Shown: positions 1 through 64,000 of the stretch, in pieces | How the letters are laid out: every line of letters begins with the position of its first letter | How positions within the stretch are numbered: the first letter of the stretch is position 1 | Assembly (NCBI RefSeq): GCF_005406125.1 | Contig: NZ_BIXZ01000001.1 | Coordinates: 310,001-374,000 of the forward strand | Reading direction: 5' to 3' | Source: Haloarcula mannanilytica | Lineage (GTDB): Archaea > Halobacteriota > Halobacteria > Halobacteriales > Haloarculaceae | DNA: 64,000 nucleotides | The notes under the pieces: generated by a model | The model's database searches: none | Told to the model about the DNA's origin: nothing | Seen by the model: the letters and a program-made list of their open reading frames with translations, nothing else | Made by a program: the position numbers and the translations under genes

Positions 1-135
1 CTCGGGGCAGATGACCGCCACGTCGACCTGTAGGGTGTCGTCGGATTCGTAGATGCCTAGGACCTCCGCATCGGAGGCGTACAGATACTCCGCCGACAGT
101 TCGTGCTCGTGGTCGCGGGCGTAGTCGTACGTCAT
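1..135 (-). CDS. N-terminal part of an unrecognised protein, cut by the window edge
   Basis: An open frame of 45 codons begins with ATG at 135 and runs off the window at base 1. Its third codon positions are almost all G or C and it is acidic (MTYDYARDHEHELSAEYLY...), both typical of real haloarchaeal genes. It is divergent from the acetyltransferase gene that starts at 223, and the 87 bases between them must hold both promoters. I do not recognise a family from the visible part, so no function is proposed. Confidence 0.6.
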   Translation of the reverse strand, partial: MTYDYARDHEHELSAEYLYASDAEVLGIYESDDTLQVDVAVICPE

Positions 136-222
136 ACATCCCTGCTACACCCGGGTCTGTGTTGACGGTTTCGGCGATTCCCAGTAGCAGCACATACGGG
201 CACCCCTCCCCAAGGGACGGTC

Positions 223-663
223 ATGAGCGATTACGAAATCGAGGTCGGCACTTGGAACGACCTTTCCGAGGGTTCGACGGCCGTCCGAACGGCGGTGTTC
301 GTCGAGGAACAGGGCGTCTCAGAGGCCGAGGAACTCGACGGCAGAGACCCGGACGCTGTGCAATTTCTGGCCCGGGATGGGGGGTCTCCGGTCGGGACCG
401 CTCGGCTTCGGTTTCCAGAGCAGACAGTCGGCAAGGTCGAACGGGTCGCGGTCCGCAAGTCACACCGTGACGCCGGCGTCGGCTCGGCACTGATGCGGGC
501 CGTCGAGGACGCCGCTCGCGACGAGGATGTGTCGGAACTCAAACTCCACGCACAGACTCGGGTCGAGGCGTTTTACCGGCAGCTGGGCTATGAGACGGTC
601 AGCGACGAGTTCGAGGAGGCCGGTATCCCCCACGTCGAGATGCGCAAGCGGCTGGACGGGTAA
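223..663 (+). CDS. GNAT-family N-acetyltransferase, ElaA-like
   Basis: A 146-residue GNAT acyltransferase that would move an acetyl group from acetyl-CoA to an unknown amine. The N-terminal VFVEEQGV and the C-terminal part (FYRQLGYE followed by EEAGIPHVEM) are the hallmarks of the ElaA-like branch. The acetyl-CoA loop lies in the middle (RKSHRDAGVGSALM, about residues 79-92, matching R-x-x-G-x-G/A). The length is that of a single GNAT domain. The gene stands alone, with a divergent partial gene upstream and a membrane protein 105 bases downstream. The substrate cannot be told from sequence. Confidence 0.88.
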   Translation: MSDYEIEVGTWNDLSEGSTAVRTAVFVEEQGVSEAEELDGRDPDAVQFLARDGGSPVGTARLRFPEQTVGKVERVAVRKSHRDAGVGSALMRAVEDAARDEDVSELKLHAQTRVEAFYRQLGYETVSDEFEEAGIPHVEMRKRLDG

Positions 664-767
664 GCGGTTCTCAAAGCGGGCTGGCAGCCGCCGTCTCCAC
701 CGAATTGAACGGCGTAGCCGGATGTCTCAGTACAAACATGTTTCCCTGATTCGCCCCTTCCCATGGT

Positions 768-1559
768 ATGTTGCGACGAACCGAGTGGGTAGCCACCGCG
801 AAGACGGTCGCTCGCATCGCATACGAGAGCGACATCAGGTATATCGCGACCTCGCTGGCGTACTACGCGTTCATTTCGCTGATGCCGGTCCTCCTGCTCG
901 TTCTCGTCGTCTTCGGCCAGCAGCTCGTCGGCGCTGTCTCCGGTTCAGAGGCACAGTTTCTCACCCCCGATACACAGGAACTGTTGTACGAGGGGCTGAC
1001 GACGGCCTCGGGACGGACAGCGGCGACTGTACTCTCCGTCGGCGTCCTGGCCTGGAGCGGGGCCAACGTCGCCGTCGGCTTCCTGACAGTCGTCGAGCGT
1101 ACCGAGGCGGCAACGGAACGCCCCCTCAGACGGCAGGTGTACGACGCCGCGACCGTCCTCGCGACGCTCTCGGCCACGATTCTCGTCATTATCGCCCAGA
1201 GCGTGGTCCTGTCCGTCTCTGCGACCGGTCTTCTGAGCGTAATCGCCGGGTTCGCCGCCCTGTTTGTCGCACTGACCGTGACGCTGGTGCCCCTGTATTT
1301 CGTTCCGTCTCGCGTCGCCAGTACGCCGACCGACGCGCTGCCAGGCGCGATGACAACCGCTCTCGGCTGGACCGTCCTCCACGCGGCGATTCAGTTTTTC
1401 GCCGTCAACGCCGGTCAGTACGCGATCTACGGCGTCCTCAGCGGAATGATTCTCATTCTCACGAGCACGTACGTGGCCGCGATTGTGCTGATGGTCGGCG
1501 TCGTCGTCAACGCCGTCCTTGCCACCGACACTGACGACCTGTACGACGTGAGTAGCTGA
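768..1559 (+). CDS. YihY/BrkB-family inner-membrane protein
   Basis: A 263-residue integral membrane protein. Its N-terminal LAYYAFISLMPVLLLVLV is the conserved first segment of the YihY/BrkB (formerly 'ribonuclease BN') family, and about five further hydrophobic segments follow up to residue 255. Despite old names, members are membrane proteins of unclear role and not nucleases. The start at 768 gives the expected short cytoplasmic N-terminus; an ATG in another frame at 763 is ignored. It is monocistronic, and its end is followed by the tRNA region. Family assignment is firm, function unknown. Confidence 0.88.
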   Translation: MLRRTEWVATAKTVARIAYESDIRYIATSLAYYAFISLMPVLLLVLVVFGQQLVGAVSGSEAQFLTPDTQELLYEGLTTASGRTAATVLSVGVLAWSGANVAVGFLTVVERTEAATERPLRRQVYDAATVLATLSATILVIIAQSVVLSVSATGLLSVIAGFAALFVALTVTLVPLYFVPSRVASTPTDALPGAMTTALGWTVLHAAIQFFAVNAGQYAIYGVLSGMILILTSTYVAAIVLMVGVVVNAVLATDTDDLYDVSS

Positions 1560-1661
1560 GTCTGTGGGGGTGAACCCGCCGAAAATCCGGGAACTGCGCT
1601 CCTTTCGCTCGCTCGTTCTATCGTTCAACTCCGCTCGATAACCACTTTGCTCCTCACAGAT

Positions 1662-1681
1662 AGTTCGTCCCAAAACGAACT
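1662..1681. repeat. 7-bp inverted repeat (hairpin)
   Basis: AGTTCGT at 1662-1668 and its exact reverse complement ACGAACT at 1675-1681 are separated by six bases (CCCAAA). The hairpin abuts the tRNA-like palindrome at 1687-1746. It could act as an RNA structure at the end of either neighbouring transcript or be part of the same palindromic element. Only the symmetry is seen; a role is not shown. Confidence 0.5.
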
Positions 1682-1686
1682 GCACG

Positions 1687-1746
1687 GGATTTGAACCACG
1701 GTCGGACGTGCTCGCTTCGCTGTGCGCGACCTCCTGGTTCAAATCC
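1687..1746. repeat. tRNA-arm-like inverted repeat next to tRNA-Lys
   Basis: GGATTTGAACCA (1687-1698) is repeated in exact inverted form as TGGTTCAAATCC (1735-1746). Each arm matches the T-psi-C arm of a tRNA read on one strand, and the first arm continues with bases similar to the adjacent real tRNA (GGGATTTGAACC followed by a C-rich then GGTCGG stretch). No acceptor, D-arm or anticodon stem can be drawn, so it is not a working tRNA. The middle contains CTCGCTTCGC, a relative of the GAGCGAAGCGAGC-type palindromes found elsewhere in the window. It may be the scar of integration at a tRNA gene or a mobile palindrome carrying tRNA ends. Confidence 0.6.
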
Positions 1747-1785
1747 TTCGGGCGTTTTCACTGCACACATTCGTTCGCAGGAAAA

Positions 1786-1859
1786 CGGGCCGGAAGGGAT
1801 TTGAACCCTCGACCGACGGCTTAAGAGGCCGTCGCTCTGCCAGACTGAGCTACCGGCCC
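1786..1859 (-). tRNA. tRNA-Lys (anticodon CTT)
   Basis: On the minus strand a complete cloverleaf can be drawn. The acceptor stem is GGGCCGG with CCGGCCC, the D-stem GCTC/GAGC, the anticodon stem ACGGC/GCCGT with loop CTCTTAA (anticodon CTT, lysine AAG), and the T-stem GAGGG/CCCTT with loop TTCAAAT. The discriminator base is G. The gene is 74 bases without encoded CCA and has no intron. A T-arm-like palindrome lies about 40 bases downstream of its 3' end. Confidence 0.96.
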
Positions 1860-2013
1860 AGTGCACTCAATCCTCTGGACGGCCCGGTAAAATAGGTTTT
1901 CATTCGGCCGCCTCGTGTCGGTCGGTCTCACGCCGCCCACCCCGCTCGGCGGGGCGGTAGCGGTAGAAATAGCTGGCATTAAAGAGGCTCGACGCCAAGC
2001 GATACAGACACTA

Positions 2014-3480
2014 ATGAGTACAGCCAGCGGCATCACGATGGCCTCTATGTCGACCTACGCCATCCTCGGGTGTGGGAGTGTTGGCCACGCCGTGGCGGAA
2101 GAACTCGTCGAGGAGGGGAAAGACGTACTCATCCTCGACGCCGACGAGGGGCGAGTCGAGGCGCTCCGTGACCAGGATCTCAACGCACAGCAGGCCGACA
2201 TCAGCGAAACCGACGTCGCCCAGACGGTCGCCGACCGCGACGTGGTGCTCATCATGTCCCCGGACGTGGACGCTAACGCAGAAGCGGTGCGAAACATCCG
2301 TGAATCCGGCGGCGAGCAGTTCGTCGTCGCCCGCGCTGACGACCCGGTCTCGGCCGACGAACTCACCGAACTCGGCGCGGACGTGGTCATCAACCCCTCC
2401 GCGGTCATCGCGGACTCGGCCCTTCGGGCACTGGAGACAGGCGAACTGGAGTTCAAGGCCTCCCAGCTCGGGGATGTTATCGACGGGACCGAGGAACGCA
2501 TGGCGATTCTCATTCACCGGTCGCCGGACCCCGACTCCATCGCCTCGGCGGCCGCACTGCGGGCCATCGCTGCGAGCCGCGATATCGAGGCCGACATCAT
2601 CTACGAGGGCGAGATCGGCCACCAGGAGAACCGGGCGTTCGTCAACCTGCTGGGCATCGAACTGACCTCGAACGAGGACGTGGACCTCGACGAGTACGAC
2701 ACGTTCGCGCTGGTCGATGTCGCCAAGGGCGGCGAGCCGGAAATCGAGTCGGTCGATATCGTTATCGACCACTACGAGCACGAACACGAACTCGAACACG
2801 ACGCCGCCTTCTCCGATATCCGGCCGAACATCTCGGCCACCTCGACGATTCTGACGAAGTACATCCAGGAACTGGACCTCAACCTCGACCAGAGCGTCGC
2901 TACGGCGCTGCTGTACGGCATTCGCGCCGAGACGCTGGATTTCAAGCGCGACACCACGCCGGCGGATCTGACCGCCGCGGCGTACCTCTATCCGTTCGCC
3001 GACCACGACACGCTCGAACAGGTCGAATCGCCATCGATGAGCCCGGAGACGCTGGACGTACTCGCCGAGGCCATTCGGAACCGCGAGGTCCAGGGCAGTC
3101 ACCTCGTGTCCAACGCCGGGTTCATCCGTGATCGGGACGCGCTGGCACAGGCGGCCCAGCACCTCCTGAACCTGGAGGGGATTACGACGACGGCCGTCTT
3201 CGCCATCGCCGACGACACCATCTACCTCGCTGCTCGCTCGAAGGATATCCGGATGAACATCGGCAAGGTCCTGTCGGACGCCTTCGGCGAGATGGGTGAG
3301 ACGGCGGGCCACTCCACCGACGCCAGCGTCGAGATACCGCTTGGCATCTTCACCGGATTAGATACGAGCGACGACAACAGAGATACCCTGCTAGAACTCA
3401 CCGAAGAAGCGGTCAAGCGGAAACTGTTCGAGGCGATGGGCGTCGACAGTTCCAGTAGCGAGAGTTCGAACGGAAACTAG
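2014..3480 (+). CDS. TrkA-N / DHH-DHHA1 phosphoesterase fusion
   Basis: A 488-residue two-part protein. An N-terminal Rossmann (TrkA-N/RCK) domain is marked by YAILGCGSVGHAVAEEL and an acidic strand end (ILDAD). From about residue 165 there is a DHH phosphoesterase with HRSPDPDS, then DVAKGG and IDHYEHEHE, followed by a DHHA1-like C-terminus. Proteins of this architecture are archaeal RecJ/NrnA relatives, probably nucleotidyl phosphodiesterases whose activity is gated by a nucleotide bound to the Rossmann domain. The eponymous motif reads D-H-Y here. The ATG at 2014 is about 30 bases after a TTAAAG TATA-like element and suits a leaderless mRNA; ATGs at 2038 and 2047 are alternatives. Its stop overlaps that of the convergent PRC-barrel gene. 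Confidence 0.88.
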   Translation: MSTASGITMASMSTYAILGCGSVGHAVAEELVEEGKDVLILDADEGRVEALRDQDLNAQQADISETDVAQTVADRDVVLIMSPDVDANAEAVRNIRESGGEQFVVARADDPVSADELTELGADVVINPSAVIADSALRALETGELEFKASQLGDVIDGTEERMAILIHRSPDPDSIASAAALRAIAASRDIEADIIYEGEIGHQENRAFVNLLGIELTSNEDVDLDEYDTFALVDVAKGGEPEIESVDIVIDHYEHEHELEHDAAFSDIRPNISATSTILTKYIQELDLNLDQSVATALLYGIRAETLDFKRDTTPADLTAAAYLYPFADHDTLEQVESPSMSPETLDVLAEAIRNREVQGSHLVSNAGFIRDRDALAQAAQHLLNLEGITTTAVFAIADDTIYLAARSKDIRMNIGKVLSDAFGEMGETAGHSTDASVEIPLGIFTGLDTSDDNRDTLLELTEEAVKRKLFEAMGVDSSSSESSNGN

Positions 3481-3782
3481 GCGGGGACTTCCTCTTCTTC
3501 GTCGCCGGCCTCGGGCTGGCGAAGCCGTTCGACGATATCGCTGACGATGACCACATCGCCGACGGCCTGGACCCACCGGTACGGGATGATGACTCCGCGG
3601 GCCGCGTTTACGTCCTCGTCGAACAGTTCCGTGTTGAGTTGGTGGAGCGCTAGCCCTGTCACCTCTTTGCGGTCCAGTTCCAGACGCAGGTCTTCGACTT
3701 CACCGACAAAGACGCCGTTTTTCGAGTACACCTCACGACCCACGAGGGCTGTAATCTCCTGTGGCAGATTCTCCGTTCCCAT
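3477..3782 (-). CDS. PRC-barrel domain protein, CdpB-like candidate
   Basis: A 101-residue single PRC-barrel protein. The core LVGREVYSKNGVFVGEVEDL, then VTGLAL, GVIIPYRWV and VGDVVIV, gives the beta-barrel signature, and the last ten residues form an acidic tail (EAGDEEEEVPA). I start it at the ATG at 3782 because the longer frame adds 25 unconserved residues and runs into the promoter region. Free-standing haloarchaeal PRC-barrel proteins include CdpB1/CdpB2, described as SepF-binding cell-division factors. This protein resembles that group by my recollection, but other haloarchaeal PRC-barrel proteins have RNA-related contexts. It is convergent with the DHH gene. Confidence 0.88.
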   Translation of the reverse strand: MGTENLPQEITALVGREVYSKNGVFVGEVEDLRLELDRKEVTGLALHQLNTELFDEDVNAARGVIIPYRWVQAVGDVVIVSDIVERLRQPEAGDEEEEVPA

Positions 3783-3978
3783 ACGACGGTGGTTGGTCGG
3801 GCGGCTTATAAAGTTTCTTTGCGAGTGAACAATCGCCTGGTTCGGTGTGACAGTCACGTCGCAGATCGGGATACCAGTTGCTGGACTGCCTTTGATCCGC
3901 AGTATTGCCGACCCCGAACAGGTAGCCCCCGCTCGCGCGGTCCGCGGGACTTTTGCTCCGGTTCCCCGTTCATTCGGT

Positions 3979-4434
3979 ATGCTCGACCCCGGTGACCCCG
4001 CCCCGGACTTCGATCTGCAGGGGACAGCAGACGACGGTGTCGGAGCCTACCGGCTGTCAGCCGCGACGACCCGTGCGCCGGCAGTTGTGGCGTTCGTCCC
4101 CGAAGACGACCCCGATTCGCGGAGCCTCCTCGATTCACTCGCCATAACAGACTGGGCGAGCGTCTCGGACGCCGTGGCTGTCTTTGGTGTTCTCCCGGCC
4201 GATATCGACGACTGTCGGTCGCTGGCTGGGGCGTTGTCGCTGCCATACCCGCTGCTTGCCGATACGCACGGCGTCGCCAACCAGTTCGGCGTCCGAAAAC
4301 AGGACGGGAGCGTTCAGCGAGCGGCGTTCGTCGTCGATCAGCGATGCCGTGTTCGGGCGGCAGCCGTATTCGACGACCCGGACGGAAGCGCGCCGGACCT
4401 CGACCCGATTCTTCGCGGTCTCGCTGATCTGTAG
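3979..4434 (+). CDS. Redoxin-fold (AhpC/TSA-like) protein lacking the peroxidatic cysteine
   Basis: A 151-residue thioredoxin-fold protein of the peroxiredoxin type. It opens with LDPGDPAPDFDL, the classic AhpC/TSA start, and has the later LSLPYPLLAD and a FGVRKQDG-like segment followed by AAFVVDQ. The strand that should lead to the PxxxTxxC motif reads VVAFVPEDDPDSRSLLD with no cysteine, and the only cysteines are in DDCRS and DQRCR. By family knowledge it should not act as a normal peroxidase. The ATG at 3979 is chosen because it begins the conserved domain; the upstream 44 codons are not conserved-looking. It is divergent from the PRC-barrel gene and its stop is adjacent to the stop of the convergent acetyltransferase. 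Confidence 0.82.
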   Translation: MLDPGDPAPDFDLQGTADDGVGAYRLSAATTRAPAVVAFVPEDDPDSRSLLDSLAITDWASVSDAVAVFGVLPADIDDCRSLAGALSLPYPLLADTHGVANQFGVRKQDGSVQRAAFVVDQRCRVRAAAVFDDPDGSAPDLDPILRGLADL

Positions 4435-4974
4435 CTACTCGCCGCGGTCCAGTTCATCGGCAAGCAACCCGTACAGGTACACGTCTTCGTGGCGACCGTC
4501 GCGGAACCAGTGGTCCCGTAGGGTCCCCTCCCGCTCGAAGCCGGCCTTTTCGAGCACTCGCTGGGATCCGTCGTTGCCGGCCAGCACCTTGGCGTACACT
4601 CGGTGGAGTCGACGCGCCTGGAAGGCGTAGTCAACGACGGTTCGGACCGCGTCGGTCGCGTAGCCGTTCCCCCAAGCCTCCGGTGAAAGGAAGTAGCCGA
4701 TTTCGGCGTTTCCCGGCTGGGTCGTGACGGCCATCAGCCCGACCGTACCGACCCGTTCACCGTCGACACAGACCAGTAGATGGACGTTCTCCGATTCGAG
4801 CCCGGTCTCGGATTCGAGCCACTCGCGTTCGGCCTGCTCTGTCATCGGCTGGGATGCCGAGAGACCGTGGCGCACGGCAGGGTCGTTGACCGTCTCCTGA
4901 AGGAACGGTACGTCCTCGTCCTCTATCGTCCGCAGCGCCACCGTTTCGCCGCGGAGGAACACTGGGCCGGGCAT
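4435..4974 (-). CDS. GNAT N-acetyltransferase, RimJ/RimL type
   Basis: A 179-residue acetyltransferase. MPGPVFLRGETVALRTIEDED is the usual haloarchaeal start of this family. The acetyl-CoA strand and helix read AEIGYFLSPEAWGNGYATDA, and HRVYAKVLAGNDGSQRVLEK with GFEREG forms the C-terminal part of RimJ/RimL proteins. Relatives acetylate ribosomal protein N-termini or small molecules; the target here is unknown. The frame is open back to a GTG at 5073, which would add 33 residues containing CxxC twice, but the conserved start argues for 4974. It is convergent with the redoxin gene and divergent from nth. Confidence 0.88.
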   Translation of the reverse strand: MPGPVFLRGETVALRTIEDEDVPFLQETVNDPAVRHGLSASQPMTEQAEREWLESETGLESENVHLLVCVDGERVGTVGLMAVTTQPGNAEIGYFLSPEAWGNGYATDAVRTVVDYAFQARRLHRVYAKVLAGNDGSQRVLEKAGFEREGTLRDHWFRDGRHEDVYLYGLLADELDRGE

Positions 4975-5103
4975 ATCGGAACGAACACACAGTTGACACA
5001 AGACTGTTGTCGTAGTGTGGGGGTCGGTAACATGAGTAACCGCCTGTCGACGACACTCGGTGCAGAACGACACCCCAAAGGCATCCCAGCCCTGCTCTGC
5101 GGT

Positions 5104-5787
5104 ATGGGAACGCCGCTGGATTCACGCGAAGAACAGGCAACAGAGGTCGTCGACCGACTCCACGAGGAATACCCCGATTCGACCATTTCGCTGAACTACA
5201 GCAACCGCTTAGAGTTGCTGATCGCCGTCGTCCTCTCGGCGCAGTGTACCGACGAGCGGGTCAACGAAGTCACCGAAGACCTGTTCGAGAAATACGAGCG
5301 CGCCCAGGACTACGCCGCCGCTAGCGAGGAGCAACTCGCCGAGGACATCTACGGCATCACGTTCCACAACAACAAGGGCGGCTATCTGCAGGGTATCGGC
5401 GAGATTCTGACCGAGGAACACGACGGCGAGGTCCCCGATACCATGTCTGCGCTGACCGACCTGCCGGGGGTCGGCCGCAAGACGGCCAACGTCGTCCTCC
5501 AGCACGGCCACGACATCGTCGAGGGCATCGTCGTCGACACGCACGTCCAGCGAATCGCACGGCGGCTGGGACTCACCGAGGAAGAGCGCCCGGAGGCCAT
5601 CGAGCAGGACCTCCTCGACGTGGTCCCGAGCGACGAATGGCAGCAGTTCACCCACCTGCTCATCGACCACGGACGGGCGGTGTGTGGCGCGCGCTCGGCC
5701 GACTGCGATGCGTGCGTGCTCGCGGACATCTGTCCCTCCGAGAAGGGCGACAGCGAGGTCGACCTCGCCAGCAGCGAGGCGTGGTAG
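5104..5787 (+). CDS. nth: Endonuclease III (DNA glycosylase/AP lyase)
   Basis: A 227-residue base-excision-repair enzyme that removes oxidised pyrimidines and cleaves the abasic site. The helix-hairpin-helix LPGVGRKTANVV places the catalytic lysine at K126, and VVDTHVQRIARRLGL carries the catalytic aspartate D145. The C-terminal iron-sulfur loop is intact: C194, C201, C204 and C210 in C-x6-C-x2-C-x5-C spacing bind one [4Fe-4S] cluster. The ATG at 5104 gives the standard length; an upstream-open frame reaching 4780 is overlap with the divergent acetyltransferase. It is followed by a convergent stress-protein gene nine bases away. Confidence 0.97.
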   Translation: MGTPLDSREEQATEVVDRLHEEYPDSTISLNYSNRLELLIAVVLSAQCTDERVNEVTEDLFEKYERAQDYAAASEEQLAEDIYGITFHNNKGGYLQGIGEILTEEHDGEVPDTMSALTDLPGVGRKTANVVLQHGHDIVEGIVVDTHVQRIARRLGLTEEERPEAIEQDLLDVVPSDEWQQFTHLLIDHGRAVCGARSADCDACVLADICPSEKGDSEVDLASSEAW

Positions 5788-5796
5788 CTGCCGCCT

Positions 5797-6306
5797 TCAG
5801 TCCTCGTCACCGTCACCGAGTCGGACGGTGAGTACCGGCACGTCCGACGTTCTGACGACTTTCTCCGTGACACTGCCGAGCAGGTACCGTCCGACCCCGG
5901 TCCGTCCGTGGGTCCCCATCACGATGAGATCGATATCGTTCTCGTCGGCGTAGTCGAGGATGGCGCTGTGGGGGACCCCGCTTTCGACTGCCGTAACGGT
6001 CTCCACTGTGTCGACCTCGTCCACCGCTGCGTCGACGATAGCCTCGGACCGCTCACGGAGGTGCGCTTGGACACTGTGGTCTTCTCCGACCATCCCCGAC
6101 TCTGTCATGCTCGGTTCCTCCGCTATCATCCCGGTCGAACCGGCCGCCGGTCCGGCGGCAGTCATCCCGATATGCGGCGATGTCGTGTCCAGCACGGTCA
6201 TGACGTGTAGCGTCGCGTCGTGGGTCTCGGCGATGTTCTTGGCGTGTTCTAACGCCGCGCCCGCGCCGTCGCTGCCGTCCGTCGGAAAGAGGATGTGTTC
6301 GTACAT
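5797..6306 (-). CDS. Universal stress protein (single UspA domain)
   Basis: A 169-residue UspA-fold protein starting MYEHILFPTDGSDGA. The ATP-binding loop GTHGRTGVGRYLLGS matches G-x2-G-x9-G-S, so it is of the nucleotide-binding class. A Gly/Met-rich insertion of about 35 residues in the middle makes it longer than a minimal 140-residue domain. It is convergent with nth. Its C-terminal third is almost the same as those of the two domains of the tandem stress protein at 23555-24424, so the three are recent relatives. Role: unspecified stress response. Confidence 0.93.
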   Translation of the reverse strand: MYEHILFPTDGSDGAGAALEHAKNIAETHDATLHVMTVLDTTSPHIGMTAAGPAAGSTGMIAEEPSMTESGMVGEDHSVQAHLRERSEAIVDAAVDEVDTVETVTAVESGVPHSAILDYADENDIDLIVMGTHGRTGVGRYLLGSVTEKVVRTSDVPVLTVRLGDGDED

Positions 6307-6405
6307 TGGTCTTCCAGGTAGAAATTGACAAGCATCGATAATGAAACATCGAGACGGTTCGCAGAAACCGAGAACGGGGGCCGGCCGATGCAGAGATACC
6401 GGCGC

Positions 6406-6888
6406 TCAGGCCACGTACCGGAGGGCGTACCGAGCCACGCCGACGAGATACGCCAGCAGCCAGAAGATGACGTAGCCGAACACGCCGATGCGGAGCCGCG
6501 AGCGCCAGTGACTGAACGTCTCGTCGCCGATTTCGTCGAGCAGCAGGTCCTCGTCGTAGTCGTTGTAGAGGTCGTGTTGCCGTTTCGCGCGGAAGATGCG
6601 CACGATACCCGTTCCACCGAAAGCGAGCAGGGCGTACGCCTGGAGGCCGAGCATCGCGTGGACAGCCGAGAGGCCACCCAGCTGGTCCGGGAGCCGCGGC
6701 ACCATCCACAACAGCATCGGGACGGTCGTCAGTATCAGGCCGGTCACGACAAACTTCAGGTGGTGGACAAGCACGTCCCAGGTGACCGGCTCGGTTTCGA
6801 TGATGTAGTACGCGCCGTACAGGAAACAGGGGAGACTGAGCGTCACCGACAGTAACACGACAGTGGCTACGAGGCCGTCCGACACCAT
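6406..6888 (-). CDS. Haloarchaeal membrane protein beside the cytochrome b cluster (DUF7321-like)
   Basis: A 160-residue membrane protein with about four hydrophobic segments (roughly residues 5-28, 43-63, 75-96 and 132-155). Between segments three and four is a polar loop, RAKRQHDLYNDYDED. I recall this as a haloarchaeal DUF73xx protein found next to the halocyanin-cytochrome b genes, but that is unchecked. It is divergent from the cluster at 6976 and probably shares its promoter region of 87 bases. No catalytic or heme-binding motif is obvious, although histidines occur in the second and third segments (VHHLKF, AVHAML). Confidence 0.75.
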   Translation of the reverse strand: MVSDGLVATVVLLSVTLSLPCFLYGAYYIIETEPVTWDVLVHHLKFVVTGLILTTVPMLLWMVPRLPDQLGGLSAVHAMLGLQAYALLAFGGTGIVRIFRAKRQHDLYNDYDEDLLLDEIGDETFSHWRSRLRIGVFGYVIFWLLAYLVGVARYALRYVA

Positions 6889-6975
6889 GGGCCGACCTAG
6901 GGCCAGTGCTCGCTAAAGACTGCCGGATGCAGAAGGTCAGAACTTGTAAGCCGTCGCAGTCCGTACAGCCGGCCA

Positions 6976-7875
6976 ATGGCCGACCCGGACTCCACGTCTC
7001 CCACGGAGGACGAGCGCGGGAACACCCCTGCGGACGCGGTTTCCGCCGAAACTGAACCCGGCAAAACCGAGGCTGGAAACGGTACGGCAGTCGACGAGAG
7101 CGAGCAGGGTAGTGATCTCGATACGGAGGCCCTCCGCAAACAGGTCGAAGAGAAGTACGACTTCGACAACTTCGGCCCGGCTGACATGGCCGAGATGACC
7201 GCAGAGGAGTGGGACGTGGCCTTCGACGAGGACTCCTGGATCACCGGCGACGACCTGCTCGACCGGGTCACGCGGGACCTGCGGACGCGGGTGGCGAACC
7301 GGGACGTGTTCGCCCGCATCGAGCGCCACCAGGACCCGCCGCGCGTACTCGCGTACTCAGACGAGGGCTACGCAGTCGTCTACCCTGACGGGAGCCTGGA
7401 AGGGGAAGGAACTGTTATGCGCGACGTGAAGCCGACTGTCGCGCTGAGTTCGATGGAGTCCTACGACGTACCGGATGAGGTCCCCGACAGGCCGCTTCCC
7501 GAGCCGGAGGAAGTCCCCGAGGGCGGCGGCGAACTGGGCAACTGGATGCTACAGGCGATTGCCGGGACGCAGTTTCTCGCCGGCCTGGCCTTGCTTGCGG
7601 GGGCAGTACTAGCGACGGCTGGGGTCATCGGCAACAGGGGAACCAGCATCGCCCTGCTGGTGGTGGCTGGCGTCGCCTTCATCGGTGTCTCTCTTGTCCT
7701 CTTTTTCACCGTTGCAAACGCGCGGCTCTCTGACACGTTCCGCGCCGAGGAGTACCGGGACAGACTGCGGGCCATCGGACTTGAGGACGGCGAACGGCCG
7801 GAGTTCGTTCCGGACCTCGACCCACAGAATACGGGGTCTGAAGACGGGTCCGGCGAGACTGACGAAGCCGGGTAA
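6976..7875 (+). CDS. Haloarchaeal two-TM protein opening the halocyanin/cytochrome b cluster (DUF7319-like)
   Basis: A 299-residue protein of unknown function. The first 55 residues are acidic and look disordered. A soluble region follows (FDNFGPADMAEMT, then DLRTRVANRDVFARIERHQD), and two adjacent transmembrane segments occupy roughly residues 195-250 before an acidic tail. A position directly upstream of the halocyanin gene suggests a membrane-bound accessory or assembly factor of the respiratory complex. I recall related haloarchaeal proteins labelled DUF7319, without being able to check. The gene ends 64 bases before the halocyanin start, which has its own TATA box. Confidence 0.8.
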   Translation: MADPDSTSPTEDERGNTPADAVSAETEPGKTEAGNGTAVDESEQGSDLDTEALRKQVEEKYDFDNFGPADMAEMTAEEWDVAFDEDSWITGDDLLDRVTRDLRTRVANRDVFARIERHQDPPRVLAYSDEGYAVVYPDGSLEGEGTVMRDVKPTVALSSMESYDVPDEVPDRPLPEPEEVPEGGGELGNWMLQAIAGTQFLAGLALLAGAVLATAGVIGNRGTSIALLVVAGVAFIGVSLVLFFTVANARLSDTFRAEEYRDRLRAIGLEDGERPEFVPDLDPQNTGSEDGSGETDEAG

Positions 7876-7905
7876 TGACGGTTCCTGCGGGTGGTATTCG
7901 GTGGG

Positions 7906-7911
7906 TTTATA
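7906..7911 (+). promoter_or_regulatory. TATA-like box for halocyanin
   Basis: TTTATA lies 29-34 bases before the halocyanin ATG at 7940. This is the archaeal TATA-to-start spacing expected if transcription begins at or just before the ATG. It suggests that halocyanin and the downstream Rieske and cytochrome b genes can be transcribed separately from the gene at 6976. Confidence 0.5.
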
Positions 7912-7939
7912 CAAACTCAGTCCTGATTCCAGAACGTAT

Positions 7940-8596
7940 ATGAACAGACGGGAGTTCGTCCGGACAGCAGGGGGGGCCGCCGGCGCTGCGGCGACCCTCA
8001 GTGCCACCGGCGCAGCCGCCGCACAGGAGGACGGCGGTGGCGGTGGCGAAACCGTCCCGGACTACGGCGGTTTCCTGGATTCGGTCGGGAACTTCGACGG
8101 GTCGACCGTCGACGCAACCGGGCAGGACACAGTAACTGTCGAGGTCGGCGTGCAGGCCAACGGCGGCGCGTACGGGTTCGGCCCGCCCGCCGTCCACGTC
8201 GACAACGGCGCAACCGTCCAGTGGGAATGGACGGGCAACGGCGGCGGCCACAACGTCGTCTCGGACGGCGACGGCCCGCTGGATTCGGGTAGTTCGACCT
8301 CCAGTGCCGGCGTCAACTACGAACACACATTCGAGGAGGACGGCATCTACTCGTACCTCTGTGTCCCCCACGAAGGACTCAACATGAAGGGGGCTATCGT
8401 TGTCGGCGAGGAATACCCGACACAGACGATCGGCGGCGGCGGCCCAGTCGAAGTCGACCCACACTACGCCGGCGTCCCGATTCAGCCCCACTACGTCGGG
8501 TTCGGAGCCGGGCTCGCAGTCATCATTCCGCTCATCTTCACGTTCTTCCAGCTGAAGTACGGTGAATCACCACACACCAGCGGAGGGAACAACTGA
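7940..8596 (+). CDS. Halocyanin: membrane-anchored blue copper protein
   Basis: A 218-residue electron carrier. The N-terminus MNRREFVRTAGGAAGAAA is a twin-arginine export signal. The cupredoxin domain carries the type-1 copper ligands H104 (GGGHNVV) and C141, H144 and M149 (YLCVPHEGLNM). A C-terminal hydrophobic segment at about residues 185-205 followed by a short polar tail anchors it in the membrane, whereas many halocyanins are lipid-anchored at the N-terminus. The ATG at 7940 begins the Tat signal. It overlaps the next gene by one base, so it is translated with the bc-type complex genes and probably serves as that complex's electron acceptor. Confidence 0.95.
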   Translation: MNRREFVRTAGGAAGAAATLSATGAAAAQEDGGGGGETVPDYGGFLDSVGNFDGSTVDATGQDTVTVEVGVQANGGAYGFGPPAVHVDNGATVQWEWTGNGGGHNVVSDGDGPLDSGSSTSSAGVNYEHTFEEDGIYSYLCVPHEGLNMKGAIVVGEEYPTQTIGGGGPVEVDPHYAGVPIQPHYVGFGAGLAVIIPLIFTFFQLKYGESPHTSGGNN

Positions 8597-9015
8597 TGGC
8601 GTCCGAAGGCTCCACCTATGGTGACATCCACCGGTACGAACCGCCACGCGAGAGCACAGCGGCCGCCGTCGGAATCGTGCTCCTGACGGTGATTCAGGTC
8701 GGCCTCGTCGGCCTCTTCACCTACGGCATGATCGCCGGGTGGGCGTCCGGTATCGGCACGACGCTGACGGTGCGGCTCATCGAGGCCAACATGTTCCTCG
8801 GTGGCGTCCTGACAGCCATCTTCATCGACCTGGCGTTCATCATGCTGCTGTACCGCAAGGAGTTCCTCCCCGATGTGATGATCGTGAAGAAACGCCGTCG
8901 CAAGTGGGAGGACCTCTACATCCGGCAGGAGGACGTTGACGGAGAGACAATGGCGGACGGCGACAAGTTCGCAGAGACATTCAAACGCGCAGTGTACCCA
9001 TACTACAAGAAATAA
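8596..9015 (+). CDS. Small membrane subunit of the cytochrome b cluster (DUF7318-like)
   Basis: A 139-residue protein with two transmembrane segments (about residues 16-40 and 55-80). A basic patch (KKRRRKWEDLY) and a hydrophilic C-terminus rich in Lys and Asp follow. Its ATG overlaps the halocyanin stop (TGATG) and it ends three bases before the Rieske gene, so it sits within the tightest part of the operon. No cofactor motif is seen. The context implies an accessory subunit of the Rieske/cytochrome b complex. I recall the family as DUF7318 (unchecked). Confidence 0.82.
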   Translation: MASEGSTYGDIHRYEPPRESTAAAVGIVLLTVIQVGLVGLFTYGMIAGWASGIGTTLTVRLIEANMFLGGVLTAIFIDLAFIMLLYRKEFLPDVMIVKKRRRKWEDLYIRQEDVDGETMADGDKFAETFKRAVYPYYKK

Positions 9016-9018
9016 TAT

Positions 9019-9885
9019 ATGCCACTTGATGAAGACAAATACCCGGCTGAAACAGGCCGTCGTCGCTTCGTAAAGGGTGTCGTCGGAAGCGCAGCCCTCT
9101 CCGGCGTCGGCGTCGGTGGCGCTGCAGCCGTCGACGCGACGACAGACGCCGCCGGCGAAGGTGGCGGGACGACCCCGTTCGTCGCCGTCGAAAACACAGA
9201 CGGCCCAGCCCCACGGGGGATGCCGATCATCCCAATCGAAATCAACGGCGGCGAAATCAGCGGCCTCTGGCCGGAGTACGACGAAAACGCAGGTGCGGCC
9301 GTCGCGTCGGACTTCGGTGGCAGCGGTATCGACTACTCCTCGCAGTGGTTCCAGTACTGCGGTATCCAGAGTACTGCGGCGATCTACCCGCAATCCGAGC
9401 GGAACAACACGTTCCTCAACGACACTGGGACCTTCTCCTGGCAGGGTGAGTACGACGACGGGCAACCGCTCACGGTCGACATGTTCGACGACTACCAGGA
9501 GTGGGGCAACGGCATCGGCGACCCCGGCGTCGGGAAGCCCGCAAGCGTCGTCTGGCGGACCAACAGCGAAGGAAGTAACGGCGCTCCGGTACAGATTATC
9601 AGGTCAGTCGAAGTCGAGAAGATGGCCAACGGCGAGGGCGAGTACGCGGACCTCCCCGGGAACGTCCAGTCGTTCGTCTCTGAGGCGACCGATCAGGGCT
9701 TCATTGCCTGGCTGAACAAGTGCACACACTTCTGCTGTGTGCCCGGATTCAAAACCCAGGAAGGGAGCGCGAACTTCGGCGGCGCAAACGCTATTTACTG
9801 TCAGTGCCACCAATCAGTGTACGACCCGTTCAGTCCCGTGCAATCGACGTTCGTGGCGCTGCCACGCCCCCCACAGACGGAGTAA
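9019..9885 (+). CDS. Rieske iron-sulfur protein of a bc-type complex
   Basis: A 288-residue Tat substrate: GRRRFVKGVVGSAALSGVGV near the N-terminus is a twin-arginine signal that would remain as a membrane anchor. The [2Fe-2S] ligands are in the C-terminal third as CTHFCC (from residue 234) and CQCHQS, the C-x-H and C-x2-H boxes of Rieske proteins. The first box has an extra cysteine compared with the usual CTHLGC. About 180 residues between the signal and the cluster domain are longer than in bacterial Rieske proteins. It lies between the two-TM protein and cytochrome b and should pass electrons from quinol at cytochrome b to halocyanin. Confidence 0.95.
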   Translation: MPLDEDKYPAETGRRRFVKGVVGSAALSGVGVGGAAAVDATTDAAGEGGGTTPFVAVENTDGPAPRGMPIIPIEINGGEISGLWPEYDENAGAAVASDFGGSGIDYSSQWFQYCGIQSTAAIYPQSERNNTFLNDTGTFSWQGEYDDGQPLTVDMFDDYQEWGNGIGDPGVGKPASVVWRTNSEGSNGAPVQIIRSVEVEKMANGEGEYADLPGNVQSFVSEATDQGFIAWLNKCTHFCCVPGFKTQEGSANFGGANAIYCQCHQSVYDPFSPVQSTFVALPRPPQTE

Positions 9886-9888
9886 CCA

Positions 9889-10692
9889 ATGAGTCTCGAA
9901 CGCAAAGACGAACACGACCACAAAGGCTGGATGGAATCGCGCGAGCTGACGCCGATCGAATCGGTGTACCTGACCGTGCTCATCTGGCTCGACAGGCGGC
10001 TCCGCGTCGTTGACTATCTGGAGATCCTCGAAGATCTCTACTACAAGGTCAACATGCAGATGCCGAAGAGTCACACGGAACAGTACAACCTCGACAACAA
10101 GTTCTGGTACTGGTATCCACTGTATGCGCTCGGGTCGTTCTCGACGGTCGCATACATCGTCGCCGCGATATCCGGCGCATTACTGGGTTTTTACTACGCA
10201 CCGGCCGCTGCGGCCGCTGACGGGTCGCCGACGGTCGCGTACGATTCGGTGATGCTCATCATGGGGCAGCTCAACCTGGGCTACTTCCTGCGCTCGGTCC
10301 ACCGCTGGGCGGCCCAGATTATGGTCGCCGCCGTGTTCCTCCACATGCTCCGCGTGTATTTCACCGGGGCCTACAAGGAACCGCGCGAGCTGAACTGGCT
10401 CATCGGCATCGTCCTGATCTCGCTGACGCTGGTGTTCGGGTACACGGGCTACCTGCTGCCGTGGAGCCAGCTGTCGTTCTGGGCCGGCCAGATCGGCGTC
10501 GAGATGTCACTCTCTATCCCGCTCATCGGTGAGTGGGTCGCACAGCTAATGTTCGGCGGGTTCACGCTCTCGCAGGCCACGCTACAGCGGATGTATATCC
10601 TGCACGTGTTCTTCCTGCCGTTCATCACGACTGCCATCATCGCGGTCCACATCGGCATCGTCTGGATGCAGGGGATCGCTGAACCACACTAA
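9889..10692 (+). CDS. Cytochrome b N-terminal half (b6-like, diheme)
   Basis: A 267-residue membrane protein equivalent to cytochrome b6. Heme ligands are visible as SVHRWAAQIMVAAVFLHM (His, 13 residues, His) in one helix and LHVFFLPFITTAIIAVHI (His, 14 residues, His) in another. A 14-residue spacing in the second pair is typical of b6f rather than mitochondrial bc1 complexes. TGYLLPWSQLSFW is the conserved quinol-site loop. About 60 soluble residues precede the first helix. It is followed four bases later by the C-terminal half, so the cytochrome b is split as in b6f. Confidence 0.95.
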   Translation: MSLERKDEHDHKGWMESRELTPIESVYLTVLIWLDRRLRVVDYLEILEDLYYKVNMQMPKSHTEQYNLDNKFWYWYPLYALGSFSTVAYIVAAISGALLGFYYAPAAAAADGSPTVAYDSVMLIMGQLNLGYFLRSVHRWAAQIMVAAVFLHMLRVYFTGAYKEPRELNWLIGIVLISLTLVFGYTGYLLPWSQLSFWAGQIGVEMSLSIPLIGEWVAQLMFGGFTLSQATLQRMYILHVFFLPFITTAIIAVHIGIVWMQGIAEPH

Positions 10693-10696
10693 TACT

Positions 10697-11461
10697 ATGA
10701 GCGACAACGACACAGACGACGTTCGTACGGACGGTTCCGGCACCGGTATCGTCTCGCCGGACGACGAGACTCCCGCGTGGTCCGAGCGCAAGGAGCGGAC
10801 CCAGGGGCTCTCCCGGCTGACTTACGAGTACTTCGAGCGGGCGCGCCGCGAAGACCAGGACCTTCGACAACAGTCGGACTACGTCGAACGTGACGTGCTC
10901 GCGTTCCCAGCCTGGCCCCACGAGATGATGCGCAACATCGCGCTGACATCTTTCTTCGTGGGCATGATACTGTTCGTCTCGGCGACGCTCCCACCGGAGA
11001 TGCCGAACCCGGCGAACTCCAGCGTGACGCCGGCGATTATCCTGCCGGACTGGTATCTCTACTGGTCCTTTGGCCTGCTCAAGCTCGGCCCGCTGAACCC
11101 CGAACTGAGCATCCTCGGCGGCTCGAAGCTCATGGCTGACCGGACCTACGGTGTGTTGGCAAACGTCGTGGTCGTCGGCTTCGTCGCTATCGTGCCCTTC
11201 CTGAACAAGGGCTCGGCGCGACGCCCCGTTGAGCAGCCGTTCTGGGCTGCGGTCGGGATGTCCGGCGTCATCTTCAGCCTGACCATCGCCGCGCTGTCCA
11301 TCAAGAACCTCGTCCCGATGGACTCGCACCTGCTGTTTGACCTCACCTTCCTCGTCCCCATCGTCAGCGCGACCATCACCTACGCGGTGCTGAAGACGAT
11401 GCGCGAGGGATACATGTTCGACCTCAACCGTCGGTACTACCGGCTGCGACCGCCGAAGTAA
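10697..11461 (+). CDS. Cytochrome b C-terminal half (subunit IV-like)
   Basis: A 254-residue membrane protein corresponding to b6f subunit IV. The quinol-oxidation motif PEWY reads PDWY (ILPDWYLYWSFGLLK), the conservative change known in some prokaryotic complexes. Four hydrophobic segments follow an 80-residue charged N-terminus (FERARREDQDLRQQSDY). It completes the split cytochrome b with the gene at 9889. A T-run at 11486-11490 downstream could end the transcript, and the next gene has its own TATA-like element. Confidence 0.93.
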   Translation: MSDNDTDDVRTDGSGTGIVSPDDETPAWSERKERTQGLSRLTYEYFERARREDQDLRQQSDYVERDVLAFPAWPHEMMRNIALTSFFVGMILFVSATLPPEMPNPANSSVTPAIILPDWYLYWSFGLLKLGPLNPELSILGGSKLMADRTYGVLANVVVVGFVAIVPFLNKGSARRPVEQPFWAAVGMSGVIFSLTIAALSIKNLVPMDSHLLFDLTFLVPIVSATITYAVLKTMREGYMFDLNRRYYRLRPPK

Positions 11462-11567
11462 TCAGCCGAAAACGCCGCCGGCTTCATTTTTACCGTCTGT
11501 CGCTCCGCTCACTGTCCCAGCGACCCGTCTCGCCGCAGTAAAGTAGCTGCCGTCCGTGTATTCGACA

Positions 11568-11867
11568 ATGACAAAGCGCGAGTCAGCGGGATCCGACGAG
11601 GGATCCGAGCGGCGGGACGTTGTGGTCCCGCTCCGCGTCTACAAGGCTGTGACCGTGTTTTCGACGCTGTTTGCGGTTGTCAGCGTCGTCGCCGGATTCA
11701 TCCTCGTCGACGTAGCGACCCAGCGGGCGTCGGCACCGGCCTCGGAAATCGACGTTCCGGTCGGGATCGCCGGGATCGCCTGTATCCTCGCTGGCACAGT
11801 CGTCTACGCCTTCTCGACGCGGTTCCGAACCGAGGAAATGGGAAAGTCTAAAGACGACGCTACCTAA
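11568..11867 (+). CDS. Small two-TM protein (DUF7315-like)
   Basis: A 99-residue protein with two hydrophobic segments (about residues 27-48 and 60-82) between a charged N-terminus and a charged tail. I start it at the ATG at 11568 rather than the GTG at 11556; GTAAAGT at 11538-11544 is a plausible TATA box for a leaderless start there. No motif is recognised. It is part of the run of small membrane proteins that accompanies the cytochrome b genes, and ends ten bases before the next one. Confidence 0.8.
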   Translation: MTKRESAGSDEGSERRDVVVPLRVYKAVTVFSTLFAVVSVVAGFILVDVATQRASAPASEIDVPVGIAGIACILAGTVVYAFSTRFRTEEMGKSKDDAT

Positions 11868-11877
11868 CGTTCAGATA

Positions 11878-12147
11878 ATGGCTGACGAGTTCATGAAGGG
11901 GTTCGCGTGCCTCATGGTCGGCGGACTGGGTTGGATGACCATCAAGGGCTGGTACAACACGCCGAGTTTCGAGGGGGCACAGCTCACCGGCGAACTTACC
12001 ATCGAGGAACCGACCGTGTTCGACCAGATAGCGCTGTTCATGGGCGATGCGTTCTTCTGGTTTGCAGTTCTTGGCGCACTGACCTTCTGGGTCGTGCTCC
12101 CACTGGTCAGCGAGTTCCAGACGTACCTCAACGAACGCTCGGCGTAA
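11878..12147 (+). CDS. Small two-TM protein (DUF7314-like)
   Basis: An 89-residue membrane protein. One hydrophobic stretch is at residues 8-25 (FACLMVGGLGWMTI) and another at 55-78 (DAFFWFAVLGALTFWVVLPL), joined by an acidic loop. It follows the preceding small membrane protein by ten bases, so the two form a pair. Function is unknown; position suggests an accessory part of the respiratory cluster. Confidence 0.8.
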   Translation: MADEFMKGFACLMVGGLGWMTIKGWYNTPSFEGAQLTGELTIEEPTVFDQIALFMGDAFFWFAVLGALTFWVVLPLVSEFQTYLNERSA

Positions 12148-12194
12148 CGGCCGGGTAACACCGTTCTTTTCGACGGGTAGACCTGACGCCGGTC

Positions 12195-12374
12195 TCAGTT
12201 CGCCGTCTGGTCAGAAATCATGTTGCGATCCTCGTCGCGTACCTGAATCCCGCGTGAACCAAGCGCCGCCGCGAATTTTGTTGGTGACACCCCGCTATAC
12301 GCTGCTGCTTCTTCGAGTGAGAGTGTTTTCCCGCGATACAGCGTCAGTGCCGTTGTGAGGGACCTGTGTGACAT
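12195..12374 (-). CDS. 59-residue helix-turn-helix-like small protein (DUF7317-like)
   Basis: A short gene starting with ATG at 12374 and ending with TGA at 12195. The product begins MSHRSLTTALTLYRGKTLSL and continues with EEAAAYSGVSPTKFAAAL, which has the spacing of a winged-helix or UPF0175-type helix-turn-helix ('EAA..SGVS..KF..AL'). It is antiparallel to the respiratory operon's last gene and has an AT-rich promoter upstream (TTTAATA on the minus strand, about 28 bases before the likely start of RNA). A small DNA-binding protein placed inside the cluster could regulate it; that is inference. I recall the name DUF7317. Confidence 0.78.
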   Translation of the reverse strand: MSHRSLTTALTLYRGKTLSLEEAAAYSGVSPTKFAAALGSRGIQVRDEDRNMISDQTAN

Positions 12375-12609
12375 CTTCGTCTACAACGATACAAATACAG
12401 TAGAAGTATTAAACTATTTCGGCATATACCAGACCAATCATTCGCAGAAATAGCTATTTATTGGATGGGCATATTCTAAATGGCGTCAAAATTATACATT
12501 GCTGTGGTTTGAATAGAGGGAGGAACAGACTGCATACGGAGGGCTCTGAGTATAGCCAACTACCGATGTTCGCGAGTAACGGGAAGAAGACGAAAACGCG
12601 GCGACAGGG
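12375..12609. other. Intergenic stretch, AT-rich in its first half
   Basis: About 235 bases between two minus-strand genes. Bases 12380-12490 are clearly AT-richer than the surroundings and contain several TATA-like runs (ATTAAACTATTT, TATTTATTGG), fitting promoter DNA for the small HTH gene. A plus-strand frame at 12461-12658 is open but has poor codon bias and was not called. No repeat or RNA structure was seen. Confidence 0.4.
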
Positions 12610-13071
12610 TCAGACGAGGGCGCTCCAGGGACCCTTGATGACCCAGAAGAGGCTCTGATAGCCCGCGTACATGAACATCACGAGGGCGGCGACGATGGCC
12701 CCTTTCGGCCGTTCCAGCGGGATGTCACGGCGCGCTTCGACTTTTCGGGACTCGAACTCGAAGAAGTCGGTGATGACTGCGCCGAGCACGAGCACGGACA
12801 GCACCATCCCGCCGTGGTGGTGCATCGTCATGTAGAAAAACGACAGCACGATCAGTGCGATGTTGGTGAACGTGTGTGCCGGATGGCGGCTGATCGCGTC
12901 CGCACCGTCGTTTTCGTACTGTTTGACGTGACTTCTGTGGGCGAGCTGCCGGGTCAGGAAGTTGACAACCACCACTCCGAAGATGATGTATTCGATGAGG
13001 AGCGCACCGCCGACTGTCGGACTCCCCAGAATGGTATCCAATGGCCCAAAGAGCGTTACGGATGGCTGCAT
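12610..13071 (-). CDS. Haloarchaeal multi-TM protein (DUF7313-like)
   Basis: A 153-residue protein with four hydrophobic segments (about residues 22-42, 68-88, 90-112 and 127-148). The second has an unusual histidine run, FYMTMHHHGGMVLSV, and an earlier histidine lies in SRHPAHTF. Such histidines inside a membrane helix could bind heme or copper, but no family is known to me that proves it. The ATG at 13071 is preferred over the upstream frame at 13089. It is the last member of the respiratory neighbourhood and lies 41 bases downstream of the NAD-kinase-like gene, probably in its operon. Confidence 0.8.
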   Translation of the reverse strand: MQPSVTLFGPLDTILGSPTVGGALLIEYIIFGVVVVNFLTRQLAHRSHVKQYENDGADAISRHPAHTFTNIALIVLSFFYMTMHHHGGMVLSVLVLGAVITDFFEFESRKVEARRDIPLERPKGAIVAALVMFMYAGYQSLFWVIKGPWSALV

Positions 13072-13112
13072 ACGCAAAACTCTGTCCACCGTCCATTAGT
13101 GTCTTTCCAATC

Positions 13113-13826
13113 TCACTCGAATCTGGACTGGCTCTGGTCGACGACAGCGGTCCGAACCGGGGAGCCAAGCGATATCGTGACCGACTCCCCGTAGCTGACG
13201 GTCCGTGACACGCGGTCGTCGACCAGCAGTTCGACGGTCGCCTCGTCGCGCTCGACCGAGGCGCTGAGTCCGGCGACCGGCAACACCCAGTGGTCCGGGT
13301 CGGTCGCAAACGGCGCGATCGGCGCGATCACCGCCTGTTTGGACGGCGCTAAAATCGGGCCGCCGACGCGATGGGCATAGCCCGGCGACCCGGCGGCCGT
13401 GGCGATGACCACACCGTCGGCCCGGAACTGGCCGATGCGGTCAGTCGTCGACGCGACAGTGAACTCGGAGATACGGGCGGCGTCGGCGGTGACGAGAGTC
13501 ACGTCCCAGAACGCCTGTTCGACAGTGCCGTCGGACATCGCCACACGGAGGACAGGGTGTGTTTCGACGCGGGCATCTGCAAGCGCCGACACAGCGTCGG
13601 CAGCGTCGGCTCGCGGTACTGACCGGACGCCGCGACCGGCCGCGACCGGCAACACGAGTGGATCACCGTCGGCCCGTGCCACAGAAGCGACGGCGTCTTC
13701 GCCGACGGCGACAATTCGGTCAGTGTCCGGAACTGAGCCGTCACGACCCCGCTCAACAGCCACGCCGGCGTCTCGAAGCACGTCTGCCAGGCCGTCGTCA
13801 CCGACTACACCAACGGGGGTTCCCAT
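13113..13826 (-). CDS. NAD-kinase-like protein without the GGDG motif
   Basis: A 237-residue protein related to NAD/NADH kinases. The C-terminal part is clear: DGVVIATAAGSPGYAHRVGG aligns with the DG....TPTGSTAYS..AGG motif, followed by PILAP and APIAPF. In the N-terminal half, where the catalytic GGDGT should be, it reads VAVGEDAV, so the loop and its aspartate are altered. It may bind nucleotide without phosphorylating NAD, or use another residue. The start is ATG at 13826; a GTG three bases upstream is possible. It precedes the membrane protein at 12610-13071. Confidence 0.82.
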   Translation of the reverse strand: MGTPVGVVGDDGLADVLRDAGVAVERGRDGSVPDTDRIVAVGEDAVASVARADGDPLVLPVAAGRGVRSVPRADAADAVSALADARVETHPVLRVAMSDGTVEQAFWDVTLVTADAARISEFTVASTTDRIGQFRADGVVIATAAGSPGYAHRVGGPILAPSKQAVIAPIAPFATDPDHWVLPVAGLSASVERDEATVELLVDDRVSRTVSYGESVTISLGSPVRTAVVDQSQSRFE

Positions 13827-13884
13827 CACCTGAAACTCCGGGCCGGCGGAAAAAAAGCTGCCGCACTCCGGCGTGTGTTCGCGC

Positions 13885-15120
13885 TCAAATATCCAAACGA
13901 CGGCGCGCGTATTCGACGAGGATCGGCATGTCCGAGAGATGAGTTAGCTTCGCAATTGCCCGACGGTCGCCGCCGTTGATCTGCCTGAGGGTGTCCTGTC
14001 CGGTGCTCCGGAGGTCATCCATCAACTGATCGTACCGCTCGTTGGGGGCGAGATACAGCAGTTCCGTCATCATCAGGCGGGCGTTGTGTTTCGGGGCCAC
14101 CTCGCTGTGCCAGAGTTGGTCGTAGACGGAGAGGTTTTCCGCGGAGGTGTCGGGTTCGTCCGGCTTGAGCGCCGAATCCGCCGTCGCGGCGGCGGCGCGG
14201 GCCGATTTCATCCCCTTGTGGATGCCCTCACCCCACAGCGGATCGACGGTCGGGACGGTGTCGCCGATAGCCATGAAGCTGTCCGTGCTCATCGAATCGG
14301 GCGGCTGGATGTGGGCCGACCCGCGGTGGGCTTGTGTCCCCTCGATTCGCTCGGCGTCGTCGAATCTCGGGTCCGAATCGAGCCAGTAGTCGAGATAGTC
14401 GTCGATCCCCATCCCGTCTTTCGCGTACTTGTCGTGTGATTCGTTCTGGATGTAACAGAGACCGACCTTCGCCCTGTCTTCGCCGGTGTGGAAAACCCAG
14501 GAGTAGCCACCTGGAGCGAGGTCGTGATCCAGTCGGAGCATCATCGCGTCCCGGAGGTCGGCGTAGTCGTCGTGATTGACTTCGACGCCCTCGAACTCGT
14601 ACTCGACGCCGATGGCCTGGTGGTCCCGCTGGAGGTCACATACATCGAGTTTCTTCGCCAGCGGCGCGGCAGGGCCGGTGGCGTCAATGACAATGTCCGC
14701 ATACACTTCTTCGTCGCCGTCGTAGCGCACGCCGGCGATCTCTCCGTTCTCCATGATCGGGGCTGAAACGCGGGAGTCAAACCGATATGTGGCGCCCCGT
14801 TCCCGGCCTTCCGAGACGAGCCACTGTTTGAACTCCGCGAACTCCAGAACGGCCCCGGTCTGGTTGCGGACGTAGTGGTCGTTTGGCGACTCAAGCACGA
14901 CGTTGTCCGTGTAGTTCATCACCACGTCGTCGGGAATCGCAAACCCCGTCATCGCCGACATGAACGTCCCGGCAGTGGACTTGTTGCTCTGACGCGGGAA
15001 CCCGTCTTCGGGCTCGGTTTCGAGAACAAGCACCTCGTAGTTTCGCTCCGCTAGATCACGGGCACACTGCGCCCCCGCAGGCCCGGCCCCGGCTATCACC
15101 ACGTCAAAGCGCTCGCGCAT
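13885..15120 (-). CDS. Geranylgeranyl reductase family flavoprotein (archaeal lipid saturation)
   Basis: A 411-residue FAD-dependent reductase. The N-terminus FDVVIAGAGPAGAQCARDL is the dinucleotide-binding GxGxxG fold, and FMAIGDTVPTVDPLWGEGIH is the second FAD motif typical of geranylgeranyl reductases. The family saturates the isoprenoid chains of archaeal membrane lipids or related polyprenols. Haloarchaea have several paralogs, so the exact substrate (digeranylgeranylglycerophospholipid, quinone tail or other) is open. It is divergent from the unknown gene at 15232, with 111 bases between. Confidence 0.88.
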   Translation of the reverse strand: MRERFDVVIAGAGPAGAQCARDLAERNYEVLVLETEPEDGFPRQSNKSTAGTFMSAMTGFAIPDDVVMNYTDNVVLESPNDHYVRNQTGAVLEFAEFKQWLVSEGRERGATYRFDSRVSAPIMENGEIAGVRYDGDEEVYADIVIDATGPAAPLAKKLDVCDLQRDHQAIGVEYEFEGVEVNHDDYADLRDAMMLRLDHDLAPGGYSWVFHTGEDRAKVGLCYIQNESHDKYAKDGMGIDDYLDYWLDSDPRFDDAERIEGTQAHRGSAHIQPPDSMSTDSFMAIGDTVPTVDPLWGEGIHKGMKSARAAAATADSALKPDEPDTSAENLSVYDQLWHSEVAPKHNARLMMTELLYLAPNERYDQLMDDLRSTGQDTLRQINGGDRRAIAKLTHLSDMPILVEYARRRLDI

Positions 15121-15231
15121 GGTTGTGGGTATCCCCTGTTGGTAATCAGTCTTTCCGAATACACTGGCGGCGCTCTCGAAAGGGTAAAGACGGCCCCACT
15201 ACCATCACGAGAACACCCGGGGCGACATACA

Positions 15232-16449
15232 ATGGTTCTCAAGACAGGCGCGGGCGTGCTCGCGGACAGGCGGCGACTCCCTACGGCGCTACGGGCGGTG
15301 CTGGGCTATTATGCGGACACCGGCGTGTTCGACGCCGCCAGCCTCTCGTTGAAGTCCGAGATCGACGACCGCACCGAGGCGATGGTCGACGACGTGACCG
15401 ACCGTATCGAGGATGCGCTCGAAGACGAGTTCGGCCAGCCCGTCGAGTTCTCCTACGACACGAAGCTCATCTTGCCTGCACAGCTGACACTCGGCTACGT
15501 CTACCGCAAGGCCCGCCAGCAGGCCCCTGGCGACCCCGTTATCGACGCCATCGCTGACGGCGTCCCGAAAGTCGACGAGACGGCCCTGGAGCAGGGGCCA
15601 GCCCAGGACCTCGCGCCCCGCGAGATGGTTGTCCGCGCCGAGCAGATGACCCGCCTCTCCATCGAAGCGCTCATCGACGGCGACATGCGCGACGCCATCA
15701 ATGACGACGAGTTCGAGGACTTCGAGGTGGAGTTTAGCGAGGGTGCGCCCTCGAAGCGGAACGGTGAGCGAAGCGAGCCGTGGAGCGGGAGCGAAGCCGA
15801 CCGCCGCCGCGCCGCGGAAGTCGCCCAGTCCGCGCTCCAGTCTCATCTCGACGGCCTGTTAGCGGATATGCCGCCGGTCGTCGAGAACGCTTATCAGTGG
15901 GCCGTCGACTACAGCGAGGCCCACCAGGACCGGGACGACCACTTCCGAGAGCTGATGACCGCGGCCGAAGACGGCGACAAGGACGCCCTGGCAGCCATCC
16001 GCGGTGAGTACAAGTTCGCCGAGTACGACGAGGCGCCGGCGACGCTCACGGAGACGGAGAAGGAACTCCCCTACAGCAAGACCCAGTACGCCCGTGTCGG
16101 GGTGCTGTACGACGGCATGCTCGACCTCTATCGGCTCGCTGGGTTGGACATCGACGACGAGTTTGCCAAGGCCATCGTCCTCGCCATCATCGGCGCGCAG
16201 GTGTGGCTCGACGACGTGGACGACTACGATGACGACCGCGCGGAGGGCCAACTGACGCCCGTCACCGCCGAGTACCTGCTCGCGCCCGACGACGAGGCCG
16301 CCTATCGGCGCGTCGTCGACGTGACCGAACAGTACCTCGACCTTGCGAAGAGCTACGCGACGGCCGCCGACTCGCCGCTGACCGGCGTCGCTGTCGAGTA
16401 CATCTACCGCTCCGGTGACCCGGACGTGTTGCCCGGCAAGCCTGAGTAG
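15232..16449 (+). CDS. Conserved-looking haloarchaeal all-alpha protein, unknown function
   Basis: A 405-residue soluble protein with no family I recognise. It is predicted mostly helical and starts MVLKTGAGVLADRRRLPTAL. Near residue 325 it has an aspartate-rich segment, VWLDDVDDYDDDRAEGQLTP, reminiscent of the second Asp motif of isoprenoid synthases (DxxxD...G..Y/L.P). That would suit its divergent neighbour, the geranylgeranyl reductase, but is only a resemblance. A stretch around residue 180 (KRNGERSEPWSGSEA) is encoded by a GC-rich palindromic repeat that appears to have been inserted in frame. The ATG at 15232 is chosen; the open frame extends to 15139. Confidence 0.75.
   Translation: MVLKTGAGVLADRRRLPTALRAVLGYYADTGVFDAASLSLKSEIDDRTEAMVDDVTDRIEDALEDEFGQPVEFSYDTKLILPAQLTLGYVYRKARQQAPGDPVIDAIADGVPKVDETALEQGPAQDLAPREMVVRAEQMTRLSIEALIDGDMRDAINDDEFEDFEVEFSEGAPSKRNGERSEPWSGSEADRRRAAEVAQSALQSHLDGLLADMPPVVENAYQWAVDYSEAHQDRDDHFRELMTAAEDGDKDALAAIRGEYKFAEYDEAPATLTETEKELPYSKTQYARVGVLYDGMLDLYRLAGLDIDDEFAKAIVLAIIGAQVWLDDVDDYDDDRAEGQLTPVTAEYLLAPDDEAAYRRVVDVTEQYLDLAKSYATAADSPLTGVAVEYIYRSGDPDVLPGKPE
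15761..15799. repeat. Palindromic GAGCGAAGCGAGC-type repeat inside a coding sequence
   Basis: GTGAGCGAAGCGAGCC at 15764-15779, followed by GGAGCGGGAGCGAAGCC, is a tandem of the short palindromic motif GAGCGAAGCG(AGC). It keeps the reading frame of the host gene, adding roughly KRNGERSEPWSGSEA to the protein. Related copies occur between genes at 1598-1615, 1708-1727, 20050-20066 and 61168-61183. Low-complexity haloarchaeal insertions of this kind are known to me only anecdotally; their origin is uncertain. Confidence 0.55.
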
Positions 16450-16517
16450 ACATGCGGACAGCAGTGGTTCGACCCAAGCGCCAGAGTTTATATCCCGCCG
16501 CCCGCACCGAGATTTGA

Positions 16518-17066
16518 ATGTTTCACTCGTGGGCGGGCCGACTCGCTGCGGTCGGGGTCCTCCTCGCCGCCCTGTTCGTGCTCATGGTCGCGTTTGGCGG
16601 GGTCGGGCCGGCCCCTTCGCTGGGAAATTATCCCGGTGGGGACGAACTGGCCCAGGACTACGACAAACACGTCGGCGATGACGTTCAGGTGACCGGCACC
16701 GTGGTCGGGACCGACCCCGTCGAGATCGCCCTGGAGTACGACTACGCCGCTGACGGCGAGCGCCACAGTGGTCTGATTACTGTCACGGTCCGAAACGTCG
16801 ATGCCGCAGTCACCGACGGCGAATCCCTGCAGGTGTACGGCACGCTCGGGCCGGACGGCACTATCACCGCGGAAAACAGCGTGAGCGTGCCGGCGACGAA
16901 CTACACCGCGATGTACCTCGTCTCCGCGCTCGCCGGCCTGTGGACGCTCTGGCGACTGGTCCGTGGCTGGCGACTGGACTGGCGGACGGGCGCACTGGTT
17001 CGGCGCGAGGAGCCACGCAGACCGGCCCGGGCACTCCTCGACCGGGTGCAGGAGGTGCTTGCCTGA
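16518..17066 (+). CDS. Membrane protein with a possible OB-like extracellular domain
   Basis: A 182-residue protein with a hydrophobic segment at residues 7-27 (LAAVGVLLAALFVLMVAFGG). A beta-rich domain follows (VGDDVQVTGTVVG, LITVTVRN, GESLQVYGTLGPDG) that looks like an OB-fold, and a second hydrophobic segment is near residues 132-148. It ends in a basic tail. The middle domain would face outside. Its stop overlaps the next start (TGATG), so it is translationally coupled to the membrane hydrolase-like gene. Function unknown. Confidence 0.8.
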   Translation: MFHSWAGRLAAVGVLLAALFVLMVAFGGVGPAPSLGNYPGGDELAQDYDKHVGDDVQVTGTVVGTDPVEIALEYDYAADGERHSGLITVTVRNVDAAVTDGESLQVYGTLGPDGTITAENSVSVPATNYTAMYLVSALAGLWTLWRLVRGWRLDWRTGALVRREEPRRPARALLDRVQEVLA

Positions 17067-17551
17067 TGCCGGATCTGCTGTCACACGCTTTCATCGCGTT
17101 CACCATCTGTACGCTCCTGTCACTGCGGTACGACTGGCTCACCGGCGAGTACGTCACCGTCGGGATGGCCGGGGCGTTCATCCCCGACATGGCGAAGGTG
17201 AAACTGCTCGTGGACGCCGCGGCCGTCGAGGCAGCACTGGACCTCCCGTTTGGCTGGCTGGGCGTCCACACGCTGGGCGGGGCCTTCGTCTCCGTCCTCG
17301 TCGGGACCGTCGTCGTGAACCGGGCGGACCGGCGGCGCGTGTTCGGCCTCCTGTCACTGGGTGCGGCCAGCCACCTGTTCGCCGACGCGCTCCTGCTGAA
17401 AGCCTCGGGGCGCTCGTACGCGGTGCTGTGGCCCCTGACGCAGTACCATCCGCCGACGCCGGGGCTGTATCTGAGCACGGATATCTGGCTCACCGGTGTT
17501 ACCGGAACTGTTGCGGTGGCAGCCTACCTTCTGGTGCAGTACAGAGCGTAG
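17066..17551 (+). CDS. YdjM/DUF457-type membrane-bound metal-dependent hydrolase homolog
   Basis: A 161-residue membrane protein of the YdjM (DUF457) type. The conserved polar residues lie in MPDLLSHAFIAF, AFIPDMAKVK, GVHTLGGAF and GAASHLFADALL (His and Asp in hydrophobic surroundings). The family is called a metal-dependent hydrolase by motif, with no proven substrate. The ATG at 17066 overlaps the upstream stop and removes a 42-residue run-on. A second, distant member of the family is at 44154-44660. It is convergent with the photolyase gene. Confidence 0.82.
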   Translation: MPDLLSHAFIAFTICTLLSLRYDWLTGEYVTVGMAGAFIPDMAKVKLLVDAAAVEAALDLPFGWLGVHTLGGAFVSVLVGTVVVNRADRRRVFGLLSLGAASHLFADALLLKASGRSYAVLWPLTQYHPPTPGLYLSTDIWLTGVTGTVAVAAYLLVQYRA

Positions 17552-17580
17552 CGGCGTTACAGCGACCACTCCACACCGGC

Positions 17581-18951
17581 TCACCGCTTCCCGAGCGCCG
17601 TTTCGAACACGCGCTGGGCGCGCTCGTAAGCCGCGTCCCTGTCCACGATGGGATGTGGATACGCCGGGGCTAATTCCTCGCGTTCCCCGTCCGAGAGCGT
17701 CGGCCAGTCGACGATCTTGGTCGCTGGAACGCCGCGAAGTTCCGGGACGTACTCGGTGACGTAGTCCGCGCCGCTGTCGTACTTGTGCATCTGTGCGACC
17801 GGATCGAAGATACGCACGTCCACGGAGTCGGTCCCGGTCGAGGCCGTCCACTGCCAACTGGCGGCGTTGTTCGCGGGGTCGTGGTCGACCAGTCGCTTCC
17901 GGAAGTGTCGCGCCCCCTCGCGCCAGTCGATGAGGAGGTGCTTCGTGAGAAACGAGGCAACGTTCTGGCGCGGCCGGTTGTGGATGTACCCCTCACGTTC
18001 GAGTTGGCGCATCCCGGCGTCGACGAGCGGGTAGCCTGTCTCACCGCGTTTCCAGGCCTCAAAGTTGTCCTCGTCATTTCGCCACGCTATCCGGTTCGGG
18101 AAGGACTTGTAGTTCTCTGACAACAGCGTTGGGTTGTAGTACAGCAGATGGTAGCTCTGTTCACGCCAGGAGAGTTCGTAGCGGTACTTCTGGACGTTCC
18201 GCTGGGCGTCGCCGGTGACTTCGGTGTGGCGGTCGGACGCGTCCCGCCACATCTCGCGGATGCCGATCATTCCAGCGGCGAGGTACGGCGACATGCGTGA
18301 GACGGCACTTGTGGGCCGTTCGACGGCAGCCTGCATGTCGTCGCGGGTGTCGCTGTACGTTTCGATACCATCGGTGAGAAAGGTGTCGTACCGCTGTCGT
18401 GCACCCGCATAGCCCGGCGTCGGCAGGTCAATATCTGTATCGACGGTCGGGACCGTTTTCGAGTCTGACACGACCACAAGCGAGTCCGGGTCGGGACGGT
18501 CGGCCGGTGGCAGTTTCTCCCGCGTCTGCCAGTCGTCGTAGAAGCGACTGTGGTTCTCGTACCGGTCGTCGAGTCCGGCCGGGTCGACGAGCACGAGGTC
18601 GGTCAAAGATTTCGTGGGGACGGCCTCGTCGACGCGGCGCTGGCGGTTCCGACGCGCCGGCCGGTAGTGCTCGTTGTAGTACACCCGGTCGGCGTCGTAC
18701 TCCTCGACAACGTCCGCGAGCACCTCGGCGGCGGCCCCCTCCCGAACGAGCAAGTCCCCGCCGCGGTCCTGGTACGCCGCTTTCAACGCTTGGACGCCGG
18801 CCAGCAGGAACGCCCGCTGGCGCTTTCCGACCTTCGATAGCAGGTCCGTGTCGACGACGTACACCGGCAGCACTTCGTCGGCCGCGGCGGCAGCAGTCAG
18901 CCCCCGGTTGTCCGGTATCCGGAGGTCCCGCTGATGCCAGAAGACGTGCAT
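17581..18951 (-). CDS. phr: Deoxyribodipyrimidine photolyase (class I cryptochrome/photolyase)
   Basis: A 456-residue light-driven DNA repair flavoprotein. It starts MHVFWHQRDLRIPDNRGL, the antenna-domain signature. FAD-domain motifs include RMSPYLAAGMIGIREMW, ELSWREQSYHLL, GYPLVDAGMRQL, GYIHNRPRQNVASFL and DPANNAASWQW. The catalytic-domain tryptophans and the asparagine of NNAASWQW are as in CPD photolyases. ATG 18951 is preferred over 18975 because it begins the conserved strand. It stands alone, convergent with the YdjM-like gene. Confidence 0.95.
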   Translation of the reverse strand: MHVFWHQRDLRIPDNRGLTAAAAADEVLPVYVVDTDLLSKVGKRQRAFLLAGVQALKAAYQDRGGDLLVREGAAAEVLADVVEEYDADRVYYNEHYRPARRNRQRRVDEAVPTKSLTDLVLVDPAGLDDRYENHSRFYDDWQTREKLPPADRPDPDSLVVVSDSKTVPTVDTDIDLPTPGYAGARQRYDTFLTDGIETYSDTRDDMQAAVERPTSAVSRMSPYLAAGMIGIREMWRDASDRHTEVTGDAQRNVQKYRYELSWREQSYHLLYYNPTLLSENYKSFPNRIAWRNDEDNFEAWKRGETGYPLVDAGMRQLEREGYIHNRPRQNVASFLTKHLLIDWREGARHFRKRLVDHDPANNAASWQWTASTGTDSVDVRIFDPVAQMHKYDSGADYVTEYVPELRGVPATKIVDWPTLSDGEREELAPAYPHPIVDRDAAYERAQRVFETALGKR

Positions 18952-19054
18952 ACCCTCTGTTAGGGACGCCGGCATATGGGTCCGGACCCGATTCTATTGT
19001 GTGTGCGACCGGAGGTCCCGACACCCGAAGTGTTGTCCCCCGAAGGCTGCCGAA

Positions 19055-19849
19055 CTACCGCGACCCGGGTTTGCGGACGAGATAGCAGTACTGCGTGAAG
19101 CTGAAAAACGTCTCCTCGGCGGCCGCCTGCTCCCGGAGGTCGTCCGCCCAGGCCTCTGCCACTGTTGGGCCAACGTCGTCGTGGTCGGCCGCGTAGTCCT
19201 CGATGAACTGCATGAGATGGTAGGCGAAGGTCGCCTCGTCGAGTTCAGTGTTGACGATAGCGTTCGGCTCGACCCGGTCTACTTCCAACCCGGCCTCGCG
19301 GAGGTGCGGAGTCAGGCGGGAGCCCAGCCGTGGCTGTGGGCAGTGGTCGTCGAACGCGTCGAGGACCCGCCCCATCCGTTCGGGGTTGGGACTGCGCCAC
19401 ACCAGTGTCGCGAAGTCGGCGTCACAGACAACGGCGGCCCCGCCGGGTCGCAGGACGCGAGCCAGCTCCGAAATCGCCGAGTCGACCGTTTCGAGGTACT
19501 CGAACACCTGCACGGCAACGGCCGCGTCGACCGACTCGTTGGCCACAGGAAGGGCGACGGCGTTCCCCTGCGATAGCGTCACCTGGGGTAGCGGGGCACA
19601 GCGCTGTCGGGCCAGGTCGAGCATTGCCCGACTCTGGTCGATGCCGTAGACGTGGCCTCGTTCCCCTACTTCCCAGCCGAGTTCCGCCGGCTCGAACCCC
19701 GGCCCACAGCCGACAGCGAGCACCTCATCGCCCAGTTCGAGGTCGAGCAGTTCCCGGATCCGCTCCCGGCGCGCCGCGGCCGATTGCGTCCGGTATATCG
19801 CCTCTTCTTGGCGCGCTTCCGACGCGTCGTAATCAAGTGTCCCGCCCAT
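19055..19849 (-). CDS. Class I SAM-dependent methyltransferase
   Basis: A 264-residue methyltransferase. Motif I is VLAVGCGPGFEPAELG (GxGxG), followed by VYGIDQSRAMLDLAR and VAVQVFEYLE then LARVLRPGGAAVVCD, the order seen in UbiE/Methyltransf_11 proteins. The acceptor substrate cannot be read from the sequence. The end FFSFTQYCYLVRKPG resembles small-molecule methyltransferases. It is monocistronic; between it and korB lies a hairpin-rich 235-base region. Confidence 0.88.
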   Translation of the reverse strand: MGGTLDYDASEARQEEAIYRTQSAAARRERIRELLDLELGDEVLAVGCGPGFEPAELGWEVGERGHVYGIDQSRAMLDLARQRCAPLPQVTLSQGNAVALPVANESVDAAVAVQVFEYLETVDSAISELARVLRPGGAAVVCDADFATLVWRSPNPERMGRVLDAFDDHCPQPRLGSRLTPHLREAGLEVDRVEPNAIVNTELDEATFAYHLMQFIEDYAADHDDVGPTVAEAWADDLREQAAAEETFFSFTQYCYLVRKPGSR

Positions 19850-19968
19850 CGCTGTGGCTCATCCGTTCTCCTGTCAGAAATAAAATCGTTCTGTCGCGTT
19901 GCACCGTCCCCAACTCGGTCCCGGATTTTATATACAAGAAGCCGTAGCAGCCTATAATCGGCTAGCAT

Positions 19969-19989
19969 ACGGCGGCCGCAGGCCGCCGT
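19969..19989. repeat. 9-bp inverted repeat with 3-base loop
   Basis: ACGGCGGCC (19969-19977) and GGCCGCCGT (19981-19989) flank GCA. It is the first of three hairpins in the gap between korB and the methyltransferase promoter. The very GC-rich stem would be stable in RNA from either strand. Confidence 0.6.
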
Positions 19990-19993
19990 TTCA

Positions 19994-20027
19994 CCGGAAT
20001 CGAGGCTGCCTCGATTCCGGCCTTTTT
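19994..20027 (+). terminator. Perfect 12-bp hairpin followed by T5
   Basis: CCGGAATCGAGG (19994-20005) and its exact complement CCTCGATTCCGG (20009-20020) enclose CTG, and five Ts follow at 20023-20027 on the plus strand. It looks like a bacterial intrinsic terminator, yet no plus-strand gene precedes it: both neighbours read leftward. On the minus strand the hairpin lies about 60 bases after the korB stop and may stabilise that mRNA's 3' end. Function is inferred only from shape. Confidence 0.5.
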
Positions 20028-20049
20028 AGCGTAGATTTTTGCGCCGAGC

Positions 20050-20066
20050 GGTGCGCGAAGCGCACC
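20050..20066. repeat. 7-bp palindrome GGTGCGC-GAA-GCGCACC
   Basis: A perfect stem of seven with a three-base loop, 18 bases beyond the korB stop at 20084. It is a relative of the GAGCGAAGCGAGC palindromes seen at 15761 and 61168. On the minus strand a T5 run lies immediately between korB and the hairpin, so transcription may end here. Confidence 0.5.
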
Positions 20067-20083
20067 CGAGGCCGAAAAAGGTA

Positions 20084-20947
20084 CTAGTAGAACTCGCGGA
20101 CGAGGTCCATCGCGCCCTCGGGTGCGCCATCGGGAATCTCGGCCATCGAGCCTTCGACGCCTTCGCGTTCCTCGAAGGGGACGGAGTCCTCGTCCTGGTA
20201 GAGGACGCCCATGTACTCCTTGTCGCTTTCGAGGATTTTGTCCTTGGCCTGGTCGCGGTCCGACGGGTCGTGGTCGGTCTCGTCGAGGTCGACGATGGCG
20301 TCGCGGAAGTAGTCGTACGTGTCCACATCGTTGAACGTCACACACGGCGAGTAGACGTTGACGAATCCGAACCCGTCGTGCTCGACGGCTTCTTTGACGA
20401 TTTCCGCGTGGCGCTGGGCGTTCGAAGAGAAGGACTGTGCGATGAACGTCGCGCCGGAGGCCAGCGCCAGTGCTTTCGGGTTGACCGGCGGCTGGTTCGG
20501 CCCGTCAGGCGAGGTGGAGGTTTCGAAGTCCTCGCGGCTTGTCGGCGAGGCCTGCCCCTTCGTCAGCCCGTAAATGCGGTTGTCCATCACGACGTAGCTC
20601 ATGTCGACGTTCCGGCGGACGGCGTGGATGAAGTGGCCGGCACCGATGGAGTAGCCGTCACCGTCGCCGCCAGAGACCATCACTTCGAGGTCCGGGTTGG
20701 CCATCTTCACGCCGATGCCCACCGGCAGGGCGCGGCCGTGGACGCCGTGGAGCGCGTAGCTGTGCATGTACGTCCCGATCTTCCCGGAACAGCCGATACC
20801 GGCGACGATGAAGGTGTTGTCGGGGTCGTTGCCCGTCTCTGCGAGTGCCTTCATCATGCCGTTCATCGTCCCGAAGTCACCGCAGCCGGGACACCAGGTC
20901 GGTTGCTTGTCGGATTTGAAGTCTGTGAAGCGAACGTCGGAACTCAT
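20084..20947 (-). CDS. korB: 2-oxoacid:ferredoxin oxidoreductase, beta subunit
   Basis: A 287-residue subunit that binds thiamine diphosphate. The motif GGDGDGYSIGAGHF with VVMDNRIYGLTKGQ gives the Mg/TPP site. Four cysteines expected to hold the catalytic-subunit [4Fe-4S] cluster are in WCPGCGDFG, GIGCSGK and YSPCVTFND. With the alpha subunit it oxidises a 2-oxoacid (2-oxoglutarate or a broader range) to acyl-CoA, reducing ferredoxin; haloarchaea use this in place of NAD-linked dehydrogenase complexes. Its ATG overlaps the alpha stop by four bases. Confidence 0.94.
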   Translation of the reverse strand: MSSDVRFTDFKSDKQPTWCPGCGDFGTMNGMMKALAETGNDPDNTFIVAGIGCSGKIGTYMHSYALHGVHGRALPVGIGVKMANPDLEVMVSGGDGDGYSIGAGHFIHAVRRNVDMSYVVMDNRIYGLTKGQASPTSREDFETSTSPDGPNQPPVNPKALALASGATFIAQSFSSNAQRHAEIVKEAVEHDGFGFVNVYSPCVTFNDVDTYDYFRDAIVDLDETDHDPSDRDQAKDKILESDKEYMGVLYQDEDSVPFEEREGVEGSMAEIPDGAPEGAMDLVREFY

Positions 20948-22707
20948 TGTGTTGCCTCCGCAGGTGTGTCAAGCGTTTGCTTGATCTCTGTCGCCAGTTC
21001 GTCCGCTTTGAACCGGACGCCGTTGTACTTGTTGATGCGCTGGACGCGTTCGAGGACATCGTGTTCGATGATGTCCGCGAACTGCCCCGTAGCGTTGCAT
21101 TCGACGACGATGACATCCTCGGCGGCCTCGATTTCCTCGGTGAGGTCCGGCCGCGGGAAGATGTACGGCACCGAGAGGAAACGCACGTCGTAGCCGTCCT
21201 CCTCCAGCAGCGTCAGCCCCTCGCGGAGGGCCCCCTCGTTGGAGCCCCACGAAATGACCAGCGTGTCGGCGTCGGGGTCGCCGAACTCGCGGTAGTCGAA
21301 GTCCTCCTGCTCGCGGGCGGTCTCGACTTTCCGCTGGCGCTTGTCGACCTGCTCGATGCGCACCTCCGTGTCCTCGGTCCGGCGACCGAGTTCGTCGTGT
21401 TCAAGACCGGTCGTCATGTGTGCGCCGTCAGTCGTCCCGGGGAACGCCCGCGGCGAGACCCCGTCGGCGGCCGCGAAGTGGGCCTGGAAACGGCCCTTCC
21501 CGTCGAGCCACGTGTCGATGTCGTTCTCGTCGACGACCTTCCCGCGCTCGATTTCGACCTCGTCCATGTCGAAGGTCTCGGGGGAGAACGTCTGTTCGGT
21601 CACGGCCATCGCGAGGTCCGAGACGAGGAACACGGGCGTCTGGTACTTTTCGGCGAGGTTGAACGCCTCGACGGTCTTCCAGAAACACTCCGAGACAGTG
21701 GTCGGCGCGACGACGAACCGCGGAATCTCACCGTGGCCGCCGTACAGCGTCATGTTGAGATCGCCCTGCTCCTGCTTGGTCGGCATCCCGGTCGACGGAC
21801 CGGAGCGCATCACGTCACAGATGACAAGCGGCGTCTCGCTGGTGGCGACTAGCCCGAAGGTCTCGGTCATCAGGTCGATACCTGGGCCGGAGGTTGCGGT
21901 CATGGCTCGGGCACCGGCACGGGCCGCACCCAGCGCCATGTTGATCGCCGAGAGTTCGTCCTCTGCCTGGACGACCTTCCCGCCGAACTGGTCGACGCGG
22001 CCGGTCATGTACTCCATCACGTCCGTCGCCGGGGTGATGGGGTAGCCGGAGTAGAAGCGACAGCCGGCGGCGATAGCGCCCATGCCGATTGCCTCGTCAC
22101 CGTTGAGGAGCACGTAGTCCTCGTCGGTGGTCTCCATGTCGTAGTCGAATTCCTGGTCGTACTCCTCGCGGACGTACTGCTGGCCTTTGCGAGCGGCTTC
22201 CTTGTTGTTCTCGACGATGGCTTCGCCCTTGTCGCCGAAGCGCTTTTCGAGGCTCTCGTCGAGGTTCTCGATGGGAAAGCCGGTGACCTCACACGCCGCG
22301 CCCAGGGCGACGACGTTGAGCATGATGGCCCCACCCGCGTCCTCCGCGAGTCGTTTCAGCGGTACTTCAAGCGCCGTTGCGTCGCCGGGAACCTCCACGT
22401 CCTGCATCGTCGAGCGCTCGCCGTCGTAGATGATGACGGAGTCCTCGTGGAGTTCGTCCTCGTTCTCGTGGATGGTGCGCTCTGTGAGTGCGATCAGGAT
22501 GTCCAGGCGGTCGACGACACTCTCGACCCGGTCGACTGACGTCCGTACCTTGTAGGCAGTGTACCCGCCACGGATGCGGGAGGCGAAGTCCTTTGAGGTG
22601 AAGACGTGTCGACCAGCCCGGGAGAGTGCCTGCGCGAAAATCTTCCCGGTGGAGTCGATTCCATCGCCGGCTTCGCCGCCGATGGCCCAGTTCAGGTCCT
22701 CTGGCAT
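20944..22707 (-). CDS. korA: 2-oxoacid:ferredoxin oxidoreductase, gamma-alpha fused subunit
   Basis: A 587-residue fusion. The gamma-like N-terminal domain begins MPEDLNWAIGGEAGDGIDST and contains SRIRGGYTAYKVR. The alpha domain starts near residue 205 (GAIAAGCRFYSGYPITPATD) and continues with SGPGIDLMTETFGL. This two-subunit arrangement is the haloarchaeal type. ATG 22707 is chosen because conservation begins there; the frame is open to 22845. Naming as 2-oxoglutarate-specific (kor) rather than pyruvate-specific (por) rests on resemblance to Halobacterium KorA. The upstream region has palindromes that could bind a regulator. Confidence 0.93.
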   Translation of the reverse strand: MPEDLNWAIGGEAGDGIDSTGKIFAQALSRAGRHVFTSKDFASRIRGGYTAYKVRTSVDRVESVVDRLDILIALTERTIHENEDELHEDSVIIYDGERSTMQDVEVPGDATALEVPLKRLAEDAGGAIMLNVVALGAACEVTGFPIENLDESLEKRFGDKGEAIVENNKEAARKGQQYVREEYDQEFDYDMETTDEDYVLLNGDEAIGMGAIAAGCRFYSGYPITPATDVMEYMTGRVDQFGGKVVQAEDELSAINMALGAARAGARAMTATSGPGIDLMTETFGLVATSETPLVICDVMRSGPSTGMPTKQEQGDLNMTLYGGHGEIPRFVVAPTTVSECFWKTVEAFNLAEKYQTPVFLVSDLAMAVTEQTFSPETFDMDEVEIERGKVVDENDIDTWLDGKGRFQAHFAAADGVSPRAFPGTTDGAHMTTGLEHDELGRRTEDTEVRIEQVDKRQRKVETAREQEDFDYREFGDPDADTLVISWGSNEGALREGLTLLEEDGYDVRFLSVPYIFPRPDLTEEIEAAEDVIVVECNATGQFADIIEHDVLERVQRINKYNGVRFKADELATEIKQTLDTPAEATQ

Positions 22708-22754
22708 TATATCGCACGGGTAGCCAGCGTGGTAGGAAAAGCCTTCCGTAACCG

Positions 22755-22783
22755 CCCGCAAGCGGGAAACTCGGATCCGAGTT
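22755..22783. promoter_or_regulatory. Hairpin plus 16-bp perfect palindrome upstream of korA
   Basis: CCCGC-AA-GCGGG (22755-22766) is followed directly by the perfect palindrome AACTCGGATCCGAGTT (22768-22783). It lies 61-76 bases before the korA ATG and 130 before the divergent flavin-reductase gene, next to a TATTAA element on the minus strand. Position and symmetry suggest an operator for a dimeric regulator; no regulator is identified. Confidence 0.5.
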
Positions 22784-22803
22784 AATACCGGTAGATTTCG
22801 TGC

Positions 22804-22833
22804 AACAACCGCCGTTGTTTCCCGTATATCGGG
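22804..22833. repeat. Two short inverted repeats in the korA/reductase divergent region
   Basis: AACAAC-CGCC-GTTGTT (22804-22819) and CCCG-TATAT-CGGG (22821-22833) follow each other. Together with the 16-bp palindrome they fill the centre of the 205-base divergent intergenic region. The TATAT in the second loop could itself be a core promoter element. Confidence 0.4.
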
Positions 22834-22912
22834 ACACGGAGGCACTCTCTTTCAGCATTACAGAACACGCAGCGACCGTAACCCCCTTGGCCGGGCACGG
22901 CAACCCCAAAAT

Positions 22913-23548
22913 ATGGATGAACGAGTCCTCGATGTTGTCGCTGTCCGGGATGTCGGACCGGACACCGTTGCGATTGATTTCGAAACGCCGGACGCCTTCG
23001 ACGCACAGCCGGGCCAGTTTGTCAAACTGACTCTGACCGTCGACGAGGAGGAGGTCTCGCGGTTCTATACGATTTCCTCGCCGACGGTCGAGGAGACCTT
23101 CGAGATCACCGTCGGCATCGACCCCGACGGCGAGTTAGCGCCCCAGCTGGGCGCGCTCGAAGCGGGCGACGGCGTCCGCATCGCCGGCCCGTTCGGGTCG
23201 GATTACTACGAGGGCGAGAGCCGCGTCGTCGTCCTCGCTGGCGGTCCCGGCGTCGGCCCGGCCGTGGGTATTGCCGAGCGCGCACTTGACGACGGCAACG
23301 AGGCCGCCGTCGTGTATCAGGACGACGCCCCGGTACACGAGGACCGACTGGACGCGCTTCGGGACGCCGGGGCGCTCGTCTCGGTCATCAGCGCCAACGA
23401 ATCGCTTGTCGACCCAGTGGCCGAGGCCGTCGAGGACGGCGGCCAGGTGTTCATCTACGGGTTCGCGGACTTCCTCGATGCCGCGACGGAGGCGCTCGAA
23501 ACTGCAGGCGTCAGTACCGACGACGCGAAAGTCGAGAACTTCGGGTAG
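22913..23548 (+). CDS. FAD/NAD(P)-binding reductase of the FNR family
   Basis: A 211-residue ferredoxin-NADP reductase-like flavoprotein. RFYTISSP (around residue 43) is the flavin-binding R-x-Y-S/T motif, and VLAGGPGVGPAVGIAE is the nucleotide-binding GGxGxxP-like motif. The C-terminal FIYGFADFLDAATEAL replaces the usual Y/C-G-P segment. Lacking a 2Fe-2S domain, it should exchange electrons between NAD(P)H and a separate ferredoxin. Read divergently from korAB, it could re-oxidise the ferredoxin they reduce; this is inference from position. Confidence 0.88.
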   Translation: MDERVLDVVAVRDVGPDTVAIDFETPDAFDAQPGQFVKLTLTVDEEEVSRFYTISSPTVEETFEITVGIDPDGELAPQLGALEAGDGVRIAGPFGSDYYEGESRVVVLAGGPGVGPAVGIAERALDDGNEAAVVYQDDAPVHEDRLDALRDAGALVSVISANESLVDPVAEAVEDGGQVFIYGFADFLDAATEALETAGVSTDDAKVENFG

Positions 23549-23554
23549 CGGGGC

Positions 23555-24424
23555 CTACGCCCCATCGCCGGCGTCGGACGACCGGACGGTCAGGACGGGC
23601 ACCGGTGCGGTCCGGACGAGCTTCTCCGTGACGCTTCCGAGCAGGTAGCGGTCGATGCCGGTCCGCCCGTGGGTCCCGATGACCACGAGGTCTACGTCGT
23701 TGTCGTCGATGGCCTGCAGAATCACCTGGTAGGGAATCCCGTGGGCGACGGCTGTCTTGACGGCCCCGACGCCCGCCTCGTAGAGTCGCTCCGAGGTGGT
23801 GGCGACGGCGTCCTCGGCGATGGACTCCAGTTCGTCGATGATGACGCTCGACCCCACGTCGATACCCAGCGAGCGCGTGTCCACAGCCGAAAGCACGTGG
23901 ACGGTCGCGTCGGTCTCACCGGCCAGCGCCGCCGTCGGCTCTATCGCGGCCTCGGCCCCGCTGCTGCCATCGGTCGGGAGCAGGATGTCCTCGAAGGCCA
24001 CCGCGCCCGGGTCGGCGTCGGCCTTGACCGAGAGGACCGGCACGTCGGACAAGCGGACCACTTTCTCGGTGACGCTCCCGAGCAGGTAGCGGCGGACGCC
24101 GGTGCGGCCGTGCGTGCCCATGACGACGAGGTCGACGCCGTTCTCGTCGGCGTAGTCGAGGATTTCCTCGTGGACGACGCCCTCCCGGACGGCCGGCGTT
24201 ACGTCGATGCCGTCGGTATCGACCACATCCGTCTGTTCGTCGACGAACGTCGCCGCGGGGGAGTCGCCGTCGTAGTCCCAGTCGCCGTCGCTCGGGCCGT
24301 GTTCGTCGACCACGGCGAGGACGTGGAGGGTCGAGCCGTACTGTCTGGCGAGGGTCGCCGCGGCCTCGAAGGCCCGCTGGGAACCGGGGCTGTCGTCGAT
24401 GGGGACGAGAATCGTGTCGAACAT
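23555..24424 (-). CDS. Tandem universal stress protein
   Basis: A 289-residue protein made of two UspA domains (about 1-140 and 145-285). Each ends with the ATP-binding loop, GTHGRTGVRRYLLGS and GTHGRTGIDRYLLGS. The first begins MFDTILVPIDDSPGS, the second FEDILLPTDGSSGAEA. Both loops are intact, so the protein should bind two nucleotides. It is convergent with the flavin reductase gene, six bases away. It is a paralog of the single-domain protein at 5797-6306. Confidence 0.95.
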   Translation of the reverse strand: MFDTILVPIDDSPGSQRAFEAAATLARQYGSTLHVLAVVDEHGPSDGDWDYDGDSPAATFVDEQTDVVDTDGIDVTPAVREGVVHEEILDYADENGVDLVVMGTHGRTGVRRYLLGSVTEKVVRLSDVPVLSVKADADPGAVAFEDILLPTDGSSGAEAAIEPTAALAGETDATVHVLSAVDTRSLGIDVGSSVIIDELESIAEDAVATTSERLYEAGVGAVKTAVAHGIPYQVILQAIDDNDVDLVVIGTHGRTGIDRYLLGSVTEKLVRTAPVPVLTVRSSDAGDGA

Positions 24425-24528
24425 CGCGTTTCGCTCCGGTGTTCGCCGGCAAGTGTGATAAAGTGTCGTGCCAGTGGAGAGTTCACCCGATAGTCACATT
24501 TAGGACACTCACGGCCGACTGTCGAGTC

Positions 24529-24819
24529 ATGTCAACTGTTCGCAGGATCGTCATCGACGTGTTGAAGCCCCACGACCCGCCCCTCGTCGATTTCACCGAA
24601 CGGCTCACCACTGAACACACCGTCGTCGGCGTGACCGCCTCACTGGTCGAACGGGACAAGGAGGTACAGAACGTCAAACTCACCATAGAGGGCGACGGCG
24701 TCGACTACGCGTCGATACAGGACGCGGTCGAGGAACTCGGCGCGTCGGTCCACTCCATCGACGAGGTGAGTTGCGGCGAGCGCGTCATCGAGGAACGGGC
24801 CACGTTTCAGGACCGCTGA
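24529..24819 (+). CDS. DUF211-family protein
   Basis: A 96-residue protein matching the DUF211 fold: VRRIVIDVLKPHDPPLVDF at the N-terminus, then VGVTASLVERDKEVQNVKL and LGASVHSIDEVSCGE. Structures of this archaeal family show ferredoxin-like alpha/beta domains that assemble into rings, with bound metal reported for one member. ATG 24529 begins the domain. It ends three bases before a VIT1/CCC1-type transporter gene, so the pair is an operon and a metal-linked role is plausible. Confidence 0.88.
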   Translation: MSTVRRIVIDVLKPHDPPLVDFTERLTTEHTVVGVTASLVERDKEVQNVKLTIEGDGVDYASIQDAVEELGASVHSIDEVSCGERVIEERATFQDR

Positions 24820-24822
24820 GCC

Positions 24823-25404
24823 GTGGTCTCGATACGGCAGTTGCTGACGCGCCTCCTCGGCAAAGAGGACGTGCGCGCCATCTCCCGGCGGTACTTCGTC
24901 TCGAACGGCTTCGACGGGACGCTGACGAGCATCGGCGTCGTCGTCGGCGCGGTGCTGTCGGGCGTGCCCGACGGCCTCACCGTCGTCAAAATCGGCCTCG
25001 GCGCGGCGGTCGGTCTCGGCACGTCGGCAGTCTGGAGCGTCTGGGAAATCGAACGCGCGGAGACCCGCGCCGAGGTGCTCCGCATCGAGCGGGCCATGCT
25101 GACGGACCTAGACGACACACGCATCCAGCGCGAACAGCGCGGCGCTCGCGTTCTGCACGCGACGATGAGCGGCCTCGGCCCGCTCATCGGCATCGTCGTC
25201 CCGCTCGTCCCGTTCTTCTTCGAAGGGGCGCTGTTGACGATGGGCGAGGCCGCGCTGGTTGCCGTCGGCCTCGGCGTCGGCGTCCTCGGCGTTTTCGGCG
25301 CGTACATGGGCTCTATCTCGGGCCAGCGGTGGTACGTCGCCGCCGCCCGGATGGGCCTCGCCGGCCTCGTGGTGGCCGTCATCAACTACGTCATGCCCGG
25401 CTAG
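24823..25404 (+). CDS. VIT1/CCC1-family transporter homolog
   Basis: A 193-residue membrane protein. It opens with RRYFVSNGFDGTLTSIGVVVGAVLSG, whose NGFDG segment is the first-helix signature of VIT1/CCC1 iron/manganese transporters. Two cytoplasmic helices rich in Glu (EIERAETRAEVLRIERAM) may bind metal as in that family. Three further hydrophobic segments follow. The start is GTG at 24823, three bases after the DUF211 stop. It is convergent with a P-type cation ATPase and overlaps its stop by four bases. Confidence 0.85.
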   Translation: MVSIRQLLTRLLGKEDVRAISRRYFVSNGFDGTLTSIGVVVGAVLSGVPDGLTVVKIGLGAAVGLGTSAVWSVWEIERAETRAEVLRIERAMLTDLDDTRIQREQRGARVLHATMSGLGPLIGIVVPLVPFFFEGALLTMGEAALVAVGLGVGVLGVFGAYMGSISGQRWYVAAARMGLAGLVVAVINYVMPG

Positions 25405-28049
25405 GCGGCGTCGACGCGCCTGACCCCCCAGCCGACGAGGGCGAGCAGCGGCGCGCCAACGGCCAGCGTCGCCGCGATGAGTCCCCAGTCGGCGACCCCG
25501 AGCGCCACCGTCCCGAAGTACTGCCGGAGCGGCGTGTACAGGACCGCGAGGTGGAGCGCGAGCGAGGCGAGGACGGACGCGGCCAGCCACGGATTCGAGA
25601 GGAGCGGCGTGTCCCGCGTCCAGCGCACAACGTACAGTTTCACGAACTCCAGGGCGACGAACCCGGTGAACACCATCGTCATGGCGTAGGGCGTGGTGGA
25701 CGGCGCGCCGTCGAGCGCGTACGTCATCAGCCCCAGCATGAGCGCCGTGGCAACCAGCCCCATGCCGCCGACGAGCGTCAGCATCTGCCGGTCGATGATG
25801 CCCGCCTCGCCCGAGCGCGGCTCGCGGTCCATCACGTCGCCGGAGGGGTCGGCCCCGAGCGCGAGCGCCGGCAGGCCGTCGGTCAGGAGGTTTATCCACA
25901 ACAACTGGACCGCCGGGAGGATGAGGTAGCCGAAAAGCGACGCGATGAAGACGAGCAGCACCTCGGCGGCGTTCGCGCTCAGCAGGTAGCCGACGAACTT
26001 CCAGACGTTGTCGAAGATGGTCCGCCCGCGGCGGATGGCGTTGCGGATGGTCGCGTAGTTGTCGTCGAGCAGGACGATGTCGCTGGCCTCCTTGGCCACG
26101 TCCGTCCCGCGGACGCCCATCGCGATGCCGATGTCGGCGTTTTTCAGCGCCGGCGCGTCGTTGACGCCGTCGCCGGTCATCGCCACGGCGTGGCCGTTGC
26201 CCTGCAGTGTCTTGAGCACCCGGACCTTGTGGGTCGGCTCCATCCGGGCGAACACGTCGACCGCTTCGGCGCGCTCGGCGAGCGTCTCGTCGTCCATCTC
26301 GGCGACTTCCGTGCCGGTCAGCACGTCCGATTCGATGCCGATTTCGGCGGCGATGGCCGTGGCCGTCACCGCATTGTCGCCGGTGACCATCTTCACGTCG
26401 ATGCCGGCGCGGTGCGTGTCCGCGATGGCGTCCCTGACGGCCGACCGCGGGGGGTCGATGAGCCCCTGTAGGCCGGCGAAGACGAGGTTCTCCTCGGGGC
26501 CGCCGTCCGCGCCGCGCTCCTTGTAGGCGAACGCGAGGACGCGGAGCGCGTCGCCGGCGAAGGCGTCGACCTGCTCGGCGATGCGCTCTCGGGTCGCGTC
26601 GTCCAGTTCGGTCGGGCCGTCCTCGGTCAGCACCCGCGTCGAGCGGTCGAGGATCACTTGCGGCGCGCCCTTGACGTACACTTCGTCGTCGTGTACTGTC
26701 GCCATCCTGCGGCGTTCCGAGGAGAAGGGCACTTGATCGGTCCGGGGGCGCTCCTCGCGGAGCGCCTCGGCGTCGATACCGCACTCACTCGCGCCGGCGA
26801 CCAGCGCCCGTTCGGTCGGGTCCCCGTCCTCAACCGTAGCGTCGTTACACAGTACGCCGATTTCGAGCAGGCGGCGGAGCCGCTCGTCCTCGATGGTCGA
26901 CGGTCGGTCCTCGCCGCCGAGGTCGGTCGCCTCGTCGTACACCCACGCGGCCCGGAGACGCATCTCGCCCTCGGTTAGCGTCCCGGTCTTGTCCGTACAG
27001 ACCACGTCGACCGCGCCCAGCCCCTCGACGGCGGGGAGCGTCCGCACCAGCGCGTTCTCGTCGGCCATCCGCCGGACGCCCAGCGCGAGCGTCAGCGTCA
27101 CGACCGCCGGAAGCCCTTCGGGGATGGCGGCGACGGCCAGCGAGACCGCGGTCAGCGCCGCCTGCACGAGCGTGGTCCCGCCGAGGGTCAACAACGGGAC
27201 GATGACGGCCGAGAGCGCGACGACCCCGAGCCCGAGGCGTCGACCGAGCGTGTCGAGGTCGCGCTGCAGCGGCGTCTGGCTGTCCTCGGCGCTCAGCAGT
27301 TCCGTCGCAATCGCGCCCATCTCCGTCGCCATCCCGGTCTCGACGACGACGGCGGCGGCGCACCCCCGCGTGACGCTCGTCCCCTTGTACAGCACGCTCG
27401 TCCGCTCGGCCAGCGGCGTCGCCCGGTCGACCGGCTCGACGCCCTTCTCGACGGGCATGCTCTCGCCGGTCAGCGCCGCCTCGTCGACTTCGAGCGACTG
27501 CGCCTCGACGACCCGGCAGTCGGCCGGCACGACGTCGCCCTGCTGGAGGACGACCACGTCGCCGGGGACCAGCGCCGTCGCCGCGACGGTCTGTTCGGTC
27601 CCGTCGCGGCGAACCGTCACCTCCGGCGTCGCGAGTTCCCGGAGTGCCTCCAGGCTCCGCTCGGCCCGGTACTCCTGAAGGAAGCCGAAGACGCCGTTCC
27701 CGAGGAGGATGACGCCGATGAGCACCGCGTCGACGGTGTGGCCGATAGCCAGCGACAGCGCGGCCGCGCCGAGGAGGACCCAGATGAGCGCGCTGGAGAA
27801 CTGCGACAGGAACACCCGGAGCGGGCTTCGAGCCTCGGTCGACGTAATCTCGTTTGCCCCCTCGGCATCGAGCCGCGAGGCCGCCGCGTCGCCTGTCAGG
27901 CCCCCCTCGGAACTGGCCAGCGCGTCGAACACGTCCTCGACCGGGCGCGCGTACCACTGGCTGTCGCTCCCGTCGGGGCTTTCCTCGCTGGCCCGGTCGG
28001 GCGACTGCGGTCCGCGCTCGCTAGTCGACTGCGACCCGATGTCCGACAT
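25401..28049 (-). CDS. P-type cation-transporting ATPase (P2, Ca2+-ATPase-like)
   Basis: An 882-residue ion pump. The ordered motifs are ALTGES (actuator), AAIPEGLPAVV (ion-binding helix M4), CTDKTGTLTEGE with phosphorylated D353, the nucleotide-site KGAP, MVTGDN, and MTGDGVNDAPAL. The helix-6 region LLWINLLTDGLPALALG resembles SERCA/PMR1 pumps, so Ca2+ or Mn2+ is more likely than Na+ or heavy metals, though transport cannot be proven here. The first 45 residues are acidic and disordered. It is a single gene, convergent with the DUF211-CCC1 operon. Confidence 0.93.
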   Translation of the reverse strand: MSDIGSQSTSERGPQSPDRASEESPDGSDSQWYARPVEDVFDALASSEGGLTGDAAASRLDAEGANEITSTEARSPLRVFLSQFSSALIWVLLGAAALSLAIGHTVDAVLIGVILLGNGVFGFLQEYRAERSLEALRELATPEVTVRRDGTEQTVAATALVPGDVVVLQQGDVVPADCRVVEAQSLEVDEAALTGESMPVEKGVEPVDRATPLAERTSVLYKGTSVTRGCAAAVVVETGMATEMGAIATELLSAEDSQTPLQRDLDTLGRRLGLGVVALSAVIVPLLTLGGTTLVQAALTAVSLAVAAIPEGLPAVVTLTLALGVRRMADENALVRTLPAVEGLGAVDVVCTDKTGTLTEGEMRLRAAWVYDEATDLGGEDRPSTIEDERLRRLLEIGVLCNDATVEDGDPTERALVAGASECGIDAEALREERPRTDQVPFSSERRRMATVHDDEVYVKGAPQVILDRSTRVLTEDGPTELDDATRERIAEQVDAFAGDALRVLAFAYKERGADGGPEENLVFAGLQGLIDPPRSAVRDAIADTHRAGIDVKMVTGDNAVTATAIAAEIGIESDVLTGTEVAEMDDETLAERAEAVDVFARMEPTHKVRVLKTLQGNGHAVAMTGDGVNDAPALKNADIGIAMGVRGTDVAKEASDIVLLDDNYATIRNAIRRGRTIFDNVWKFVGYLLSANAAEVLLVFIASLFGYLILPAVQLLWINLLTDGLPALALGADPSGDVMDREPRSGEAGIIDRQMLTLVGGMGLVATALMLGLMTYALDGAPSTTPYAMTMVFTGFVALEFVKLYVVRWTRDTPLLSNPWLAASVLASLALHLAVLYTPLRQYFGTVALGVADWGLIAATLAVGAPLLALVGWGVRRVDAA

Positions 28050-28056
28050 CGACGGG

Positions 28057-28506
28057 TCAGGTGCCGCGCTGGAGTTCCTCGCGGGCGGTCAGTTCGTCCG
28101 GCACCAGCCGGAAGAACTCGAAGGTGACCTCGCGGACCGGGCGGTCGAACACGTCGACGAGCGGGATGTCGACGCGCTCGAAGCCGTCGAGGACCTCGCT
28201 CGTGATGGCCTCGCGCGACGCGTCTTCGAGGCGGCCGCTGGCGACGACGCTCTTCCAGGGCTCGTCGCCGTCGCCGTAGGTCACGAACGTCACTGGACGG
28301 CCGTCGAGACGGCCCTTCTCGCTGTCGCGGTTCGCGGCCAGGCGGAAGTAGAAGACCGACTCTTCGGGGTCGTAGCCGTACGAGACGGGGGCCGCGTACG
28401 GGGCCGTCTCCTCGTCCACTGCGAGCGACAGCACGCCCGTTCCGCCGACCCCGAGGAAGGCCTCCCGGTCGTCGTCGCTCATCTCGGCGCGGTTCGTTTC
28501 AGCCAT
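28057..28506 (-). CDS. Pyridoxamine 5'-phosphate oxidase-like FMN-binding protein
   Basis: A 149-residue split-barrel protein of the haloarchaeal 'PPOX' type. Conserved strands are GTGVLSLAVDEETAPYAAPV, YDPEESVFYFRLA and PVTFVTYGDGDEPWKSVVA. Relatives bind FMN, F420 or heme; which one cannot be told. Its stop is seven bases from the start of the P-type ATPase gene downstream, so the two may be co-transcribed. The divergent neighbour is the HTH-zinc-ribbon regulator at 28614. Confidence 0.85.
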   Translation of the reverse strand: MAETNRAEMSDDDREAFLGVGGTGVLSLAVDEETAPYAAPVSYGYDPEESVFYFRLAANRDSEKGRLDGRPVTFVTYGDGDEPWKSVVASGRLEDASREAITSEVLDGFERVDIPLVDVFDRPVREVTFEFFRLVPDELTAREELQRGT

Positions 28507-28584
28507 GTATCAGGTATCTGGCCGGCAGTAAATAAAGCCCCACGCGCGGCCCGGTCGACCCGGACGCCCGCCGACGGAATAAGA

Positions 28585-28590
28585 CATATA
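28585..28590 (+). promoter_or_regulatory. TATA box for the HTH-zinc-ribbon gene
   Basis: CATATA lies 24-29 bases before the ATG at 28614, the spacing for a leaderless archaeal transcript. It supports that ATG over the in-frame GTG-type start 15 bases upstream. Confidence 0.5.
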
Positions 28591-28613
28591 ACGGTCGGTT
28601 GCGAACTGTTCCC

Positions 28614-28904
28614 ATGCGCGAGGCAAGTCGGACGACGCGCCAGCGCATCGCTGACCAACTACGCGACGAAGCGATAGCCGCCGGAACAATCGCAAACGAG
28701 TTCGAAATACAGACCAGCGACGCGCTCACGCACGTAGAGCACATCTCGAAATCCCTAGAATCGACCGACGAACAGCTTCTCGTCGCGCCACCGGAGTGTG
28801 AGGAATGCGGCTTTACTGACTTCGACGACCTGACGAACCGACCGAGCCGGTGTCCGGAGTGTAAGTGCGAGGCCGTCGCTGAACCGGCGTACCGAATCAG
28901 CTAA
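28614..28904 (+). CDS. Small HTH regulator with C-terminal zinc ribbon (COG3357 type)
   Basis: A 96-residue predicted transcription factor. The N-terminal half (RQRIADQLRDEAIAAGTIAN, then TSDALTHVEHISKSL) has the layout of a winged helix that reads an AT-rich or palindromic site. The C-terminal half holds two zinc knuckles, CEECGF and CPECKC, making a four-cysteine ribbon. Proteins with this combination are widespread in archaea and unstudied. It is divergent from the PPOX-like and ATPase genes and may regulate them. Confidence 0.88.
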   Translation: MREASRTTRQRIADQLRDEAIAAGTIANEFEIQTSDALTHVEHISKSLESTDEQLLVAPPECEECGFTDFDDLTNRPSRCPECKCEAVAEPAYRIS

Positions 28905-28936
28905 CAGGGCGGTCCCGTCGATACGATTCCGTCCGG

Positions 28937-29353
28937 TTAGTTCCCGGAGAAACCGATACGGCCGCGCGAGGAGAGGTCGTGATCGCCCGACGGCCCCTGG
29001 TTCTCAAACTCGTAGCGCTCGTCGGTCAGGTAGACAACGCCGTCTTCGGTGGTGATCGAGACTTCCTCCAGCACCGCCCCCTCGCAGGGACCGTAGTTGC
29101 ACAGCCCCGAATCCGATTCGAACGTCGCCCCGTGTTTCTCACACACCAGTTCCCCGTTGCGGACCGTCGCTCCGTCGCCCTTGTCCAGCCGGATGTCCGT
29201 CCAGTGGGGACAGTAGTTCTCGAACGCGACGACGGCGTCGGACAGTTCGACGATGATCGCCTCCTTCGTGTCGAAGCCGTCCCGAACAGTGAACAGAAAG
29301 GTCCCGTCGTCGGGCACCTCCTCCAGCGCGACGATGCGGCTGTCCTCGTCCAT
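28937..29353 (-). CDS. Rieske-type [2Fe-2S] ferredoxin-like protein
   Basis: A 138-residue soluble Rieske protein. Ligand boxes NYCPHWTD and LVCEKHGATF give C-x-H and C-x2-H with the usual spacing of about 17. It has no signal peptide and no disulfide cysteines of the bc1 type, so it resembles the small ferredoxin components of oxygenases or nitrite-reductase small subunits. ATG 29353 begins the domain; the frame upstream to 29548 is a run-on with an arginine-rich, unlikely sequence. The gene lies 83 bases after the pabC stop. No oxygenase lies nearby. Confidence 0.88.
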   Translation of the reverse strand: MDEDSRIVALEEVPDDGTFLFTVRDGFDTKEAIIVELSDAVVAFENYCPHWTDIRLDKGDGATVRNGELVCEKHGATFESDSGLCNYGPCEGAVLEEVSITTEDGVVYLTDERYEFENQGPSGDHDLSSRGRIGFSGN

Positions 29354-29436
29354 ACTGGTCCCCCGTATGGGTTTCGGGGGTTTCAAACCGCCGGTCCGGG
29401 CGACAGTTGCGAACCCGCGGGACGGGCGTGCCTCCG

Positions 29437-30309
29437 TCAGTAATGCTCGGCCTCGATACGCTCGTCGAATAGCCGCTGGAGGAGCTTCGTCATCGGCCCA
29501 GTACCGACGGAGATGCCGTCGACGGTCGCTATGGGGCGAATCTCCCACGTCGAATTGGTGAGAAACGCCTCGTCGGCGTCACGCAGGGCGTCGAGCGAGT
29601 AGTGGCCGGTCTCGACGGGGAAGTCCTCGCCGCGTGCGATGTCGAGCACCACGTCGCGGGTGACGCCCGGCAGCAGGTCCAGATCCGTACTTGGAGTACG
29701 GAGTCCGTTGTCCGTGACGAAAAAGAGGTTGCTCGTCGCCCCCTCGGCCAGATTGCCGTCCGTGTCCCGGATGAGACACTCGTCGGCGGGCTCGCCGCTG
29801 GCGGCGGCCTTCCGGAGTTCGAGGCGGCCGAGAATCCCGTTGAGATAGTTGTGGGTCTTCGCGTCCGCCGGAACGGCCTCGCTGGGAATCCGCCGGGTCC
29901 GGACCGTCTGGACCGACGCCGGCTCGTCCCAGACGCGCTCGCCCTCTAATCCGCCCCGCGGGAGCCTCTTGCAGATGACGACGACCGTCGGGTCGACCTC
30001 CCTCCCCGGCGTGAGCTTTCCGGGCTGGACGCCCCGCGTGACCGACAGCCGGACGTACGCTTCTTCAAGGTCGTTGGCCGCGAGCGTCTCGTCGACGCGC
30101 TCCCGGAGGTTCTCGGGCACGGCGTCGGCAAAACCCAGCGTCTCGGCCGTCCGCTGAAGCCGCTCACGGTGGGCGTCCCACCGGAACGGTTCGCCGCCGT
30201 ACGCCCGGAGTGTCTCGAACGCCGCGTCGCCGTACATGAACCCGCGGTCGCGCACCGACACCGTCGCTTCGTCTTCGGGGACAAGCGCCCCGTTTACGTG
30301 GTATTGCAT
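29437..30309 (-). CDS. pabC: Class IV aminotransferase, probable aminodeoxychorismate lyase
   Basis: A 290-residue PLP enzyme of the branched-chain aminotransferase/4-amino-4-deoxychorismate lyase fold. It starts [37 protein letters not shown], the lysine-bearing segment ADAKTHNYLNGILGR and the PLP-phosphate loop NLAEGATSNLFFV match. As last gene of a pabB-pabA-pabC run it should release p-aminobenzoate from aminodeoxychorismate for folate or methanopterin-like cofactors. The start overlaps the pabA stop by 16 bases; the frame is open far upstream through pabA, which is coincidence of overlap and not a fusion. Confidence 0.88.
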   Translation of the reverse strand: MQYHVNGALVPEDEATVSVRDRGFMYGDAAFETLRAYGGEPFRWDAHRERLQRTAETLGFADAVPENLRERVDETLAANDLEEAYVRLSVTRGVQPGKLTPGREVDPTVVVICKRLPRGGLEGERVWDEPASVQTVRTRRIPSEAVPADAKTHNYLNGILGRLELRKAAASGEPADECLIRDTDGNLAEGATSNLFFVTDNGLRTPSTDLDLLPGVTRDVVLDIARGEDFPVETGHYSLDALRDADEAFLTNSTWEIRPIATVDGISVGTGPMTKLLQRLFDERIEAEHY

Positions 30310-31031
30310 AGCAGGCAGAAATTTTCGATCATGGTCTTGCCGTGGTCGGTCAGAATGCTTTCGGGATGGAACTGGACGCCGATGTGGGGCCGATTGCTGT
30401 GGCGGACGCCCATGACGACCTGGGACTCGTCCGTGCCATCTGTGGTGGCAGGTTCCGTTGCGTCCGCCGTCGTCGCGGCGCTCCCGGACCCGTCGTCGCT
30501 GACGGTGTACGCCGTCTCGGTCAGCACGTCGGGAAGGGCCTCGCGGTCGACCGCCAGCGAGTGATACCGGCCGACCTCCACGGGGTCTGGCAGGTCCTCG
30601 AACACGCCGGTACCGTCGTGGGCAATCGACGAGGACTTGCCGTGGACGACCGCCTCGGCGTGGCCGACGGACGCGCCGTTGGCCGCACACAGCGCCTGGT
30701 GACCGAGACAGACGCCCAGCGTCGGGTATTCCAGTTCCTCGAATATCGGTATCGAGACGCCGGCCTCTTCGGGCGTCCCCGGCCCCGGCGAGACGACGAT
30801 GCCGTCGGGGTCCAGTTCGCGGATGCCCGCAACGTCGATGGCGTCGTTTCGCCGGACGACCACATCGTCCTCGGTCCCACCCAGTCGGAGCACCACTTCG
30901 CCGACGTACTGGACGAGGTTGTACGCGAACGAGTCGTAGTTGTCGATGACGAGGATGGTCGGTGCGAGCGAGTCCGTTGCCGAGCCATTGCCGCTGTCGC
31001 CGCTGCCGCCGCTGCCATGAGAGCCACTCAT
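30294..31031 (-). CDS. pabA: Glutamine amidotransferase, chorismate-amination component II
   Basis: A 245-residue class I glutamine amidotransferase. [28 protein letters not shown], the nucleophile elbow GVCLGHQAL and the histidine-glutamate [10 protein letters not shown] form the triad. It makes ammonia for the chorismate-binding partner encoded just upstream. The N-terminal 22 residues (Gly/Ser-rich) and a 25-residue Ala/Thr-rich loop before [10 protein letters not shown] are additions to the usual 190-residue domain. Its ATG overlaps the pabB stop by four bases. Confidence 0.92.
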
Positions 31032-32497
31032 TGCTCGTCCTCCATCGCCAGGTCGACACGTCTCCCCAGCGCCTCGTCGACGGCGTTGACGAGCGCGCGG
31101 CCCTTAGCTAACGTCTCCTGGTACTCGCTATCTGGGTCGGAATCATGGACGACCCCGGCACCGACACGGAGGTGGTACTCCTCGGCGTACCGGACCAGCG
31201 TTCTGATGACGATGTTCAGCGTTGCTCGACCGTCGAAGCCGAACAGGCCGATAGAGCCGGTGTAGGGTCCCCGGCGTGTCTTCTCGACTTCGTCGATAAT
31301 CTCCATCGTCCGGGGTTTGGGCGCGCCGGTGATAGTCCCGCCCGGGAACACTGCGGCGATGGCGTCCTCAAGCGTCGCGCCGTCTCGGAGCCGCCCCTCG
31401 ACGACCGAGACGAGGTGCATCACTTCCGAATACCGGTCGACGCGCCGGTAGTCAGACACCTCGACGCTGCCGAACGCGCTGACTTTCCCGAGATCGTTGC
31501 GCTCCAGGTCGACGAGCATCGCGTGTTCGGCCCGCTCCTTCTCGTCGTCGAGCAGGTCTTCCTCCAGTCGGTCGTCGGCCACGGGTGTCTCGCCTCGCGG
31601 ACGAGTACCAGCAATGGGTTCGGTTTCGATCCGGTCGCCGTCGCGGTGGAGGAGGAGTTCCGGGCTCGCGCTGACGAGGTCGACGCCAGGGAACTCAAGC
31701 AGGGCGGAGTACGGCGCGGGGTTAACTGTCCGGAGGGCGTCGAAGGCCTCGACCGGGTGGACCGCGGCGGGGGCGCGAAGGCGCTGCGAGACGTTCGCTT
31801 GGAACGTGTCGCCGTCGCGGATGTACTGCTTGACCGTCCGGACCCGTTCGGCGAAAGTTTCGCGCGTGCAGTCGCTCTCGAAGGTCGCTTCGTCGGCTTC
31901 GACCGGCGGATCCTCGACGGCAGGGTCGCCCTCGGTGGCCGCGCGAGCGAGGTCCAGAGCGTGTTGCTTGCCGAACTCGTAGGCCAGTTCGGGCGTCTCG
32001 AAGTCGCCGACACGTGGGCAGGCTGTCACTCGTAACTTCACCGACTCACCGCGAGGCTCTTCCCAGGCTGCGAAGCGGTCGTAGCGAGCGACCTGCAGGT
32101 TCGGGAGCGCGCGGTCGGCGTCGGCGCTGTCGGGCAGCGACTCCAGTTCCCGCGCCACATCGTAGGAGAGCCACCCGACCGCTCCGCAGGGATACGGCAC
32201 GTCACAGTCACCGCGGACCAGTCGTTCGCCGTCGAGAAACTCGGTCAGCGCGCCGAGAGTCCCGCCAGCTCTCGGATCGACCTCGCGGAACTCCGCCGGA
32301 GCCGTCCCGAAGTAGCCCCAGCCCGACTGACCGCCGGTGGTCGCCAGATACACGCCGCCAGTCTCGTCGCGTGCCCGCCGGTAGGCGAGAAACGGGTCGT
32401 CGACATCTACCCGGACCTCGACGGGAACGCGCGCCGCGGGCGGCGCGTCGGCTGCGAGGTCGGTGAACGCGGTCCGGTCGGTTGCGACCGATGGCAT
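31028..32497 (-). CDS. pabB: Chorismate-utilising enzyme, component I (PabB/TrpE family)
   Basis: A 489-residue chorismate-binding enzyme. Conserved segments are [38 protein letters not shown] and [17 protein letters not shown]. With the amidotransferase it aminates chorismate. The neighbouring class IV lyase favours aminodeoxychorismate synthase (PabB), although PIAGT is the motif of anthranilate synthase; E. coli PabB has PIKGT with a covalent lysine. Other PabBs also lack that lysine, so the motif does not settle the product. The ATG at 32497 gives a full-length N-terminal domain. Confidence 0.88.
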
Positions 32498-32601
32498 TAC
32501 CGAACGAAAACAGTGCGGCGACTAATTCCCTTGCGGTTCAGCGAGTCCGAGTGGGAGACATGTTCCGGTTCGGCGCGCTCACAAAGAGGGACAGGCGTCG
32601 G

Positions 32602-33204
32602 TTAGTACTCGCCGGCGCGCTCGATCCAGCCCGAGACGCGGCTCTCCGAGAGGTCAGTATCGGCGGCGATGTCCGCCGCGTCCGCTCCGGCCAGTTCGCC
32701 CACCGTCTCGATACCGATATCGGCGAGGCGGTCGGCGTAGGCGGGTCCGATACCCTTGATATCCGTGACGGGCGCGGTGCTTCCCTCGGCGTCGGTTTCG
32801 GCCGAGTCCTCGTCGGCGTCGGCCGGTTCCTCGTCAGCCACAACGGATTCTTCGGCAGCCGAGACGCTCGAATCGCCGGCCTCGTCATCGACCGCTGTTC
32901 CGGACTCGGAAGATGACTCCGTGGCTGTATCAGCGGCCGCAGCCGTCGCTTCGTCTGGGGATTCTGTGGTCTCCGTCTCATCGGCGTGAGCGGACGTGTC
33001 GCTCTCCGCGTCCGACTCAGCACCCGCGGTTTCGGAAGTCTCTGTCTCGGTAGTCGTCGCGGTGTTCGTCCCTTTGACCGCGTCCTCGTCTTCAGTAGAG
33101 GGCTCTCGCTCGACGGTCACGTCCACGTCACGGTTGGTCCCCGACGCGGATGACCCCGTCCCGTCAAGCCCGAAAACGGATTTCAATTTCTGAAGCAGAC
33201 CCAT
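32602..33204 (-). CDS. Acidic linker protein with C-terminal helix-hairpin-helix domain
   Basis: A 200-residue protein. The N-terminus MGLLQKLKSVFGLDG is amphipathic. A disordered stretch of about 115 residues rich in Glu, Asp, Thr and Ser follows, and the last 60 residues form a helix-hairpin-helix/SAM-like domain (VTDIKGIGPAYADRLADIGI, then VGELAGADAADIA). This is a common haloarchaeal architecture with a possible DNA-binding end. It is monocistronic between pabB and aroE. Function unknown. Confidence 0.85.
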   Translation of the reverse strand: MGLLQKLKSVFGLDGTGSSASGTNRDVDVTVEREPSTEDEDAVKGTNTATTTETETSETAGAESDAESDTSAHADETETTESPDEATAAAADTATESSSESGTAVDDEAGDSSVSAAEESVVADEEPADADEDSAETDAEGSTAPVTDIKGIGPAYADRLADIGIETVGELAGADAADIAADTDLSESRVSGWIERAGEY

Positions 33205-33254
33205 ACATGGACGTATTTATCCCCAACACAAATCTCTTGCTGGTGACCGTTTCG

Positions 33255-34052
33255 CTACAGACTCTCGCGCAACTTCTCGTTCATCCGGTCTACGGGGCCA
33301 TCTTCGCCGGTCCAGAGTTCGAACGCCTCGACGCCCTGGTACAGGAGCATCCACGCGCCGTCAACGGTCGTCGCGCCTGTGGCCGCCGCGTCCCGTAGCA
33401 GTCGGGTCTCAATCGGCGTGTATACCGCATCGAGTACTGCGAGGTCGCCGTGCAGCGCGTCCGCTGGCACTGGCGTCTCGTCTTCCTCCATGCCCACGCT
33501 GGTGCAGTTGACGAGGATGTCAGCGTCCGCGAGCAGGTCCGCGAGCGATTCGAGGCCGTGGCCCGTCGCGTCCGGGACATCTTCGGCCAGCGCGTGGGCC
33601 TTCGATTCGGTACGGTTGGCGATACGTACCGACAGCCCCTCGTCGGCGAGGCCGAACGCGACTGCACGCCCCGCGCCGCCGGCCCCGACGACGACGGCCG
33701 TACCGGACAGCGACACGTCGTGATGCGCTAGCGCTCGGACCGCGCCGACGGCGTCCGTGTTGTAGCCCGTCGGCGTCTCGCCGGTGAAATCGACGGTGTT
33801 GACAGCGCCGATGCGCTCGGCGAGCGGCGCGGGGTCAACGGCGTCGAGTACGTCCTGCTTGAACGGGATGGTGACGTTGAGACCGTCGATTCCAAGGGTT
33901 TCCGCGGCTTCGATGGCTTCGGCACCGGACCCGACCGACGGCTCGAACGTGACGTAGCGCGCGTCAAGCTCCAGTGCTTCGTAGCCCGCCTCGTGCATCG
34001 GCGGCGACAGCGAGTGGCCGACCGGGTTTCCGATGAGACCGTAAACGTCCAT
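33255..34052 (-). CDS. aroE: Shikimate dehydrogenase
   Basis: A 265-residue NADPH enzyme reducing 3-dehydroshikimate. [20 protein letters not shown] is the shikimate-binding signature, [13 protein letters not shown] holds the catalytic lysine, and [13 protein letters not shown] binds NADP, with NRTESKA after it for the 2'-phosphate. [19 protein letters not shown] closes the fold. The ATG at 34052 begins the conserved region; the frame is open to 34214. It feeds chorismate to the pab enzymes encoded nearby. Confidence 0.95.
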
Positions 34053-34165
34053 ATCAACGCCAGCGGTCCCCGATGGTATGAACGCCACGCTCTCTCGTCG
34101 GCTAATCCAGCGTCTAGTCGACACTTTCGCAAGCTTTTCAGCCGGACCAAGCGACAACACTGATA

Positions 34166-35551
34166 GTGAGTAGTCTTCGTCATCCACTGGTGCAGGTCGC
34201 AGTGACAGTGTCACTGACTGTCGGCTGGGTCTATCTGTTCGTCACTGGTACTGAACTCGGGAACGTGGCGACCGTCGCCGTCAGCGGGATCGCCGTTCTC
34301 GGGGCGTCGTTTCTCCTAGCCTGGGGAGCCGAGACGGCCGAGAAAGACGTGCCGCGGTCGTTCGCCATCGCCGTCCTCGCCGTTCTCGCTGTCGCGCCCG
34401 AATACGCTGTCGACGCGCTGTACGCCTGGAACGCCGGGGCAGGCGGCGCGACGACGGAAAAATGTAGTCAGCTCACCGCACAGGCCATCGAAGCCAGCGC
34501 GACACCGCTGGCCCGCGCCTGTCACGACGCCAACCTCGCGATTGCGAACATGACCGGCGCGAACCGCATCCTCATCGGCATTGGCTGGGCCGGCATCGCC
34601 GTGTTCACCGTCTGGCGGGCCGCGAAGACGCGCGACCCCGCCGTGAAGAAACGCGACGGGTTTCTGAAAGACGCCGTTCAGTTAGACACCGACATCGCGA
34701 CCGAGATTTCCTTTCTCTTCCTGGCGACGCTGTGGGCGTTTTTCGTCCCCCTCGGCGGCGGTATCGGGATCTTCGATACGCTGTTTCTGGTTGGTCTCTA
34801 CGTCGCATACATCGGCCTCGTCCTCAAATCTGACATCGAACACAGCGAGCACACCGTCGGCGTGCCGAAGTACTTCCAGGAGTGGTCGCTACCGTGGCGG
34901 CCGCTGGTCGTCCTGGCGCTGTTTGGCTACTCCGGCGCGATGATCTTCACCGCGGTTGAGCCGTTCGCTCACGGGCTGGAGGAGATCGGCGTCGCAAACG
35001 GCATTCCCGAGTTCTTCATGATCCAGTGGGTCGCCCCGCTGGCCAGCGAGTCGCCCGAACTCATCGTCGTCGCCGTGCTGGTCAACAAGGCCCGGTCGAC
35101 GGCGGGGTTCAACGCGCTCATCTCCTCGAAACTCAATCAGTGGACGCTGCTCATCGGGACTATCGCCGTCGTGTACTCTATCGCGCTGGGCGGATACGGC
35201 GTCCTGCCCTTTGACGCCAGACAGGGCGCGGAGATCTGGATTACGGCGGCCCAGTCCTTCTTCGCGCTCGCCATTCTGGTCAACTTCGAAATCAGCATCC
35301 GCGAAGCGGTCGGGCTGTTCGTACTGTTCATCTCGCAGGTGATCCTGGAGTTCGCGCTCATCAGGGACCTCGTCGCCCTGCCGATATCGAGCCATGACCT
35401 CCTGTTGGCGTACACTGGGCTGTACGTCGCTATCGGGCTCGCGCTGTTCGCCCAGCGCCGCGAGGCGCTGAAACACCTGTTCGGGCTGGCTGGTGACGCA
35501 GTCCGGTCCGCAATGGGACGAGAACCAGTCCATCCTGAGAACGCTGACTAA
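34166..35551 (+). CDS. Sodium/calcium exchanger-family membrane protein
   Basis: A 461-residue membrane transporter with about 11 hydrophobic segments. The two inverted alpha-repeats of the CaCA superfamily are recognisable: [20 protein letters not shown] near residue 52, and [20 protein letters not shown] near residue 290 with the acidic E-S-P-E centre. An insertion between repeats includes a soluble loop with [20 protein letters not shown]. Which ions it exchanges is not clear. The start is GTG at 34166. It overlaps dtdA by one base (TAATG), so the two are translationally coupled. Confidence 0.82.
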
Positions 35552-36906
35552 TGCTCGGAATCGTTGTTTCACGCGCTGACTCCGCGTCGGTCCACATCGG
35601 CGAGCAGTTGCGCGGCCTGCGGGACTGGGACACCAGCGTCGACGAGACGCGACCCGACGCGGAGGGCGGCGGCACGGTGCATCGCACTGACAGCGTGGAA
35701 CTCCGCGAGTTCGAGGCGTTACACCTGGACATCGAAGACATCGGGGCGGCGTTCGACGACCCGGACCTACTGGTGTTCGCGTCGAAACACGCCGGCGAGA
35801 CCGAGGAACTCCTGACGGCCCACCACACCGGGAACTTCGGCGTCGCGGAGTTCGGCGGTGAGGGCGGACAGTTCGCCCGCGCCTGTCCGCGAGCGCACGA
35901 GGCAGTCGTGGCGGCGCTCCAGCGCCACGCCCCACCGGACTACGAGGTCGGGATGGAGTGTACCCACCACGGCCCAACGAGCGTCGGCGTCCCGTCGATG
36001 TTCGTGGAGGTCGGAAGTGGGGAGCCACAGTGGAAGGACCCCGACGCCGCTGAAGCCGTCGCTAGAGCGATACTGGACCTCGCGGACGAACCAGCCGACA
36101 AGCCCCGGGAGAACGGGACGCGCCGTCACCTCCTCGGTGTCGGCGGCGGCCACTACGCCCCGCGGTTCGAGCGCGTCGTCCGCGAGACGGACTGGGCCGT
36201 GGGACATATCGCCGCCAACTGGTCGCTAGACGCCCTAGAGGAGTGGGCCGACAGCGATGCGGAGCGAGACGCTGTCCTCGAACGCGCATTCCGGGCCAGT
36301 GCGGCCGACTACGCCCTCATGGAGGGGGACCGCCCAGCGCTACAGGAAACCATCGAGTCACTGGGCTACCGCGTCGTCAGCGAGACGTTCGTACAGGAGA
36401 CGAGCGGCGTCGATTTGGCCCTGGTCGAGGCGCTGGAAGACGCTATCAGGCCGGTCGACCAGGGGCTCAGGTTCGGCGACCTCCCGCCCGGATACGACGG
36501 CGAATGGACGGTACTCGACCTCCCCGAGGAACTCATTGCGGACGCACGCGGCGTCGACAGCGAGGCACTGCGTGAGACGATAGAACGCCAGTCCATCGCG
36601 TACGCGACCGAGCAAAACGGGACCGTTCTCACTGGGCCGATTGTCTGTCCAGCGAACACGGAGCCGGCGACGTTCCTCGACCCGATAATTGAAATCCTCG
36701 AACAGCGCTTCGACAGTGTCGAGCGACGCGCGGACGAACTGGTTGTCCGCGAAACGGCCTTCGATCCGGACCTCGCGCGAACGGCGGACATCCCTGAAGG
36801 CCCGAAGTTCGGAAAACTCGCCTCGGGGAAGTCCGTTGAAATCGATGGCGACATAATCGACCCGGAGCGCTTCCATCGCGAGCGTATACGTCGATATACG
36901 CTGTGA
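35551..36906 (+). CDS. dtdA: D-aminoacyl-tRNA deacylase, archaeal DtdA (DTD2)
   Basis: A 451-residue enzyme that removes wrongly attached D-amino acids from tRNA. The catalytic domain begins [20 protein letters not shown]. Conserved segments are LLVFASKHAGET, the histidine-rich MECTHHGPTSVGVPSMFVEV and GVGGGHYAPRF. A C-terminal extension of about 170 residues of the haloarchaeal type follows, ending with EGPKFGKLASG and IDPERFHRERIRRYTL. Its start overlaps the upstream transporter stop. Confidence 0.92.
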   Translation: MLGIVVSRADSASVHIGEQLRGLRDWDTSVDETRPDAEGGGTVHRTDSVELREFEALHLDIEDIGAAFDDPDLLVFASKHAGETEELLTAHHTGNFGVAEFGGEGGQFARACPRAHEAVVAALQRHAPPDYEVGMECTHHGPTSVGVPSMFVEVGSGEPQWKDPDAAEAVARAILDLADEPADKPRENGTRRHLLGVGGGHYAPRFERVVRETDWAVGHIAANWSLDALEEWADSDAERDAVLERAFRASAADYALMEGDRPALQETIESLGYRVVSETFVQETSGVDLALVEALEDAIRPVDQGLRFGDLPPGYDGEWTVLDLPEELIADARGVDSEALRETIERQSIAYATEQNGTVLTGPIVCPANTEPATFLDPIIEILEQRFDSVERRADELVVRETAFDPDLARTADIPEGPKFGKLASGKSVEIDGDIIDPERFHRERIRRYTL

Positions 36907-37009
36907 ACATCAGCGTGTCAGCGACGCAGACTGTCAGGTTCAGCGTCAGACACCTGTCTGACAGAGGGGGAAAACTAATAACTGCTCGTCTGCAAGGACG
37001 CTTTAAATT

Positions 37010-38170
37010 ATGGATTCGATAATTGACGACGCTATCGACGAGGCAGAGCAAGACGGGGAGGACGCGGACGGAGGAACTATCGACGAAACGACATCGACGC
37101 CGTCTCAGGACATGTCTACGTCCGGGACGATGTCGGACGAAGAGCTGTCGAGCGTCGTCAAAGACCTCGAAACGAAAATCACGGTCGTCGGCTGTGGCGG
37201 TGCCGGCGGGAACACGGTCACCCGGATGATGGAGGAAGGCATCCACGGAGCCAAGCTCGTCGCCGCAAACACCGACGCACAGCACCTCGCCGACGAGGTG
37301 GCCGCCGACACCAAGATTCTCATCGGGCGCAAGCGCACCGGCGGGCGCGGCGCAGGTTCGGTCCCGAAAATCGGCGAAGAGGCCGCCCAAGAAGACATCG
37401 AGGACATCCAGCAGTCCATCGACGGCTCGGACATGGTGTTCGTCACCGCGGGGCTTGGCGGCGGGACCGGAACCGGCGCGGCCCCGGTGGTCGCACAGGC
37501 CGCACAGGAAGCCGGCGCACTCACTATCTCCATCGTCACGATTCCGTTCACCGCTGAGGGTGAGCGCCGCCGTGCAAACGCCGACGCCGGTCTCGAACGG
37601 CTCCGCTCCGTTTCTGACACGGTCATCGTCGTCCCGAACGACCGCTTGCTCGATTACGCCCCCAGCATGCCGCTGCAGGACGCCTTCAAGATCTGTGACC
37701 GCGTCCTCATGCGCTCGGTCAAGGGCATGACCGAACTGATTACCAAGCCCGGCCTGGTCAACGTGGACTTCGCCGACGTTCGCACTATCATGGAGAACGG
37801 TGGCGTCGCCATGATCGGCCTCGGCGAATCCGACTCTGAGAACAAGGCTCAGGACTCCATCCGCTCGGCGTTGCGCTCGCCGCTGCTCGATGTCGAGTTC
37901 GACGGCGCGAACTCCGCGCTTGTCAACGTCGTCGGCGGCCCCGACATGAGCATCGAGGAGGCCGAGGGCGTCGTCGAGGAGATCTACGACCGGATCGACC
38001 CCGACGCCCGCATCATCTGGGGCGCGTCGGTCAACAACGAGTTCGAGGGCAAGATGGAGACGATGATCGTCGTCACCGGCGTCGAGAGCCCCCAGATCTA
38101 CGGCCAGAGCGAGGCCGAACAGGAGAAGGCGGCCCAGCAACTCGGCGAAGACATCGACTACGTCGACTGA
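37010..38170 (+). CDS. ftsZ1: Cell division protein FtsZ1
   Basis: A 386-residue tubulin-like GTPase. The N-terminal 55 residues are an acidic extension. Then come [25 protein letters not shown], the GTPase loop [16 protein letters not shown] (about residue 148), the T7 loop segment [18 protein letters not shown] with its catalytic aspartates, and [12 protein letters not shown]. The short C-terminus ends in DYVD. FtsZ1 is known in Haloferax to build the first ring scaffold for division. In many archaea ftsZ is near secE and spt5; here a sensory gene pair lies between. Confidence 0.96.
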
Positions 38171-38424
38171 GGAGCGAGTCGACCCCAGTCGGAACCCGAC
38201 AGAACCCAATTTTCAAATATCGTACTCAGATAGGCACCTGGGAGCGGTAGCTGTGTCTCACCGACAGTATAATCGTTTCCCCCTTCAGATCGTTCTAAGC
38301 CGCGGGATAGACAGTTTAGCTGTGACAGACAAACGGTGTTGCGCTGTAAGGTACACAAAAAATAACTATTAGTATCAATAATCGTAACGATACGTATTTA
38401 AATAGATACCATCTGCTCCTGCGC
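38171..38424 (+). promoter_or_regulatory. Intergenic region with leaderless promoter and palindrome upstream of the binding-protein gene
   Basis: The last 90 bases are strongly AT-rich. TTTAAATA at 38397-38404 is a good TATA box, 21-28 bases before the ATG at 38425, so the mRNA is probably leaderless. Directly upstream is ATCGT-A-ACGAT (38381-38391), a perfect palindrome in the BRE position, nested in GTATC...GATAC. A protein bound there would cover the TFB site, suggesting regulated expression of the two downstream genes. Confidence 0.5.
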
Positions 38425-39663
38425 ATGGGCATGGATTCACGGCGTAGTGTTCTTAAGAAAATAGCAGGAACGGGGGTGTTGGGCGTCTCGTCCGGGTGCC
38501 TCGGTTCGTTTTCTGGACGTGGTGAAACGGTGCAGTTCGGCGCGTTATTCCCGCTCAGTGGCTCTCTCGAACGGCTCGGGACTCACGGGAAGTATGCGAC
38601 CGAACAGGCGGTTGCCGACATCAACGACGCCGGCGGTATCAACGGGGCCGAAGTCGAGCTTACAGCGCTTGATACTGAGGGGAGCGTCGAAACGGCGACC
38701 GAGCAGTATCAGTCGCTCGTCGACCAAGGAATCGTCGGATTCGTCGGCGGTCTCATCAGCGACGTGTCGATAGCGCTCGCCCCGGAGGCGGCGTCCGACG
38801 GTGTCATGGAAGTCAGCCCCGCGAGCACGGCCCCACAGCTATCGACTGCGGGCCGAGCGGACGGCGCGAAATACTTCGGGCGAGTGGTTCCGAGCGACGG
38901 GGCACAGGCCGAAGTCATGGCGAAGGCGCTTGACGACCCGATGCACGTCGGTGCGAACTCGGTCGCGCTGTTGAGCATCGACAACTCCTTCGGCGCTGGG
39001 CTCGCCGAGGCCCAAAAGCAGGCCCTCGATAGCGAGGTCGTCGCCGACGTTCGGTTCGATCCGACGGCGGAGTCGTTCGACGATGTCATCGGTGCCGTCT
39101 TCGAAAACGACCCGGACGCGGTCGGTTTTACGTGCGCCGCCGGCCAGGAGGGGGGCGTTCTCGATGCGTACGGCCAATCCGAGCATGACGTACCGTGGGT
39201 GTTCTCCTCGGGAATGTTCGGCGGTGACCTCCCGTCGTACTACGAGGGGTTCTACAGCGCGTCGTTCTCCTCGGGTCGAACGGACGGCTACTTCGACCTG
39301 GTGCGGCGGTTCACCGACATCGACGAACCTGCGGCGTACGCGGTCAACGCCTACGACGCGCTGTTTCTTATGGCAAGTGCCGCCGAAAAGGCAGGCGAGA
39401 GCAGCGGGCCTGCAATCGCCGAAACAATCCAGTCCGTTTCCGGCGGCTCGGGACACACAGTCTCCGTTGGGGATTTCGACCGCGTCCGGTCGCTCATCGA
39501 AGCGGGCCGCGACGTGAACTACCAGGGCGCGTCCGGCAGCGTCGACCTGACCGACGACCTCGAACCGCTGAGTTCGTACGTGATCGAGCGGGTCACTGGG
39601 GGGACAATCGAGTCCCTGGAACTGCTGCAACCGCAATACTTCCAATCGGAGGGCGGGCAATGA
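38425..39663 (+). CDS. Periplasmic-type (LivJ-like) binding lipoprotein paired with a chemotaxis transducer
   Basis: A 412-residue secreted binding protein. The N-terminus has a twin-arginine-type signal ([13 protein letters not shown]) ending in a lipobox SSGCLGS, so it is exported folded and lipid-anchored. The mature part is a type I solute-binding fold of the branched-chain amino acid kind ([42 protein letters not shown]). No ABC permease is nearby. Its stop overlaps the transducer start by four bases. This arrangement matches Halobacterium BasB/BasT and CosB/CosT, where the binding protein serves only taxis. The ligand here is unknown. Confidence 0.9.
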
Positions 39664-42104
39664 GTTCGCTTCCCAAGCGGATCGTCGAGGCGACAGAGCG
39701 GTCACTCCCCGACGGTATCCGAAAGCGATACGCCGCGAAGTTCGGCGTCCTGTTGCTCGGTGTGGTCGTCGTTCTCGCACTCGGCGGAGCGGCAATCCAT
39801 CTCGAAACGCAGTCACTGGTCGAGGACCAGACCGAGGAACAGATCCGCGGCGTCGCGGAATCAGAAGCCAGTTCCATCTCGGACTGGGCCGGGACCAAGC
39901 AGTCGACCGCATCGTTCCTCGCGGACTCGGTCAGCGACCGGTCCGCGTCAGCATCGGCGGCCGACCACCAGCGGTGGCTCGAACAGAAGCTCATCGGGCT
40001 GCCCGGTGACGTGCGGTCGCTCCATTACGTCGACGCCGACGACGGGACAGTCATCGCCAGTACCGACGACGACCTGAACGGGGCGTCGCTCGCCGCCGTC
40101 GACCAGCCGTGGACTGACAGCAGCGGCGCAGTCGTCTCGTCGGGGCCGACGGGAACGTCCCAGCCCTACGAGCGCGGGAACGAGCCGGTCATCGCGTTCC
40201 TCCAGCCCGCCGGTGACGGCACGTACATGGTCCTGACCGCCTCCCTGGAATCGCGCTCCCACGGGTTCACGTCACCGTTTGCGACCGGCGACGTGAAGGT
40301 CGTCGGCTCGGACGGCCAGATAATTCTGGACAACCGGAAAAGTTCGATTCTCGAACAGTACACGACGCGCGGGGACGAAACCGAAACGGCCGTCGATTCG
40401 GCCCTCAACGGCGAGACGGGATACGCACAGGTCTCCGCCAGAACGGGGATGGACGAAGGCGAGTACGTGATGGCGTACACGCCGGTCACCGGTACCGAGT
40501 GGGCGCTGTTGTATCACGTCCCGGCGAACCAGGCCTTCGCGCTCCAGTCGGCAGTCTCTGAGAACATTGCGCTTCTCGTGGCGCTGGCCGTCGGGGCGCT
40601 GTTCGTGGTCGGGATGACCATCGGCCGCGGGACCGCACAGGCGCTCTCCCGTGTGGCCGAAACCGCCGAAGACATTGCCGCCGGGGAGATCAACAGTACC
40701 CTCCCCGAGACGACGCGCGTCGACGAGATGGGACAGCTGTACAACTCCTTTGCGTCGATGCAGTCGTACCTGACAACTGCCGCGAACCAGGCCGATGCGC
40801 TCGCTGAAAAACGGTTCGACGACCCGGCGCTGGACGAGAACATCCCCGGCGAGTTCGGCGCGGCGCTGTCGGAGATGGGCGAGGACATCCAGACGCTGAT
40901 TACCGATGTCGAGACCGCCCGTGACGAAGCGGAGGCCGCAAAGGAGGACGCCGAGGCGATGGCGTCCGCCCTCGAATCGAAGGCCGCGGAGTTCAGCGAC
41001 GTGATGGACAGATCGGCAGATGGGGACCTCACCCAGCGGATGGCGACCGACAGCGACTACGACGCCATGGTCGACATCGCCGAGAGTTTCAACGAGATGA
41101 TCGCGGAACTCGAACGGACGGTCAATCGCATCGAAGGGTTCGCCGGGACCGTCGACACCTCGACGGAGGCTATCTCGGCGAGCGCACAGGAGGTACGGTC
41201 GGCCAGCGAGCAGGTGAGCGAGTCGGTCCAGCAGATCGCCGACGGCGCTGACGAGCAAAACAAGAACATCCAGCAGGTCAGCGACGAGATGACGGACCTG
41301 TCGGCAACCGTCGAAGAAATCACGTCGTCGACCGACGAGGTCGCATCGAAGTCACAGCAGGCCGTCAACGCCGGCGAGTCCGGCCGCGAGTACGCCGAGC
41401 AGGCCGCTGCCGAAATCGATGCGCTCGAACGGAAGTCCGCCGAGGCTATCGAACAGGTCGAGTCCCTCGCCGAGGAAATGGAACGGATCGGCGAGGTCAC
41501 GACGCTGATCGACGAAATCGCGGAGCAGACGAACATGCTCGCGCTCAACGCGAACATCGAGGCCGCACGCGCCGGCGAAGCGGGCGAAGGGTTCGCTGTT
41601 GTGGCCCGCGAGATCAAGACGCTCGCCGAGGAAACGCAGGAAGCGACGACCGACATCGAATCCATGATCGACGAGATACAGTCCCGGACGGACTCCACCG
41701 TTGCGGACATGCAGGATATGGGTGAGAGCGTCGACACCGGCAAGGAGACAGTCGAGAACGCGACGGATGCGCTAACGGACATCGTCCAGCGGGTCGACGA
41801 AGCCAACGACGGCGTCCAGGCTATCAGCGACGCGACCGACGAACAGGCGGCCTCGATGGAAGAGGTCGTCTCGATGGCCGAGGAAGTCGGCTCGATCAGC
41901 GAGGAAACGTCTGCCGAGGCCGAGAACGTCGCCGCGTCCGCCGAGGAACAGACCGCCTCGATTACGGAGGTCACCGAGAAGATACAGTCGCTGTCCAGTC
42001 AGGCGAGCGACCTCAAGGGCCTGATCGATCAGTTCGAAACCGGACGTGTCGACGACGGACGTGACGTGGGCACACGTGGTGAAGCAGCACCGACTGACGA
42101 CTGA
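39660..42104 (+). CDS. Methyl-accepting chemotaxis transducer (BasT-like)
   Basis: An 814-residue membrane receptor. A first transmembrane segment at about residues 29-49 ([19 protein letters not shown]) precedes an extracellular dCache-like sensor of about 250 residues. A second segment near residues 300-322 is followed by HAMP ([16 protein letters not shown]), a coiled coil, and a cytoplasmic signalling hairpin whose tip reads [20 protein letters not shown]. Glu/Gln/Ala-rich heptads on both arms are likely methylation sites. It should signal to CheA on contact with the loaded binding protein encoded upstream. The C-terminal tail after residue 780 is acidic. Confidence 0.94.
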
Positions 42105-42175
42105 TCGGGCTAAGACCGGACATCTGGTCCGCCAGCCGACTGTTCTTTCAACAAATAGTGTCCTGTCACTGTCTG

Positions 42176-42225
42176 CGTGACACACCGTCACGGCTGCGCA
42201 TACGTCGCCGCGCACCACAATATAG
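42176..42225 (+). promoter_or_regulatory. secE promoter region: palindrome and TATA box
   Basis: AATATA at 42219-42224 lies 29-34 bases before the secE ATG, the archaeal TATA spacing. About 30 bases further upstream CGTGAC-ACACC-GTCACG (42176-42192) forms a perfect six-base inverted repeat. The TATA call rests on position; the palindrome is seen but unexplained. Confidence 0.45.
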
Positions 42226-42252
42226 AAAAGCCACCAGTGGGTACGACCCGCT

Positions 42253-42432
42253 ATGGACGTTCCATACGATCTCACCTCCTACATCCGGGTACTCAAACTG
42301 GCGAGTACGCCGTCGTGGGAGGAGTTCTCCCAGATCGCGAAAATCGCCGGCGCGGGCATCGCGCTGGTCGGACTGCTCGGGTTCATCATCTTCGCCGTGA
42401 TGACCTTCATCCCTGGCAGCAAGCCGGTGTAA
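42253..42432 (+). CDS. secE: Protein translocase subunit SecE
   Basis: A 59-residue tail-anchored protein: MDVPYDLTSYIRVLKLASTP is the amphipathic N-terminal helix, SWEEFSQIAKIAG the conserved hinge, and residues 33-53 (GIALVGLLGFIIFAVMTFI) the single membrane helix. With SecY it forms the protein-conducting channel. It ends four bases before spt5, the arrangement found across archaea. The reading frame is small but conserved sequence and context make it secure. Confidence 0.95.
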   Translation: MDVPYDLTSYIRVLKLASTPSWEEFSQIAKIAGAGIALVGLLGFIIFAVMTFIPGSKPV

Positions 42433-42436
42433 ACCG

Positions 42437-42874
42437 ATGGGCATCTACGCAGTCAAAACCACGGCCAGCCAGGAACGCACTGTTGCGGACATGATCATCT
42501 CCCGCGAAGAGGACGAGATCCACGCCGCGCTCGCGCCGGACTCGCTGACGAGCTACGTGATGGTCGAGGCCGATGACGCAGCCGTCTTCGACCGCATCCT
42601 CGACGAAATTCCCCACGCTAACGGCGTCGTGCAGGGAGAGTCTTCGATGGCGGAAGTCGAGCACTTCCTCTCGCCGAAGCCGGACGTGGAAGGCATCGCG
42701 GAGGGCGATATCGTCGAACTCATCGCCGGCCCGTTCAAGGGCGAGAAAGCGCAGGTCCAGCGCATCGACGAGGGCAAGGACCAGGTCACCGTCGAACTGT
42801 ACGAGGCAACGGTTCCGATTCCGGTGACCGTGCGCGGTGACCAGATTCGGGTTCTCGACTCTGAAGAGCGATAA
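42437..42874 (+). CDS. spt5: Transcription elongation factor Spt5 (NusG family)
   Basis: A 145-residue factor. The NGN domain (MGIYAVKTTASQERTVADMI, SYVMVEADD) binds the RNA polymerase clamp, and the KOW domain (EGDIVELIAGPFKGEKAQV) contacts RNA or the ribosome. With Spt4 it keeps polymerase processive. It is in an operon with secE. A hairpin plus T6 follows its stop. Confidence 0.96.
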   Translation: MGIYAVKTTASQERTVADMIISREEDEIHAALAPDSLTSYVMVEADDAAVFDRILDEIPHANGVVQGESSMAEVEHFLSPKPDVEGIAEGDIVELIAGPFKGEKAQVQRIDEGKDQVTVELYEATVPIPVTVRGDQIRVLDSEER

Positions 42875-42881
42875 AAGAATA

Positions 42882-42933
42882 GCGGCTTCGCCGCCGGTTC
42901 ACGGCCACGAGCACAGCGAGTGGTCGGTTTTTT
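42882..42933 (+). terminator. Terminator-like structure after spt5
   Basis: GCGGC-TTC-GCCGC (42882-42894) is followed by an imperfect stem (GGCCAC at 42903-42908 with GTGGTC at 42920-42925) and a run of six Ts at 42928-42933. In archaea the T-run alone is usually enough to end transcription. It fits the end of the secE-spt5 transcript, facing a convergent gene that stops at 42981. Confidence 0.55.
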
Positions 42934-42980
42934 CGCGGTGACTACCAAGCGGGGCCATCGCCGCTTCAAAAAACACAGCC

Positions 42981-43280
42981 TTACGCTTCGCCGCCTTCCA
43001 GTCGGTCGATGACCTCGCTCATGTTGGCGACGGCCTCGACGGACTCCTTGATCTGTTCGCGACGGCGGACCTGAGCGGCGGAGGCGTCGTAGGCGCGGAC
43101 GTACTCGGCGCGGGAGTGTTCGTCGAAAGCGTGCTTGATGGCGAAGTAGCCATCGGGGACGATGGCGCCACACACCTTGCACTCGATGCGGTCATGTTCG
43201 ACCGACTGATGAATGATGAGTTCCTCGACGCGGTCGAACTGTCTGTCGTCCCCTTCGATGTCGCACTCCCAGCGTGGCAT
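42981..43280 (-). CDS. Haloarchaeal zinc-finger-like protein (DUF7565-like)
   Basis: A 99-residue protein with one C2H2-like zinc site, IECKVCGAIVPDGYFAIKHA followed by FDEH, in the order C-x2-C...H-x4-H. An acidic N-terminus and a charged C-terminal helix (VRRREQIKESVEAVANMSEV) surround it. I recall it as a conserved haloarchaeal family (DUF7565, unchecked). It is convergent with spt5 and divergent from the PHP gene. Function unknown. Confidence 0.82.
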   Translation of the reverse strand: MPRWECDIEGDDRQFDRVEELIIHQSVEHDRIECKVCGAIVPDGYFAIKHAFDEHSRAEYVRAYDASAAQVRRREQIKESVEAVANMSEVIDRLEGGEA

Positions 43281-43395
43281 TTGCTCAGTGGCAGGCGACG
43301 CGGGGGTAAAAACCTTGGCTGCTACCTGTCAGCGGTCTGTCCCGCATTCTGCCGAAACGGAAACCCCTAATGGCAGTACGGGGTTAGCGTTGACC

Positions 43396-44157
43396 GTGCA
43401 ACCTGAGGGGTACGCCGTCGATCTCCATGTGAAGGTACTCGACGAGGGGGTCGTTGAGCGGGCGAAGGCCCGTGGGCTCGACGCGCTGGTGTACGCGCCG
43501 CATTTCACGCGGCTGCCGGAGATACGGCGGCAAGCCGAGGCGTTCTCCGACGATGAGCTGACGGTGTTCCCGGCCCGAGAGATATTTACAGGGACCTGGC
43601 AACAGCGCCGGCACGTGTTGGCGGTCGGGCTCGAAGAACCCGTCCCGGACTTCATAACCTTCGACGGTGCGATGCGGGAACTCGACCGCCAGGACGCGGC
43701 CGTCCTCGTTCCCCATCCCGGCTTTCTCAACGTGAGTCTCGGACTGGAAGATATCGAGGCGTACGAGGAGACTATCGACGCGCTGGAGGTGTACAATCCA
43801 AAGCAACTGTCACACCACCGAGACCGCGCACGCTCGTTCACATCGGAGACCGGCCACGAGCCGTTCGCCTCGTCGTATGCGCACGTCCGTGGCACCGTCG
43901 GCGAGGCGTACGTGACATTCACTGAGGCCTTCGAGGACGTGGCCGCTCTCAGTGCGGCGCTGAAAACCGGCGCGGAGCGGACCCTGTTCCATCGTGACGG
44001 CATCACACACAATTTCCGGCGGGCGGTCGAGTGGGCGCATCTGGGGCTGGAAAACACCTGGGGGAAGTTCGACCGACTGATGTTACAGGGCACTGAACCG
44101 ACCCATCCCGACCAGGTCGCCTACGACGGGCGGTTCGACGACGTGAAGGTGTATTAA
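43396..44157 (+). CDS. PHP-domain phosphoesterase-like protein
   Basis: A 253-residue protein of the PHP superfamily. It begins MQPEGYAVDLHVKVLDEGVV with the D-x-H metal motif altered to DLHVK. LDALVYAPHF, VFPAREIFTG and VLVPHPGF supply further histidines and acids, and a C-terminal PHP-associated domain follows (VEWAHLGLENTWGKFDRLML). The start is taken as GTG at 43396 because the D-L-H strand should be near the N-terminus; TTG at 43390 is possible. Substrate unknown. It is convergent with, and overlaps by four bases, the YdjM-like gene. Confidence 0.82.
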   Translation: MQPEGYAVDLHVKVLDEGVVERAKARGLDALVYAPHFTRLPEIRRQAEAFSDDELTVFPAREIFTGTWQQRRHVLAVGLEEPVPDFITFDGAMRELDRQDAAVLVPHPGFLNVSLGLEDIEAYEETIDALEVYNPKQLSHHRDRARSFTSETGHEPFASSYAHVRGTVGEAYVTFTEAFEDVAALSAALKTGAERTLFHRDGITHNFRRAVEWAHLGLENTWGKFDRLMLQGTEPTHPDQVAYDGRFDDVKVY

Positions 44158-44660
44158 ACAAGGAACGTGCTGTTCTCGACGACGAAGGTCCGAACTGTCG
44201 GCGGCAGGTATTGCGGCAGGACATGAATCAACAGTCCGACAGCGGCCAGTTCGAGGATGGTGATCGCCACGGTGACGACCTCGGCGTACTCACTGGTGGT
44301 GGTCACACCCGTCGGTGAGCCGTACTCCGTGTCCGAAATGGGGTAAAACAGCGCGATGCCCCGACGGGAGCCGAAGTAGTCGAGCACGTAGTGTGTGAGG
44401 ACGCCGAGCCACACCCACTGGAGATTGCCGCCGTGATACAGCGGATGGGCCAGGAATATGACGAGAACGGGGATGTTGTGCAGCGTCTTGCGGTGCTTTC
44501 CGAAGGCGGTATCGACATCGGGAAACAGTGCGCCCAGGACGACGGGGAGAAACACTTCCGCGATTGTCGCGAACGTCGTCACGTCGCCAGAAGGGTCCAG
44601 CACGTAGCCCAGTCCGATGCTCAGGAGGACGGCGTTCAGGACGTGCCCACGTTTGTTCAT
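44154..44660 (-). CDS. YdjM-type membrane metal-dependent hydrolase homolog
   Basis: A 168-residue membrane protein with conserved RGHVLNAVLLS, GALFPDVDTAFGKHRKTLHN, FLAHPLYHGGN and GVLTHYVLDYFGSRRG. These His/Asp residues at membrane borders are the LexA-binding/YdjM 'metal-dependent hydrolase' signature. About five hydrophobic segments. Biochemical role unproven in the family. It lies 36 bases downstream of the CinA-like gene and is probably in the same transcript. Confidence 0.85.
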   Translation of the reverse strand: MNKRGHVLNAVLLSIGLGYVLDPSGDVTTFATIAEVFLPVVLGALFPDVDTAFGKHRKTLHNIPVLVIFLAHPLYHGGNLQWVWLGVLTHYVLDYFGSRRGIALFYPISDTEYGSPTGVTTTSEYAEVVTVAITILELAAVGLLIHVLPQYLPPTVRTFVVENSTFLV

Positions 44661-44696
44661 CTACCGGACCGTCCGTGTCCCAAGTAAAAGACCTTA

Positions 44697-45206
44697 CTAC
44701 TCCTGTAGGGCGGTTTCCAGGTCCCGGAGCGCCTGTGTTGCGATGGCGTCTTTGACCTCGCGGCGGCTGCCGTCGAACTCGTAGCGGGTGACAGTGACGC
44801 CGGACTCGTTGGTCCCCCATGGTGCGGCCTCAGCGACGGCGATGTAGACCGTCCCGACGGGAGTCTCCGGCGTCCCGCCGCTCGGTCCGGCCACGCCGGT
44901 CGTGGCGACGCCCCAGTCGGATGTGGCTGTATCGCGGACTCCCTGGGCCATCTCCGCCGCGACCGGCTCAGAGACCGCGCCGTGGGCGTCAAGCGATTCC
45001 CGCGAGACGGCCAGCACCTCTCGCTTGGCGTCGTAGGAGTAGGTGACCAGCGAGCGGTCGAAGTAGTCGCTGGAGCCGGGCACGTCCGTTATTTTCGATC
45101 CCACCAATCCGCCGGTACAGGACTCCGCGATAGCGACCGTCTGCTCGGCCTCTCGGAGGCGCTCCCCGACGCGCTTCTCGACCGGGTCCACTGTATCGTC
45201 TGCCAT
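44697..45206 (-). CDS. CinA C-terminal-domain protein, probable NMN deamidase
   Basis: A 169-residue free-standing CinA C-terminal domain (PncC type). Motifs are VAIAESCTGGLVGSKITDV, ATTGVAGPSGGTPETPVGTV and the end VKDAIATQALRDL. Bacterial homologs hydrolyse nicotinamide mononucleotide to nicotinate mononucleotide in pyridine-nucleotide salvage, and all core residues appear present. It is divergent from a tiny membrane protein gene at 45284. Confidence 0.92.
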   Translation of the reverse strand: MADDTVDPVEKRVGERLREAEQTVAIAESCTGGLVGSKITDVPGSSDYFDRSLVTYSYDAKREVLAVSRESLDAHGAVSEPVAAEMAQGVRDTATSDWGVATTGVAGPSGGTPETPVGTVYIAVAEAAPWGTNESGVTVTRYEFDGSRREVKDAIATQALRDLETALQE

Positions 45207-45283
45207 TGCCGGTCGTTGGCGGGACGGGCGAATAAGCGTTCAGGGAGCAGGGATACTTTCATCCCAGAGACACGACAGTGTGT

Positions 45284-45427
45284 ATGACCTATCAGACGAC
45301 GCTCGGCTGGTCACTCGTTACCTCGGGTATCGTGACGCTACTCCTCTGGGTCCTGCCGGGCTCGGACCTCCTGTGGGGACTGGCGTTGCTGGTGCTCGGC
45401 GGACTGGTGCTGTACATCCGCCAGTAG
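45284..45427 (+). CDS. 47-residue membrane peptide, unknown
   Basis: A small open frame with ATG at 45284 and TAG at 45425-45427. The product starts MTYQTTLGWSLVTSGIVTLL and is hydrophobic along two segments (8-24 and 29-44) split by PGSDLLW, then ends in RQ. Codon third positions are G/C-rich as in real genes. It lies 38 bases before the aminotransferase gene and could be a small subunit or stress peptide. No family recognised. Confidence 0.65.
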   Translation: MTYQTTLGWSLVTSGIVTLLLWVLPGSDLLWGLALLVLGGLVLYIRQ

Positions 45428-45465
45428 ACAGAAAAGCAGACGGAGCCGGCAGTCCGAATGTCGGT

Positions 45466-46584
45466 ATGGACTACACGGAACCCCAGTTCTTCCGGGTCAT
45501 GCAGTACGCGGCCCGGGCCGACCGGGACGTGGTGGACATGGTGTCGGGCAATCCCGACTGGGACCCGCCCGAGGGGCTTCGGGACGGACTCAGGGACTAC
45601 GCCGAGGCCCCGGCCGACGACTACCAGTACCCGCCCAGCGTGGGGCTGACGCCCCTCCGGGACGAGATCGCCGCTCGCCGCGACGTGGACCGGGACCGAG
45701 TGATTGTCACGAACGGCGCTGGCGAAGCGAACCACCTTGCGATGACCGGCGGGCTCCACCGCTTCGACGGCAACGAAATCCTCCTGACAGATCCCGTCTA
45801 CCCCTACTACGCCGGCCGGGCGAACTTCATCGGCGCGGACATCTCCTTCGTCCCGGTCGATGACCACAACCGGCTGAACCCGGCGGACGTTCGGGCGGCC
45901 GCCAGCGACGAGACGGCCGTCATCGTCGTCAACTCGCCGAACAACCCCACTGGCGCGGTGTACGACGCTGACGCGATGGCCGAGTTCGCAGCTATCGCGG
46001 AGGAGTACGACGCCCTGTTGCTCAGTGACGAGGTGTACGACCACTTCGACTACGCGGGACGGTTCAGTTCGGCGCTACGCGCCGATTCCGACCACGTCGT
46101 CGCCACTAATTCCTTCTCGAAAACGATGGCGATTACCGGCTTCCGGGTCGGCTACGCGATTTTCCCGCCGGAGGACGGCCCGACTGGCGACCTGCTGGAG
46201 CGCGCTCGCACCCAGCACATGCTCACCAACGTCACCGGGAGCCGACCGGCACAGTACGCCGTCCTGCGGGCGCTGAAGACGACGAGTCCCGACTACTACG
46301 CCGCCTGCCGACGGCGACTCGAAGCCCGCGTCAGCGATTTCTGTGCCGCACTGGCCGAGGTTGGTGCCGAGTACAATCGCCCCGACGGCGGCTTCTATGT
46401 GATGGCGCGGTTCCCCGACTTCCCCGGCTCTTTCGAGAACGTGTACGAACTCATCGAGGAGGCCGGCGTCGCCGGGATGCCCGGCGAAGCGTTCGGCGAG
46501 TCCCGGAGTGACTGGATACGGTTCGCGCTCGTGACGCCCCGGGTGGACGAGGCAGCCGACCGGCTGGCGGACTATTTCGAGTAA
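45466..46584 (+). CDS. Class I/II PLP-dependent aminotransferase
   Basis: A 372-residue fold-type I aminotransferase. GAGEANHLAM (phosphate-side loop), VVNSPNNPTGAVYD, LLSDEVYDHFDY and the Schiff-base lysine in NSFSKTMAITGFRVGYA are in the right order, with the arginine of WIRFALVTPR near the end as carboxylate clamp. The amino donor and acceptor are not clear. The ATG at 45466 starts the domain. It is convergent with the methylaspartate operon and may or may not belong to that pathway. Confidence 0.92.
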   Translation: MDYTEPQFFRVMQYAARADRDVVDMVSGNPDWDPPEGLRDGLRDYAEAPADDYQYPPSVGLTPLRDEIAARRDVDRDRVIVTNGAGEANHLAMTGGLHRFDGNEILLTDPVYPYYAGRANFIGADISFVPVDDHNRLNPADVRAAASDETAVIVVNSPNNPTGAVYDADAMAEFAAIAEEYDALLLSDEVYDHFDYAGRFSSALRADSDHVVATNSFSKTMAITGFRVGYAIFPPEDGPTGDLLERARTQHMLTNVTGSRPAQYAVLRALKTTSPDYYAACRRRLEARVSDFCAALAEVGAEYNRPDGGFYVMARFPDFPGSFENVYELIEEAGVAGMPGEAFGESRSDWIRFALVTPRVDEAADRLADYFE

Positions 46585-46602
46585 GAGGCGGCGGTCGTCT
46601 GC

Positions 46603-47643
46603 TCAGCCGAAAATCAGTTCCACGTCCATCGCCCGCGCCAGCAGGTCGTCGTGGTAGTACTCCTCGGTCTGTGCGGGGTGGGTCTCGTCGATGGCCCGCA
46701 CCGTTTTGACGGTGTTGGCGAAGTTCTTGTACGTCGCCTCGTCGACCATCTGACCGTCGACGACAACCGCGCCGGTCCCCTCCCGTTTGGCTTCGTTGAA
46801 CGACTCGATTTTGTGGAGGTCCCGTTCCAGTTCCTCGGTTGTCGGCATGTGGATGCGGTTGGCCTGCGTGGTCTGTTTTGGGTGCAGCGACCACGAGCCG
46901 TCGATACCGATAGTCGCCTCGTGTTCGACCTGGTCGGCGTACCCCTCGGCGTTGTAGTAGGTGACCCCGGCCCGTTCGTGGAACAACTGGTCGAAGGGGC
47001 CGCCGATAGACACGATGTCGGCCGCGCTCGTCTCGTTCGAGAGGGCTTCGAGCAGGCCGTCCCAGCGGGGCCGCTCGCCGTTGAGCGCGCGGCCACCGAG
47101 TTCCGCCGTGTAGTCCACCGGCCCGAAGACGAGCGCTGAGAGGCGCGAACCAGCCGCGAACTGACAGATCTCACGGAGGTCAGAGCGGCCCGGCGCGGTC
47201 TCCAGAATAATCGCCATATCCAGCGCCCCCTCGGAAAGCCCCGCGTCCCGTTCGGCGTCGGCGATGACGCCCGCAGCGTCGCGCACGTCCTCAAGGCGGC
47301 CAACTTTCGGGAAGACGAAGCCATCCAGTTCCTGGCCGACCTCCTCAGCCAGGCGCGTCACCTGCTCGATGCCGCGCTCGCGGGCGTCGGCGTCGTCGTA
47401 GGCCCACTCGACCCGCGGGAGAATCTCCCCGGCGAAGTCGTCGGCATGGTCGGGGACGTGCTCGACGATGTTGTCGACGGCTTCGGCTTTCATCGACGGC
47501 GCGGTGCCGTCCTCGATGTCGGGGACGAGCCAGTCCGGGGTCTGGAACCCCTCGCTGGTGAGCCCCGAGACGAGGAATTTCGCGCTGTTGTCGTTCGGTA
47601 TCGCGGCCGGTGCGGTCTGGAAGGTGCGACAGAGTCGTGTCAT
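46603..47643 (-). CDS. Beta-methylmalyl-CoA lyase (CitE/HpcH family)
   Basis: A 346-residue lyase of the HpcH/HpaI-CitE family. MTRLCRTFQTAPAAIPND and VPDIEDGTAPSMK form the start of the barrel, FVFPKVGRLEDV and IILETAPGRSDL hold acidic metal ligands, and LVFGPVDYTAELGG and WSLHPKQTTQANRI close it. In the methylaspartate cycle it splits beta-methylmalyl-CoA into propionyl-CoA and glyoxylate. It is the last gene of the five-gene operon and overlaps mch by four bases. Activity on malyl-CoA or citramalyl-CoA as well cannot be excluded. Confidence 0.9.
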   Translation of the reverse strand: MTRLCRTFQTAPAAIPNDNSAKFLVSGLTSEGFQTPDWLVPDIEDGTAPSMKAEAVDNIVEHVPDHADDFAGEILPRVEWAYDDADARERGIEQVTRLAEEVGQELDGFVFPKVGRLEDVRDAAGVIADAERDAGLSEGALDMAIILETAPGRSDLREICQFAAGSRLSALVFGPVDYTAELGGRALNGERPRWDGLLEALSNETSAADIVSIGGPFDQLFHERAGVTYYNAEGYADQVEHEATIGIDGSWSLHPKQTTQANRIHMPTTEELERDLHKIESFNEAKREGTGAVVVDGQMVDEATYKNFANTVKTVRAIDETHPAQTEEYYHDDLLARAMDVELIFG

Positions 47644-48722
47644 GTGTTTCGCTGAATGAGTGCGGTTCGCCGGCCCGAGTAGACCGGGGTCTGGTCCTGG
47701 TTGAACGCGACGTGTTCGAACGTGACCGCGCCGGCTCGCTCCGGTCCGGCGTTGGAGTCACAGTCGAGGACACGGGTGAACCCATAAATGGTGTCGCCGA
47801 GCGTGACGAAGTCGTGGAACCGCTCGTTGGCGAAACGACGCTCGCGGTAGGTCGCCTCGTCCGAGCGGGCGTGGGCGAGTGCAACCGACCGGGTCACGTC
47901 GCCGTAGGCGACGATGTCGCCCGAGGGCGAGTCGTCCATCTCGTCGCGGTTGTGGTGCTGGCGAGCGGTGTTGAGCGTCGCCAGCGGGAGTCCCGCGACC
48001 AGTTGGTCGTCCATCGTCCGCCCGCGTTCGTGGCGGTAGGCGACGGCAGCGTTCTCCTCGTCGGCGCGTTCGAGTGCCGTCTGGAAGTCCTCGAAGTGTT
48101 TGCCGTCGGGCGTCAGGAGCGTGTCCGGTAGCGTCGGACCGCCTGCGTCCTGCTCGCCGACCGCGCCGCCGCTGCCGTCGGTCGCTGCTGGCTCCCGGCG
48201 CGGAATCATATTCGTCCGCTGGTAGGAGACCAGCGTCTCCCCGGTCTCGCGGTCCCGACCCTCCGTCTCCCAGGTGACGATGCCGTATTTCGGCCGGGAC
48301 GATGAGGTACGCGTGTCGACCACCGTCGAGGTAACCGATAGCGGCGTCCCCGCCGTCGCAGGCCGGTGAAAGCGCACGTCGTCCCGGCCGAGGAAGTACC
48401 CGCCCTTCTCCGAAAGATCCTCGACGGTGATGCCCATGACGCAGGCCAGCAGATAGTCCGGGTGGACCGGACGCTCCTCGAAGCCCCGCTCCCGGGCTGT
48501 ATCAGCCCGCCAGTACGCCGGGTCGTGGTTGAGTGTCTGCCCCATCCACTGCTCGCTGCCGTGCTGGGAGAGAGACAGGCCGGGGTCGTGGTCGAGTTCG
48601 TCGCCCTCCGCGAAGAACTCGAAGAAGTGGCCCTTCTCGCGGGTCTCGGCCCGGTCCAGCAGGGAATCGAACGTCTCGGCGTCCGAGAGGTCCAGCGCGT
48701 CGGGGTCGGTCCAGTCAGTCAT
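47640..48722 (-). CDS. mch: Mesaconyl-CoA hydratase (MaoC-fold)
   Basis: A 360-residue double hot-dog protein. MTDWTDPDALDLSDAETFDS starts it, HPDYLLACVMGITVEDLSEK and DDVRFHRPATAGTPLSV lie in the first domain, and YGDVTRSVALAHARSDEATY with FVTLGDTIYGFTRVLD in the second. It adds water to mesaconyl-CoA to give beta-methylmalyl-CoA. ATG 48722 starts at the conserved sequence and overlaps the end of mal by eight bases. A Gly/Ala-rich linker of about 20 residues separates the domains. Confidence 0.92.
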   Translation of the reverse strand: MTDWTDPDALDLSDAETFDSLLDRAETREKGHFFEFFAEGDELDHDPGLSLSQHGSEQWMGQTLNHDPAYWRADTARERGFEERPVHPDYLLACVMGITVEDLSEKGGYFLGRDDVRFHRPATAGTPLSVTSTVVDTRTSSSRPKYGIVTWETEGRDRETGETLVSYQRTNMIPRREPAATDGSGGAVGEQDAGGPTLPDTLLTPDGKHFEDFQTALERADEENAAVAYRHERGRTMDDQLVAGLPLATLNTARQHHNRDEMDDSPSGDIVAYGDVTRSVALAHARSDEATYRERRFANERFHDFVTLGDTIYGFTRVLDCDSNAGPERAGAVTFEHVAFNQDQTPVYSGRRTALIQRNT

Positions 48723-49983
48723 CGGCCGGCACCTCCCGGGCGGCGTCTCGTCTGGCGAGCGCCCGCCGCATCTCGTTGGTGACGACCATGAAGCCCTCGT
48801 CGAAGCCCATCCCGGGCTTTGCCAGCACCTGAGCGGCGTCGGTCGCCAGCGCCACGTGGGCACAGGCCCGGGCCGAGGTCACGGTCTCGTTGCACGTCCC
48901 GCCGACGTAGGCGCGAGTGTCCGTGCCGTCGCAGTACAGCACGGCTTCGGCCGACCGTTGGATGCCGCCCAGATCCGGCGTCTTTATCTGGACCAGGTCG
49001 GCGGCTTCCGCGTCGACGAACGCCTGCACGTCCGCGAAGGTGTTGCACCACTCGTCGGCGACGATATCCACGTCGACACCGGCGTCGGCAAGCCCCTCGC
49101 GGAGTTCGGCCATCTCGGCTATCTGTGCTTCGCGGCCGCCGGCGTCCATCGGCCCCTCGACCTGCAGAGGGTACGGCGCGGCGGCCTCTCGCAGGGTCTC
49201 GAAGTAGTCGGTCACCTCGGTCCTGTCGTACGGGGGGCCGAACACCTTCCCGAGGATGCCGTACACGTCGACGTGGAAGCGCGGCGAGTACGGTTCCGGC
49301 CCCAGCGCCGTCGCTCGGTCGGAAAGCCAGGCGAGGTAGTCGCGCAAGCCCTCGCCGTTCTCGCCGACCTTCTCGACGCTGTTGAACAGGCCGTGTGGGA
49401 GGACTGGCACACCCTTAATCAGCATCTTCTCGGCATTGATGCGGCGCTCGTCGCCGGACTGTCCGAACACTGGGACTGGCGAGGTCGCCGGTTCGGTGTC
49501 GTAGGTGTCTGCGAGCACGTCCGTCGGCGTCACGCCGCGTGCTCGTGCGGCGGCATTGAGAAGCGCCTGCGAAACGCCGTAGCGGACCGCGGTGTGGAGT
49601 TGCTCACCGCCCGAGCGCTGTGGGTCCATCTCCTCCAGCATCGTGGCGTTGGCTCCGAACTGGGTCGCGTCCTGCCCGCGGAGCGCGTCGGCGACGGGAC
49701 CCTCGACGACGGGGCGGTACTTCTCGGCCCGGAACAGCGGGTCGCGACCGCCAGCGCCGGAGTACTGCACCGCGGCGCAGTCGCCGGTCGCGATAGAGCC
49801 GTCGGCGAGTTCGATTTCCACAATGAGCGCCTCGCCGGCCTCGCGGATGCGGTCGAACCCCTCCGTGACCGGCTGGCCGTCGTAGGCGAACCCGCTCTGA
49901 GTCGCGCCGTCCTTGATGGCCTGCTGGTCGTCGAAGAAGAATCCGGAGAGGCCTGGAACTGTCCGAACGTCCTCAATCCGCAT
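48715..49983 (-). CDS. mal: 3-methylaspartate ammonia-lyase
   Basis: A 422-residue enolase-superfamily enzyme removing ammonia from 3-methylaspartate to give mesaconate. MRIEDVRTVPGLSGFFFDDQ begins the capping domain. In the barrel, LQVEGPMDAGGRE and DIVADEWCNTFADV supply metal-binding acids, and the base lysine is in QIKTPDLGGIQRS, followed by the signature AYVGGTCNETV. Start 49983 overlaps the glmE stop by 11 bases. All expected catalytic residues are present. Confidence 0.95.
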   Translation of the reverse strand: MRIEDVRTVPGLSGFFFDDQQAIKDGATQSGFAYDGQPVTEGFDRIREAGEALIVEIELADGSIATGDCAAVQYSGAGGRDPLFRAEKYRPVVEGPVADALRGQDATQFGANATMLEEMDPQRSGGEQLHTAVRYGVSQALLNAAARARGVTPTDVLADTYDTEPATSPVPVFGQSGDERRINAEKMLIKGVPVLPHGLFNSVEKVGENGEGLRDYLAWLSDRATALGPEPYSPRFHVDVYGILGKVFGPPYDRTEVTDYFETLREAAAPYPLQVEGPMDAGGREAQIAEMAELREGLADAGVDVDIVADEWCNTFADVQAFVDAEAADLVQIKTPDLGGIQRSAEAVLYCDGTDTRAYVGGTCNETVTSARACAHVALATDAAQVLAKPGMGFDEGFMVVTNEMRRALARRDAAREVPADD

Positions 49984-51436
49984 CGCTCGCACCTCCTGCG
50001 GGGCCGTTGTCGCCCGTTGGACGCCCGATGAGCTTCCCGTCGCTGATGGCGTCCACGTCGTCGGCGACCATTCGGAACGACTGGTCGCGGCCCTCAGTTT
50101 CGGCCCGTTCGCCGAGCCGCGCGGCGTGAATTTCTTTGATGTCGTCCGGCAGCGCGAGGTCCGCAAACTCGAAGATGCGAACTCGGCCGTCGTCGTCTCT
50201 GGCCGGCAGCACTGCGCCCTTGGCGGCGTCACTCGGTGCGAACGGCACGTCCAGCGCGCCGCTGTCGAAGGCGTTGATGACCCCCTGTGCCACGTCGCCG
50301 TCGCCGGCCTCGTAGATGGCGTCCATCAGCGCCCGAGTCTCGCGTTCGATGAGCGCCTGTTCCTCTTCGATACCCCCGAGGTCGATGTCCTGTTCGATCA
50401 TCATATCGATGAGCTGTCTCGTGGTCCGCAGTCCGGCCGCGTTGGCCTCCTTCGTCGGCACGCCCTGGAACTCCTGGGCGGACTTCGTGATGACTTTGTC
50501 CGGCTGTGCGACGGCCGCCGTCGCGCCGCCGAGACTGATGACGCCGTTGGCGCGGGCCTCGTCGGGCGGGAACCCGCCCATCCACTCGTGGAAGACGGTC
50601 GTGACCGTCACCTCGTCGCGGAGGTACTCGTTGCCGAGCTTCCGCAGCGCGCGTAGCGCCGCCACGTCCTGTACGAGATTGCCGACCTGTCCGTAGCCCA
50701 GCGTGAGCGAGCGAACGCCCTGCGTGGCGGCAAGCTCGCCCTCGACGAGCATCACCGCGATAGCGATGCTCGGCGGGACGAGGGTGCCGGTCAGCGGACC
50801 GAACGGTTCGCGGTTGATAGTCACGCCGCGCTCGGTGTAGGCCCCACAAAGCCGGTCGACGAACTGCCAGTGTTCGATGGTCGTCGCCAGGTCGTGGCGT
50901 TTCGTGTACGGGATGTTGTAGGAAATCGGGCCGCCCTCGAAACTCTGGAAGCCACCGGCGAGCGTGACCATCGCCAGAAGCCGGGCGTCGGGCGTGCCGT
51001 GGCGAACCTCGACCGGGGCATCTAGCGCCCGGATGAGCCGTCGGCAGTCCTCAACGCCGTGGTTGACTGCGGGGAAGCCGTTCAGTTCGTTCTCGTCGCT
51101 ACCGCGGGAGGCCGCCAATCCCTCCTCGGCCTTCTCGTACTCGTTGTCGCGCGTGTACGAGTCGATGGTCGTCGGCAGGAGGTCAGCACCGCCCTCGTCC
51201 TGTAGATACCGCAGGAGGTCGATCTGCTCTTCGAGGCAGGGAACGCCCGCCCGTGGCTGGAGGAGCGGCTGGTCGGCCGACTCAAGCACCGTGGCGAACT
51301 GCTTTGAAGCCGGCAGCGACTCGTGGAAGGCGATGGCCTCCTCGAAGTCGACTTCCCGGCCCGTGTGCCAGTTGTCCCTGAGGTCGTTTGCGATGCGCTG
51401 TAGCTGGTCGTCGCTGAGTCGTTCGTCTGTTGGCAT
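49973..51436 (-). CDS. glmE: Glutamate mutase epsilon (large) subunit
   Basis: A 487-residue TIM-barrel catalytic subunit. With GlmS and adenosylcobalamin it rearranges glutamate to 3-methylaspartate. Conserved pieces are LQPRAGVPCLEEQIDLL, LPTTIDSYTRDNEYEKAEEG, GFPAVNHGVEDCRRL, RHGTPDARLLAMVTLAGGFQ and TLGYGQVGNLVQDVAALRAL. ATG 51436 is chosen; the in-frame GTG at 51442 would overlap the glmS stop as GTGA. The C-terminal 20 residues are Gly/Asp-rich. Confidence 0.95.
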   Translation of the reverse strand: MPTDERLSDDQLQRIANDLRDNWHTGREVDFEEAIAFHESLPASKQFATVLESADQPLLQPRAGVPCLEEQIDLLRYLQDEGGADLLPTTIDSYTRDNEYEKAEEGLAASRGSDENELNGFPAVNHGVEDCRRLIRALDAPVEVRHGTPDARLLAMVTLAGGFQSFEGGPISYNIPYTKRHDLATTIEHWQFVDRLCGAYTERGVTINREPFGPLTGTLVPPSIAIAVMLVEGELAATQGVRSLTLGYGQVGNLVQDVAALRALRKLGNEYLRDEVTVTTVFHEWMGGFPPDEARANGVISLGGATAAVAQPDKVITKSAQEFQGVPTKEANAAGLRTTRQLIDMMIEQDIDLGGIEEEQALIERETRALMDAIYEAGDGDVAQGVINAFDSGALDVPFAPSDAAKGAVLPARDDDGRVRIFEFADLALPDDIKEIHAARLGERAETEGRDQSFRMVADDVDAISDGKLIGRPTGDNGPAGGASDAD

Positions 51437-51438
51437 GG

Positions 51439-51879
51439 TCACCCGTCGACCCGTATCTGCTCCGCCTCTGTGGTCGTCAACTGCAGGTCTTCACGGAGCA
51501 TCTCGATTGCCTCCTCCGGGTCCGTCTCCGCGTCGAAGACGCGGTCGAAGCCCATCTGTCGGAAGGTCGCTTGCGTCTCCTCGAAGTCGGACTGTCCGAC
51601 GGCGAGGTTCCCGCCGACGTAGGTGAGCACGTCGAGCCCGGCGGCGTCGAGTTCGTCGTGCAGCCCCTCGCAGTCCTGGCGGGCGTGCCCGTACAGGGAG
51701 GATACCAGTACCGCCTCGGCGTCGTGAGATTTCGCGGCGCTGACGAACTCGTCCTGAGAGGTCTGGACACCGAGGTTAATTACCTCGAAGCCAGCGGCCG
51801 AGAGCGCCTGCTCTAAAATCGTGATACCGACGACGTGTGCGTCGGAGCCAATCACGCCGAGGATAACGGTCCGGGGCAT
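51439..51879 (-). CDS. glmS: Glutamate mutase sigma (cobalamin-binding) subunit
   Basis: A 146-residue B12-binding protein. VILGVIGSDAHVVGITIL contains the D-x-H-x-x-G motif whose histidine ligates cobalt. VSSLYGHARQDCEGL and YVGGNLAVGQ are the other cofactor loops. It is the first gene of the methylaspartate operon, starting 27 bases from a TATA-like element that mirrors the one of mct. Confidence 0.96.
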   Translation of the reverse strand: MPRTVILGVIGSDAHVVGITILEQALSAAGFEVINLGVQTSQDEFVSAAKSHDAEAVLVSSLYGHARQDCEGLHDELDAAGLDVLTYVGGNLAVGQSDFEETQATFRQMGFDRVFDAETDPEEAIEMLREDLQLTTTEAEQIRVDG

Positions 51880-51903
51880 GTACTACGTCGTGGTCGGCGG
51901 GTG

Positions 51904-51978
51904 GTGATAAACCTAATGGTCTTTCATGATAATATGGCCTTAAAGAATATATAATGAATTATCAGGAAGGTTTATCCC
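51904..51978. promoter_or_regulatory. Mirrored divergent promoter of the methylaspartate genes
   Basis: GATAAACCT (51906-51914) and AGGTTTATC (51968-51976) are exact inverted copies. Read outward, each is a TATA-like box 27 bases from glmS and 25 bases from mct, fitting leaderless starts in both directions. Inside them TGATAAT (51927-51933) and ATTATCA (51958-51964) form a second inverted pair around an AT-rich core. Symmetric half-sites could let one regulator govern both transcripts. Confidence 0.6.
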
Positions 51979-52000
51979 GCCGCCCCGTCGTGGTTTTCCT

Positions 52001-53191
52001 ATGGGTGCGCTTGACGACTTGCGTGTGCTCGACCTGACACAGGTCCTCGCCGGACCGTACTGTACGATGTTGCTCGCGGATATGGGCGCGGACGTGGTAA
52101 AGGTCGAGCGCCCCGGCGGCGACCTCATCCGGTCGAACCCGCCGTTCGTGGCCGACGGCGACGAGGAGGCCTACGGCGGCTACTTCCAGAGCGTTAACCG
52201 GGGGAAGCGGTCGCTCGAACTCGACCTCGGAACCCAGGCGGACCGCGAGGCGTTCCTCTCGCTCGTCGAGCGCGCGGACGTGGTCGTCGAGAACTTCAAG
52301 GCCGGCACGATGGAGAAGTTCGACTGCGGCTACGAGACGCTGCGAGAGCACAACCCAGAGCTCATCTACTCCTCGATCCGGGGCTTTGGCGACCCGCGAA
52401 CGGGTGAGACCCATCGGCAGGGCCAGCCCTCCTTCGACCTCATCGCGCAGGCGCTGGGCGGGGTCATGGAGATCACCGGCCAGCCCAACGGGCCGCCGAC
52501 GAAGGTCGGCCCCGGCGTCGGCGACATCTTCACTGCCGCGCTGAACGCCGTCGGCATCCTCGCGGCCGTGCATCACCGCGAGCGCACAGGCGAGGGCCAG
52601 TACGTCGACACGGCGATGTACGACTCGATGGTGTCGCTCTGTGAGCGGACGGTGTACCAGTACTCCTGTGACGGCGAGTCGCCGACCCGGCAGGGGAACT
52701 CACACCCGACACTGTTCCCGTACGACTCCTTCGAGGCCGCCGACGGCCACGTCGTCATCGCCGCCTTTTCCGACGGCCACTGGGAGGCGCTGTGCGAGGC
52801 GATGGACCGTCCGGACCTGGCCGCGGACTACCCCGACGCCGGCAGTCGCATCGCGAACCGAGAAGCCCTGCGCGGCGAGATAACCGACTGGGCCGCTACG
52901 GTCGATTCCGACACCATTCTCGAACTGCTCGAAGGGCGCGTCCCGGCCGCGCCGGTCCAGAACACCGCCGACATCTTCGACGACCCCCACATCCGCGACC
53001 GGGAGATGCTCGCCGATGTCGACCAGCCCGGAGCCGACGAGCGAATGACCATCGCCGGCAGTCCGATCAAGATGACCGAGACGATGCCCGCGCCGGGGGG
53101 GCGGGCACCGCTCTTGGATGAGCACAGAGCGGAGTTGCTCGACGAGGTTGCGGCCGAGGCCGAGACAAATCGGGTCGAAAGCGACGACTAA
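52001..53191 (+). CDS. mct: Succinyl-CoA:mesaconate CoA-transferase (family III)
   Basis: A 396-residue class III CoA-transferase. LRVLDLTQVLAGPYCTMLLA, DVVKVERPGGD and VNRGKRSLELDL start it. SFDLIAQALGGVM holds the catalytic aspartate, with VGDIFTAALNAVGIL and VPAAPVQNTADIFDDPH later. Family members cannot be assigned a substrate by sequence alone; the divergent methylaspartate operon makes mesaconate the obvious acceptor and succinyl-CoA the donor. The ATG is about 25 bases from its TATA-like box. Confidence 0.92.
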   Translation: MGALDDLRVLDLTQVLAGPYCTMLLADMGADVVKVERPGGDLIRSNPPFVADGDEEAYGGYFQSVNRGKRSLELDLGTQADREAFLSLVERADVVVENFKAGTMEKFDCGYETLREHNPELIYSSIRGFGDPRTGETHRQGQPSFDLIAQALGGVMEITGQPNGPPTKVGPGVGDIFTAALNAVGILAAVHHRERTGEGQYVDTAMYDSMVSLCERTVYQYSCDGESPTRQGNSHPTLFPYDSFEAADGHVVIAAFSDGHWEALCEAMDRPDLAADYPDAGSRIANREALRGEITDWAATVDSDTILELLEGRVPAAPVQNTADIFDDPHIRDREMLADVDQPGADERMTIAGSPIKMTETMPAPGGRAPLLDEHRAELLDEVAAEAETNRVESDD

Positions 53192-53261
53192 CCGGCAACT
53201 GCCGGCAATTTTCACCACATCAGGGCAGGACCATTATCTATCATGAGCCGTACAGTAGGCT

Positions 53262-53702
53262 ATGGTCGAAGTTCCAGACGCACTCAGTACGCTATTCAGC
53301 GCGAAAGTAGAGACAGACGGCGACCGGTACGTCGTCGAAATCCCGAAAAGCGAGGTGTCCCACGGCGCGATTGCACCGGGCGAGACCTACCGTGTCGGCC
53401 TGCTCTCGCAGGTCAACGGTGAGTCGTCGCCCGCGCCCCAGCCACAGGAACCCGAACAGGACACCGACCCGGCTCGGGCCGACACTGGCGTCCCGCAACC
53501 GCCAGTCGACGAGGGTGAAATCCGAAACGTCACCATCGAATCGCTCGGCGACCAGGGCGACGGTATCGCCAAGGTCGAGCGAGGCTACGTCGTCATCGTC
53601 CCCGATGGCGAACCGGGCGACTCCCCGACCGTCGAGATCGAGACCGTGCAGGAGAACGTCGCGTTCGCGAGCGTCGTCGACGAAAACGGCCAGGGCACGT
53701 AG
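53262..53702 (+). CDS. TRAM-domain protein with an N-terminal beta domain
   Basis: A 146-residue protein. The C-terminal 60 residues form a TRAM domain (RNVTIESLGDQGDGIAKVER, GYVVIVPDG), a small barrel known to bind RNA. The first 50 residues look like another small domain (DRYVVEIPKSEV, ETYRVGLLS), linked by a Pro/Glu-rich stretch. Free TRAM proteins in archaea have been linked to RNA chaperoning. It is a single gene ahead of tbp. Confidence 0.88.
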   Translation: MVEVPDALSTLFSAKVETDGDRYVVEIPKSEVSHGAIAPGETYRVGLLSQVNGESSPAPQPQEPEQDTDPARADTGVPQPPVDEGEIRNVTIESLGDQGDGIAKVERGYVVIVPDGEPGDSPTVEIETVQENVAFASVVDENGQGT

Positions 53703-53870
53703 CACGACTGCTGACTTTTCTTCGGTGCATTCAACTGCCTGACCCGCGGCCTCGTAGCACCGGGCCGAACGGTCACAGCGGGCCGCTCGACGGATACACC
53801 CCCACTTGAATGGAATCTGTCGGACGTGGTAGAGGTCGAAGAACGACTAGTAATCACAGCATCACAAACG

Positions 53871-53899
53871 TTTATATGATTTAAATCCGGTATTTAAAA
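53871..53899 (+). promoter_or_regulatory. Cluster of three TATA-like boxes upstream of tbp
   Basis: TTTATAT (53871-53877), TTTAAAT (53880-53886) and TATTTAAAA (53891-53899) follow one another within 29 bases, ending six bases before the tbp ATG. The first has the right distance for a near-leaderless start. The other two would overlap the initial transcribed region and could let excess TBP bind and block its own gene; this is a hypothesis. Confidence 0.5.
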
Positions 53900-53905
53900 C
53901 ACTAT

Positions 53906-54466
53906 ATGGTCGACCCAAAAGAGAGCATTGACATCGAAAATGTCGTTGCTTCGACCGGTATCGGACAAGAACTCGACCTTGAGAGCGTCGCGATGGACCT
54001 GGAAGGGGCCGACTACGATCCCGAGCAGTTCCCGGGGCTGGTCTATCGGACACAGGACCCCAAGTCCGCTGCGCTCATCTTCCGGTCGGGCAAGATCGTC
54101 TGCACAGGCGCAAAATCAACTGACGATGTCCACCAGAGCCTGCGAATCGTCTTCGACAAGCTCCGTGATCTGAACATCCAGGTCGACGACGACCCCGAAA
54201 TCGTCGTCCAGAACATCGTCAGCTCCGCGGACCTCGGGAGCTCGCTCAACCTCAACGCCATCGCCATCGGCCTCGGCCTCGAAAACATCGAGTACGAGCC
54301 AGAGCAGTTCCCCGGACTTGTCTACCGCCTCGACGAGCCCGACGTGGTCGCGCTGCTGTTCGGTTCGGGGAAGCTCGTCGTCACCGGCGGGAAGCGCAAG
54401 GAAGACGCCGAGGAAGCCGTCGACACAATCGTCGAGCGGCTGAGCGACCTCGGTCTGCTGGACTAA
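53906..54466 (+). CDS. tbp: TATA-box-binding protein
   Basis: A 186-residue general transcription factor made of two direct repeats. The saddle halves are visible as YDPEQFPGLVYRTQDPKSAA with FRSGKIVCTGAK, and YEPEQFPGLVYRLDEPDVVA with FGSGKLVVTGGK. It recognises the promoter together with TFB. The length and acidic surface match haloarchaeal TBPs, and its own upstream region has three TATA-like boxes. Confidence 0.97.
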   Translation: MVDPKESIDIENVVASTGIGQELDLESVAMDLEGADYDPEQFPGLVYRTQDPKSAALIFRSGKIVCTGAKSTDDVHQSLRIVFDKLRDLNIQVDDDPEIVVQNIVSSADLGSSLNLNAIAIGLGLENIEYEPEQFPGLVYRLDEPDVVALLFGSGKLVVTGGKRKEDAEEAVDTIVERLSDLGLLD

Positions 54467-54591
54467 CCACGCGGTGGCAGTGACTGGGCGGCCGTCAGTC
54501 ACAGCCCGTTTTTCCGTTCGTTTGTGATGCAAGCGACAGCCACAGCGTGGAACCCTGCGGTTCAAATACCAAGCCGACCAAACCCGCCTCA

Positions 54592-57039
54592 ATGGCAGAC
54601 CCCGCCTCGACGGGCACGGAGTCCTGGCGCACGTACTTCGGCTTCGACGAGCCCTACGAGAACCAGGCCGACGCCGTCGAACGAGCTATCGAGGCGGGGA
54701 AGGCACGCGGCTTTCTCGCGATGGAGGGGCCTTGCGGGACTGGCAAGACGATGGCCGCGCTCACCGCCGGCGCGACACTCGTCCGCGATACTGACCTGTA
54801 CGAGCGGATGGTCGTCGTCACGCCCGTCAAACAGCAGCTCCAGCAGTTCGTCGACGACCTGCGGACGCTCAACGCCGGTATCGAGGAGCCCTTCGACGGC
54901 ATCTCGCTGGTCGGCAAGCGCGACCTCTGTCCGTACGGCCGCGAGGGGCAATTCCCGGACGACGTGAGCACACACGACCGCTGTGAGGACCTCAGGGAGG
55001 CGACGGCGCGGTTAGTCGAGGACGACGGGCGCTCGGACGGCGCGGCCGTCGCGGACGCCGCAATCGCCGGTGAGGCCGACGACGACCAGTGGTGGGACCC
55101 CCGGAAGGGGCAGGACCTCGCCGCGGCCGCACGACCCGACGCGGCCGAGCAGTCGACACTTGGCGACGATACACTCGAAACAGCCGGCGCGGCATCCCCG
55201 TACCGGAAGACCCAGCCCACCGCGCCGGAGTCGATGGCCGAGGGGTCGGACCCGCCGCTGTACTGTCCGTTCGAGGCGGACTGGTACGCCCGCAACAAGG
55301 GTTCGCCCGTCGATTTCTCGGCCGGGGAGGGCCACGTCGTGACGATGGACGACTACCTCCCGGCGGCGACGGAGCGCGGGACCTGTCCCCACCGAGTGAT
55401 GAGCGTGATGCTCTCCGAGGCCGACGTTATCGTCGGGAACTACAACCACCTGTTCGACCCCGGTTCCCGGCCGCTGCTGTCGGACGTTCTCGACGACCAG
55501 ACGCTCGTCATCGTCGACGAGGCCCATCGCCTCGAAGAACGCGTGCGGGACCTCCTGTCGGACCACCTGGGCCGCCAGACCATCGTGCAGGCGCGCAACG
55601 ACTGTACGACGCTCATCCAGCGCGCCCAGCAGAGCGCGGACCACAAGGCGCAGGTCCGGGAGGTGCTGTCGGCCCGCGAGGTACCGCTGGATGCGGTCGA
55701 CCAGGCACGGAAGTTCTACGACGACCTCGTTCGGTGGCTCGACGACCGCATCGAGTCATTTCTGGACGCCGAACACGAAGGGTGGCGCGCGGACCCGTCG
55801 CTGCTGCCGGAACACGATAGGGAGATTCCGCTGCGGGACCCCGACACGGTCGAACAGGACGAACTGACCGAATGGGCCGAGCGGAAGGGGTACGACGGCT
55901 CGCTCTGGCGGTCGCTGTCGAAGGTCGGGGCGGCCGTCGAGGACGCCATCGATCAACTCGGACTGACCCGCCAGCCGGTGTGTGCCGCCGTCGGTGTGCT
56001 GGCCGGCCAGTGGTGGGAGCGCGACCACGCAACGTTCCTTCGGGAAATCGAACTTGAACACTCGCCTAACCACGGACAGAATCTCGATTCCGACTACCAG
56101 GCCGTCTACACACCTGGCCTGGTCTGTTACAACTGCATGCCGGCGACGGCGCTTCGGAACGTCTTCGACGACCTCGGCGGCGGGATCCTGATGAGCGCGA
56201 CCCTGGAACCGCTGGACGTGTTCACCAGAGTATCGGGGCTTGATTCGATGGCCGAGACCGGATCGACTGCTCCCGATGAGCAGACCGGCGACGGACGACC
56301 GGTCCGTACGACGACGTACGACCTACCCTTCCCGCCCGAGAACCGGGCGTCGTATCTGGTCGACGCGAAGCCCTTTACGGCGCGCAACCGCGGCGACCCC
56401 GAGACGATGCGACCGTTGGGCGACAACTGGAACCCGACCCGCGACGAGTACGCACAGGCGTTGCGCGCGCTGGCCCGCTCGCCGGGCAACGTCATGGTGG
56501 CGATGCCGAACTACCGGGAGGCCCGCTGGGCCGGGGCGTACCTGCAGGAGGCCGTCGAGAAACCAGTCCTCGTCGACGAGTCTTCGAGCAACGAGGAGAC
56601 CGAGCGGCTGAAACGGGAGTTCTTCCGCGGCGACGGGAAGGTCATGGTCACGTCGACCCGCGGGACACTGACCGAGGGCGTCGATTACGACGGCGAGAAG
56701 CTCTCGACCTGCGCGGTCGTCGGTATTCCCCTGGTGAACATCGGGTCGCCCCGCGTCCGGGGCGTCCAGCGGGCCTACGGCGACGCCTTCGGCGAGGAGA
56801 ACGCCTTCGAATACGCCTTGACAGTGCCGGCCGTCCGGCGCGCGCGCCAGGCCGTCGGTCGGGTCATCCGGGGCGTTGACGAGGTCGGGGTGCGGGCGCT
56901 GGTCGGGCGCAGATACACCCCCGATGCGCGCCACTCGGTGTATCCGTACCTTCCGACCGGCGAACGAGAGGAGTTCACCCGAATGACACCGGATTTCCTC
57001 GCAAGCCAACTGGAGTCGTTCTGGGCCGCCCACCAGTGA
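54592..57039 (+). CDS. XPD/Rad3-like ATP-dependent DNA helicase with iron-sulfur domain
   Basis: An 815-residue superfamily 2 helicase. Walker A is EGPCGTGKTMAAL (K52), the DEAH box VIVDEAHRLEE (309-312), and later motifs include MSATLEPLDVF, VMVTSTRGTLTEGVD and ARQAVGRVIRG. Four cysteines at 113, 131, 225 and 265 match the [4Fe-4S] domain of XPD and DinG. A 90-residue Ala/Asp-rich insertion separates the second and third, longer than usual. It probably unwinds DNA 5' to 3' in repair. ATG 54592 begins the conserved part. Confidence 0.93.
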   Translation: MADPASTGTESWRTYFGFDEPYENQADAVERAIEAGKARGFLAMEGPCGTGKTMAALTAGATLVRDTDLYERMVVVTPVKQQLQQFVDDLRTLNAGIEEPFDGISLVGKRDLCPYGREGQFPDDVSTHDRCEDLREATARLVEDDGRSDGAAVADAAIAGEADDDQWWDPRKGQDLAAAARPDAAEQSTLGDDTLETAGAASPYRKTQPTAPESMAEGSDPPLYCPFEADWYARNKGSPVDFSAGEGHVVTMDDYLPAATERGTCPHRVMSVMLSEADVIVGNYNHLFDPGSRPLLSDVLDDQTLVIVDEAHRLEERVRDLLSDHLGRQTIVQARNDCTTLIQRAQQSADHKAQVREVLSAREVPLDAVDQARKFYDDLVRWLDDRIESFLDAEHEGWRADPSLLPEHDREIPLRDPDTVEQDELTEWAERKGYDGSLWRSLSKVGAAVEDAIDQLGLTRQPVCAAVGVLAGQWWERDHATFLREIELEHSPNHGQNLDSDYQAVYTPGLVCYNCMPATALRNVFDDLGGGILMSATLEPLDVFTRVSGLDSMAETGSTAPDEQTGDGRPVRTTTYDLPFPPENRASYLVDAKPFTARNRGDPETMRPLGDNWNPTRDEYAQALRALARSPGNVMVAMPNYREARWAGAYLQEAVEKPVLVDESSSNEETERLKREFFRGDGKVMVTSTRGTLTEGVDYDGEKLSTCAVVGIPLVNIGSPRVRGVQRAYGDAFGEENAFEYALTVPAVRRARQAVGRVIRGVDEVGVRALVGRRYTPDARHSVYPYLPTGEREEFTRMTPDFLASQLESFWAAHQ

Positions 57040-57083
57040 GTTCTCGTGTCGATTAACCGGAAGATATGGTTGGCAACGGAAGG

Positions 57084-57089
57084 CATATA
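57084..57089 (+). promoter_or_regulatory. TATA box for the small zinc protein
   Basis: CATATA sits 26-31 bases before the ATG at 57115, consistent with a leaderless start, and supports the small gene as real. Confidence 0.5.
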
Positions 57090-57114
57090 CATCGTGGAAC
57101 GAGTGTATCCATAG

Positions 57115-57276
57115 ATGCCCGAGTGTCAGAACTGCGGCGAGTTCGTTACCGAGCAGTACGTACGGGTTTTTACACCAGAAGCCGTCGAAGGCCATGGCCC
57201 CCGGGTCTGTCCGAACTGCGAGGACAAACTCAGGGACGGCGCGGACGTTCGTGAAGCACGCTCTTCGAGACAGTAG
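57115..57276 (+). CDS. 53-residue two-knuckle zinc protein (DUF7563-like)
   Basis: A small protein: MPECQNCGEFVTEQYVRVFT, then RVCPNCEDKL and a basic tail ending SSRQ. Two CxxC knuckles 30 residues apart should bind one zinc ion. I recall the family as conserved in haloarchaea (DUF7563, unchecked). A good TATA box precedes it. It lies between the helicase and the Get3-like gene, on the same strand but with its own promoter. Function unknown; small zinc proteins of this kind often act in stress or regulation. Confidence 0.85.
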   Translation: MPECQNCGEFVTEQYVRVFTPEAVEGHGPRVCPNCEDKLRDGADVREARSSRQ

Positions 57277-57327
57277 GACGCCTCCTTTTCGGGAAGTACT
57301 CAAGGCCGGCGGGTCGTAGCTCCTGCT

Positions 57328-58419
57328 ATGAGCGAACTCGACGTTGAGGCGGTTGACGACATCGACGCACCCGCGGGAATCGACGCGGCCGAGTACGTTC
57401 TCTACGGCGGGAAAGGCGGCGTCGGCAAGACGACGTGTGCGGCTGCCACGGCGCTGGCCTCCGCCCGCGACGGCACGGCGACGCTCGTCGTCTCGACTGA
57501 CCCCGCCCACTCCTTATCGGATACGCTGGAGGCGGACATCCCGGCGACGCCGACGCGTATCCGCGAGGACATCCCGCTGTACGCCGCTGAAATCGACCCC
57601 GAAGCCGCCGTCGGCGAGGGACCGCTGGGGATGCAAGAAGACGCTCTGGGTGGCATGGGCGAACTGCTCGGTGGCGATGGAATGTTCGGCGGAGGCGGCG
57701 CTGGCGGTGCGGCAGGCACAGGCCAGACCGAGGACCCCATCGGCGGCGAGGAGGGGCTACTCGGCGGGTCGATGCCCGGCGCCGACGAGGCTGCGGCGCT
57801 CCGGCTCCTACTAGACTACGTCGACGACGACCGCTTCGACCGCGTCGTCATCGACACCGCCCCGACCGGCCACACGCTCCGGCTGCTGGAACTCCCCGAG
57901 ACGATGGATTCGATGGTCGGGAAGATCCTCCAACTCCGCGAACGGTTTTCGGGGATGATGGACAACCTCACCGGGATGTTCGGCGACGACCAGGATGTCG
58001 ACGCCGAGGCCGGCATCGAGGACCTGCAGGAACTGTCGGACCGTATCGAACACCTGCGGTCGATTCTACAGGACCCACGGAAGACGGACTTCCGTATCGT
58101 GATGGTGCCCGAGGAGCTGTCTGTAGTGGAGTCAGAGCGCCTGCTCGCCCAACTCGACGAGTTCAATATCCCCGTCAGCACTATCATCGTCAACCGCGTG
58201 ATGCAGGACCCGAGCGAAGTACTCGGTGAGGTCGTGGACATCGCCGGCCCGAACCACGCCGACTGTGAGTTCTGCGCCCGGCGCTGGCAGGTCCAGCAGG
58301 ACGCGCTGGCCCGGTCACAGGACATGTTCCGCGGCCACGACGTGCGCCGCGTGCCGCTGTTCGCCGAGGAAGTGCGTGGCGAGCGGCTGCTGTCGGTCGT
58401 TGCGGCCTGTCTGGATTAA
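57328..58419 (+). CDS. Get3/ArsA-family ATPase
   Basis: A 363-residue deviant Walker A ATPase. YGGKGGVGKTTCAAATAL is the P-loop with the signature lysine, STDPAHSLSD switch I, and DTAPTGHTLRLLELPE switch II. CEFCARRW gives the CxxC that joins Get3 dimers through zinc. The region after switch I carries an insertion of about 60 Gly/Met-rich residues (from GEGPLGMQEDALGG) where the client-binding helices of Get3 lie. In archaea such proteins are linked to tail-anchored membrane protein delivery; arsenite pumping is unlikely as no arsenic genes are near. Confidence 0.9.
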   Translation: MSELDVEAVDDIDAPAGIDAAEYVLYGGKGGVGKTTCAAATALASARDGTATLVVSTDPAHSLSDTLEADIPATPTRIREDIPLYAAEIDPEAAVGEGPLGMQEDALGGMGELLGGDGMFGGGGAGGAAGTGQTEDPIGGEEGLLGGSMPGADEAAALRLLLDYVDDDRFDRVVIDTAPTGHTLRLLELPETMDSMVGKILQLRERFSGMMDNLTGMFGDDQDVDAEAGIEDLQELSDRIEHLRSILQDPRKTDFRIVMVPEELSVVESERLLAQLDEFNIPVSTIIVNRVMQDPSEVLGEVVDIAGPNHADCEFCARRWQVQQDALARSQDMFRGHDVRRVPLFAEEVRGERLLSVVAACLD

Positions 58420-58436
58420 TCCCCCGGTCGAGCCCC

Positions 58437-59261
58437 TCAGCTCGTCAGCTTCCGGATGACACCGAACGCCGCGTCGCGCCACCGCGCCGGCAGGTAATCC
58501 AGCATGAGTAGCAGTTGCGCGCCCTGGCCGACGGGATACCGCGGTTCGGGGTTGCTGGCGTTGGCGGCGTCGCGGATGGTCAGCGCGACCGTCCCAGGTG
58601 TGACCGACAGCGCGTCCTGAATGCCGACGAGACTGGAGTCCTCTTGGGCCTGATACAGCCAGTCGTACGCGCCGGTTTTGTCGAGGCTATCAAGTTCCTC
58701 GTCGGCGCGGTCGTCGAAGTTGGTCTCAACCGGGCCGGGTTCGACGAGTACCACGTCGATACCGAACTCCTCGACCTCCATCCGGAGTGCGTCGCTGAGT
58801 CCCTCCAGTGCGAACTTCGAGGCGGCGTAGCTCCCCTGACTGGGGAACGCGATGCGGCCCGCGACGCTTGAGACGTTGACGATAGTGCCGTTCTCGCGGG
58901 CCCGCATGTGCGGGAGGGCCTCGCGGATGAGTCGATGTGGGCCATAGAGGTTCACGTCGAACTGCTCGTGCAGCGCCGCTGTCGACACGTCCTCGACCGC
59001 GCCGAACTGTGGGTAGCCGGCGTTGTTCACCAGGCAGTCGAGCCGGCCCTCGGCGTCGATGAGCGCCTCGACGACCCGCTCGCATTCCCGCGGGTTCGTC
59101 ACGTCGAGCTCGGCGGTTTCACAGCCGCTCTCGGCGAGGTCTTCGATGTCCGATTCCTCGCGGGCGGTCGCCCAGACAGTCCAGTCGTCGGCCAAGAACG
59201 CCTCGGCGCTCGCCCGCCCGATACCCGAGGACGCCCCCGTAATCAGCACCGTCTTCGCCAT
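58437..59261 (-). CDS. Short-chain dehydrogenase/reductase
   Basis: A 274-residue classical SDR. KTVLITGASSGIGRASAEAF binds the nucleotide, CLVNNAGYPQFGA is the NNAG motif, and the catalytic serine, tyrosine and lysine are in VSSVAGRIAFPSQGSYAASK. VEPGPVETNF follows. The acidic residue expected after strand two is not clear, so NADP or NAD cannot be fixed. ATG 59261 begins the fold. Substrate unknown; it stands alone and is convergent with the Get3-like gene. Confidence 0.92.
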   Translation of the reverse strand: MAKTVLITGASSGIGRASAEAFLADDWTVWATAREESDIEDLAESGCETAELDVTNPRECERVVEALIDAEGRLDCLVNNAGYPQFGAVEDVSTAALHEQFDVNLYGPHRLIREALPHMRARENGTIVNVSSVAGRIAFPSQGSYAASKFALEGLSDALRMEVEEFGIDVVLVEPGPVETNFDDRADEELDSLDKTGAYDWLYQAQEDSSLVGIQDALSVTPGTVALTIRDAANASNPEPRYPVGQGAQLLLMLDYLPARWRDAAFGVIRKLTS

Positions 59262-59315
59262 GTGTTGGCCGGGCAAACACACCCCGGAAAGTTATACTGT
59301 CGGTTATCGGACGGC

Positions 59316-60122
59316 TTATTCGACAGATTCCTTCGCCTCGTCGGCGTAGCTGTCGGCAAGCCGGGTTGGTTCGGGGAGCTTGTAGCCGTCAGCGGTGGCT
59401 TCGACGAGGACCGCCGCAGTACGTGCGCTGACTCGATGGCCGGGACTGACGATGAGCGGATTGATATGCCGGTTCGGCGAGTCGTACTGCCGGGTCTGGA
59501 CCGCGTGGCCGATGACTGTTCCGTCCGGGCACGTCTCGACGCTGTCGTCGGCCGCAATCGGAATCCGCGTGCCCTCCGAATACGTCTCGTCGAGCGACTG
59601 CTCCGGCGTGCCACAGAGGAGGCTCTTGGCGACGCCGACGGCCGGCACGTCAAGCGTGACGCCGATATGGGTCGCCAGCCCGGCCTCCCGGAAGTGGATT
59701 CGGCCGCTGCCGTCGACCAGCACCACGTCGGGGTCGGGGTCCAGTTCGGCGAAGGCGGCCAGAATCGCGCCCCCTTCGCGGAACGACAGCAGGCCGGGAA
59801 TGTACGGGATTTCAGTCCGCTCGACGGCGCTGACTCGCTCGATGACCTCGCCGTTCCGCAGGACAACGATAGCCGAGACGGCCCTGTCGTCGACGAACGC
59901 CTGGTCGACGCCGGCGACGAGCGGCTGGTCTGTCGGATCGTCACTGTTACTCAGTGTCGTCTGGTCCTCGTCAGGGGTATCGCCGGCGCGTGCGATAGTT
60001 TCGGGCGAAAAATCCAGATCGTCCTCGAACCGCGCTACCTCGGCGATATCCCGCTGTAGCGCCTCCATCTCGGACTGCGAGAGCGACGGGTCGGGGACGA
60101 ACTCGGGGCGAACCGGCTCCAT
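59316..60122 (-). CDS. nfi: Endonuclease V (deoxyinosine repair)
   Basis: A 268-residue nuclease that cuts near inosine. Signature parts are LVAGVDQAFVDD (metal-binding aspartate), YIPGLLSFREGGAIL, VVLVDGSGRIHFREAGLATH (second aspartate), VGVAKSLLCG (lysine) and LIVSPGHRVSARTA. Active-site residues all appear. The start ATG 60122 is two bases after the rhomboid stop inside GTGACCATG; an in-frame GTG at 60128 would overlap it. It is co-transcribed with the rhomboid gene. Confidence 0.95.
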   Translation of the reverse strand: MEPVRPEFVPDPSLSQSEMEALQRDIAEVARFEDDLDFSPETIARAGDTPDEDQTTLSNSDDPTDQPLVAGVDQAFVDDRAVSAIVVLRNGEVIERVSAVERTEIPYIPGLLSFREGGAILAAFAELDPDPDVVLVDGSGRIHFREAGLATHIGVTLDVPAVGVAKSLLCGTPEQSLDETYSEGTRIPIAADDSVETCPDGTVIGHAVQTRQYDSPNRHINPLIVSPGHRVSARTAAVLVEATADGYKLPEPTRLADSYADEAKESVE

Positions 60123-60124
60123 GG

Positions 60125-61069
60125 TCACGGGCGACGGCGACCCGGACCGCCGGGGCCGCCCGGTCCACCGGGACCGCCCGGGCCACCGCCACCACCGAAC
60201 TGTATTTGGCCGGGCATTCGGGTCTGACCCTTGATCTTCTGGCCGTACCAGAGCCCGATGACGAGGCCGATGAGGTGCGCGAGATGAGCGATGTTGCCGC
60301 TGAGCAGGCCGGCCCCTGTGGGGTTAAACGTCCCGGCGATGCTCAGCAAGAAGTAGAAGCCGGTGATGGCCCAGATCGGGACGGGAATCAGGAAGTACAG
60401 ATACACGCGGAGGTCCGGCTTCAGGACCGTCAGGAACGCCATGATGGCTAGCGCCGCGCCGCTGGCCCCGAGAACGCCGGCAGACGTTCCCTGAACGGCC
60501 TGAATCGCTATCTGTCCGAGACCGGCCAGCGCGCCCGACACGAGGAAGAAGGTAGCGAACTTCTTCGAGCCGACCTGCTGTTCGACGATACGGCCGAAGA
60601 AGTAGATGATGATGCCGTTTCCGAAGATGTGATACAGGGTGAAGGGTTGGTGAGAAAACACCGACGTGACCCACGTCCAGACGTACTCGGGGTTGTTCGG
60701 ATGGAGGACGAACAGCGTCTGGAACGTGTTACGGCCGAACGATAGGAGCACGACGTGTTCGAGGATGAAAACGACGCCCATGATCGCCAGGAACAGGTAC
60801 GTGACGTTCCCGCGGAAGTACGCCAGCGGCCCGCCCGGCCCGGTGTCGATGCCGAGCCGGTCAGCGACGCCACCACCCCCGGATGTCTGGCCGGTGTTTA
60901 CGCTCTCGTCGAACCCGCTGTCGAACACGCCGCCCGGATCACTCCAGTTGTCTAAACCGGGGCAATCGTGGGCCTCGGGCAGTCTGTGCTCCGCACAGTA
61001 GGTCCCGCCACAGTGCCCACACTGGTACGGCATGTTCTCCTGCTTTCCACAGGCATCGCACTCCGACAT
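60125..61069 (-). CDS. Rhomboid intramembrane protease with N-terminal AN1-type zinc finger
   Basis: A 314-residue membrane protease. The first 40 residues hold a zinc finger (CDACGKQENMPYQCGHCGGT, then YCAEHRLPEAHDC) of the AN1 kind. About six membrane segments follow. The catalytic serine is in LGASGAALAIMA and the histidine in IAHLAHLIGLVIG; the HIFGN segment is the usual oxyanion-side asparagine. The C-terminal 25 residues are repeats of Gly-Gly-Pro. The AN1-rhomboid pairing is typical of haloarchaea. It is the upstream partner of endonuclease V. Confidence 0.93.
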   Translation of the reverse strand: MSECDACGKQENMPYQCGHCGGTYCAEHRLPEAHDCPGLDNWSDPGGVFDSGFDESVNTGQTSGGGGVADRLGIDTGPGGPLAYFRGNVTYLFLAIMGVVFILEHVVLLSFGRNTFQTLFVLHPNNPEYVWTWVTSVFSHQPFTLYHIFGNGIIIYFFGRIVEQQVGSKKFATFFLVSGALAGLGQIAIQAVQGTSAGVLGASGAALAIMAFLTVLKPDLRVYLYFLIPVPIWAITGFYFLLSIAGTFNPTGAGLLSGNIAHLAHLIGLVIGLWYGQKIKGQTRMPGQIQFGGGGGPGGPGGPGGPGGPGRRRP

Positions 61070-61167
61070 TGGGTTGGTGTAGGGGAGGGTCGTGGAAAGG
61101 GATTGTGTTTATATGAACGCCTCTTCCGAGGTGGAGAAGTTCGTCTACGGGGACACGGTCGCCATGC

Positions 61168-61183
61168 GAGTGAGCGAAGCGGG
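61168..61183. repeat. GAGCGAAGCG-type palindromic repeat
   Basis: GAGTGAGCGAAGCGGG here is another copy of the short GC-rich motif described at 15761-15799. It sits 30 bases upstream of the GTG start of the next gene. Function unknown. Confidence 0.4.
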
Positions 61184-61212
61184 TAAGGGACCCCCGACCC
61201 TACAGTGGCGTA

Positions 61213-61665
61213 GTGAAAGAGTTCGAGCGCAAACAGTTGCTGGAGCGCATCGAACGCGACAGCGCGACCGTCGGTGCGGACATCCCCGACGAGATTACCG
61301 TCCAGGATGAGGAGATCGAACTCCAGTCGTTCGTCTTCGAGATCAAGCGCCGGGAGACGATTCCGCGGGGTGAGCGCGAGCGTGTCGAGCAGGCCAAGAA
61401 GAACCTGCGACGCGAGCGCCTCCAGCGCAAGCAACGCATCGAGGACAACGAGGTGAGCTACGAGCGCGGCGAGGAACTCGCGACGGCCATCATCGGTATC
61501 GACCGGGCGCTCAACGCGCTCGAACAGCTCGGCGCGGCGGACATCGAACAGGAGGCACAGGCACAGGAGGCGGCCGACCGGAAGCGCTGGATGAAGTTCC
61601 TCCAGAAAGCGCTGGGCCACGAGGACGCGGACTCCGGCACGGGTCGTGCCGGGCGGAGCTACTAA
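61213..61665 (+). CDS. Coiled-coil protein (DUF5788-like)
   Basis: A 150-residue charged helical protein: MKEFERKQLLERIERDSATV with VGADIPDEITV and LQSFVFEIKRRETIPRGERE, then a long basic-acidic helix. I recall it as haloarchaeal DUF5788 (unchecked). The start is GTG at 61213. It ends one base before the polX ATG, so the two are an operon and a link with DNA repair is possible. No enzymatic motif seen. Confidence 0.85.
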   Translation: MKEFERKQLLERIERDSATVGADIPDEITVQDEEIELQSFVFEIKRRETIPRGERERVEQAKKNLRRERLQRKQRIEDNEVSYERGEELATAIIGIDRALNALEQLGAADIEQEAQAQEAADRKRWMKFLQKALGHEDADSGTGRAGRSY

Positions 61666-61666
61666 C

Positions 61667-63403
61667 ATGAGCCGGAACGACGAGATCGCGACGCTGCTCG
61701 AAGAGTTCGCCGACCTGCTGGACGCGAAAGGCGTAGAGTACAAGCCGAGGGCCTACCGGCGGGCGGCCGAGAACATCAGGGACTACCCCGGGGCCATCGA
61801 GGGGCTGGCTGCCGAGGGCGAGGACAGCGTCGGCGAAATCGACGGCGTCGGCGATGCTATCTCCTCGAAGGTCGTCGAGTATTTCGAGACTGGTGAAATC
61901 GAGGAACTGACCGAACTGCGCGAGGACCTTCCTGTCGAGATGGACGCGCTCACCGCTGTGGAGGGCATCGGACCGAAATCAGTCGGCTCGCTGTACGAGG
62001 CACTGGGAATTACCACGCTCGATGAACTGGAAGCGGCCGCTGAAGCCGGCGAGATACAGGAGGTCTCGGGCTTCGGCGCGAAAACGGAGCAGAACATCCT
62101 CGACAACATCGACTTCGCCCGCGAGGCCCACGAGCGGTCGCTGCTGGGCGAGGCCCGCCCATATGGCGACCAGATTCGGGCGTACCTGGCCGCGGGCGAC
62201 GCCGTCGAGGAGTGCGCACTCGGCGGGTCGATCCGCCGCTGGCGACCCACTATCGGCGACGTGGACGTGCTCGTCGGGAGCACCGACGCCGAGGCCGTCG
62301 TTGAGCGGTTCGCCGACTGGGACGAACTCGACCGCGTCATCGAGTCCGGCGAGACGAAGGCCAGCGCATACGCGGACGACGTACGCGTTGACCTTCGGGT
62401 CGTCGATCCGTCGGAGTTCGGCGCGGCGCTCCAGTATTTCACCGGCAGCAAGGATCACAACGTCGCGGTCAGGAACCGGGCCATCGAGCGGGACCTGAAG
62501 GTCAACGAGTACGGCGTTTTCGACGTGACCGGCGTCGAAGACGACGACCAGCGGGCCGGCGAACTGGTGGCCAGTAAGAGTGAGGAAGCAGTGTACGACG
62601 CGCTGGGCATGGAGTGGGTCCCGCCGGAACTCCGCGAGAACCGCGGCGAGGTCGCGGCCGCCGCCGCCGGGTCGCTCCCGGACCTGCTGGCCGAGGGCGA
62701 GGTCCGCGGTGACATCCATACCCACACGAACTGGTCCGACGGCGGCAACACCATCGCGGAGATGGTTGAGGGGGTAACCGATTTCGGTCACGACTATCTC
62801 GCCGTCACTGACCACGCGACCGGGCCGGGGATGGTCGGCGGCGTCGGCGTCTCGGACGAGAGGCTCCGCGAGCAGATCCCCGAAATCGAGTCGGTCGCGG
62901 CAGAGGCCGACATCGACGTGTTCACCGGCGTCGAAGCCAACATCGCCGCGGACGGGACTATCTCCGTTGCCGACGACCTGCTGGCGGACTTAGACGTGGT
63001 CGTCGCTTCTCCCCACGCCGCACTCGACGGCGACGGGACCGACCGCCTCGTCACCGCGGCGGAACACCCCGACGTGAACGTCATCGGGCATCCGACGGGG
63101 CGGTATCTCAACCGCCGTGAGGGCCTGGACGTGGACATCGGTCGTCTCGCCGAAGCCGCGGCCGCCAACGACACCGCGCTCGAAATCAATGCCAATCCTG
63201 CGCGGCTGGACCTCGGCGGCGGCGCGGTCAAGCAGGCCATCGAGGCCGGGGCGACAATCGTCATCAACACGGACGCCCACAGCCCGGGCAATTTCGAACT
63301 GCTCCGCTACGGCGTCCACACGGCCCGTCGTGGGTGGGCCGAGACGGACGACGTGCTGAACACCCGCGACGCCGAGGGACTCCGTGAGTTCCTCGATGGC
63401 TGA
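61667..63403 (+). CDS. polX: Family X DNA polymerase with PHP domain (PolX)
   Basis: A 578-residue repair polymerase. The N-terminal helix-hairpin-helix regions (VGEIDGVGDAISSKVVEYFE, VEGIGPKSVGSLYEAL) bind DNA. The palm motif LGGSIRRWRPTIGDVDVLV has the catalytic aspartates, with another in VRVDLRVVDPSE. From residue 345 a PHP domain begins DIHTHTNWSDGGNTI and ends VINTDAHSPGNFELL, expected to have 3'-5' exonuclease or phosphatase activity. ATG 61667 follows the DUF5788 stop by one base. Its end overlaps the next gene by eight bases. Confidence 0.95.
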   Translation: MSRNDEIATLLEEFADLLDAKGVEYKPRAYRRAAENIRDYPGAIEGLAAEGEDSVGEIDGVGDAISSKVVEYFETGEIEELTELREDLPVEMDALTAVEGIGPKSVGSLYEALGITTLDELEAAAEAGEIQEVSGFGAKTEQNILDNIDFAREAHERSLLGEARPYGDQIRAYLAAGDAVEECALGGSIRRWRPTIGDVDVLVGSTDAEAVVERFADWDELDRVIESGETKASAYADDVRVDLRVVDPSEFGAALQYFTGSKDHNVAVRNRAIERDLKVNEYGVFDVTGVEDDDQRAGELVASKSEEAVYDALGMEWVPPELRENRGEVAAAAAGSLPDLLAEGEVRGDIHTHTNWSDGGNTIAEMVEGVTDFGHDYLAVTDHATGPGMVGGVGVSDERLREQIPEIESVAAEADIDVFTGVEANIAADGTISVADDLLADLDVVVASPHAALDGDGTDRLVTAAEHPDVNVIGHPTGRYLNRREGLDVDIGRLAEAAAANDTALEINANPARLDLGGGAVKQAIEAGATIVINTDAHSPGNFELLRYGVHTARRGWAETDDVLNTRDAEGLREFLDG

Positions 63404-63860
63404 CGACGACGTTTCGGAGCGGCTGGTGCTTGATGTAATGTTAGGAAAGCTCGCCACGTATCTGCGGATGTGTGGCTACGACACGGCCTACGCACTGGAC
63501 CGGGACGCCGAAGCCGACGACAATCTCTTGGAATTGGCCGCCAGCGAGGACCGACTGCTGATAACCCGGGACAGAGACCTCGACGCTCGCGCGCCGGACA
63601 GCATTCTCCTTAGCGAGCGGGAGATCGACGGCCAGTTGCGGGAACTCGCCGACGCCGGCTTCCAGCTCTCGCTCGCGCCGGAGCCAGCCCATTGTGGCGT
63701 CTGCAACGGACCGGTCGAACAGGTCGATTCCGTGGAGCCGACGCCGGAGTACGCACCGAGTGCTGACGACGAGACCGTCTGGCGCTGTACCGACTGCGGG
63801 CAGCACTTCTGGAAGGGGAGCCACTGGGCGTCAGTGGCGGCGACGCTGGACGAACTGTAG
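63396..63860 (+). CDS. Mut7-C RNase-domain protein with zinc ribbon
   Basis: A 154-residue PIN-like nuclease homolog of the Mut7-C family. LVLDVMLGKLATYLRMCGYD with LLITRDRDLDAR is the PIN-like half with conserved aspartates. A zinc ribbon (HCGVCNGPVEQV, WRCTDCGQHFWKGSHW) forms the C-terminus. It may degrade RNA; the target is unknown. ATG 63396 overlaps the polX stop, a GTG 12 bases upstream being the other choice. It is the last of the DUF5788-polX operon. Confidence 0.9.
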   Translation: MADDDVSERLVLDVMLGKLATYLRMCGYDTAYALDRDAEADDNLLELAASEDRLLITRDRDLDARAPDSILLSEREIDGQLRELADAGFQLSLAPEPAHCGVCNGPVEQVDSVEPTPEYAPSADDETVWRCTDCGQHFWKGSHWASVAATLDEL

Positions 63861-64000
63861 GCGCTGGGAAAGCAAGCACAGCGGTCGCTCATGTCGCGCG
63901 CTCAATTACCTGTCTCGGGGCTGTTCTCAGCTGTATAGCTCCGAATAACGGACTGCACATGCCGATTTGACCGCCCATTCGAAAACGGCCGAGCGCTACC
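63861..64000. other. Window end, no gene called
   Basis: 140 bases after the Mut7-C gene. Two minus-strand frames are open to the window edge, one ending at 63902, but neither has the G/C-rich third positions of its neighbours, so a truncated gene is not claimed. No promoter, hairpin or repeat stands out. Confidence 0.35.

Follow-up and report, generated by a model that had tools for sequence, protein, structure and literature searches.

A conserved inverted repeat beside the TATA box as a candidate operator of acetyl-CoA anaplerosis genes in haloarchaea

Archaeal operators that adjoin the core promoter are a familiar arrangement. The archaeal activators Ptr2 (Lrp/AsnC family), GvpE, and Bat bind upstream of the BRE, at a dimeric site abutting it, and their sites differ in sequence from the glmS-side element described below. 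In Hfx. volcanii, leaderless transcripts (0–5 nt) make up 72% of protein-coding transcripts, and the leaderless core promoter has a TATA box at about −27 with the start codon at, or a few bases from, the expected transcription start (PMC4983044). The TrmB regulon of Har. hispanica resembles the present locus in its inverted-repeat operator near archaeal core promoters and its central carbon genes, and the methylaspartate operon was affected in the deletion mutant; however, the genes of our locus had no TrmB ChIP peak and the authors called the effect indirect (PMC10817205). The same paper notes that Har. hispanica lacks promoters characterised by experiment, and a literature search returned no transcription-start data for Haloarcula. 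GfcR is likewise a haloarchaeal regulator of carbon metabolism, but it activates sugar degradation (PMC11519228), and no link to the element was found. The ace (glyoxylate bypass) operon of Hfx. volcanii serves the alternative acetate anaplerosis with different enzymes, and deletion of aceA abolishes growth on acetate (PMC7746861); the ace operons of relatives carry the element. No regulator or operator of the Hfx. volcanii ace operon was found in the literature searched. Nor did that literature describe how the methylaspartate cycle is controlled at the level of transcription; the single regulator study of relevance terms its effect indirect. The searchable literature, outside which most subscription papers lie so that a prior description is possible, held no account of the element, its regulator, or a common control of the two pathways.

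The window is a stretch of 64,000 nucleotides of the Haloarcula mannanilytica genome (contig NZ_BIXZ01000001.1, positions 310,001 to 374,000), and all coordinates below refer to it unless a locus is named. Gene starts were taken from the open reading frames. The genes on both sides of the intergenic region passed the cut-offs of curated profiles, so the names that the earlier note had given to glmS and mct were correct:

51439..51879, minus strand: glmS, methylaspartate mutase subunit S (B12-binding), first gene of the operon (TIGR01501 and NF002612, above cut-off)
49973..51436, minus strand: glmE, methylaspartate mutase subunit E (TIGR01503, above cut-off)
48715..49983, minus strand: mal, methylaspartate ammonia-lyase (TIGR01502, above cut-off)
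47640..48722, minus strand: mch, mesaconyl-CoA (2-methylfumaryl-CoA) hydratase (NF041625, above cut-off)
46603..47643, minus strand: malyl-CoA / beta-methylmalyl-CoA lyase, final gene of the overlapping or adjoining run (NF041626, above cut-off)
52001..53191, plus strand: mct, succinyl-CoA:mesaconate CoA-transferase (NF041294, above cut-off)

Each of the two divergent starts is preceded by a TATA box:

51906..51911, minus strand: glmS TATA box TTTATC, within the left 9-mer, first base 32 bases before the ATG; TATAAA/GATAAA conserved
51971..51976, plus strand: mct TATA box TTTATC, within the right 9-mer, first base 30 bases before the ATG; initial TTT conserved, final bases variable

Both boxes occupy the position expected for a leaderless haloarchaeal core promoter (about −27), and TATA-like hexamers peaked 27–31 bases before the first ATG in 331 genes called, crudely, from 454 kb of the same genome. 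A CGAAA-type BRE was present on neither side; directly upstream of the TATA box we observed CATTAGG on the glmS side and CAGGAAGG on the mct side. From the spacing of their TATA boxes, both promoters look like ordinary leaderless promoters, and this alone would explain part of the mirror image that the earlier note had reported. Compared with the Hfx. volcanii leaderless promoter, the glmS side has a 16-bp candidate operator with an extension instead of CGAAA-type BRE surroundings, and it shares this feature with few genes only.

The mirror image consists of exact inverted 9-mers within the 121-bp gap between glmS and mct, GATAAACCT at 51906–51914 (minus strand) and AGGTTTATC at 51968–51976 (plus strand), which lie 27 bases from the glmS start codon (51879) and 25 bases from the mct start codon (52001). 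The inner pair reported with them was also confirmed (TGATAAT at 51927–51933 and ATTATCA at 51958–51964), as was a TATA box inside each 9-mer with the spacing usual for leaderless haloarchaeal genes. The centres of the outer pair (51941) and the inner pair (51945.5) differ, so the two pairs do not form one palindrome with a common dyad. The sequence AGGTTTATC was rare in the 4.2-Mb genome (8 copies), and the spaced pair occurred once. Of 2000 dinucleotide shuffles of this region, 39 (2%) contained an exact inverted pair of at least 9 bases.

For comparison with relatives, 88 loci with the divergent glmS/mct arrangement were reduced to 75 distinct gaps; some species were present in both collections, and the loci are not all independent. 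The earlier note had made its reading depend on the conservation of the 9-mers in relatives. The exact 9-mers were not conserved: the outer pair was found in just 1 of the 75 regions, the inner pair in 2, and the right 9-mer alone in 1, whereas the TATA boxes inside the 9-mers were kept. The earlier proposal of one dimer that binds both inverted 9-mers is thus highly improbable. It accounts for the exact inverted copies in this genome, but the arms are 53 bases apart, the gap varies from 120–122 bp in Haloarcula and near relatives (121 bp here) to mostly 150–180 bp in other families, and the conserved signal is a separate inverted repeat next to each TATA box:

51914..51929, minus strand: glmS-side candidate operator TCATG-AAAGAC-CATTA, a 16-bp inverted repeat (here TCATGAAAGACCATTA, consensus TMATGATNNATCATKA)
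51926..51943, minus strand: distal conserved extension TTAAGGCCATATTATCAT (TTAANGANTATTATCAT in relatives), common to ace promoters, from alignment columns and the comparison of glmS, ace, and GNAT promoters
51952..51967, plus strand: mct-side operator-like site TAATG-AATTAT-CAGGA, distal half conserved, proximal half degenerate

The glmS-side repeat is located two bases upstream of the TATA box and overlaps the BRE position; on the glmS strand, the sequence of the block is TATTATCATG-AAAGAC-CATTA-GG-TTTATC. The pattern TAATGN6CATKA was present in 71 of the 75 distinct homologous regions. Across these gaps, the columns from 51907 to 51934 were near invariant save a few two-state positions, and the stretch from the TATA box to the start codon varied freely. 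Between this genome and distant families, the 28-nt block showed 88% identity, the glmS coding sequence 75%, and the leader 42% (best placement). The element was also observed in further loci from five families. In three site sets (glmS1, the gene of the cluster; its paralogue glmS2; and mct) the consensus was palindromic, TMATGATNNATCATKA, with column-permutation p-values of 0.018, 0.0025, and 0.015, respectively, which are indicative because the palindrome frame was picked by eye before the symmetry test. The conservation of the inverted repeat exceeded neutral expectation, as an operator should, and, judged by its sequence conservation, the element between the divergent genes is probably an ancient DNA control site.

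These results bear on the simplest explanation, that the region holds just two ordinary leaderless core promoters back to back, with no specific regulator, and that the mirror image arises from both TATA boxes lying near −27. The genome-wide concentration of TATA-like hexamers at this distance and the 2% of shuffles with an exact 9-base inverted pair agree with it. However, conservation continues for more than 20 bases past the TATA box, the block occurs almost solely at glmS (and ace) promoters, and it surpasses coding sequence in conservation, so this explanation appears quite improbable.

In most relatives, the mct side had T[AC]ATG-N6 at a constant spacing from the TATA box; the site was not seen in two genomes (L364 and L374). 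As the mct module has the same placement relative to its own TATA box, the two modules are roughly mirror-symmetric about 51940.5, and this module pair is the true core of the earlier observation. Similar modules on both sides and a likely common control of the mutase operon and mct are therefore retained from the earlier note, and the exact 9-mer symmetry as a signal is dropped. In one species (L226 1510-1525, G393) the mct-side site was a full palindrome, TAATGGTTTATCATTA, 38 bp from the glmS site. There it was followed by ACTACTTG, which is no longer TATA-like, as if part of the promoter's function had passed to the mct site.

In our reading, to which we assign a probability of about 0.68, a single dimeric haloarchaeal protein that regulates acetyl-CoA anaplerosis, probably by activation, would use the element as its operator at two divergent leaderless promoters. 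Both core promoters would carry a regulatory site directly before the TATA box. The putative dimeric regulator would bind the inverted repeat, which abuts the BRE position from upstream and partly covers it, and would help or hinder TFB/TBP at acetyl-CoA anaplerosis promoters, the more probable outcome being TFB/TBP recruitment (activation) under acetate-type conditions. In this lineage its target would be the methylaspartate-cycle operon, and mct would have a weaker copy of the site and glmS2 a further one; in lineages without glmS, the same element precedes the glyoxylate-shunt operon aceA-aceB. Activation is favoured because the conserved sequence extends upstream and the glmS side is without a CGAAA-type BRE. 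Against this reading, no regulator gene was conserved beside the cluster in 80 loci; the weakness of the mct site and the glmS genomes without a match, described below, count against it too.

The opposite direction, an operator whose repressor would keep TFB off the BRE while preferred carbon sources are available, is an unlikely but serious alternative. The proximal half-site overlaps the BRE position, the TrmB-repressed genes of Har. hispanica have motifs over the BRE, and the methylaspartate operon was elevated when trmB was deleted and glucose was absent, an effect that the authors consider possibly indirect (PMC10817205). However, the conserved sequence runs far upstream, to 51943, and the missing CGAAA-type BRE at the glmS promoter is what is expected if a factor must help TFB. 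TrmB itself was rejected as the direct regulator, as the published Har. hispanica ChIP peak table contains no mct or mutase promoter (PMC10817205). A cobalamin riboswitch or other known structured RNA was also rejected; the only Rfam match was a sub-threshold chance match (E 0.29), and the element lies upstream of both predicted starts.

The motif TMATGN6CATTA had exactly 4 copies in the genome. For two of them a TATA box is two bases away; one of these copies precedes glmS1 and the other the stand-alone paralogue glmS2. In a weight-matrix scan of 2.04 of the 4.2 Mb, only glmS2 and glmS1 scored above the reversed-sequence background; the mct site, taken alone, and a site before a methylmalonyl-CoA mutase gene remained within it. 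The composite of operator and TATA box gave about 50 matches in 32 genomes of the genus, compared with 2 for the reversed control, and a glmS start followed 47–51 bases on in 27 of the 28 loci inspected. Another family (51 genomes) gave 26 composite matches, 25 of them with a glmS start 48–53 bases on. The glmS2 sites of relatives include TAATGATGATTCATTA and TAATGGTCTTTCATTA, the latter one base off the reverse complement of the glmS1 site. glmS2 itself (L160 7670-8113; G000:C1:93669-94112) carries the same element, has intact B12-binding motifs, and is retained in relatives; no glmE adjoins it, and the next gene is FMN-reductase-like. The GfcR gene adjoins glmS2 in one family; we rejected this sugar-catabolism activator (PMC11519228) as a candidate, as its gene is not beside glmS2 in the present genome and no other link was found. 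A composite TCATTATAAACCATGA-(2 nt)-TTTAT was observed before a DUF5789 gene in two genus members (L228, L229), and this gene is a possible further target.

The site ACATGGTTCATCATGA (G000:C1:148543-148558, L227) resembles the operator and precedes the genes for the methylmalonyl-CoA mutase small subunit and a MeaB-like protein. Related sites occurred in several genus members; none was conserved outside the genus, though the mutase gene is nearly universal. This site is the basis for a reading of the element as a cobalamin-responsive operator, in which the common property of the targets would be that glmS1, glmS2, and, in the genus, the mutase small-subunit gene encode B12-binding proteins. 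All three proteins have the Pfam B12-binding domain, and the mutase site is shared by this genome (G000) and some genus members. Its lack of conservation elsewhere and the presence of the element at ace operons, which have no need for B12, make a cobalamin response very doubtful.

The ace operons came to light in a search with the conserved block across 392 genomes of the order, which gave matches in 186 genomes against about 7 control matches. The block was matched in 127 of 150 genomes with glmS, compared with 59 of 242 without it (Fisher p 8e-33, kinship ignored); the remaining 23 of the 150 had no match at the stringency used. Family labels of the genome collection are given as f4, f5, f7, and f17. 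In 15 of the 16 loci fetched from glmS-less genomes of families f4 and f5, a gene of the isocitrate lyase superfamily lies downstream, on the side that corresponds to glmS. Most f4 loci have a small first ORF ahead of this gene; in four of these operons (L421, L423, L426, L428) the first gene before aceA encodes a small protein with an 'APLVP' motif, whose L423 copy had no NCBIfam match.

The start of malate synthase AceB was found within the sequence of five of these ace loci, those for which the available sequence reached far enough (NF041315, partial because the sequence was cut). The AceB of L423 matched PDB 3oyx, which we take to be the Hfx. volcanii malate synthase structure, across its whole available length, with 9 differences in 172 residues. 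The structure of the Hfx. volcanii malate synthase is the subject of a published paper (PMC3112382). The isocitrate lyase of the ace loci showed a superfamily match and reached no NCBIfam isocitrate-lyase cut-off; we identify it as AceA because of its AceB neighbour and the known H. volcanii ace operon. Ace and glmS promoters showed similar geometry between element and TATA box and had the extension TTAANGA-TATTATCAT in common. One 16-mer, TCATTATAAATCATTA, of the kind found in the ace sites of family f4, is common to a glmS site (L360) and an ace site (L422) of this family.

The presence of the element before the genes of either pathway suggests that one regulator may control whichever pathway a species has. 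In its widest form, this reading holds that a single regulator and one TATA-joined operator control acetyl-CoA anaplerosis class-wide, and that the operator stays while the pathway differs by lineage; we consider this fairly probable. As expected of an operator, the promoters that carry the element belong to genes of related function (glmS1, glmS2, mct, and the ace operons), with the GNAT gene of family f17 as the exception. What follows the element in six glmS-less f17 genomes (L402-L407) is a short ORF, then a gene for a GNAT acetyltransferase and one resembling prephenate dehydrogenase, rather than ace or glmS. This placement counts against the shared-regulator model, which does not account for the GNAT gene.

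A defined sequence is now available for fishing out the regulator. The model predicts that this regulator also serves the glyoxylate operon of other haloarchaea, among them Haloferax-like species with easy genetics, and the system would be an example of control kept constant while the underlying pathway differs.

Some further features were observed around mct. In Haloarcula japonica (L043; entry L043 and L018), mct matched in two pieces (residues 1–171 and 193–396), possibly from a frameshift or an assembly error. A gene for the TATA-box-binding protein (TBP) lies one gene downstream of mct, at 53906–54466. The sequence CCATTATCTATCATGA at 53231–53246, with 2 mismatches against the operator consensus, is located 16–31 bases before the TRAM-domain gene (53262) downstream of mct; it was identical in close relatives, as was much of the flanking sequence.
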